Source: a virus. Taken from it: DNA of 30,192 bases. The translations under genes and the position numbers were made by a program. This document shows, piece after piece, positions 1-30,192 of the stretch (position 1 is the first letter of the stretch; the number at the start of each line of letters is the position of its first letter). Location of the stretch: IMG/VR virus record IMGVR_UViG_3300046003_002654, positions 1 to 30,192 of that record; one strand, 5' to 3'. The notes under the pieces were generated by a model, which did not search any database, was not told the DNA's origin, and worked only from the letters and a program-made list of their open reading frames with translations.

Positions 1-515
1 GAGCCCTCTGAGTTACTGGTAACATATCCTAATCGCTTTGGCTGTGCCTTATGTCTTAATCTACCCTTTAACACGTTGAAGGTGTTTTCCTGCACCTCAT
101 TGACCTCATCTATCCAAAACCAACCAATTTCAAGGGATTTTAGCTTCTCTATATCGTCTAATCCCCAATAATATACTTCATGGCCATTGATAAAGGTAAT
201 AAGTTGTTCGCTCCGGTTATGTCTCCATATTAATCGAGGATCTACAACTTCAAAAAAAGTCTTCATTGTTGTAGCCTTAATATCTACTGAGGTTTGCCGG
301 GCTATCAATCCTCTACCACCATTGGCCATCATGGCTAGTCTTGAGGCAATCTGTGAACCGATGAAGGTTTTACCACTTCCAAATCCTCCAACGTACCAAG
401 TAAACTTAGCAAGTGGGTTTTCAAGCACGTTGTATGTAAAGAGCTTTTGCTTGGGTAATGGCTCAAATACTTGAAAATCGACAATTTCTCTGCCGGTGTT
501 TGGATCTATTTTCAT
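1..515 (-). CDS. terL: Terminase large subunit (N-terminal part, cut by window edge)
   Basis: This is the motor ATPase (and normally nuclease) that packages DNA into the prohead. The visible 171 residues are the start of the ATPase domain. A Walker A motif, GGFGSGKT, lies at residues 43-50. An adenine/arginine-type strand LIARQTS is near 70-76. Walker B is FWIDEV at 133-138 with catalytic E137, and a coupling-type motif TSNS is near 166-169. The ATG at 515-513 overlaps the TGA of the small subunit (ATGA), so the pair is translationally coupled. The C-terminal nuclease domain lies beyond position 1 and cannot be seen. The family assignment is secure from the motifs and from the adjacent small subunit. 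Confidence 0.93.
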   Translation of the reverse strand, partial: MKIDPNTGREIVDFQVFEPLPKQKLFTYNVLENPLAKFTWYVGGFGSGKTFIGSQIASRLAMMANGGRGLIARQTSVDIKATTMKTFFEVVDPRLIWRHNRSEQLITFINGHEVYYWGLDDIEKLKSLEIGWFWIDEVNEVQENTFNVLKGRLRHKAQPKRLGYVTSNSEG

Positions 516-1030
516 TCTATTAATCTACTCCCTTCTATAACTATTGCCTCCATTTTCTTCCTTTCTTCAGGTGAATACATTGGAGGAAAGTTAATTACAA
601 TGTTATTGACGTTGGCTCCGGCAAGGCTTCTATCTATAAATCCGCCTAACTCTGCCATTAACTTACAGGCGCTTACCGACTCTTTGTGGGGTGTCATATC
701 TACTATCTCTTTATTGTAGTATTTCGGCTCATTATGGTTTGCGATCTCTGCCAGTCTTTTTACAATAGAAGATTTAGTTACCCTCTCTGCCGCGTATCTG
801 GCTTGGATTTCTTCCTTTATTTCCGTCCTATTCAGTATAGTTCCGGCATTAGTCTGTATTTGTTTCCTTGTTCTTCCCTTTGCTTTGTCTGGCCAAACTT
901 CTGCATATGCTTTTGCTTTATCTCCATTAGTTCTCATTATCGCATCGATAAACCTTACGTCTTGAACTGATAATCTTGGAATATATTCTTCATCTCCTGT
1001 AATGGGTAAAGTCTTAATTGTCTTTGGCAT
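512..1030 (-). CDS. terS: Terminase small subunit
   Basis: A 172-residue DNA-recognition subunit of the packaging terminase. Residues 20-75 have the typical arrangement of small terminases: a start like 'LSVQDVRFIDAI', then N-GDKAKAYAEVWP, then a helix with TNAGTILNRTEIKEEI. This corresponds to the helix-turn-helix DNA-binding part. The middle (about 85-130) would be the oligomerisation region, and a Pro-rich tail (NFPPMYSPEE) may contact the large subunit. It lies directly before terL with a 4-base overlap. The leader is AT-rich with no Shine-Dalgarno site. Family assignment rests on pattern and position. Confidence 0.85.
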   Translation of the reverse strand: MPKTIKTLPITGDEEYIPRLSVQDVRFIDAIMRTNGDKAKAYAEVWPDKAKGRTRKQIQTNAGTILNRTEIKEEIQARYAAERVTKSSIVKRLAEIANHNEPKYYNKEIVDMTPHKESVSACKLMAELGGFIDRSLAGANVNNIVINFPPMYSPEERKKMEAIVIEGSRLIE

Positions 1031-1077
1031 TTGAGTTATAATAAATATTTAATATTTTGGTTTATTATAACACAATG

Positions 1078-1200
1078 TTATTTCTTAGATTTCTTTACAA
1101 CTTTCTTTGGTGATTTCTTTACTGACTGACTTGATCCGCAGTTGAAACAGATTTTTATACTGTCATCTAACTGGGTTCCGCAGTTTTTACACTTTTTCAT
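1078..1200 (-). CDS. 40-residue zinc-ribbon microprotein
   Basis: This ORF of 40 codons (ATG 1200-1198, TAA 1080-1078) sits in the gap before terS. It has the four-cysteine zinc-ribbon pattern C4-x2-C7-x10-C18-x2-C21, with a Gly after each second Cys (NCG twice), and a very basic tail rich in KK and KKS. Such mini zinc ribbons bind one Zn and often contact nucleic acid or act as small adaptors. The function here is unknown. The clean double CxxC knuckle and fit to the gap make a real gene likely. Confidence 0.7.
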   Translation of the reverse strand: MKKCKNCGTQLDDSIKICFNCGSSQSVKKSPKKVVKKSKK

Positions 1201-1230
1201 GTTATTTTGGTTAAATTTAGTAAATTAGCT

Positions 1231-1256
1231 AAAAAACGGCTCGTTTAAATCGTTTT
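1231..1256 (-). terminator. Possible weak terminator
   Basis: On the minus strand AAAACG (1256-1251) can pair with CGTTTT (1238-1233) across a 12-base loop, and the second arm runs into six T. It lies after the 102-codon gene and before the zinc ribbon. The stem is only 6 bp and AT-rich, so it may not be functional. Confidence 0.2.
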
Positions 1257-1299
1257 TAAGGCCTCTGAAAAAATCTCTTGGTATGTTTAGACCTTTGGT

Positions 1300-1608
1300 T
1301 TAAAGCCCTTTTCCGGTTCCATAGGTTTTAAAGATTACTGACTGAATTGCGTCCATTTTTATAAAATAATGCTTTGCTCTGTCTAGTGGTTTCTCTTTGA
1401 TCGTGATTCTGATAATTCCATGTTGAAATTTATTTAAATCATCTCCGGCCACTACATCTATTCTTGGGTATCTGTCAAATCCGATTGAGTTACAGCCTTC
1501 ATCATATCTTTGTAGTCTTCCTTCTGTTTTTTTAAATTCTGTCTCTATTGTTATCTTTGGGCTTTGGCTCTTATTGAGACTTACTTGGGGATCATTACTT
1601 TGATTCAT
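1300..1608 (-). CDS. Hypothetical protein (102 aa)
   Basis: Not recognised. The N-terminal 25 residues are polar and look disordered (rich in Asn, Ser, Gln). The rest alternates basic and hydrophobic residues (GIIRITIKE, HYFIKMDAIQSVIFKTYG) in a way that suggests a small beta-rich domain. It overlaps the preceding 61-codon gene by 14 bases (1595-1608), so the two are co-translated in the leftward operon. It sits between the MazG-like gene and the terminase genes. Nothing visible gives a function. Confidence 0.6.
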   Translation of the reverse strand: MNQSNDPQVSLNKSQSPKITIETEFKKTEGRLQRYDEGCNSIGFDRYPRIDVVAGDDLNKFQHGIIRITIKEKPLDRAKHYFIKMDAIQSVIFKTYGTGKGL

Positions 1609-1780
1609 TTTTCATTCTATTAAGCGTATTAAGCTCGTCAAATTCTATTGCTTCTTTTATTCTTCTCTCTTGCACTTCTTTATTGAGCGCGAATTTCTGT
1701 CTGTCTTCCCATTTACTTACTCGGCCTTTTTTCTCTAGCTCGTCTAATGTTTTTGGTTGTAAATAATCCCGGAGTCTCAT
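1595..1780 (-). CDS. Hypothetical small helical protein (61 aa)
   Basis: Not recognised. It is a short, highly charged protein predicted to be mostly helical (DYLQPKTLDELEKKGRVSKWEDRQ, then ERRIKEAIEFDELNTLNRMK). Its 3' end overlaps the next gene by 14 bases, which supports it as a true operon member. The leader is extremely AT-rich without an SD site. The size and charge resemble phage accessory or scaffold-type small proteins, but that is only an impression. Confidence 0.55.
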   Translation of the reverse strand: MRLRDYLQPKTLDELEKKGRVSKWEDRQKFALNKEVQERRIKEAIEFDELNTLNRMKNESK

Positions 1781-1836
1781 TGTGATTTTAATTATTTATT
1801 ATTAATAATAGCACTTTATTATTATTTGCAATAGTT

Positions 1837-2223
1837 TTAGTCTGCAATGTAGTTATGTTTAAATTTCAAGGTGCTGTTTTTGTCATGAATGGGATTAGTG
1901 GGTATGAAATTAGTATTCTCCTTTTTTTGCTCCTCGATCATTGAGTTGAGTATAAATAGATAGTTAATAGCGTCAGCAATTCTCCCTTCTATTGGCTCAG
2001 TTAGGGTGGCGCCGGTCTTTAAGTAACTCTCTATTGATTGGAAATGTTTTGAGGCGTAAATCCATAAAACTATTTTAGGGTCTATTCCTAACTTCTCTCC
2101 TATAATTTTAAAGTTGTGATTGCAGTCTTTGTTGTTAGCGTATTCAACGCCTTTTGTTGTTCTTAATTTTTTTGTTTCAATGTAGAACTCATCGCATAAT
2201 TGTTCTCGTGTTGCATTGTCCAT
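1837..2223 (-). CDS. MazG/DUF1599-like helical protein (possible nucleotide-metabolism enzyme)
   Basis: A 128-residue protein with features of the all-alpha MazG-like/DUF1599 group found in phages: 'KGVEYAN' followed by 'NFKIIGEKLGIDP', a helix 'WIYASKHFQSIESYL', and an E-x2-R-x2-D-x2-NYLF motif (EPIEGRIADAINYLF, about residues 77-91). The acidic residues of that helix could bind Mg2+ for nucleotide hydrolysis. The family is known for nucleotide pyrophosphohydrolases or base-modification accessory proteins. Identification here is from pattern only. The C-terminal 30 residues look unstructured. It starts right after a strong hairpin region (2242-2330). Confidence 0.45.
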   Translation of the reverse strand: MDNATREQLCDEFYIETKKLRTTKGVEYANNKDCNHNFKIIGEKLGIDPKIVLWIYASKHFQSIESYLKTGATLTEPIEGRIADAINYLFILNSMIEEQKKENTNFIPTNPIHDKNSTLKFKHNYIAD

Positions 2224-2241
2224 AATGTTTATTTAATAATT

Positions 2242-2307
2242 ACTTCTCTTAGAGACTGGCAGAGTGGGAAAATAAAAAACCACTTGAGTCCAGTCCCTGA
2301 GAGAAGT
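2242..2307. repeat. Long imperfect hairpin (66 nt) in intergenic gap
   Basis: Positions 2242-2259 pair with 2290-2307: 18 positions with one mismatch (2253/2296) and one wobble on the plus strand. An internal loop (2260-2262 / 2285-2289) is followed by a second 5-bp stem (2263-2267 with 2280-2284) and an A-rich 12-base loop (2268-2279). It lies between the stop of the metallophosphatase gene and the start of the MazG-like gene, so in the leftward transcript it is an intergenic RNA hairpin. There is no T-tract after it on the minus strand, so it is not a typical terminator. Confidence 0.75.
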
Positions 2308-2330
2308 GCTGTTTTTAGAGGGTAAACAGC
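2308..2330. repeat. Second, adjacent stem-loop
   Basis: A perfect 7-bp stem, 2308-2314 (gctgttt) with 2324-2330 (aaacagc), and a 9-base loop. It abuts the larger hairpin at 2242-2307 with no spacer. The pair occupies most of the 119-base gap between two genes and could act together as an RNA processing, attenuation or protein-binding element. No function can be assigned. Confidence 0.6.
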
Positions 2331-2342
2331 TAAACCATTCTA

Positions 2343-3131
2343 CTATTTAGGAAAAAGAATAAAAGATGTGTCGATACCAATGTTTCTTCCCTCCTTGCCT
2401 CTTAAAGTGAGTATCCAGCCTCCGATTGTTGGGTTTACTCCTTTAGCCAGTAAGTAGGGTGTTTGGCGTTGGAACGAACCAGCCATTAGACAGTGCATAT
2501 TTCTGTTAAAGAAATAGACGCTTGAGTGGTAATGTCCACAGATAAACACGTTGGGTTTGTCTCCGCTTGTCATCTGCTCTGCAAACTTCTGCATTTTGTA
2601 ACTCAATGCGTAAGCTGGTGAACCGCTGGGGTGCATAAGTCTAAACTTAATTCCGCCAATTGTAATGTCAGCTTGTAGTGAGCCAATGTAGGTGATGTCT
2701 GGAGAGTCGATAAGTGAGCCGATGTCTATTCCTGCGTCTTTCCAAAAACTCATATCGTGGTTTCCGGTGATGAAATATGTTTTCAAGTTTCTTGGATAGT
2801 TCTTCTTAACATATTCCGCTTGGTTGTTTGCTCCGAAAGTTTCAAGCTCGTATTCTCCGCCCCGATATATTTTGTGGCTTCCCTGAACTATATCTCCAGA
2901 GTGGAGAGCAATCTCGCAACCTTCTTTCTCGGCGTGTTTGTAAAAGTGGTGCAGGGCTTCTAGATCCGCATAAGTTGAACCTAAGTGAGTATCAGAAACA
3001 ACAGCAATCTTGACTTCTTCGTGTTCTTTGTAAAGTTTGTCGATGTTTCTAATCTTAGGTTTCTTCTTATTGATGAGGATTTTGTCCAGCTCCGCTTCCG
3101 TTAGTCCATACTTTTCCAGTCGGTTTTTCAT
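2343..3131 (-). CDS. Calcineurin-like metallophosphatase (cytoplasmic)
   Basis: A 262-residue two-metal phosphoesterase. After a helical N-terminal 40 residues, the standard metallophosphatase signature follows: D47-T-H49 (VVSDTHLGS), GD80, GNHD with N124/H125, H167 (LMHPSG) and GH200-Y-H202. All metal-binding and catalytic residues are present, so it should be active on a phosphodiester or phosphomonoester. The substrate is unknown. There is no signal peptide, so it should act in the cytoplasm. The start has a strong Shine-Dalgarno site (GGAGG about 6 bases before ATG), unlike most genes here, and overlaps the upstream gene by 4 bases. A second, secreted member of the same superfamily lies at 9346-10008. 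Confidence 0.9.
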   Translation of the reverse strand: MKNRLEKYGLTEAELDKILINKKKPKIRNIDKLYKEHEEVKIAVVSDTHLGSTYADLEALHHFYKHAEKEGCEIALHSGDIVQGSHKIYRGGEYELETFGANNQAEYVKKNYPRNLKTYFITGNHDMSFWKDAGIDIGSLIDSPDITYIGSLQADITIGGIKFRLMHPSGSPAYALSYKMQKFAEQMTSGDKPNVFICGHYHSSVYFFNRNMHCLMAGSFQRQTPYLLAKGVNPTIGGWILTLRGKEGRNIGIDTSFILFPK

Positions 3132-3337
3132 TTCTTACCTCCAAAATCCAGTAGGTAGTCTTTCCAGTTGGTTGAGGGTGGTTCTTTCTGTTTGGCTCTT
3201 TCTTGCCAGTAGGGGCAGTCACTCATCTTAATCGAGCAGTATAAGCAATTTGAGCTTATTCTTCCGCAGATTATTTCGTGATATTGCTCCTTGTCCTGTA
3301 GACAGCCTTTAGCATAACTTGTTTTCATTTTCGACAT
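3128..3337 (-). CDS. Cys-rich small protein (69 aa)
   Basis: Not recognised as a family. Five cysteines (C12, C24, C31, C34, C41), including a CLYC knuckle and CPYW, suggest a bound metal ion. It overlaps the downstream metallophosphatase start by 4 bases and the upstream gene by 29 bases. A strong SD (GGAGG) lies about 9 bases before the ATG at 3337. A second in-frame ATG three codons later is a weaker alternative start. It belongs to a block of four genes that all have clear ribosome-binding sites. Confidence 0.6.
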   Translation of the reverse strand: MSKMKTSYAKGCLQDKEQYHEIICGRISSNCLYCSIKMSDCPYWQERAKQKEPPSTNWKDYLLDFGGKK

Positions 3338-3509
3338 TTTTAATCGCCTCCATCATTACTAGAATGCCCTGTTTGTAGATCTCCACGTTCCATTGGTTCC
3401 AAGTGAGGTCATCTGTTACGGAGGCTTTTAATCTCCAGTAGTAGTCCTCATACTCTTTCAACGCTTCACCTGTGAGGGTGAGTCCAAAGTGTCTCATTCT
3501 TCCAGCCAT
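3309..3509 (-). CDS. Hypothetical protein (66 aa)
   Basis: Not recognised. It is an acidic-aromatic helical protein (LKEYEDYYWRLKASV, WNQWNVEIYKQGILVMMEAIKNVE). The ATG at 3509 is preceded by GAGGT, a good SD. Its 3' end overlaps the following Cys-rich gene by 29 bases. Neighbours on both sides are small Cys-rich proteins, but this one has only one Cys, at its last residue. Function unknown. Confidence 0.55.
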   Translation of the reverse strand: MAGRMRHFGLTLTGEALKEYEDYYWRLKASVTDDLTWNQWNVEIYKQGILVMMEAIKNVENENKLC

Positions 3510-3516
3510 TGTTACC

Positions 3517-3735
3517 TCAGTCGTGCCAACTGTTATGGAGAGGACATCTCATTGTGATTATCTTCTCGAATTGTGGGTTTTCTCTGTTCTTCCAGAAGCA
3601 TCTAATCTTCTTTTGGAAACAATCATAGCAAAAGTGGAGTTTATTGTTGTCCTGTCGACAGCTCCAAACTTTTTTACAATGGGGGCGGTCGCAGACCACA
3701 AGCCAAACGATTCTGTCCTCTTTCTGTGTTCTCAT
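3517..3735 (-). CDS. Cys-rich, probably zinc-binding small protein (72 aa)
   Basis: Seven cysteines, with pairs resembling zinc-finger knuckles: C15-x4-C20, C26, C36-x2-C39 (HFCYDC), C46 and C64-P-L-H. The spacing suggests one or two bound metal ions and possibly nucleic-acid contact. It is not recognised as a named family. The start at 3735 has a strong SD (AGGAG, 7 bases before ATG). The 3-codon-sized gap to the next gene indicates one operon. Confidence 0.6.
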   Translation of the reverse strand: MRTQKEDRIVWLVVCDRPHCKKVWSCRQDNNKLHFCYDCFQKKIRCFWKNRENPQFEKIITMRCPLHNSWHD

Positions 3736-3784
3736 CTTCTTTCTCCTAAATTTGTAAGGTGCTAATAAATATATTTTAACTTAT

Positions 3785-3961
3785 TTATTTGGTTTGGTTA
3801 AGGCCTGTCTGTTCGTTTTTCATTAAAGGGTAAGTCCAGTTGAGCTGTTTTTTTATATCTCTTTTTATGCTAAATTGCCACCACTTACATTCATTGTATA
3901 AAACTACTAGATAACAATAAGTGCTTCGATAGTGAAAAAGTTCGCTTATTCCTGAATACAT
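3785..3961 (-). CDS. Hypothetical small protein (58 aa)
   Basis: An ORF of 58 codons (ATG 3961-3959, TAA 3787-3785) that fills the gap between the HNH gene and the Cys-rich gene. It begins 10 bases after the HNH gene's stop. The product is aromatic-rich (YRSTYCYLVVLYNECKWWQF) with a basic middle (IKRDIKKQ). It is not recognised. The fit to the gap favours a real gene. The leader has no SD. Confidence 0.45.
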   Translation of the reverse strand: MYSGISELFHYRSTYCYLVVLYNECKWWQFSIKRDIKKQLNWTYPLMKNEQTGLNQTK

Positions 3962-3971
3962 CTTGTTTAGA

Positions 3972-4244
3972 TTAAATATTAAATTCTTTACCTCTTAATC
4001 GCATAAATTCTTGCTCGGTTAGTTCTCTAATTGCCTCAATCTTACTATGACAACCAGCACACGCCATTATCACTTGATTGAAAGTCCATAGTAGTTCCGG
4101 TCGTTTCTTATACCAAAGTCTCTTGTGTCGATGGGCAGGTGTTAAATATAGTGAGTGAGAACAGCCTTCATATTGCAACTCGCAAGAGTGGATCTCGTTG
4201 TCTATCATAACTTCCATTAGGTCTTTTACTGTAGGTTTTTTCAT
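3972..4244 (-). CDS. HNH-type endonuclease-like protein
   Basis: A 90-residue protein with the features of compact HNH proteins: structural Cys C21 and C28, then AH38-R-H40-K, N56-Q in TFNQVIMAC, and C62-x2-C65-H66. The H..N..H order fits a beta-beta-alpha-metal nuclease with a zinc knuckle. Such proteins in tailed phages often assist packaging or recombination, and terminase genes lie nearby. It overlaps the preceding nuclease-like gene by 4 bases (ATGA). The N-terminal 20 residues are helical. The small size is normal for HNH proteins. Confidence 0.65.
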   Translation of the reverse strand: MKKPTVKDLMEVMIDNEIHSCELQYEGCSHSLYLTPAHRHKRLWYKKRPELLWTFNQVIMACAGCHSKIEAIRELTEQEFMRLRGKEFNI

Positions 4245-4591
4245 AGTTGTATTTCTTTACAAGCCCAAACTTTTTTCTTATTGCCGTTTTTACATTTCTC
4301 GATTAGTGGTCTCCAGCCGTGAACGACTATTCTCCAGCCGAGTGCTTTTACTTTTGGATAGTTGTCGTGTTCTTGTATCTTCTTGACTCTCGCAGACGAG
4401 TTACCTCCTGTCGTAGTTTGGACGGCTAAAACCTCATCACCCTTAATACATAATAAGTCTATAAATCCAAACAGGTCTTTTTTAATAAAACATCTTGGGA
4501 CTGTTTTCTCAACTATCTCACATAAATATCCTTCTGCCCTTAGTTTTTTTAGCGACATTTGTGTTGCTGATGTTCTCTTTTTTGGTTTCAT
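4241..4591 (-). CDS. PD-(D/E)XK-like nuclease (VRR/Hjc-type fold)
   Basis: A 116-residue protein. It begins with a basic helix (MSLKKLRAEGYLCEIVEK, with E25 as a possible first acidic residue), followed by KKDLFGFIDLL (D39, D45) and then a strand VLAVQTTTGGN. This order matches restriction-endonuclease-fold enzymes in which D and E/Q-x-K residues bind Mg2+. Here the usual E-x-K is replaced by Q58-T-T, a variation seen in some phage members but possibly a weakened active site. The C-terminal 'GWRIVVHGWR' is also typical of these small phage proteins. The role is probably branched-DNA cleavage or recombination. Flanked by 4-base overlaps on both sides. Confidence 0.55.
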   Translation of the reverse strand: MKPKKRTSATQMSLKKLRAEGYLCEIVEKTVPRCFIKKDLFGFIDLLCIKGDEVLAVQTTTGGNSSARVKKIQEHDNYPKVKALGWRIVVHGWRPLIEKCKNGNKKKVWACKEIQL

Positions 4592-4857
4592 AATTCTTCT
4601 ATTAAATCGATTAGCTTGGCTTTCATATCCCTTCTCTCATCGAATCTACCTTGCTGGTAGGCGTAAAGTTCTTTTTCGTCTTTTGATAGCGTATTTCTTA
4701 ACTTTTCACTCAGTTCTTCTGCGTCTTTACAAAATTGGTCGAATGGTTCATAACACTCTCTTACTTCTTTTTCTTCAATAAGTGTTTTAGAGTAAGCATC
4801 TTCTAGCCAATAGACTCTTTCTTTTAATTCAGCGATTTCTTTTTTTAGTTTGTTCAT
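4588..4857 (-). CDS. Coiled-coil protein (89 aa)
   Basis: A strongly charged, helical protein with heptad-like spacing (LKKEIAELKERVYWLEDAYSK; AEELSEKLRNTLSKDEKEL) and an acidic end (KLIDLIEEL). No family recognised. It overlaps the PD-(D/E)XK-like gene by 4 bases, so the products are made together. The start is ATG with an AT-rich, SD-less leader. Confidence 0.6.
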   Translation of the reverse strand: MNKLKKEIAELKERVYWLEDAYSKTLIEEKEVRECYEPFDQFCKDAEELSEKLRNTLSKDEKELYAYQQGRFDERRDMKAKLIDLIEEL

Positions 4858-4877
4858 TTGTTTATTTCTTTAAAGAT

Positions 4878-5012
4878 TTAATTAGTTATTTCAATTATTT
4901 TTACAAGAACTCCAACAATCGATAAAAAAACTCCATATTGTTTATCCCACTTTTCTTTTCCTATTCCTGTGATTAAAAATCCTACTAATATTTGCCAGTC
5001 TGGGTAATTCAT
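4878..5012 (-). CDS. Small membrane protein (44 aa)
   Basis: An ORF of 44 codons (ATG 5012-5010, TAA 4880-4878), one base after the stop of the 3D-domain gene. Two hydrophobic stretches (ILVGFLITGIG and VFLSIVGVLVKIIEI) flank a polar loop (KEKWDKQYG), giving a two-helix hairpin membrane protein. The position next to a membrane-anchored cell-wall enzyme is compatible with a holin or pinholin-type role, but that is inference. Confidence 0.5.
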   Translation of the reverse strand: MNYPDWQILVGFLITGIGKEKWDKQYGVFLSIVGVLVKIIEITN

Positions 5013-5013
5013 T

Positions 5014-5535
5014 TTATTTAATTATTGAGTAATTAAGATTTCTTCTACCGAATTGTCTTGCCTCCGCTTTGGTCTCAACATACAAATCAAACTTGTTTCC
5101 TTTGATTGCTCCTCCTCTATCCCAGCAGGTTCTAACTCCCACTCCTTCAATCATAATCTTTGTGCCGAATTTATATTGCGGTGGACAAGCGAGGGTGTGA
5201 TTAGGTTTTACTTTCTTGCCCGACGCCGTAATTCCATCTGATTTTCCACATTCATCGGCTGAGGCGGTGTAAGCTGAGAAGTTTCCCTGTAGGGCGTTTA
5301 CTTGCTTGAATACGCTAGACATGGAGATAGTTCTGTTATCTTGTGCCTCGATTACCTTAATCGTCTCTGTGGGATTGGCTTTGATTACTCTGATTGGGTC
5401 GGGTGTCTCTAGTTTGTGCCAGTACAGGGCGGAAGTGATAGTAAAGATAGTTACTATCCCGACTGCGAGTAAGTAGGCGTTAGTTCTGTCAACTACTTTT
5501 CCGTACATTTGGTCTGGTGTGATTTTTGTTTTCAT
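5014..5535 (-). CDS. Membrane-anchored 3D-domain (double-psi barrel) cell-wall enzyme
   Basis: A 173-residue protein. One transmembrane segment (about 20-38) follows a short cytoplasmic N-terminus, then a linker, then a C-terminal 3D domain (about 86-165). The domain shows FSAYTAS, DGITASGKKV, and the signature D139-R-G-G..IKGNKFD150-LYV, which carries the conserved aspartates of MltA/RlpA-like barrels. Relatives cleave or bind peptidoglycan glycan strands. Three cysteines in the domain (C96, C117, C137) could form a disulfide outside the cell. The start overlaps the NinB-like gene by 4 bases. The single N-terminal helix raises the possibility of a SAR-type lysin, not provable here. Confidence 0.75.
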   Translation of the reverse strand: MKTKITPDQMYGKVVDRTNAYLLAVGIVTIFTITSALYWHKLETPDPIRVIKANPTETIKVIEAQDNRTISMSSVFKQVNALQGNFSAYTASADECGKSDGITASGKKVKPNHTLACPPQYKFGTKIMIEGVGVRTCWDRGGAIKGNKFDLYVETKAEARQFGRRNLNYSIIK

Positions 5536-5990
5536 TTGGTTTTATTAATAAATAAATTATCAACTGAAGGCCATGCCGGTAAACTAACTTCTCCTTTATA
5601 AACATCAATAAGAATGCGATTAAAATTATCATAAACTCTTTCGATGTCTCCGGTTTTGTTAAGTTGAGTGGTGGAGCTTTTATTGATCAACGCTTTTTGT
5701 AGCTTCTTCCAGAATATCTTTATCATCTCAGGAGTAGCCTCTACGCTGTGTACTCTGTCAAACATTACTTTAAGGTCTAGTCCCTTTTCTATCATTTCAT
5801 CTGAAAGCTGTTTGAATAGTAAGTGGAGGGCGTTGTTTTGTGTTTCCGTTCTATTCTTAACTCTTTTACTTATTTTAATCTCTATTTCTTTTCCTTCTAA
5901 AAATCCTTTATATAAATCAAACTCTCCTCCGCATATTATTTTACCACCCTCAATTTTTCCGTAGAATAGTTTAGATTTCATAGTTTCCAA
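5532..5990 (-). CDS. NinB-like recombination protein (tentative)
   Basis: A 152-residue protein. Its core has the pattern of phage proteins often annotated as NinB-like: KNRTETQNNALHLLFKQLSDEM (R-T-x2-Q-N-x-L), followed by a helical region, STTQLN, VYDNFNRIL, and an ending PAWPS. NinB proteins bind single-stranded DNA and help recombination. The neighbourhood (ERF, YqaJ, PD-(D/E)XK-like nuclease) fits. An in-frame ATG at residue 4 is an alternative start. The start overlaps YopX by 20 bases. Fold-level relation to lambda NinB is not demonstrated. Confidence 0.5.
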   Translation of the reverse strand: METMKSKLFYGKIEGGKIICGGEFDLYKGFLEGKEIEIKISKRVKNRTETQNNALHLLFKQLSDEMIEKGLDLKVMFDRVHSVEATPEMIKIFWKKLQKALINKSSTTQLNKTGDIERVYDNFNRILIDVYKGEVSLPAWPSVDNLFINKTK

Positions 5991-6348
5991 TGTTATTATA
6001 AATATTATCTATAATAGTAAAAGGAGAATGACCGTCGCTGTATTCTACCGTAAAATCTTCCCACGCTTCATTGTTTATTTCTTGGCTACTATTGGTGATT
6101 GGATAAACATTAAAAGCATTGTTTATATAAGCCACATCTCCAATAAAACCGTTTTCGTGTTGAAGAATATATCCCTCATAAATTTCTTTACCATCTCGAT
6201 CATTTAATCCGGTGTATTGCATCGGTATTAAATTTATAGTTATATTCATCATAAAATCAAATAAGTAAGACTTATTATCCCAAATTCTATCCCAATCTAC
6301 TATCTTTTTACCCCACACGTCCCAAGCTTTAAATTTAATTGGTCTCAT
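5971..6348 (-). CDS. YopX family protein
   Basis: A 125-residue phage protein of the YopX family. It starts with the typical R-x-IKFKAWD and has the central MQYTGLNDRDGKEIYEGYI, which is the family hallmark (QYTGL-D--GKEIYEGD). In most relatives the last residue of that motif is D; here it is Y. The biochemical role of YopX proteins is unknown. They are common in phages and prophages, often within replication/recombination modules as here. It overlaps the exonuclease gene by 14 bases and the NinB-like gene by 20. Confidence 0.8.
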   Translation of the reverse strand: MRPIKFKAWDVWGKKIVDWDRIWDNKSYLFDFMMNITINLIPMQYTGLNDRDGKEIYEGYILQHENGFIGDVAYINNAFNVYPITNSSQEINNEAWEDFTVEYSDGHSPFTIIDNIYNNIGNYEI

Positions 6349-6928
6349 ATTTTTTAGTTAATTCTTTTATTAGTTCTATCCCTTTTTTAATACCAGCTTT
6401 TAGCTTTTCCTGTTTAGCCTTGTCCGGTTTTTGCCGGAAGATAAGTAAATTTCGGTCAAAGTTCGGATTATAGAAAGCGAGATCCCAAAATTTTCTCTTT
6501 GTAATTAATAGACACATCTGGCATTGCCATAAATACTTCGTTTCTATCGATTTTTCCCCACTCACAATCAGTTTGAAGAAGTTAACATCGTTTACGCACT
6601 TAATCTCCAGTCCACCGTCTTTTCCAATTAGTCCGTCTGGGCTACAACCAACATATTTATCAAGTTCTATAAATCCAACCTCCTCAACCTTTTCTCTCTC
6701 GATTTCATAAGTCATTCTCGCTAATGGTTCTAGCTCGTTTCCTCTTGCAATATCTGAATTGGTGTATTGATCTCGATTGTTTGAATACTTCTCGGCCAGT
6801 AATTGATAAACATAGCTCTCAAGTCCTTTTCCGTTGGCGGAGATAGCTTGTGCGTTAGAAGCGGTCAGGTGTCCGGCTCTAACATTAAACCACTCCTCTG
6901 TTCCTTGTTCTAAATTATAGATTTTCAT
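6335..6928 (-). CDS. YqaJ/lambda-exonuclease family alkaline exonuclease
   Basis: A 197-residue 5'-3' dsDNA exonuclease that would make ssDNA tails for the ERF annealing protein next to it. Motifs from the chosen ATG (6928): EEWFNVRAGHLTASN (10-24), GNELEPLA (63-70), SPDGL with catalytic D98, and GLEIK with E108 and K110, followed by a helix with WQCQ. These are the PD-(D/E)XK residues of the YqaJ family. Two further in-frame starts exist upstream, at 6952 and 6985. The one at 6952 arises from a 24-bp tandem duplication, so the true start is uncertain. I chose the ATG closest to the conserved domain. Confidence 0.85.
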   Translation of the reverse strand: MKIYNLEQGTEEWFNVRAGHLTASNAQAISANGKGLESYVYQLLAEKYSNNRDQYTNSDIARGNELEPLARMTYEIEREKVEEVGFIELDKYVGCSPDGLIGKDGGLEIKCVNDVNFFKLIVSGEKSIETKYLWQCQMCLLITKRKFWDLAFYNPNFDRNLLIFRQKPDKAKQEKLKAGIKKGIELIKELTKKYETN

Positions 6929-7679
6929 TTTCTTTGATTTTAGAATTTTCATTTTCTTTGATTTTAGATTTAAGTTGAGCCGCAAAAACTATAATATCCG
7001 GATTAGCTTTTAGTTCCTTAGCTAAACAAAGCCATCTAGCGTTGAGTTCTGCTACTGTATTGGATAGTGTTAAGTTCTCCTTAGCTCTTTCTACTTCTGT
7101 CGGGTCGGCCTCTTTTAGTTTAGCCTCATTGTCGTCTCCGGTCATAATTCCGAAAGCGTTGACGAAGGCGTATCTCTTGTTGAAGGTTACGGTGGCCGCT
7201 ATTTGCTGGGGCGCTGACATAATTTGAGTTTTAGTAGAAAGAGAAGTCTCCATTGTGCTTTCTTCTGAGTGTCCGTCTCGGTGTTTTACAATGCAGGTTA
7301 CCTTAATTCTTTCCGGTGCGTTTTCAGTTTTAAACGAGTAAGAGAAACCATGCTTCTGCATAAGTTCCCTTGTTTGTTCGACAATAGTGTCTAGTGTTGC
7401 GTATCTGTAAAGGTCTTTACCCTTACTCTCATCTCTTGCTGTGGTGCTTTTACCGATCACCGGACATTCTCCTTGAAACTCTGCCATAGCTTTATCAAAT
7501 CTTTCTTTACTCCACTCGGACTTAAGTTCTTTTCTCATGGCCAGTATTCGCTCCATAGTTTCGACTGGTACTCCGGATTGAATAGCCTGTGTTATCATTT
7601 TCTCGGTCGATGCCATTTGCTCTCGGTAGACATCTACTTCTTGCTTAACTACAATTTCTTGGGTTGTTTGCTTTTTCAT
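6915..7679 (-). CDS. erf: ERF-family single-strand annealing protein
   Basis: A 254-residue recombinase of the ERF superfamily, which anneals complementary single strands during phage recombination. The core shows YRYATLDTIVEQTRELMQKHGFSY (about 92-115), then a beta region, QQIAATVTFNKRYAFVNAFGIMTGDDNEA (about 158-187), matching the ERF hallmark of aromatic-basic 'RYA' and 'DDxEA'. The N-terminal 60 residues are helical with a coiled-coil feel, and the acidic/basic C-terminus ends in a duplicated octapeptide. It overlaps the exonuclease start by 14 bases. The pair forms a two-component recombination system. Confidence 0.85.
   Translation of the reverse strand: MKKQTTQEIVVKQEVDVYREQMASTEKMITQAIQSGVPVETMERILAMRKELKSEWSKERFDKAMAEFQGECPVIGKSTTARDESKGKDLYRYATLDTIVEQTRELMQKHGFSYSFKTENAPERIKVTCIVKHRDGHSEESTMETSLSTKTQIMSAPQQIAATVTFNKRYAFVNAFGIMTGDDNEAKLKEADPTEVERAKENLTLSNTVAELNARWLCLAKELKANPDIIVFAAQLKSKIKENENSKIKENENL
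6921..6968. repeat. Perfect 24-bp tandem duplication at the erf/exonuclease junction
   Basis: Positions 6921-6944 and 6945-6968 are identical. In the ERF frame the repeat encodes SKIKENEN twice at the protein's C-terminus. In the exonuclease frame it duplicates the ATG start and its upstream AAAGAAA. Because 24 is a multiple of three, both frames stay open. Confidence 0.9.
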
Positions 7680-7701
7680 GTTGAATGTTAATGTTAAATG
7701 T

Positions 7702-7914
7702 TTAGATTTCTTTGATTTTTCCTTGTTCGAATTTATTGTTAAAGTCTTTTATCCATTCTTCCTTGACTGAGTATCTGATCCCGGATTTTCTATTAGTGAT
7801 TACTGCCTGTAATGCTCCCGATTTTACTGCCCTTCTGAGTAAATAAGTTGTTTGAAGTGCCGGAATCATTTTACCTTTCAACACTTCTTGGAGCGAGTAG
7901 TACGTTTCTTTCAT
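7702..7914 (-). CDS. Excisionase/MerR-like HTH protein (70 aa)
   Basis: A small DNA-binding protein of the winged-helix excisionase type: YYSLQEVLK (turn/helix start), TTYLLRRAVKSGALQAV (recognition helix), and SGIRYSVKEEWIKDF (wing and last helix). Such proteins act as transcription regulators or Xis-like architectural factors. No integrase is in this window, so regulation of the recombination genes downstream is more likely. It overlaps the 58-codon gene upstream by 4 bases (ATGA). Confidence 0.65.
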   Translation of the reverse strand: MKETYYSLQEVLKGKMIPALQTTYLLRRAVKSGALQAVITNRKSGIRYSVKEEWIKDFNNKFEQGKIKEI

Positions 7915-8087
7915 AATAATTTGTTAATTCTTAATCTTCTTTTACATTTGAGATAGGCGAATGCTATATCTATTCTGAAGGCTTCTAAGGCTCTGACGGT
8001 TCTAATTTCTCTTTCTCTCATTTCTCTTTTGGTCTTAACCAGTTCTTTTATTAAAATTTCCTTTTCTAATTTGGTTTGATTTTTCAT
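7911..8087 (-). CDS. Basic helical small protein (58 aa)
   Basis: An ORF of 58 codons (ATG 8087-8085, TGA 7913-7911). Its stop overlaps the ATG of the HTH gene in an ATGA arrangement, as for many pairs here, which strongly supports it. The product is a strongly basic helix-rich protein (KLEKEILIKELVKTKREMRERE, then CKRRLRINKLL). Possibly nucleic-acid binding. No family recognised. Confidence 0.6.
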   Translation of the reverse strand: MKNQTKLEKEILIKELVKTKREMREREIRTVRALEAFRIDIAFAYLKCKRRLRINKLL

Positions 8088-8176
8088 TTTAAGCGTTTTT
8101 ATTATGTTAGTAGTACCCTGATACCTTTTTATACTTTATCGAGCTGAGACGTGCCATAACTTTTTGTTTTACCCTA

Positions 8177-8389
8177 TTAATATTCTTCTTCTTCGGTGTT
8201 ATATTCTTCCAATTCTTCTTCTAGCTCAATTACTCTCGCATCTAGTTCACTTACTTGATCGGATAGTTCGGCTTTATCGGCCTCAAGGTCTTTAATTATG
8301 TCTTCTAGGTCGTCTATTATGTCTTGCTCCTCGTCGTAGTCTTTTTCTAGATAATCAGAGCGTAGGATTTTGCTGAGTGCGATTACCAT
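8177..8389 (-). CDS. Acidic coiled-coil protein (70 aa)
   Basis: Residues 15-65 form an almost uninterrupted heptad-like coiled coil with very high Asp/Glu content (DIIDDLEDIIKDLE, ELSDQVSELDARVIELEEELEEY) and an acidic tail. No family recognised. Such extreme acidity can indicate DNA mimicry or partner binding, but nothing specific is visible. It is the first full-size gene downstream of the promoter at 8534-8562. Confidence 0.6.
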   Translation of the reverse strand: MVIALSKILRSDYLEKDYDEEQDIIDDLEDIIKDLEADKAELSDQVSELDARVIELEEELEEYNTEEEEY

Positions 8390-8406
8390 TTTTTTAATTT
8401 TAATTT

Positions 8407-8481
8407 TTAGAATAAGAAAGCTATAAAAACAAAGTTATCCTGTCCGCTTCTTACCGTGTAGAGTGGCTGTGCCAACATCAT
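8407..8481 (-). CDS. Possible 24-residue leader peptide
   Basis: A short ORF with two tandem ATGs (8481 and 8478) and TAA at 8409-8407, between a promoter-like element (8534-8562) and the coiled-coil gene. It reads MMLAQPLYTVRSGQDNFVFI and four more residues (AFLF). The product looks protein-like, with a polar centre and hydrophobic end, but there is no SD and chance cannot be excluded. If translated it would be a leader peptide in the about 135-base transcript leader. Confidence 0.3.
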   Translation of the reverse strand: MMLAQPLYTVRSGQDNFVFIAFLF

Positions 8482-8533
8482 TAGTAAGCTAGTGGGAGTA
8501 ACCGAGTTTTTTAAGTTGCTATCTTATGTTTTT

Positions 8534-8562
8534 ATCTAAACAGATTTTTAAATAACTGTCAA
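8534..8562 (-). promoter_or_regulatory. Sigma70-type promoter for the recombination/packaging operon
   Basis: On the minus strand a perfect -35 TTGACA (8562-8557) is followed after 17 bases by TTAGAT (8539-8534), a 3-of-6 match to the -10 box (TAGATA one base on is an equal alternative). Transcription would start near 8527 and run left into the genes from 8389 down. It sits in a 191-base gap, one of the two largest. Confidence 0.5.
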
Positions 8563-8580
8563 ATTTTATATAATATTATA

Positions 8581-9336
8581 CTATTTTATAAATATACTTT
8601 TATTTAGTTTGCTTTTGAGTTCGTTAATGGCCTTGCTTCTATCTTTATACTTTACAACGGGTAAAACCTCTTTGTGTTCTTCTTGCTCTCTTTCCGGAAA
8701 GTCTTTTTTAATTGCATTTAAAAGAAACGACTTATAGTTTTTATAGGTTTTTCCTTTAGCCTCACAATATAGATTAAGACTTTCAGCTTTATTTATAATT
8801 TCCTTCCTAGTAATAAAAAATCTTTGTGTTAAATATTTTAGATCTTCTTCCGGTATTTTTTCTAAATATTTTTTTGAGAGAGAGGTGTCTCTCCTCTCCT
8901 TACCTAACCTAACCTTACCTAACCTATGCCGTCCATTGGTTGTCCATTGGACGTCCATTTTTTTTTCTCCAGTCTTCTTGCCGGTATCGGCTCTTTCTTT
9001 AGCCTCTTTTATCTCAATATCTGGAATAACTTTAACTAATAAATCTTTATAAATACTATCTATTTTTCTGTCAGCTCTTATTAGATTATGTTCGTTCCAT
9101 TCTAAGATTAAAGAAACTAGATCTTCATTTAAAACTTTAATAAAATTTCTTAATGCTAAAGCTCTTAAATCGTCCTCTGAAGTAGATAATATTCTCATAA
9201 TAGTAAAGGCTTCAACAACGCCATCATCGTCTGCGTTCATACATAGATGAAAGTATAGATTTTGCGCGGAAGGTGTCATTTTAAGAAATCTTGCAGAGTT
9301 TATTATTCTTTTACTAAACATTCTACGTTGTGCCAA
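8581..9336 (-). CDS. Phage replisome organizer / replication initiation protein
   Basis: A 251-residue protein. Its N-terminal 100 residues match phage replisome organizer proteins common in Firmicutes phages: RRMFSKRIINSARFLKM, LYFHLCMNADDDGVVEAF, LVSLILEWNEHNLIRADR and SIYKDLL. These wing-helix domains bind origin DNA and recruit helicase. A low-complexity linker follows (about 112-150), encoded by iteron-like repeats, then a helical C-terminal part. The start codon is TTG at 9336, two bases inside the reading of the gap to the previous gene. The ATG at residue 6 (9321) is the alternative and still keeps the domain. The gene is expected to carry its own origin. Confidence 0.75.
   Translation of the reverse strand: MAQRRMFSKRIINSARFLKMTPSAQNLYFHLCMNADDDGVVEAFTIMRILSTSEDDLRALALRNFIKVLNEDLVSLILEWNEHNLIRADRKIDSIYKDLLVKVIPDIEIKEAKERADTGKKTGEKKMDVQWTTNGRHRLGKVRLGKERRDTSLSKKYLEKIPEEDLKYLTQRFFITRKEIINKAESLNLYCEAKGKTYKNYKSFLLNAIKKDFPEREQEEHKEVLPVVKYKDRSKAINELKSKLNKSIFIK
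8898..8927. repeat. Two 15-bp direct repeats (iteron-like)
   Basis: Units 8898-8912 and 8913-8927 match at 14 of 15 bases, core ccttacctaaccta. On the protein level they encode RLGKV/RLGKE-like pentapeptides. They lie inside the replication-initiator gene next to a 6-bp inverted repeat (8878-8883 with 8888-8893). Confidence 0.7.
8931..8963. repeat. Three 11-bp direct repeats plus T-tract (iteron-like, likely origin)
   Basis: The core gtccatt recurs at 8931, 8942 and 8953, exactly 11 bp apart (about one helical turn). The first two copies extend to gtccattgg. Eleven is not a multiple of three, so the repeat is conserved as DNA rather than as protein. A 9-base T-tract follows (8958-8966). Iterons inside an initiator gene are the usual layout of a theta-type phage origin. 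Confidence 0.65.
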
Positions 9337-9345
9337 TTTAGTAAT

Positions 9346-10008
9346 TTAAAAATTATCAATAACATATCCGCTTGTGGTCAAGGCTCCAATCCAATGGTAG
9401 TTTCCTTCAGTTTGGTTTCTATGAATATGCCCTGAATAGACAGTGATGTTATGCTCTTTAACTAGTTCATCTAACCAAGCGTATCTTTGCATTGAACGTG
9501 CGTCTTGATTGATTGGGTGGTGCATACCTATAACATCAACGCCTTCGATGTTGTCGTAAATCCATTGCCTCTGAACATCAGATATCTGCCCGATAGAGGA
9601 AAGGTCGGTGTAATTGGTATCTAAGACCATAATCTTTACGCCGTTTATCTCCCTAGTGTAATAAGTTTCCTTCGAAATATACCGGAAGCCGTCTTTATCG
9701 TGATTGCCTTTTACGAATAGCACCGGAACTTTTGAGATAGCAGAAGCCTTTTTTACCTGCTTTGCATATTTAGACGACTTCTTATTAGTGCTGTCGCCTA
9801 ATACTAGAATAAAATCTACCTTTCCGTTCATAATTTTAAGAGTCTTTTTAAATTCTCCCAGAGCTTTCTTGGGATAAACATAAGAGCCTTCTGAGTTCTT
9901 TCTAGCTTTCTCGCTACCAACGTGCAGATCGGAGATTAATCCAATATCGGCGGAGACTGGCTGGGTAAATGACAGTAGAGCGAACAGGGAGATTAGGAGA
10001 TGTTTCAT
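9346..10008 (-). CDS. Secreted calcineurin-like metallophosphatase
   Basis: A 220-residue protein with a clear signal peptide (basic MKH, hydrophobic LLISLFALLSF, likely cleavage after VSA20). All metallophosphatase motifs follow: D27-x-H29 (SDLH), GD72, GNHD (N102/H103), HH163-164 (MHHP) and GH194-x-H196. It should act outside the cytoplasmic membrane on an unknown phosphoester. A secreted phosphatase is unusual cargo for a lytic gene cluster. It could act on the cell surface, teichoic acids or nucleotides, but the sequence does not say. It has its own promoter-like element upstream (10033-10060) and lies just before the replication gene. Confidence 0.88.
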   Translation of the reverse strand: MKHLLISLFALLSFTQPVSADIGLISDLHVGSEKARKNSEGSYVYPKKALGEFKKTLKIMNGKVDFILVLGDSTNKKSSKYAKQVKKASAISKVPVLFVKGNHDKDGFRYISKETYYTREINGVKIMVLDTNYTDLSSIGQISDVQRQWIYDNIEGVDVIGMHHPINQDARSMQRYAWLDELVKEHNITVYSGHIHRNQTEGNYHWIGALTTSGYVIDNF

Positions 10009-10032
10009 GTTTTTTTTTAATTATATATTTGT

Positions 10033-10060
10033 AGTTTAGAAGTATATATAATATTGTCAA
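10033..10060 (-). promoter_or_regulatory. Sigma70-type promoter upstream of the secreted phosphatase
   Basis: On the minus strand TTGACA (10060-10055), a 16-base AT-rich spacer, then TAAACT (10038-10033; 4 of 6 to the -10 box). The start codon of the phosphatase lies about 25 bases downstream, so the mRNA leader would be short. The same perfect -35 occurs at 8557-8562. Confidence 0.55.
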
Positions 10061-10080
10061 ATATTGTGTAATATGGGAAA

Positions 10081-10227
10081 CTAATCTTCCTTTGGTAGTT
10101 CTTTCTCAATTTCATAAGGAGTACGATCATAGTACTCACTTTTTTTACCGGCATTAAATTGATTAATTGGGCGAAGGTATCCCACGCAACGAGTGAATAC
10201 CTCGCATTTAGTTCTTTCTTCTTCCAT
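10081..10227 (-). CDS. Stand-alone NrdD C-terminal/glycyl-radical-like mini-protein (48 aa)
   Basis: An ORF of 48 codons (ATG 10227-10225, TAG 10083-10081). Residues 7-35 read KCEVFTRCVGYLRPINQFN then AGKKSEYYDR. This closely follows the C-terminal end of anaerobic (class III) ribonucleotide reductase NrdD: R-x2-GYL-x-P, then (F/W)N-x-GK-x2-E-x3-R. In NrdD the glycine in this R..GYL segment is the glycyl-radical site. The catalytic barrel is missing, so the protein cannot reduce nucleotides alone. It may be a spare radical domain (by analogy with YfiD for pyruvate formate-lyase) or a diverged structural piece. The fit to the gap and conserved motif make the gene real. Confidence 0.6.
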   Translation of the reverse strand: MEEERTKCEVFTRCVGYLRPINQFNAGKKSEYYDRTPYEIEKELPKED

Positions 10228-10232
10228 TTTGT

Positions 10233-11108
10233 TTAAATTAAATCTTTTAGTTTAGTCGTGTAAGCTTTTCCAATCGCACTTGCCACCACGTTAGCATAAA
10301 CATAATTTGGCTGTTTGTTAGACAGTGGTGCGTATTTAGAAAAGAAATCTAGGATTGTCATATTTGGGTTATAATTCTTTAGCTTCCCCCCAAAAGCGTC
10401 AATTAGAAACTGTTCCAACGCCTTTCTTCCTGTCGTGTAGTTTGGAAAGATTGCAAACCTATCTCCTTTCTTGGTCGCTCCTAAGCTCTTTGTATAATCG
10501 GTAAAAATAAGATTTCCGGGATTATTCTGTCTAAAGGCTACGCTTCCTTTCGGATAATCCTTATTTGGAGCAATCCAACCCTCGTGTCTTTGGATAATAT
10601 CTGCGATTTTGGTAATGTAACTTTCCTTTGTAATATCGAGTAATTCATCTTCCTCAATAATAATCATATTGCCCCAACCTCTATTCTTTCTCCAACCTCT
10701 CCACTCGTGGATTACCTTTCCTGTGCAAGAGCTTTTAAAAGGCATTCCAAAATCAGTATTGCTTCCTCTTAGTCCATTTACATCAACCCCAGGGTGCCAA
10801 CCATAACCAACCCATTGCAACCAATCATACCCGAAACTTCCAACATCGACTTTCGTTCCAAACATCTCTTTGAAATCTACTCCTCTTGGGTCTTTATAAT
10901 ATTTTAGGATCTTCTCCTTACTCCAACCGCTTATGTAAGAATATAGTTCATTTACAGTTAATCCATTAGAAATTGAAAAATGAAGATGAGCCATATATTG
11001 ACCATTTCCAGTTCCAACTGTTCCAATCGGCGTAACATTTTTGATAACTTTATCCCCTAGCCTTACAAGGTTTCTATCCATGTGGGCGAACAAGTGATAA
11101 TTTCTCAT
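10233..11108 (-). CDS. Lysin: permuted M23 metallopeptidase halves plus NPGNL domain
   Basis: A 291-residue cell-wall enzyme. The M23 signature appears in reversed order. The C-terminal half of the fold comes first (FAH9MD, GDKV...IGTVGTGNGQYMAH41LH43FSIS, residues 4-47), followed by a linker. The N-terminal half comes second (WH105PGVD109, FGMPFKSSCTGKV, GWGNMIIIEE, 104-153). All zinc ligands (H105, D109, H43) are present. The C-terminal domain (about 163-291) has QRHEGW, RQNNPGNL and ATKKGDRFAIFPNYTTGRKALEQFL, typical of the NPGNL domain in phage lysis and tail proteins. An in-frame TAA upstream and the ATGA overlap with the previous gene fix the start. No signal peptide is seen. Confidence 0.75.
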   Translation of the reverse strand: MRNYHLFAHMDRNLVRLGDKVIKNVTPIGTVGTGNGQYMAHLHFSISNGLTVNELYSYISGWSKEKILKYYKDPRGVDFKEMFGTKVDVGSFGYDWLQWVGYGWHPGVDVNGLRGSNTDFGMPFKSSCTGKVIHEWRGWRKNRGWGNMIIIEEDELLDITKESYITKIADIIQRHEGWIAPNKDYPKGSVAFRQNNPGNLIFTDYTKSLGATKKGDRFAIFPNYTTGRKALEQFLIDAFGGKLKNYNPNMTILDFFSKYAPLSNKQPNYVYANVVASAIGKAYTTKLKDLI

Positions 11109-11317
11109 TTTTGGTTTTTATAATAATTAGAATGAACGAACTCTGCTCGAACTGGAGGATTAACATTATACTGCTTATAGATGTTTCCCTCTTTAACTCC
11201 TTCCACGATGTCTCCAGTAGCTTTAACGAGTCTGTAAGAAGTAGCAAGGATAAGCACGATTACGGAAATGATTAGCAACAAAATCAAATGATAGAACGAT
11301 TTGAATTTGATACGCAA
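11105..11317 (-). CDS. Small single-pass membrane protein (70 aa, TTG start)
   Basis: One transmembrane segment (about 8-26, FYHLILLLIISVIVLILATSY) after a short basic N-terminus, then a 40-residue periplasmic/extracellular tail. No ATG exists in the ORF; the start is TTG at 11317, and the stop overlaps the lysin ATG by 4 bases. Such proteins before a lysin often act in lysis (spanin or holin-like), but no family is recognised. Confidence 0.55.
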   Translation of the reverse strand: MRIKFKSFYHLILLLIISVIVLILATSYRLVKATGDIVEGVKEGNIYKQYNVNPPVRAEFVHSNYYKNQK

Positions 11318-11318
11318 A

Positions 11319-11405
11319 TTAACTTTTAAAAATTATTATTAGGATAATCCCAAATAACAGTAACCAAACGATACAACTTATGTAATCTATATCCTCATCA
11401 TACAT
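11319..11405 (-). CDS. 28-residue transmembrane microprotein
   Basis: An ORF of 28 codons (ATG 11405-11403, TAA 11321-11319). An acidic N-terminus (MYDEDIDY) is followed by one very hydrophobic helix (ISCIVWLLLFGIILIIIF) and a basic end (KS). It fills the gap between the DUF5659-like gene and the TTG-started membrane protein, one base from the latter. Typical of tiny phage membrane proteins. Confidence 0.45.
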   Translation of the reverse strand: MYDEDIDYISCIVWLLLFGIILIIIFKS

Positions 11406-11415
11406 TATTTTTTAA

Positions 11416-11655
11416 TTATTGTTTAGTTTCTTCCGAGATAACAGATCTTTTCATTTCTCGAAGGCAAACAGCAAACTTTCTATAATACGGTGGCACGTTG
11501 TCGTTTAAATCCCGGAGCTTCATTACTAATAACTTGTCGTGCGGAAATAAAAAGAATACTCGTCTGGGGTTTCTCCGGTCTATTTCATAAGGAAAGCCAA
11601 GAAATGATAAATAGGCGGCCTCGATTAAATCTGAAGTTTTAAAAGCATCTTCCAT
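11416..11655 (-). CDS. DUF5659-like protein (79 aa)
   Basis: Matches the pattern of the DUF5659 family of small phage proteins: FKTSDLIEAAYLSFLGFPYE, then RRVFFLFPHD, ending near YYRKFAVCLREMK. The function of that family is unknown. It overlaps the upstream 65-codon gene by 17 bases (11639-11655). No signal or membrane segment. Confidence 0.6.
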   Translation of the reverse strand: MEDAFKTSDLIEAAYLSFLGFPYEIDRRNPRRVFFLFPHDKLLVMKLRDLNDNVPPYYRKFAVCLREMKRSVISEETKQ

Positions 11656-11836
11656 AGATTTTGAATTTAATAATATTAATAAGTATCTTTATGCCTTGCC
11701 AGACAGTCATTTGGGATATATCTCGAATATATAGCTTTTTTAACTTCTTGATGTACTTTCTATATTGGATAACTTTATAATCAGATTCTGCGCGTTGTTT
11801 GATTAAAATATTAATCGCTTTTTGTTCCGGTGTCAT
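11639..11836 (-). CDS. Hypothetical basic protein (65 aa)
   Basis: Not recognised. Basic and helical (INILIKQRAESDYKVIQYRKYIKKLKKLYIRD), ending in a hydrophobic stretch IKILINIIKF. It is the first gene after the giant polyvalent gene in the transcription direction and overlaps the DUF5659-like gene by 17 bases. The leader is AT-rich (11837-11878) and has no SD. Confidence 0.5.
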   Translation of the reverse strand: MTPEQKAINILIKQRAESDYKVIQYRKYIKKLKKLYIRDISQMTVWQGIKILINIIKFKIYGRCF

Positions 11837-11878
11837 TTTTAATTTTTAATGATTATTTATAATAATAATATATATTTA

Positions 11879-14800
11879 TTAATTTCCATAAAGATTATAT
11901 TTATTCATTCCTGAAGTAGCTCTACCATACACATTTTCGCTGATTACCTTACCCTCAATTAGAGAATCTACATAGTTTTTATATTTATTCTCGTCCATTT
12001 CTTTTCTATAACTGTTTAAAATTCTAACCTTTTCATCATTAGTTTTCGCCTTTATAAGTCTATTTGTTTGATTTCCGGTCGCCTGTTTTACTCTTTCTTT
12101 TGAAATATCATTTCTCCAAAGAGTAATAGTTCTTTTCCAGTTTTCATCACTAGGAGATAGATTGAATTTATTTTTTAATTCTTCTATTATCTCGACTTCA
12201 TTTTTACCGTCCTTTATCATCTGTGGTATTATTTCTCTTTTCTCTAATAGTTTTTGAGCTGATTCTTTTGTCTGCTCTCTAGTTATGGCATTTTCTTTTT
12301 CCTGAAGGCCATAGTCGGATATTTTAATAAGCCTATTAAGGAGGGGAGTCATTTGGAATACTGTTTCAACCGTAGTATTGGTCGAGGTGTCATAAGTGGC
12401 AAACTGAAAAATACCTAAACTATTTGTAGTCCATTGTAGCATTTTTTGTAATGATCTCCAGCCACCAGCATTAAACGTAGTGTCGTCTATTACATTTCTT
12501 CCCCTAAAGGCGTCATAAGGATTTTTACCGGATAAATATGATACCCAAGCCGCCGGAATTGATATAGCCGGAGTAATAGAGGGTAATTGTCCAGCTCCTA
12601 TCGAAAATATTTGATTAAAACTTTCCAGCTTCCTGTCTTTAGCGAAATTCATCATCTTCCATAAAACCGCAGATAATAGTCTTCCGGTTTCGTCATGGGG
12701 TACTCTCATATAAACAGCTTTTCCATCTTCTTTAATACCAAGTGGGATAATAATATAATTTGTTTTGTCGTATTCAGAAACCTTGTCATAAAATCTCTTT
12801 AACCAATCGTCCTCATCATCATCTTTTTTACCAAGTAATAGTCCAAGAAGACCAGCCTGTGCGGCAAACATAGCTATTTTTGGCAGAAAATCAATCTTCA
12901 TCGTCTTCCACCAATAACCTTTTCTAGTATTAGGGCTTGTTGCTATTTGATAATCAGACTTTAATCCCTCTTTCATGATATTGGAAAACACAAAAAGTGC
13001 ATTTGTGGTTTTAGTTGAAGTTCCTTTTCTAGTCCAGTTTGGAGTTCCGGTATAGTTTCTTAAATTATAAGACAGTTTTTTACCAGACTCTCCAGCGCTC
13101 ATTCTTATTTTAGCTCCAGCTATTTTTGAAGTTATTTCTAGGGTGTTTGCACCTCTCCTCATAAATTCTAGCAACTTGATTATTCCTTTAACAACAGTTT
13201 TTCTAACAATGGGTGGTAGTTTTTTAAATCTTTCATCTGTCTTTATTAATCCATATCTTTCCATTATTTTACCAAACTCATCTTCTCTTGGATCAAAATT
13301 ATAATCATAAATAGGGGCTGTTATAGCTTTATTCTTTACAAGCTCCCTAGTAAAGTCGTCCATCTCACCTTGAGCATATTTATAAGCGGAAGGTAGGCTT
13401 TTAATATAGGCTTTTAATAGACCATATACAGTAGCGTCTCCAATCATCTTATAATTTCTCTTAAAGTCTCTAATAGGATTAAAAGCTAAAGCAAATCCCA
13501 TATTATAGGTAGTTACAATAGGCTTAAAAAACTTTCCATTAAATAGGTCAATCGCTTCTATTACGGCGTTTATACTATACAAAGAGTCTCTATTAAAACT
13601 TTCTGCGATGTATGGATCAACATCATAACTTTGCATTTTACCATTCTCTAATATTTCTATCGTTCCCTTTCCTTTTTCTGCTTTAAATACACTTAATTTT
13701 CCATCAGTAGTAATTCTCCTGCTCTTAGTTGCTTCATTCCCTAACATGTCTATCGTGGCTCTCTTTGCCTTCTGATAAGAATTGAGTCTATTAAGAGAAA
13801 CAGTTTTTAATATCGTTGAGGTTAATGGATTGGCTATCTCCTTGAAAGTACCCACTTGTTTTTTGATCGTTGCCGGCATATATTCTTCAATATAATCAAC
13901 AACTCTAAAAGAAGCGTAAGTATCTCTGTTTGGTTCTATTTTTTCTCTAAATAGTTCCTCGTTATAACTTCCAGCCTCGACTGCTTGTTCTACTGTCTTA
14001 AATACTATCTCGTGAAATTCTTTCAATTTATCAGCCATTAAATTGTATTTACTTTCCCCAATATTGTCTCTTAAATATTCTAACTGCTCTTTTGCACTAT
14101 CGGGAGTAAATCCATAAGGGTTGGCAATATCGGCTCGGTCGTTCATTATTCTGGTCAATGTTAGGTATTCCCCCATATCCTCCATTGTTATTCCGGAGAG
14201 TTCTAATGGTTGGATAATGTTATCGTTTATATCTTCTAACATTAAATAGTTGTCATTGTCGGAAAAAAGCACTTCTTCTAATAAATAAGCTGGGTTATTA
14301 TCTTCTTCTAATGCTCTACCACTAGCCTCTAGTTCCACCTGACGTTTTAGAATTGGATAATTAACATCATCTAGCTGTTGTCTAAGTCTTTCGGTGAATC
14401 TTTTATCTGCGTTTTTTTTATTATCAATTATTTTTTTAACTCTACTTTCAGCTTTTTCAAATCCAGCTCTCAAGTCTTTCTGTCTTTGTTTAACAATTTC
14501 TTCTCTGCTTCCGTTGAGTAATTCTTGAACAGCAAAGTATTCTGATTTTACTTCAGGCTTATTATCTAAGTATTTAAAGAAGGCTTTTGTAAACTGTGGA
14601 GCTTTTTCTTGTAAGAATCCCGGAGAGTTAAAGAGTACGGATAAAGCGTCCGCATAAAGTTCGGTTGAGCTGTATCTATATTTTGTGTAATTTTCATTAA
14701 CTTGATCATCAAAAGGCTTCCATAATTGAGTAAGGGCTTTTAATTCTCCTCTTATCTGTTTATTGCTAAAATTAGGGTCATTGGGTAACTTCTCTTTTAA

Positions 14801-17800
14801 ATACTTAGTAAACTTTGCTATCTTGGCTAGAATATTACCACCGGTTGACGTAGTAGTAGGAAGATAATCAATTATGTGTCCTAGCTCGTGAGCAATTACA
14901 GCTTTTCCGGCCTTTATCTTTTTTTGAGTAAATAAGGAAGCTAATACTCTAATTCTTAAAGTTCCAGATTGAGCGTCTCCTAATTTACCTCTCATACCCT
15001 TTTTAACTTGAGGATATTTTCCGGTAAGGTCTTTAATTAGGCCAATAATCTCAGGAAGTTCTATTGGCCTTACATGTTCCAAACCACCCATATTTTCTCC
15101 AGTTAGTTCTTCATAATCAGAATATCCCTTATCTTTTTTATCGTAAGCAGACTTATAACCATAATCATTACTTAACTTCTCATTCTTCTTGACAACCTCT
15201 CTCAATGCTTCCATATAAACACTCCTTGCGTTTATTTTTGAAACTTTGTCAATATCAGCTAAGGAAATCTCTCTAAACATCTGTTTATTCATATCATCGT
15301 TAGTCTCAAACTGTTCAAAAGGATTTTTACCGCTAGCAGATTTAATGGCTGGAGCTTCTCCTTTAATAATTGCTTTAATATCTGGAGTTAATCTTATTCC
15401 CTGTTGAGTTGTTTTCTTAACGGAGATGTCGAATGTTTCTTCATTTGTTTTTATAAATTTTTCCCTATCGGCAACTAATTTACTAATAACTGCATCGTCA
15501 AGAGAAGTTTTCTTTTTTAAAGCCAATCTTTTTAAGTAAGCGTCTTTTCCGTTTTTCAAGTCGGCTATAAATCCCTCAACATTATAAATTGGTTCTTTTG
15601 GCACCGCCTTAAATTTACCGTTTCCTAAAACATCGGTAATGATATATTGATTCTCATTAATTTGAAACATTGTGCCAACTTTCAAATCCTTGATGGTTAG
15701 TTGTCCTTTTACATAAAACTTCCAATCTGGATCTCCTTCTTTTGCGCCCTCTAGTAATTCCATTCTTTTTACTTCTTTATCTACCGGCAAACCCAAGTCC
15801 AACATTTCCACTTTTCCACCAGTTAAGTTTTCAATAATATTCTTAACCTGTCTATCATAAAGATTTGAAGCCCATTCACCACCAAATTTTAATCCTTCAC
15901 CAGACAGCGTTCCTTCTTCTTTTTCCATTATTTTATCTGCAAGACCCTTACCTAATACCTCGTCTAAGGTTTTTCCATTCCAACTACTAACACCCTCACT
16001 AATTACTCCCTTTTTATCAATATAAAAATTTATCACATTGCTTCCACTTTTAGGCATTATCTTAATATATTTCTTTCCTAAAGTGTCTCCCTTTGCTGAA
16101 ATATACCACTTAACATCTTTAACGTGAGTTGCTAAATTATACCTATTACTGGTTTGTTCTCCATTGATCCACGAGAAATATTCTGCTCCACTATCAACAG
16201 CTTCTTTTAAAGCTCGTTTAACAGATAGTTCTTGCCATTTTTTGAGGAGAGGGTTGTTTGGTACGCCGGGTTTATAATCTCCCATTAATTTATTTTCACC
16301 AACAGCTTTACCGATAGCTACATTTTTACTTCCACCATACGCTTCTCCTTCTCCTAACTTATTTTTAACTTTATTACCATTGTTATCAACAATCCAAAAG
16401 GTATCACCATTACTTTCTACCTTCCACCCTTTAGGAAGGAGTTTCTCTGGATTGGTCGGAACTTGATCAAAACCTCGCTGTCTTCCTTCTCTCGCCCAAT
16501 CGCTCTGCAATTCTTCCATAAAGGCCACTTTATTACCTTTGTAGGTTCTTTCATTCATTCGGAGATGAGAAATGACGTTTAGTTCGTCCCAATGAGATGA
16601 TTTAAAAGAGCCTTTAGGCGCTGGAGGAGTGTCATACGATACTAATTCTTCGTATTCCAACCCTATACCTCTTAAGTGATTTGGTACATCTTCAACAAAA
16701 TCTTGATTTCCGTCTAACACAATAACATCTCCACCCATTTCTTGTTCTATCGTAAAGCCTTCTTTCTCAAACTCATCTTCAATTTCTTTAAGTCTTTCTT
16801 CTCGTCTTGCCTCTAAATCTATTGGTTTAGAATTTCCCATTGGTGCCTTAATCAATATCTCTTTGTAGTTTTTACCGCCGGGTAGAGTATATTGAGAGTA
16901 CTTGGTGATATTTCCTCTATCGTCTTGTATGTTGCTAAGTTCTTGGAATCTTTCACTTAGCCCTTCCTGATTTATTTCTGTATCACTCATTTGATTAAGC
17001 TCTCCCAATTCAGCTTCTTCTTCTGTGGTTAAAAATCTTTGTTTTTCGCCCAACACAGTCTCCTCTGTTTCTTTTAATTCCGGAGCAAATTCTTTACCCT
17101 CAGCAACGACTGACTGGCCTTTAATGTTTTGGAATTGGTTTTTAGACACAATATAGGTTTCTCCGTCTTGAAGAAGTATCTTATTTCCTTTCAATTCGTA
17201 CGGTGTAAGTGATTCTCCTTCTGGAATTACTATCTTATTGCCATGTATATCTGTTATTGGTACATCTCTTTTTAATTGTATATCTGGGTATCTTTTCATT
17301 ATGTCTCCAGCAGAAAGACCTTTGGAATCTCTTAGGTATTGCTTTATTTCCTCAATGTTTTTAAAACCACTATCATCTTTTATCCAAGACCTTTTTGCGT
17401 TATCGAACTTCTCAAATCTAGCTATCCGGCTTGAAAGTTTGCTATCGTTTTTATAAAACTCTTTAAATATATCAAGGGCGGAAAGACGACTTACTTTTCC
17501 GGTAAATGACTTTCTAATTATTTTATATAAAACTCTATTGCTTAGATTCACAAAAGCATGAATAAAGTCAATTAAATACTGCACCCAACTCTTTTGAATT
17601 GCTGTTTGTCCACCACGATTATTTTCTTTTATTGCTTCTCTTGACGCCTCAGTAACAGCCAACTCTTGAGCCATATACTCTTTAAATAATTGATTTTTGC
17701 GATAATTTTTGCCTAAGTGTTTTTTAAATACTCTTGTGTATTTATCATATCTCCAAGATCCGTCAACACTACTTTTTCCCATAGTCTCTCTATTCTCTTG

Positions 17801-20800
17801 TTCAGACCTACTACTATAATAAGCAACAGCGTTCTGTCGTTCAGCGTCAGACATTAAAAGCCAACCAAAGTGTAATGGTTCGTGATAAATAGCTTCTTCT
17901 GTTAATTCTCTGCTCCAGCCACTAGCTATTGACATAATTCCAGTTCTTGAGTCGTGGCCACCAACAGCTCCCAAAATATCATCTAGGTTATTAAATATTA
18001 CACTAGAGTTAATATCCATTAACAATCTCCTATTAATAGATGGGTCTAGATTTTTTCTGAATTGAGCAATCATTCTTTTGACACCGGAGACACTCATGCC
18101 ATCTTCTAATTGCCTATCTGAAAGCATATACATTTTACTAATAACTTCCGAATCTGTCTTTTTGGTTTCTTTCTTTTTATCCATTACATTTTTATTTGCA
18201 AAGTGCATTGGATTGAGGTTATCTTCGGAAATTGAAAGATATATTTCATCAGATTTGTCTAGAGACTTTATTGCATTTTCTAGAAATTTATTACTAATAC
18301 GCCAGTCTTCTTCCGTATGACGAATTGGCATAATTATTACACCCTCCCTTAAACCATCTGACGACACCTTATTCTCTTTAACACTCAGCTCTATTGTCTT
18401 TTTCAATTTACTTTCTCCACCACTAACAGTCATGCTTAATTTACCGTTTTTGTTTTCAAGTATAATATCTGGCGCTCCAATTACTTTTACTATCGGATTT
18501 AAACTCTTAACAGCTGACTCTAATTCTTTTCTGTTTATTACGATCTGCTTTTTAAATCTAGGAGCAATCTGTTTAATATCAGGATATTTTCCTACAGTTA
18601 ATCTAGACATAACATAGCCATTGTCTCCCTGAATAACAATAAATCCACTCTCATCTTTATCTTTTGTTATTTTAATAGTCAATTCTCCTTCTAATGATTT
18701 AATAGCTTTTGATATTATTGCTGAATTGGGAACAATAACAGATTCTATATTGTTAAATACTTTACTTTTTACTTTAGATATAATTAAAGAATAAGCGTCG
18801 GTTGCATGGAAAGAGGTACTGTCTTTTTCTGATTGTATTTCAATACCTTGTAACTCATGCTTATACTCCTCTTTTGAAATGAAGGTAGAAGATTTTTGAA
18901 AAATATCTATAAGTTCATCTCTATCTACTTTAATTATTTTTTCAGTATCTTTTATGCTAGGTACTTCTGGGAAATCTGACATATCCATCTCGGTAGATAT
19001 AAACTCTTTTCCAATTGGTATATACATTCCATCACCCAGTTTGGTATCTAGTACAATGGCCACTTCTAAATTAGTGGCGTACATCTTGCCATTTTCTACC
19101 TTTACATTTGCCAGTATCGGAAGACTGGGCTTCTTTGAAATTACGCTTTTCACTCCATTTATAGCTGTTTCAACTTTAATTTTCTTAATAGTTGGTTTAC
19201 TTTGCAATTTCTTAACTTGTTCTTTTGCTCTCTTGTCAGCTTCTTGATCAACAACAGTATTGTCGTCGCGATAATCTGTAAAATTATTTCTACCGGACTT
19301 TTTCCAATTATCTCCATTTCTATTCATTGTATTTTTGTAAGTCTTTGAACTTTCAAATTCTACGTAAGTTGACTTCTTTTTATCAACTTCCTTCTTGAGT
19401 TTCTTGGTTTCTTCTATAAAGTCTGGTACTAATTCTATTGAAGTATCTTGTTTTTTATCGTCTATTCCATTTTCTTTTCTAATCTCATCATAAAGTTCTT
19501 TGAGTTTAAAAATCTCTCTTACTTCTTTTCCATTTAATTCTGATACTGATATTCTATCTCTACCGATTTTCTTGCCATCAAGATAGCCCCCGATGTTAAC
19601 ATGATATTCATCAGTATATGCTCCGCCTTGACCAGACATTAAATCTTCTAATGGGTCTCCTCTTTTAACATAATATTCAATCATATCTTTAGCGGCATCT
19701 CTGGCGGTTTTTATTTTAGTCTCCGGTTCAACTTGTTTCTTTGTAATACTTCTTTTTTCTAACCACTTTTTTGCTTCTTTTTCACTACTAAAATTTCTAT
19801 GTAGAGTATGGCCATCTTTTTTATATTCTACACGATAAGGTAATGGTTTTTTCCCAGTATATTCAACTTCACTAGGTTTAATAGATTGGGATTTGAGGGT
19901 CGTTTCTTCCTTAGTTTTAACTTTTTCTAAATAACTTTTATAGTTACCTTCCCCCCAAGCCTTATAGATTGATTCATTTTCACCCTCAGCTGTTTGAGAA
20001 ATATCAAAAGAAGGGTCATATTTCATGATTTCATTGATTAAATTCTGTCGTTCTATTACTCTCCTGTGTTCTCTTAATGTTGAGTATAAATTATCTTCAT
20101 TCCTTAATTCTTTACTCATTCTATCTATTTCATCTATTTGGATTTGAATACTCTTTTTTTCTTCAGGTGTTGTTGATAATTTCTTCTTTGCCAATAAATC
20201 ATCTTTACTAATTACTAAATCAAGTCTTTTACTTTGTAATTCTCTAGTTTTTTCTGGTAATTCTTTTGCAAATTCTTCGGGTGTCATATTCTCAAACTGT
20301 GTTCCCTTTATAACCTCTTGAGCCTGTTTAAATTCCGGTAATACAGTTGCTGTTACCTTTGGTAATTCCTGTCCAGTCTTCTGTTTTATTTCTTCTAGTT
20401 TTTCATTTATACTACTAATATCTTCTGGGTGTACATTCTCTATTGGATTCTCTAAGTTTCCAGTATCTTTTTTTACTAATATTTCTCCAGTTGTTTGACC
20501 AAGAGCGTCTTCTCTTTCTTGTAAAATTTTCTCAATATATTTTTTATCTTCTTCTGCCTCTGGCATGGCTCCTATTTTAGAGGCTTGATCAAAAACATCA
20601 TATAATCGTTTCAATTCATTTTTGGATAAATTAGATATATTATCTTCCACAAATTTAGTATTATTATCTTGAAGGGCTATGATAATATCTGCAACTTTTT
20701 TGTTTTTATCGTTTTGTTGTGGTGGCTCCTCAGATAATCCACCTCCGTCTGGCGGTACTTCCGGTAAGTTAATACTAGAATCTTTTATTTGGTTGGTTTG

Positions 20801-21943
20801 TTCTCCCCTACGTATAGATTGGACTGCTCCAAACGGCGCACCGACAACTGCTCCAGTAAAGGCACTTTCAGCCACTCCTTCAGATAATTTTCTATTATCA
20901 ACTCCACCGAGAACAGCCAATAAGTTTTGAGAAAACTGTTGTGATCCCTCAGTCAATCCCTCCTCTAACATTTGTATCGGGATATTCTTTAAACCTCGCT
21001 TTAATATTGACTTAGCTTCTTCCTTGCCGACGCCTTTCATAAACTTAATAAACGGTGCCGTTTCTAATAAAGCTGAACCAATACCATAATAAGTAGATAA
21101 AACATCTGCTTTGTCTATTTCTTCCGGTGTTAGCTCTTTAACGTCTTTATTTAATTCTCTAGCTGTTGATTCTGCGTAATCATCAAACGCACTACCTTTT
21201 TCTTGAAAACCCATAACTGCCATCATTGGTACTGGGCTTTTAGTAGCAACTGAGGCTGTCAAGCCCATAGCCATACCAGCTGTAACCTCATTGAATTTAG
21301 CTAAATAAATATCCGGTCTTAATAACGGATTAACAATTCCACTTTCCTGAATTAATGGCTCTAAGTACTCTTGTGGTATTTTACTTTCATCTACTAACTT
21401 ATTTTTTAAATATCCTCCGGCTGATTCTATTTTTTTACCAGCATATTCTACTGAGCTACCAAGTCCGGGTAATTTAGACACTCCCGGCATAATCATATCA
21501 GAAACTCCAATGCGATTTTCTTCTCTATCTGTCGTCATTTGTCTTCCCATACTCTTTAATCCAGTTCCCATGTTCTTAAATCCCTCAGTAAAACCTTTTA
21601 AAATAACTTCTCCCTGACCAATTCCAACTCTTTTAGCCTTTTGTCCAAAACTTATCTGCTCATGTTCTACTTGATCAACTGGTTTTGGCTGTGTTACTCT
21701 TGGCTCCATTTCTTGAAGGTCTAATTGCCTCATTGATTCTTGGTCATTATTAAGCCTTTCGTTTTCAAGAGTTTGTAAGTTTCTATTGTGTGCCACGTTC
21801 ATAACGTCAATTCCATTTGATTTGGCTTTTTTCCAGTTATCATAAGAAGATAATGGGTCAGTTTTCCAACTTTCATTAGAATTATTTTGACTTTCTACTC
21901 CGACGTTTTTCTTTTTCTTTTTCCATTCTTCAAAAGATTCCAT
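11879..21943 (-). CDS. Giant polyvalent virion protein (3354 aa) with sliding-clamp and zincin domains
   Basis: One intact 10,065-base ORF, a third of the window. Known polyvalent proteins of phages and conjugative elements are packaged and delivered with DNA. Regions in order: Lys/Asn-rich N-terminus; Gly/Ala/Met-rich membrane-active-looking region (about 95-385); acidic coiled region (385-690); a DnaN-like beta clamp (about 918-1248: LPILANV, LQGIEI, ATDAYSL near 1046, VIVPNSAI, SRLTVGKYPDI near 1117, ISNKFLENAI); a zincin H1354-E-P-L-H1358; a polyvalent-protein region (about 1680-2055: TLPGGKNYKEILI, SSHWDELNV, EELQSDW); a second zincin H2352-E-L-G-H2356 with likely third ligand E2428; and helical C-terminal regions (2540-3354: NPIRDFKRNY, FVFSNIMKEGLKSD, hydrophobic 3020-3035, YIIIPLG). 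The role (ejected DNA-protecting, clamp-like and proteolytic factor) is inference. Confidence 0.85.
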   Translation of the reverse strand: MESFEEWKKKKKNVGVESQNNSNESWKTDPLSSYDNWKKAKSNGIDVMNVAHNRNLQTLENERLNNDQESMRQLDLQEMEPRVTQPKPVDQVEHEQISFGQKAKRVGIGQGEVILKGFTEGFKNMGTGLKSMGRQMTTDREENRIGVSDMIMPGVSKLPGLGSSVEYAGKKIESAGGYLKNKLVDESKIPQEYLEPLIQESGIVNPLLRPDIYLAKFNEVTAGMAMGLTASVATKSPVPMMAVMGFQEKGSAFDDYAESTARELNKDVKELTPEEIDKADVLSTYYGIGSALLETAPFIKFMKGVGKEEAKSILKRGLKNIPIQMLEEGLTEGSQQFSQNLLAVLGGVDNRKLSEGVAESAFTGAVVGAPFGAVQSIRRGEQTNQIKDSSINLPEVPPDGGGLSEEPPQQNDKNKKVADIIIALQDNNTKFVEDNISNLSKNELKRLYDVFDQASKIGAMPEAEEDKKYIEKILQEREDALGQTTGEILVKKDTGNLENPIENVHPEDISSINEKLEEIKQKTGQELPKVTATVLPEFKQAQEVIKGTQFENMTPEEFAKELPEKTRELQSKRLDLVISKDDLLAKKKLSTTPEEKKSIQIQIDEIDRMSKELRNEDNLYSTLREHRRVIERQNLINEIMKYDPSFDISQTAEGENESIYKAWGEGNYKSYLEKVKTKEETTLKSQSIKPSEVEYTGKKPLPYRVEYKKDGHTLHRNFSSEKEAKKWLEKRSITKKQVEPETKIKTARDAAKDMIEYYVKRGDPLEDLMSGQGGAYTDEYHVNIGGYLDGKKIGRDRISVSELNGKEVREIFKLKELYDEIRKENGIDDKKQDTSIELVPDFIEETKKLKKEVDKKKSTYVEFESSKTYKNTMNRNGDNWKKSGRNNFTDYRDDNTVVDQEADKRAKEQVKKLQSKPTIKKIKVETAINGVKSVISKKPSLPILANVKVENGKMYATNLEVAIVLDTKLGDGMYIPIGKEFISTEMDMSDFPEVPSIKDTEKIIKVDRDELIDIFQKSSTFISKEEYKHELQGIEIQSEKDSTSFHATDAYSLIISKVKSKVFNNIESVIVPNSAIISKAIKSLEGELTIKITKDKDESGFIVIQGDNGYVMSRLTVGKYPDIKQIAPRFKKQIVINRKELESAVKSLNPIVKVIGAPDIILENKNGKLSMTVSGGESKLKKTIELSVKENKVSSDGLREGVIIMPIRHTEEDWRISNKFLENAIKSLDKSDEIYLSISEDNLNPMHFANKNVMDKKKETKKTDSEVISKMYMLSDRQLEDGMSVSGVKRMIAQFRKNLDPSINRRLLMDINSSVIFNNLDDILGAVGGHDSRTGIMSIASGWSRELTEEAIYHEPLHFGWLLMSDAERQNAVAYYSSRSEQENRETMGKSSVDGSWRYDKYTRVFKKHLGKNYRKNQLFKEYMAQELAVTEASREAIKENNRGGQTAIQKSWVQYLIDFIHAFVNLSNRVLYKIIRKSFTGKVSRLSALDIFKEFYKNDSKLSSRIARFEKFDNAKRSWIKDDSGFKNIEEIKQYLRDSKGLSAGDIMKRYPDIQLKRDVPITDIHGNKIVIPEGESLTPYELKGNKILLQDGETYIVSKNQFQNIKGQSVVAEGKEFAPELKETEETVLGEKQRFLTTEEEAELGELNQMSDTEINQEGLSERFQELSNIQDDRGNITKYSQYTLPGGKNYKEILIKAPMGNSKPIDLEARREERLKEIEDEFEKEGFTIEQEMGGDVIVLDGNQDFVEDVPNHLRGIGLEYEELVSYDTPPAPKGSFKSSHWDELNVISHLRMNERTYKGNKVAFMEELQSDWAREGRQRGFDQVPTNPEKLLPKGWKVESNGDTFWIVDNNGNKVKNKLGEGEAYGGSKNVAIGKAVGENKLMGDYKPGVPNNPLLKKWQELSVKRALKEAVDSGAEYFSWINGEQTSNRYNLATHVKDVKWYISAKGDTLGKKYIKIMPKSGSNVINFYIDKKGVISEGVSSWNGKTLDEVLGKGLADKIMEKEEGTLSGEGLKFGGEWASNLYDRQVKNIIENLTGGKVEMLDLGLPVDKEVKRMELLEGAKEGDPDWKFYVKGQLTIKDLKVGTMFQINENQYIITDVLGNGKFKAVPKEPIYNVEGFIADLKNGKDAYLKRLALKKKTSLDDAVISKLVADREKFIKTNEETFDISVKKTTQQGIRLTPDIKAIIKGEAPAIKSASGKNPFEQFETNDDMNKQMFREISLADIDKVSKINARSVYMEALREVVKKNEKLSNDYGYKSAYDKKDKGYSDYEELTGENMGGLEHVRPIELPEIIGLIKDLTGKYPQVKKGMRGKLGDAQSGTLRIRVLASLFTQKKIKAGKAVIAHELGHIIDYLPTTTSTGGNILAKIAKFTKYLKEKLPNDPNFSNKQIRGELKALTQLWKPFDDQVNENYTKYRYSSTELYADALSVLFNSPGFLQEKAPQFTKAFFKYLDNKPEVKSEYFAVQELLNGSREEIVKQRQKDLRAGFEKAESRVKKIIDNKKNADKRFTERLRQQLDDVNYPILKRQVELEASGRALEEDNNPAYLLEEVLFSDNDNYLMLEDINDNIIQPLELSGITMEDMGEYLTLTRIMNDRADIANPYGFTPDSAKEQLEYLRDNIGESKYNLMADKLKEFHEIVFKTVEQAVEAGSYNEELFREKIEPNRDTYASFRVVDYIEEYMPATIKKQVGTFKEIANPLTSTILKTVSLNRLNSYQKAKRATIDMLGNEATKSRRITTDGKLSVFKAEKGKGTIEILENGKMQSYDVDPYIAESFNRDSLYSINAVIEAIDLFNGKFFKPIVTTYNMGFALAFNPIRDFKRNYKMIGDATVYGLLKAYIKSLPSAYKYAQGEMDDFTRELVKNKAITAPIYDYNFDPREDEFGKIMERYGLIKTDERFKKLPPIVRKTVVKGIIKLLEFMRRGANTLEITSKIAGAKIRMSAGESGKKLSYNLRNYTGTPNWTRKGTSTKTTNALFVFSNIMKEGLKSDYQIATSPNTRKGYWWKTMKIDFLPKIAMFAAQAGLLGLLLGKKDDDEDDWLKRFYDKVSEYDKTNYIIIPLGIKEDGKAVYMRVPHDETGRLLSAVLWKMMNFAKDRKLESFNQIFSIGAGQLPSITPAISIPAAWVSYLSGKNPYDAFRGRNVIDDTTFNAGGWRSLQKMLQWTTNSLGIFQFATYDTSTNTTVETVFQMTPLLNRLIKISDYGLQEKENAITREQTKESAQKLLEKREIIPQMIKDGKNEVEIIEELKNKFNLSPSDENWKRTITLWRNDISKERVKQATGNQTNRLIKAKTNDEKVRILNSYRKEMDENKYKNYVDSLIEGKVISENVYGRATSGMNKYNLYGN

Positions 21944-21963
21944 AGATTATATTTTAAAAATAT

Positions 21964-22812
21964 TTACCAACCACGTTCTATCTCTAATAAAGTTTTTTGA
22001 TTATTCATTCTTAACTTTTCTATTTCTAACCTAGATTTTTCTTCTTTATTAGGATCAACATAAGATTGATTCTTTATGTTAAGTTTCTCTTTTCCACCAG
22101 CGTCTAATCCACCACTAAAATATTCCTTTATAGCCTCTCTTGTTTTGGCATTTGGTGCGTTGATTAGAAGTTTGGTATATACGTCTGAGTGATAACCTTT
22201 TCCACCATTCATTTCAACACTAGATTCTAGCATATCCTTAGCGTATGAAAGATAACTATCATCACCTCCAGCAACAGAACCTCCACCACTTCCTCCTTTA
22301 TGAGCCTGTTCATAATCCCAACGTCTTCTACTTTCTGCCGCGTCTGATTCATAGTTAGCTTGAGATTGCTTCGCTTGAGCCAAATTCATATCTCTGCTCC
22401 AAGCACTTTCCATAGCGCTTACTTCTGCCTGACGTTTAGCCGCTTCTGCTCCATAAAGTCCAGTCCATTTTTGAATATAATCGTTATAAACACCTTCTCG
22501 GCGAGTTCTTTCATCTGTGAGATTGGTGTAGTCAATAGAAAGTCCTGATTGGTACTTCTCAGCTAAGGCTCGTCTTTGTGTTGGGTCTGAGATGTCTTTG
22601 TACTTATCTAGTCCGGCGATTGCACCACCAAGAACATTTTGTTGACTCTCGTTTATCTTTTGACTTAACGCTGGATCTTGAGCTTTACGATACTCGTCTT
22701 GTAGTTGGTATGGTAGTTTGGCAACCTCCCCAGCAAAAGAGGCATATTTGTTTTGTGCCTTCTCTAGTTTTTGACTAGCACTTTTCATACCACTTAAATA
22801 GTTTTTTGCCAT
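21964..22812 (-). CDS. Probable virion (internal) protein, 282 aa
   Basis: Not recognised by family. A long helical N-terminal part (1-170) is rich in Gln, Ala, Lys and Arg, with a Tyr/Ala pattern (SRDMNLAQAKQSQANYESDAAESRRRWDYEQ). A Gly hinge (KGGSGGGSVAGG, about 171-182) leads to a C-terminal globular part, ending in another helix. Position between the giant ejected protein and tail genes, and the helical Ala/Gln composition, resemble internal core/ejection proteins of podoviruses (T7 gp14-15 logic). Role is inferred from context. Confidence 0.55.
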   Translation of the reverse strand: MAKNYLSGMKSASQKLEKAQNKYASFAGEVAKLPYQLQDEYRKAQDPALSQKINESQQNVLGGAIAGLDKYKDISDPTQRRALAEKYQSGLSIDYTNLTDERTRREGVYNDYIQKWTGLYGAEAAKRQAEVSAMESAWSRDMNLAQAKQSQANYESDAAESRRRWDYEQAHKGGSGGGSVAGGDDSYLSYAKDMLESSVEMNGGKGYHSDVYTKLLINAPNAKTREAIKEYFSGGLDAGGKEKLNIKNQSYVDPNKEEKSRLEIEKLRMNNQKTLLEIERGW

Positions 22813-22813
22813 A

Positions 22814-23416
22814 TTATTGTAACATAGTATTAGTTGGTTGTTTATAGTAATTTCCCATATCTCCCCAGTAACGATTCGACCTTTGACTCTTGTACCATTG
22901 TTGCCAGTCTGCTATTTGAGACTTCTGACTAGCTTGTAATGTTCCTTCTTGCTTATTCGTATAATTGCTATATCCGGCTTGAGTAAGTCTATCAGTTCCG
23001 ATTGTTCTTGCTACTCCTTTTTGTTGTTGAGTTAACGCAGATTGAAAATCAGTATTCATTTCTCCTTCTACTCCAGTTCTTTCACTTCCAATTCCTCCGC
23101 CTTGATTAGCCATAGTAAATCTTGCTCTACGGAGTGATCGAGTATAGTCGGTTGTCGCGCTTTGTGTCCAAAGTTGTAAATCTTCAAGTTCGTTTGCTAT
23201 TTGTTGCTCTATATACGGTTTTACTTGATTTTCAGCCTGAGCCAAGTCCTCAGCTCCTAATTCTGGGTGTTGATTATAGTATTCTTCAAAAGTAGGTTGT
23301 ACTGTTTGTTGAGCCGGAGTGTTAGAAAGAACAGCGTCAAGAATAGATTTATAGTCTTTCTTTGTTCCGCCTTTCTTATTTTTCTTCTTAGTTCCTCCCT
23401 TTTTAGTCTTGGCCAT
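22814..23416 (-). CDS. Probable virion protein with Lys-Gly N-terminal repeat, 200 aa
   Basis: Starts with a strongly basic duplicated motif (KKGGTKK twice, residues 5-20). A Gln/Ala/Thr-rich helical body follows (EDLAQAENQVKPYIEQQIANE, SALTQQQKGVARTIG). A Gly-rich patch (NQGGGIGSERTGVEG, near 105-120) and a Trp/Tyr-rich end follow. No family recognised. The stop lies one base from the next virion gene. The N-terminus could bind DNA in the capsid. Function inferred from position only. Confidence 0.5.
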   Translation of the reverse strand: MAKTKKGGTKKKNKKGGTKKDYKSILDAVLSNTPAQQTVQPTFEEYYNQHPELGAEDLAQAENQVKPYIEQQIANELEDLQLWTQSATTDYTRSLRRARFTMANQGGGIGSERTGVEGEMNTDFQSALTQQQKGVARTIGTDRLTQAGYSNYTNKQEGTLQASQKSQIADWQQWYKSQRSNRYWGDMGNYYKQPTNTMLQ

Positions 23417-23425
23417 TGTTATAAA

Positions 23426-23623
23426 TTAAGTTTTATCTATTTTATCATCTTTTTTTAATTGTCTAGTATTTTCTAGTTTGTTGCATTCATTGAAGGCGTT
23501 ATTTAAAATAATTACCAACTCCGCCATTGGAGGAACTTCTTGCGATTCTAGTCCTGCCTTTGATGTCCTGTTTAGGAATATCATTAGGTTTTTTAACTGG
23601 ATTTCGTTGATTTCGATTTTCAT
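23426..23623 (-). CDS. Small hypothetical protein (65 aa)
   Basis: Not recognised. A short protein of two helices (EIQLKNLMIFLNRTSKAGLESQEVPPMAELVIILNNAFNE) with a Pro hinge between, then a Lys-rich tail. It overlaps the tail-fibre gene by 4 bases (ATGA). Similar short proteins occur beside tail genes, sometimes as assembly chaperones, but this is only context. Confidence 0.5.
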   Translation of the reverse strand: MKIEINEIQLKNLMIFLNRTSKAGLESQEVPPMAELVIILNNAFNECNKLENTRQLKKDDKIDKT

Positions 23624-25212
23624 TTGAGTTTATTATTAATTATTAAATCTTCGACTTTTCTATCAAGCTGTCTCACTGCTCCAGCTACCAAGTCAACAAA
23701 GTGTCCTAGATTTCTTCCAGTCATTTCTATAATTTCATCTTCAGTTTTATTATAATTTTCCAAGTCTTTTTCTAGTAATTTAATTTGTGATTTGCATCTT
23801 TCATCGTCAATATCGTAAGTATCTTTTACTTGTTTAATCCTATTTTTTATTTCCTCCGATTTGGTAATAAGTTCGTTTCTCACCGACTCTCCGCTATGAA
23901 TCCACTCTGGTAGTGAATAGTGGTCTAATTTAGCGTTACCATCTTTGTCCCTTAATATTTCTCCACTTTTATTTTTTTTCGGTTGAGTAGCGTTTAAAAT
24001 TGCCAAGTCGTCTAACTCATCTAACCATAAGCACTTATCTACATAGGCATACGAGTTCATTTCAGCAAACGCTATGGTACTTGTTCCTACTTTATTTTCA
24101 TTATTACCCCCAGGGTGTACGTCTCCATCACCGTCCATTACAAATTGATTAGTGTCGTTTATCTGAAAACGATATTGATAGCTACTACCTATTTGGAAAA
24201 CCATATCGTCTTCACTTTTGATTTTAAAGTCTCCGTCACTATCGTTATATATATATCCTTTAGCAGTAGAACCGTCATAACAAGCCAGCCTTCTATTCGA
24301 TGGGTCTAGGATTATTCTATAACTACTGCTGTTGGTTTCAACTTGCCCCCTAATTAAAAGTGTTCCTGCTGAGTTATCCCATAGGAGATAGCTTCCAGAC
24401 GGATTTCCAATCCCAACATCTCCGGCGTCTCCATTTCCGGGGTCGTCAGTAAAGCATACAAAAAATGGATAATAACTTCCATTATAGTAGAACATTTCAG
24501 CTGTATTTACTAAAAATCTTGAACCACTTGCTGCAGTTTGGAAAGTCGAACCAGTAAATGTTCCTGCAGAAATACTAGGACTTTCAATAGTAGTTGAGGT
24601 GATTTTAGTTGAAGTAATATAACTTGCTGTGGCACTAGCGGGAATATTTGATAAATTAGTATTCCAATTAGCCCCAACAGTAGCGTTATTAGCTGGTGCG
24701 TTTGTAGTTCCTGCGACTGTTGACCAACTGATAGTTCCTGAGTTTATAATTACGCTTCCAAAAGTTCCAGTTGACCCAGTAATATCACCCCTAAAAGTAG
24801 CATTTCCAGTTGTTCCGTCAATAGCTAGAGTTGTTGTTCCAGCAATATTCCTTCCTAGTATTCCGTTTGGACTTATCCTTAAATCTCCACTTACACCATT
24901 AACATAACTGCCTATCTGTAAAGCACCGCTAGTTCCAAAAGTAAAATCAGATAATATGGTTTTTTCAGAAGTGTTTATTCTAGCGTTTATAACATCTGTA
25001 ATAATTGCTCCGCTTGTACCGAAAACATCTACTCCGTCTATTGTGATACTATTAGATAAATTTCCGGCCATTAATCCCTCTACATTATCTCCCAAAGCAC
25101 CACCACTCAATAAGTCTGATAAATTAACATTATCATAAAAGTCTTCCGTTAAAAACGGATCACGTATAATATTATCATCAAAACCAGCTGAAAGGTAACT
25201 ACTTTCTTTCAT
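23620..25212 (-). CDS. Tail fibre protein (530 aa)
   Basis: A Gly/Ser/Thr/Asn-rich beta protein of the receptor-binding type. The central part (about 50-230) has fibre-like repeats (GTSGALQIGSYVNGVSGDLRI, AGTTTLAIDGTTGNATFRGDI, TKITSTTIESPSISAGTF). A second beta region follows (about 230-390). The last 120 residues change to a charged, helical segment (IKNRIKQVKDTYDIDDERCKS, LEKDLENYNKTEDEIIEM, LVAGAVRQLDRKVEDL), likely a trimerisation or chaperone domain. The HPGGNNENKVGTSTIAF stretch resembles entry to intramolecular-chaperone domains. It overlaps both neighbours, so it belongs to the tail operon. Confidence 0.7.
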   Translation of the reverse strand: MKESSYLSAGFDDNIIRDPFLTEDFYDNVNLSDLLSGGALGDNVEGLMAGNLSNSITIDGVDVFGTSGAIITDVINARINTSEKTILSDFTFGTSGALQIGSYVNGVSGDLRISPNGILGRNIAGTTTLAIDGTTGNATFRGDITGSTGTFGSVIINSGTISWSTVAGTTNAPANNATVGANWNTNLSNIPASATASYITSTKITSTTIESPSISAGTFTGSTFQTAASGSRFLVNTAEMFYYNGSYYPFFVCFTDDPGNGDAGDVGIGNPSGSYLLWDNSAGTLLIRGQVETNSSSYRIILDPSNRRLACYDGSTAKGYIYNDSDGDFKIKSEDDMVFQIGSSYQYRFQINDTNQFVMDGDGDVHPGGNNENKVGTSTIAFAEMNSYAYVDKCLWLDELDDLAILNATQPKKNKSGEILRDKDGNAKLDHYSLPEWIHSGESVRNELITKSEEIKNRIKQVKDTYDIDDERCKSQIKLLEKDLENYNKTEDEIIEMTGRNLGHFVDLVAGAVRQLDRKVEDLIINNKLK

Positions 25213-26620
25213 CGTATAAATTAATTTTATCCATTATAAAATCCTTTATTCTAGGAGGATTATCGGTGTAACTCTCATATATTCCAGCCCACATTTCTTT
25301 TCCTGTGAAACTTGCATTGGCTTCTCCAAAACCTCCGTCAAGTTGTCCTTCTTGAAATAAGTTTGCCGGACTGTCTCCCATAAGTATTCCTGATTGATAT
25401 TGACCACCGACCACAACTTTACCAAGCTCTTTGTCTAGTTCCGGGTATCCTAAGTCTTCTGGGTGAAATACTACTCCAAAATGAATTGGCGTTACCGTAG
25501 TTCCGTCAACATCAGCGTAGTTCGTGTTAATCTTAAATATCTTTCCAGCCGCCGTTGCGTAGTAGCAATTACCGTTGTCCTTGTCAAAGCACCAGCTTCT
25601 AGCGTTCCAGCCAGTAAAGACTGACCAAGCCCCCGTGAATACGTTTAGAACTAAAACAACATCTGTGTAGGTGGTATTATAATCAAACTCAAACGGATCG
25701 TTGATAGTAACATCTCCAATCCAAAAATAAACATTTCTATTGTCTCGTCCTGAAGCTACATTATCCCAATTAGACACACTCATGCCGTCTAGATACTTAT
25801 CTACCGCTTGAGAAATAAGTACCGGCTCACCAACTCCCATTTTATAAATACCAGTCGGGTGGTGGAAATACAAGCTATTAAACTTAACTATTGACAAGTC
25901 GCTGTGCGTTCCAACATCAATAATTGATTCCGGCTCGTTAGAGTTGTTTGAATATCTATAAATACTGTCCTCTTTGAATATGACCAGTCTCCCTCTGTGG
26001 TTTATAAGTCCTCGTCCTTTCTGGCCGTCAAAAGGATTAATACCTCTATTTGTCCAAGTGGTAGAAGTAAAAGCCAGTCCAGTTGAGTCGTAAACATCAG
26101 AATAGTGTAAAAAACCGTCTTCTCCTAATACATAAAGTCTTTGGTTATAAACAGCCGGATATTTACCTGTCGCAGGTGCATTGGTTATAGCTGACCAGCT
26201 TGAACCGTCAAATTGATTTGGGGTGTCAACTCCATTAAAAATAACCACCTTACCATGAGAATTTTCAAAGAAAGTGCGCGTAGCTTCTGTCCAATCCTGT
26301 AGGGTTTTACTCCAAGCACCGGCGAAACTTGCCGCTGCATTTACGTAAGTATCAACCTTTGGAGTGGCTTCTCCGTCGCTAGATGAAGCTAGAAACTTCC
26401 TAGTAGTTAAATATCTGTAAATAAACATAGAAAGAACTGTTTTACCAGCTACAACGGCTGATTGCTTTAAACTTCCCTTCCTACCAGTAATTGCTCCAAT
26501 TTTAGAGTCAAACTCACAATTTTGAGCATGTAATACCTGATTCGGTTTTTTCATGGCTTCAACCGATTTTCTTTGTATTCCTCCTGAAAGGTCTCTACGA
26601 GTAATTCTTGGTACGTTCAT
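25199..26620 (-). CDS. Beta-propeller tail nozzle / packaged-DNA stabilization protein
   Basis: A 473-residue protein resembling podovirus nozzle proteins (P22 gp10, T7 gp12). The start 'RDLSGGIQRKS' and 'NCEFDSKIGAITGRKGS' are typical of the group (D-S-G-G, then 'R-G'). Blade-like repeats follow: GKVVIFNGVDTPNQFDG, YPAVYNQRLYVLGEDG, LINHRGRLVIFKEDSIYRYS, VLNVFTGAWSVFTGW and CYYATAAGKIFKI. The C-terminal part (about 380-473) would contact fibres. Position next to the adaptor and fibre genes fits the short-tail order. Exact homology needs a structure search. Confidence 0.6.
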   Translation of the reverse strand: MNVPRITRRDLSGGIQRKSVEAMKKPNQVLHAQNCEFDSKIGAITGRKGSLKQSAVVAGKTVLSMFIYRYLTTRKFLASSSDGEATPKVDTYVNAAASFAGAWSKTLQDWTEATRTFFENSHGKVVIFNGVDTPNQFDGSSWSAITNAPATGKYPAVYNQRLYVLGEDGFLHYSDVYDSTGLAFTSTTWTNRGINPFDGQKGRGLINHRGRLVIFKEDSIYRYSNNSNEPESIIDVGTHSDLSIVKFNSLYFHHPTGIYKMGVGEPVLISQAVDKYLDGMSVSNWDNVASGRDNRNVYFWIGDVTINDPFEFDYNTTYTDVVLVLNVFTGAWSVFTGWNARSWCFDKDNGNCYYATAAGKIFKINTNYADVDGTTVTPIHFGVVFHPEDLGYPELDKELGKVVVGGQYQSGILMGDSPANLFQEGQLDGGFGEANASFTGKEMWAGIYESYTDNPPRIKDFIMDKINLYDERK

Positions 26621-26628
26621 TTAGATAA

Positions 26629-27759
26629 TTAAAGAGTTATGCTGGGATTTTCAATTTGATCATAAACATTAAGATTTACTATTCTACTATCAGTCAAGCT
26701 AGGAAATATACTTACCTGCTTCTTATCGTTAATCTTCATGGCCTGAATCGTCTGTAAGAATAGTTTTTCATAAGATTGAGCCTTCTTCTCATCTTCTCCA
26801 ATCCAAAACAGTTGAGCAAGTCTAGCTGATATTGCAAGTGGGAGTTGAACTCCAGTCTCAGAAGTGTCGTCAGTAAAGCCACCGGCATTCTTATAGTAAT
26901 AAAGTTCTACTGTTTTAATGCTGTCCGGTATTGGAGTTAGATTTAAGCCACCTTCCCATTCCCAAATAACTCTTGGGACTGTGGTTACAATAGTTGACCA
27001 GTTCATCAATTTATGTTCTTTTATTCTAATTGGCACGAGTGGGTCTCCGTCATAAGTAGCGTAAATAAGTTGACCCAAGTCTTCCGCTCCGGCCTCTGCT
27101 AGTGTGTAAGCCTGTTGACTTGCTACCGTACTAAATGTAACTCTTTTCTCTCTAAATCTCCAACGCCTAATTGCATAAATCTCAGCCTCGACTGAATCGC
27201 ACAAATTATCAAAAACATCTTCATTGTAAGGTCTTTGGTAAAAAGACTCGAAATTCTGTCTTATTTTACTTCGTGTGGTGCTTTTAAGTAGCGCGTAAGG
27301 ATAACCTCCAGAGTAACCACTTTCTGAGGCTGTGGTGCTATTGTACAAAGTAAAGAAAGCATATCCTGATGAATTGGTGCTATCCTTGTAATCGGTAAAC
27401 TTATTATCAACATCTAGGTCGGAAGTTGCTAAAAGTGTTTTAGCTCCAGTTTCTGTTACTGATCTGTAAAACTTAACCTGATTGTAGTTAAGTTTATAGA
27501 CTTTTGTACCAGCGTTGTGAGGAAATACCAAAGTCGCAACCTGAATTACCGTTCCTGCCGATACAGCGGCATTGATTTTCGCTATCTCTGTTCTGCTTTC
27601 ACCTATATTCCCAACTAATACGTAGTCATTATTCGCAAAACCACCATTATTATCAAGAGTTATGGAAACAGAAGCACCGGAAGCAACTGCCGTTCTTATT
27701 TGCGCAACCTCTTGTGAGTCGTTTAAAACTGATTGATTGTCAAATGATAGTAGTTTCAA
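26629..27759 (-). CDS. Head-tail adaptor-like protein with added N-terminal beta domain
   Basis: A 376-residue protein. Its N-terminal 150 residues form a beta-rich part with Ala/Ser/Asn repeats (NDYVLVGNIGESRTEI). From about 160 on the pattern is that of podovirus ring/adaptor proteins (T7 gp11, P22 gp4, SU10-like): LLKSTTRSKIRQNFESFY, CDSVEAEIYAIRRWRFREK, then a beta segment and VELYYYKN, ending in helices (LAISARLAQLFW, KAQSYEKLFLQTI). It directly precedes the nozzle gene. The N-terminal extension is longer than in T7 and may be a surface decoration. Family assignment is from pattern. Confidence 0.55.
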   Translation of the reverse strand: MKLLSFDNQSVLNDSQEVAQIRTAVASGASVSITLDNNGGFANNDYVLVGNIGESRTEIAKINAAVSAGTVIQVATLVFPHNAGTKVYKLNYNQVKFYRSVTETGAKTLLATSDLDVDNKFTDYKDSTNSSGYAFFTLYNSTTASESGYSGGYPYALLKSTTRSKIRQNFESFYQRPYNEDVFDNLCDSVEAEIYAIRRWRFREKRVTFSTVASQQAYTLAEAGAEDLGQLIYATYDGDPLVPIRIKEHKLMNWSTIVTTVPRVIWEWEGGLNLTPIPDSIKTVELYYYKNAGGFTDDTSETGVQLPLAISARLAQLFWIGEDEKKAQSYEKLFLQTIQAMKINDKKQVSIFPSLTDSRIVNLNVYDQIENPSITL

Positions 27760-27768
27760 TGTAGTAAA

Positions 27769-28287
27769 TTAAGAATTATTATCTATTTTACCATTAATAT
27801 TAGCATCTTTTATCTTACCTTTCAAAAAATCTCCTTTAATAATACCACTTGGAGAGATATTTCTTATTCTTCCAATAGCGCTTACTAATCTTAATTTTAT
27901 TGAAGTGATTAATGATTCTGATATTTTAAAAGTCTCTAATAAAACTTTGCCGGGCATTTTTAAGAAAACACTACTAATCTTTATGGTTTCAGAAAATGTC
28001 TTTGATACTGATTTATATAAATTTCCAGTTATTTTAACATTCTCTGATAAAATCTTTGCAACTGACCTTATAATAGACTCGCTTATTTTTATCGTTTCAG
28101 TTAAAGATTTTGTTGGTACTTTAGAAAATACATCTAACAAAGCAATAGTTTCAGCAAAGGTTTTACCTACTGATTTTGTAATACTTCCGGTGATCTTAAT
28201 AGTTTCCGATAATGTCTTTAGATATAGAATTCCTCTAGTACCACTATTAAATTCCTTTGAATTGTAATTGTAAGAATTGAATAACAT
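27769..28287 (-). CDS. Repeat protein: six 18-residue repeats in two 54-residue supermodules (172 aa)
   Basis: Residues 24-131 are six contiguous 18-residue repeats (consensus K-x-L/F-S-E-T-I-K-I-S/T-x-S-I-x-K-S-V-x). Units 1 and 4, 2 and 5, and 3 and 6 are most alike (for example FSKVPT and FLKMPG end units 2 and 5), so a 54-residue block was duplicated. Ser/Thr plus alternating hydrophobics suggests a beta-solenoid or fibrous rod. The N-terminus is Asn/Tyr/Ser-rich, and the C-terminus (LVSAIGRIRNISPSG, KGDFLKGKI) is basic. No family recognised. Location among tail genes suggests a minor tail fibre or tail-decoration role. The start overlaps the holin stop by one base. Confidence 0.65.
   Translation of the reverse strand: MLFNSYNYNSKEFNSGTRGILYLKTLSETIKITGSITKSVGKTFAETIALLDVFSKVPTKSLTETIKISESIIRSVAKILSENVKITGNLYKSVSKTFSETIKISSVFLKMPGKVLLETFKISESLITSIKLRLVSAIGRIRNISPSGIIKGDFLKGKIKDANINGKIDNNS
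27895..28218. repeat. Two 162-bp degenerate repeats within the tail repeat gene
   Basis: The DNA encoding residues 24-77 (28218-28057) and 78-131 (28056-27895) is a degenerate tandem repeat. Each block holds three 54-base units. Divergence at DNA level is large, so the amplification is old, but the reading frame and register are kept without any insertion. Confidence 0.6.
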
Positions 28288-28478
28288 TATACTCCTTTGT
28301 AGTTATTATTAAGTTGTTTGCTTACTTCACCTAAGATTAGCCCTAGAACGACTGTAGTTGATTCACTTAACTGGAGTTCTGTGAGGTTCTCTAGCATAAA
28401 GTTAATCGAAACTGCCACTAACATAGCCAGTAGTCTCCAGCCTAGTGATTTGAGACGCTTGATAAGGTCTTTGTTCAT
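28287..28478 (-). CDS. Holin-like small membrane protein (63 aa)
   Basis: A basic N-terminus (NKDLIKRLKSLGWR) precedes a first hydrophobic segment (LLAMLVAVSINFMLENL), then a second (STTVVLGLILGEVSKQL). Two-helix topology with short termini fits class II-type holins. The adjacent upstream gene is an XhlA-like membrane protein, as in lysis modules of Firmicutes phages. The stop and the next start share one base (TAATG). No experimental family match can be claimed. Confidence 0.55.
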   Translation of the reverse strand: MNKDLIKRLKSLGWRLLAMLVAVSINFMLENLTELQLSESTTVVLGLILGEVSKQLNNNYKGV

Positions 28479-28483
28479 ATATT

Positions 28484-28852
28484 TTATTTATCAATTATTT
28501 GTTGAGCGTGATTCATACATTTTTCTAACTGAGTTTCAAGCCTAGTAATATCTCTCATATAGATAAACACTACTAGAGTCACAACTATTCCAATGGTAGC
28601 GAAAGAACCTAAAATCCAGCCTCTCCATTTTTCCAAAGCTTTCAGTCGATTATCAAACTCACTCCATTGGGGCTTTCTGGTCGAATACACTTCCTTTAAG
28701 TCTCCATCATTGACCTTACAATTCTCTAGATTAGTTACTCTATTGGCGAGGTTGTTTTTTAGTTCCTTAACATCGTCAATTAAAGTGTTTAATTTAGTTC
28801 GCACTTCTATTAACATTGTTCGGTCTTCTCTGGTGTATTTTTCTTCATTCAT
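28484..28852 (-). CDS. XhlA-like coiled-coil membrane protein (122 aa)
   Basis: The N-terminal 75 residues are helical with heptads (LIEVRTKLNTLIDDVKELKNNLANRVTNLE) and include a WSEFDNRLKALEKWRGWI element. That element precedes one transmembrane helix (about 80-98, ILGSFATIGIVVTLVVFIY). A short tail MRDITRLETQLEKCMNHAQQ follows. The order coiled-coil, 'LEKWRGWI', membrane helix is typical of XhlA/hemolysin-type phage lysis accessories. It precedes the holin-like gene by 5 bases. Confidence 0.55.
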   Translation of the reverse strand: MNEEKYTREDRTMLIEVRTKLNTLIDDVKELKNNLANRVTNLENCKVNDGDLKEVYSTRKPQWSEFDNRLKALEKWRGWILGSFATIGIVVTLVVFIYMRDITRLETQLEKCMNHAQQIIDK

Positions 28853-28882
28853 TATAGTTGTTTATCTGTTATTGACATTGGA

Positions 28883-29134
28883 TTAGTGGCTAATATTATT
28901 AAATTCTTCTATCTCGTCTTTTTCCTCTTTGGTAGTTTGCTTGTTAATCTCTTTGAGTAAATCTTCCTTCTCTTTGACCATTTCTTCTAGTCTTGCGATT
29001 TCTGTGTTTAATCCAGAGATTTCGTTGGTAAGTTGAGATGCTGTGTAAGTTTCTTCAATAACACGGACGTGTTCTTTACTTACTTTAAAGATTGGCTCGG
29101 AGTTGGATTTTTCGGTTGTTTTAGTGATGTTCAT
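28883..29134 (-). CDS. Coiled-coil protein (83 aa)
   Basis: The C-terminal 45 residues form a coiled coil (SQLTNEISGLNTEIARLEEMVKEKEDLLKEI), and the N-terminal 35 residues are beta-like (EPIFKVSKEHVRVIEETYT). The layout recalls the short phage proteins that follow tail-fibre genes, but no function is evident. It lies between the tail-collar gene and the lysis genes. Confidence 0.55.
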   Translation of the reverse strand: MNITKTTEKSNSEPIFKVSKEHVRVIEETYTASQLTNEISGLNTEIARLEEMVKEKEDLLKEINKQTTKEEKDEIEEFNNISH

Positions 29135-29143
29135 TAGTTTAGA

Positions 29144-30192
29144 TTAATACTTAATAATTTTATTTAGCGTTATGTATGGCTGTAAGTTATTGTGGGCTGA
29201 AGTTGCGTTAGCAGCAGAATTGTTTCCTACTGAGTGAGTATGGTCTGCACTTACATTTCCAGTTGTAAAACTATGTGTATGGTATCCGTCCGTATATGGA
29301 TTAACACCAGAATTTCCCTTTCCAGAAGGATTGTCACTTCCATCACTATTATTTACAGTGATTCCACCACTATCCGTTGTTCCACTATGAGTATGGTTCG
29401 CACTTTGATTCCCTGTGTTTCCGTGATTATGTGCAGGAACTCCACTTTCTCCACTCGTCAAAGTAACAGTCTTCGCTCCTCCAGTTTCTCCTAAAGTGTC
29501 AAATTCTGTATCGGTTGATTTTCCTACTGTTACTCTTCCTTTAGCGTTAGGAAGGATAAAGTTTCCACCACCAGGGTCTGAACCATAAGTATGCCCGATA
29601 ACTGCGTAAAGAGAAGCATAAGTTGATTGTGAAACAGTAGCACCGTCGCAGAGTAACCAGCCAGTTGGGGGGGTTGAACCAGCAAAATCTATAATAGCTC
29701 CAGCAAGTCCTCTAAGTATATTGCTATCCGCTATTGCTTTAGGGGTAGTCCAATTAACATCATTTGTTCCCATATTTATCTCCGCTCCGCTAGACTTTGT
29801 AGCCAAGCTCTCCGTAGTCAATTCCATTCCTCTCCAGTTGATAAACTGAGCTTTAGCAGCACTTTCCAGCACCACCATAACAGGTTTACTCACGTGTCCT
29901 ACTGTTGTTGGTTCTGTAGCAGTTAAAGCCCCAGCAGTTGAAGGCGAAAGGTAATAGACAGTTCCAGCGGTTGCAGTTGGGACGCCTGCGGTTATGTAGC
30001 TAGAAGAAACATATTTGAAGTTATTCTCGTCAGTAACTACGCTTACAATTCCAACTACTTCAGCGTTAGCAGGTGAGTCAGCTTGTGCTTTAGCAAAAGC
30101 GTTGGCAGTTCCAGCACTCTTAATCACGTCTCCTGCGGTAAAGCCATGAGAGTTTTGAGCGATTGAGACTTCTAAGGTTGAACCTGAAATAT
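29144..30192 (-). CDS. Tail-collar fibre protein (cut by right edge)
   Basis: The reading frame is open to the window end; the GTG at 30127 is internal rather than the start. Visible order: a beta region with SHGFTAGDVIKSAG, VGIVSVVTDENNF, GTVYYLSPSTAGAL (about 350 bases at the right). Then a phage tail collar domain: GAIIDFAGSTPPTGWLLCDG and GGGNFILPNAKGRVTVG. Last comes a His/Asn/Gly-rich end with repeated HNH/HTH/HSV triplets (PAHNHG, ANHTHSG, GYHTHSF, ADHTHS). HxH triplets are known to bind metal in T4-type fibre tips, and the collar domain is common in tail fibres. The C-terminus NNLQPYITLNKIIKY is complete. Confidence 0.85.
   Translation of the reverse strand, partial: ISGSTLEVSIAQNSHGFTAGDVIKSAGTANAFAKAQADSPANAEVVGIVSVVTDENNFKYVSSSYITAGVPTATAGTVYYLSPSTAGALTATEPTTVGHVSKPVMVVLESAAKAQFINWRGMELTTESLATKSSGAEINMGTNDVNWTTPKAIADSNILRGLAGAIIDFAGSTPPTGWLLCDGATVSQSTYASLYAVIGHTYGSDPGGGNFILPNAKGRVTVGKSTDTEFDTLGETGGAKTVTLTSGESGVPAHNHGNTGNQSANHTHSGTTDSGGITVNNSDGSDNPSGKGNSGVNPYTDGYHTHSFTTGNVSADHTHSVGNNSAANATSAHNNLQPYITLNKIIKY

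Follow-up and report, generated by a model that had tools for sequence, protein, structure and literature searches.

The window analysed here is a 30,192-nucleotide stretch of viral DNA (positions 1 to 30,192 of the IMG/VR record IMGVR_UViG_3300046003_002654), and it raises the question of what a sliding clamp is doing inside a giant phage protein: whether the segment is a clamp at all, whether its carrier is a protein that enters the cell with the phage DNA, and whether such a clamp could close into a ring. The carrier and the parts of its clamp are as follows.

11879..21943, minus strand: giant polyvalent protein ORF of 3354 aa, probably an internal virion protein that is ejected (one open frame throughout; match to LPD38; C-terminal module common to other phage giants)
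18185..19198, minus strand: clamp (DnaN-like) module, residues ~916–1253 (Pfam, PHROGs, NCBIfam, PDB sequence, AlphaFold2, Foldseek and VIA-align; homologous module in the phage L113)
18947..19192, minus strand: reduced clamp domain I, residues 918–999 (best-conserved part between the two fused clamps)
18563..18946, minus strand: clamp domain II, residues 1000–1127, with TDAYSL and SRLTVGKYPD (best PF02767 stretch, residues 1006–1122)
18185..18562, minus strand: clamp domain III, residues 1128–1253, without the C-terminal strand (secondary structure of the model; the VIA-align match stops at E. coli residue 355)
18320..18331, minus strand: internal MPIR motif, residues 1205–1208, apparently relocated from the clamp C-terminus (aligns with MPLK of L113 and MPMR of the phage Tunturi_4 at the same internal place)

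The initial annotation had placed a DnaN-like clamp at this position in the 3354-aa protein, and searches by sequence and by structure agree with it. The clamp segment matched PF02767 (1.9e-12, 47.9 bits against a cut-off of 27) and PF00712 (39.2 bits against a cut-off of 24.4), and on its own it matched phrog_947 of PHROGs with an E-value of 1.7e-24. The NCBIfam model TIGR00663 also identified it (1.7e-19), but at 70 bits, below the equivalog cut-off of 137.65, and a search of PDB sequences with the clamp returned B. subtilis DnaN (1.4e-9). Structure prediction bore out the clamp fold: an AlphaFold2 model of the segment (pLDDT 83.5, pTM 0.81) had solved clamps as its best structural matches in Foldseek (7.5e-17), and VIA-align superposed it on solved clamps with a Z-score of 27.8 and an rmsd of 2.6 over 309 aligned residues. 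The module thus has in common with the bacterial DNA polymerase III beta subunit, DnaN (PF02767, PF00712, TIGR00663; phrog_947), the clamp fold, domains II and III, the SRLxxGxYPD motif and the hydrophobic floor of the peptide pocket; it differs from DnaN in being embedded in a very long chain, in having lost most of the second half of domain I, in carrying MPIR internally with no C-terminal MPMR, and in being changed at H175 and R176. We consider it very likely that the module is a DnaN-derived cargo domain of a polyvalent protein.

The remainder of the giant, and its surroundings, bear on whether the carrier is ejected.

11924..15097, minus strand: C-terminal chassis module, residues 2283–3340 (34% identity over ~1080 residues to L019, L020 and L104)
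12482..12790, minus strand: LPD38 domain (weak), residues 3052–3154 (PF18857, 4.6e-5)
14876..14890, minus strand: chassis metallopeptidase motif HELGH, residue 2352 (motif scan; inside the chassis module)
15734..16888, minus strand: shared polyvalent-protein region, residues ~1686–2070, 'FMEELQSDWAREGRQRGF' (BLASTP to the giants of Dolichospermum phage Dfl-JY45 and ct7L0027)
17870..17884, minus strand: first HExxH motif, HEPLH, residue 1354 (motif scan; ~100 residues past the clamp)
21964..22812, minus strand: 282-aa protein encoded directly upstream of the giant, a possible internal virion protein (position; L113 has two similar-sized genes at the same place)
22814..23416, minus strand: Gln-rich protein of 200 aa, also encoded upstream of the giant, a possible internal virion protein (position only)
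26629..27759, minus strand: SU10-type head-tail adaptor, which marks the late structural module (PF24175, 2.8e-12)

The giant resembles the large polyvalent phage proteins with MPTase and LPD38 domains described by Iyer et al. (2017; PMC5512222) in being a multidomain late-region ORF with an HExxH motif, LPD38 and a helical C-terminal module. Its match to PF18857 was just below threshold (24 bits against a cut-off of 27), with an E-value of 1.5e-6 in a second scan; that paper describes LPD38 as restricted to polyvalent proteins of the phage type. The module bearing HELGH is common to Pelagibacter phage Baldr, L019, L020, L021 and L104–L109, the identity of the chassis to Baldr and others being weaker than that seen for L019, L020 and L104. 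A Pfam scan of the giant found no peptidase above cut-off, and the region around HEPLH was likewise without a family match in Pfam. Elsewhere in the chain, residues ~672–731 (window 19751–19930) gave a weak, sub-threshold match to Ribosomal_S6 (segment E-value 2.6e-4) and may form a small ferredoxin-like domain.

The giant gene lies in the late structural region, with a Collar-domain protein, the adaptor and tail genes upstream and an M23 peptidase downstream, and L113 has its late genes in a similar order, with an adaptor followed by tail proteins, two small proteins, the giant and an M23-type peptidase; the 282-aa upstream protein had no family match. The chassis module, the HELGH motif, the weak LPD38 match and the late-gene position make it very probable that the giant is a polyvalent virion protein of the ejected kind. 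The annotated setting of the clamp, as a domain of such a protein, is supported to that degree, ejection being deduced from family and gene order. Large proteins that are delivered with DNA and start the early life cycle are known, e.g., the virion RNA polymerase of phage N4 and the TraC1/SogL primases of conjugative plasmids, as set out in PMC5512222; those, however, are enzymes, whereas the cargo in the window is a clamp.

A DnaD-like helicase loader is encoded at window 8581–9336, close to the loaders of Lactobacillus and Terrisporobacter phages and 47–63% identical, over part of its length, to Bacillota phage proteins. Because of this resemblance the host is likely a member of the Bacillota, and because the phage has such a loader it probably depends on the host replisome; the phage itself is likely podovirus-like. 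Neither the chassis alignment nor the clamp alignment found a relative in genome_contigs, so no prophage host can be named. The window also holds overlapping genes for an Erf-type annealing protein and a RecE/YqaJ-type exonuclease, a recombination pair (6335–7679), and two metallophosphoesterase-like genes (2343–3131 and 9346–10008, the second judged from sequence only); in L113 a phosphoesterase-like ORF (16100–16978) lies near the M23-like peptidase.

Relatives of the chassis indicate that the clamp is not a fixed part of it. None of ten such relatives, which are giants or fragments (L003, L019–L021, L104–L109), carries a clamp, although several of them are shorter and L105 is cut off by the end of its contig, so that some of these absences may reflect length or truncation. 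The 3555-aa giant of L020 (L020:2522-13186), which has the same C-terminal chassis, carries instead an Eco57I-type methylase and an SNF2/helicase domain of the DarB-like antirestriction kind; it also gave a weak DnaJ-like match. The clamp thus looks like swappable cargo, since the ten chassis relatives do without it and one of them has a methylase-helicase in its stead. The DarB-like antirestriction polyvalent proteins (those of phage P1, i.e., DarB, of Vibrio phage VvAW1 and of L020) are built on the same kind of chassis, L020 having 34% identity to the C-terminal module in the window, and differ in that their cargo is a methylase and an SNF2 helicase where that of the window giant is a clamp.

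The annotation had proposed that the same fusion be sought in other large polyvalent proteins, and a second case was found. Single-protein scans of viral_contigs with the clamp or with the whole giant gave no matches, nor did a first mixed alignment yield a usable pattern; L111/L113 (IMGVR_UViG_3300025087_000231) was identified once the window and Tunturi_4 clamps were aligned together and used as the query. The L113 clamp has the same reduced architecture as that of the window at ~30% identity (5e-36), its model has a pLDDT of 86.7 and a VIA-align Z-score of 27.0, and its carrier is a 1754-aa ORF with LPD38 (3.7e-28, 99 bits) and an HEIGH motif. This giant is otherwise very different from that of the window, yet it has the same clamp module; isolate phages with the L113-type chassis are often annotated as encoding DarB-like proteins or methylases. 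A contig from another metagenome, L114, is identical to L113 over its whole 10.4 kb and holds the N-terminal (upstream) junction of the fusion at 100% identity. The fused clamps are two examples only, both from metagenomes. Among 94 other clamp-encoding loci sampled there was no fusion, every clamp ORF being of 553 aa or less, and at the sensitivity used no fused clamp was found in isolate phages and plasmids, whose annotated matches were free-standing clamp or hypothetical genes.

The annotation had also described a chain passing through all three clamp domains, and this holds for domains II and III, but domain I is incomplete. In the window clamp 21 of the 57 residues corresponding to E. coli 56–112, the second half of domain I, could be aligned and ~36 are missing, whereas 62 other clamps cover 44–57 residues of this region (median 56). 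The second helix of domain I is missing and Ile78 has no counterpart, while Pro (P1150) stands in place of Ile272, which lies across the canonical dimer interface; both Ile78 and Ile272 are among the conserved clamp dimer-interface residues listed in PMC11139829. The domain III side is further changed by E304 to K1182. As part of the domain-I half of the dimer interface is missing, with Ile78 gone and Ile272 replaced, a canonical ring is unlikely, and the suggestion that the protein might pre-load such a ring on entering DNA is not supported in the form first given.

What remains of domain I is unusually well conserved. Between the window and L113 clamps its identity is 44% (56% in residues 938–980), against 26–27% in domains II and III, which is the opposite of stand-alone clamp pairs of similar divergence, where average identity is highest in domain II; only 0.09% of 1176 stand-alone pairs, which are not independent of one another, favour domain I as strongly as the fused pair does. 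Because of this conservation the reduced domain I is unlikely to be a product of decay and probably makes a contact that matters. The two fused clamps also group in a tree with support of 99/93, although both branches are long and a false join is therefore possible.

The C-terminal MPMR strand, which completes the ligand pocket, is absent from the window clamp, and MPIR is found inside domain III instead. This absence had been ascribed to the chain simply continuing past the clamp, an explanation that does not suffice, since a stand-alone clamp shares it. The clamp of Tunturiibacter phage Tunturi_4 (XOB77407.1, L002:5923-7008) is a free-standing protein of 361 aa that has no C-terminal motif, and in it, as in the window and L113 clamps, the M-P-x-R/K motif lies internally; the loss of Ile78 and of the second helix and the replacement of Ile272 by Pro are likewise common to all three. 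Besides being free-standing, the Tunturi_4 clamp differs from that of the window in keeping TDGHRL and in not grouping with the fused clamps in the tree, where all branches are long. The shared deletions suggest a common origin of the three, which the tree does not show, and whether the Tunturi_4 clamp forms a ring would be informative.

The ligand pocket is partly kept and partly altered. In the window clamp the hydrophobic floor of subsite I is represented by L155, T172, L177 and P242, with V247 replaced by I, whereas the changes comprise R152K, G174A, H175Y, R176S, R246Q, N320S and Y323F. H175 and R176 are 96–98% conserved in other clamps, and are Y/S in the window clamp and K/M in that of L113; given these changes in both fused clamps, and N320S, ordinary clamp-binding motifs may bind more weakly. 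A motif scan found no clamp-binding motif for self-interaction in either the window or the L113 giant, and the two matches in other window proteins (0.8 expected) are not meaningful.

We propose that this is a reduced, DnaN-derived domain which podovirus-like phages carry as an exchangeable cargo module within a polyvalent protein that they eject. The giant would enter the cell with the DNA, as is thought for LPD38-type polyvalent proteins, and its clamp module, whether released by the putative metallopeptidase or still tethered, would act as a non-ring clamp mimic or docking platform, engaging host proteins that normally bind the beta clamp and steering them to the incoming genome or keeping them from it. 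Its partners could plausibly be the delta subunit of the clamp loader, whose binding to a monomeric clamp is ~50 times tighter than to the dimer (PMC11139829), and the RecB component of RecBCD, for which the canonical pocket of the clamp is the binding site (PMC13254535). A monomeric clamp of E. coli retains DNA binding, yet it can neither tether Pol III nor support processive synthesis (PMC11139829), so that the module could not just stand in for the host clamp. The constraint on domain I points to a key contact made by this domain and not only by the canonical peptide cleft. Taken as a whole, an ejected and exchangeable reduced-clamp cargo with a mimic or docking role is our best explanation, to which we give about an even chance. 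For its mechanistic part, a non-ring mimic or docking module as opposed to a self-contained sliding ring, we put the chance just short of even. More tentatively, the injected, remodelled module may belong to a new class of early effector that takes over or blocks clamp-dependent replication or repair in the host (e.g., RecBCD recruitment or the loading of clamps), making use of a new contact in domain I and not of a canonical ring. Mimicry of the clamp or competition with host clamp partners, as first annotated, may still take place; a simple global decoy is disfavoured by the changed residues of the pocket and by the likely need of the phage for the host replisome, and this need also argues against a global block of clamp loading.

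The main rival is that the ejected modules join through a new interface built on the reduced domain I and form a working sliding ring on the entering DNA, which would recruit host polymerase or repair proteins. Such an interface would be expected to be conserved, as the reduced domain I is, and the retention of domains II and III in both fused clamps, together with two further strands that the L113 model has in the domain I region, fits this as well; but little is left of the domain-I half of the canonical interface, and to close a ring either a loader or a DNA end to assemble around would be required, so that we regard a working ring as unlikely. A purely structural reuse, in which the clamp fold is now no more than a folded spacer, or part of the channel, in the ejection apparatus and has no replication partner, is rather less probable than that: in its favour are the partial erosion of the canonical cleft and the virion structural domains known from polyvalent proteins (PMC5512222), but ten related giants or fragments do without a clamp and the variable part of the L020 giant holds other, DarB-like cargo. 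Improbable to a similar or slightly greater degree is that the module poisons the host clamp, binding it by the remaining interface to give open or unloadable hetero-rings and an early stop of replication, an effect comparable to that of Twort Gp168. Phage attack on the host clamp is known from that protein (PMC11139829), and a retained domain III beside a reduced domain I is what such a subunit would have, but the interface residues of domain III are themselves changed (I272 to P1150 and E304 to K1182) and the phage seems to need the host replisome, judging from its DnaD-like loader. Least probable is an accidental or decaying insertion or an assembly artefact: there are but two examples and the reduced domain I could be read as decay, but the frame is open throughout, the folds are predicted with high confidence, domain I is strongly conserved, and L113 carries the same reduced architecture at ~30% identity with its upstream junction recovered identically in L114, so that simple decay or an assembly chimera was rejected and is largely excluded.

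Returning to the reading of the module as exchangeable, ejected cargo, the main text of PMC5512222 does not mention a clamp, DnaN, processivity or PCNA, nor does it name a sliding clamp among the cargo of the MPTase/LPD38 polyvalent proteins, and in the open-access literature we found no description of a fusion between a clamp and a polyvalent protein. A sliding clamp is a new cargo for a known kind of protein, and phages seem to bring a copy or mimic of a central part of the replication machinery into the cell as infection begins. The module is a small, separable domain that lends itself to direct tests. Its unusual architecture, in which domain I has lost much of one half and the terminal motif has apparently moved, may allow it to act without a canonical ring. 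If the overall reading is right, the central hub of bacterial replication would join RNA polymerase and antirestriction enzymes among the things that phages deliver ready-made.
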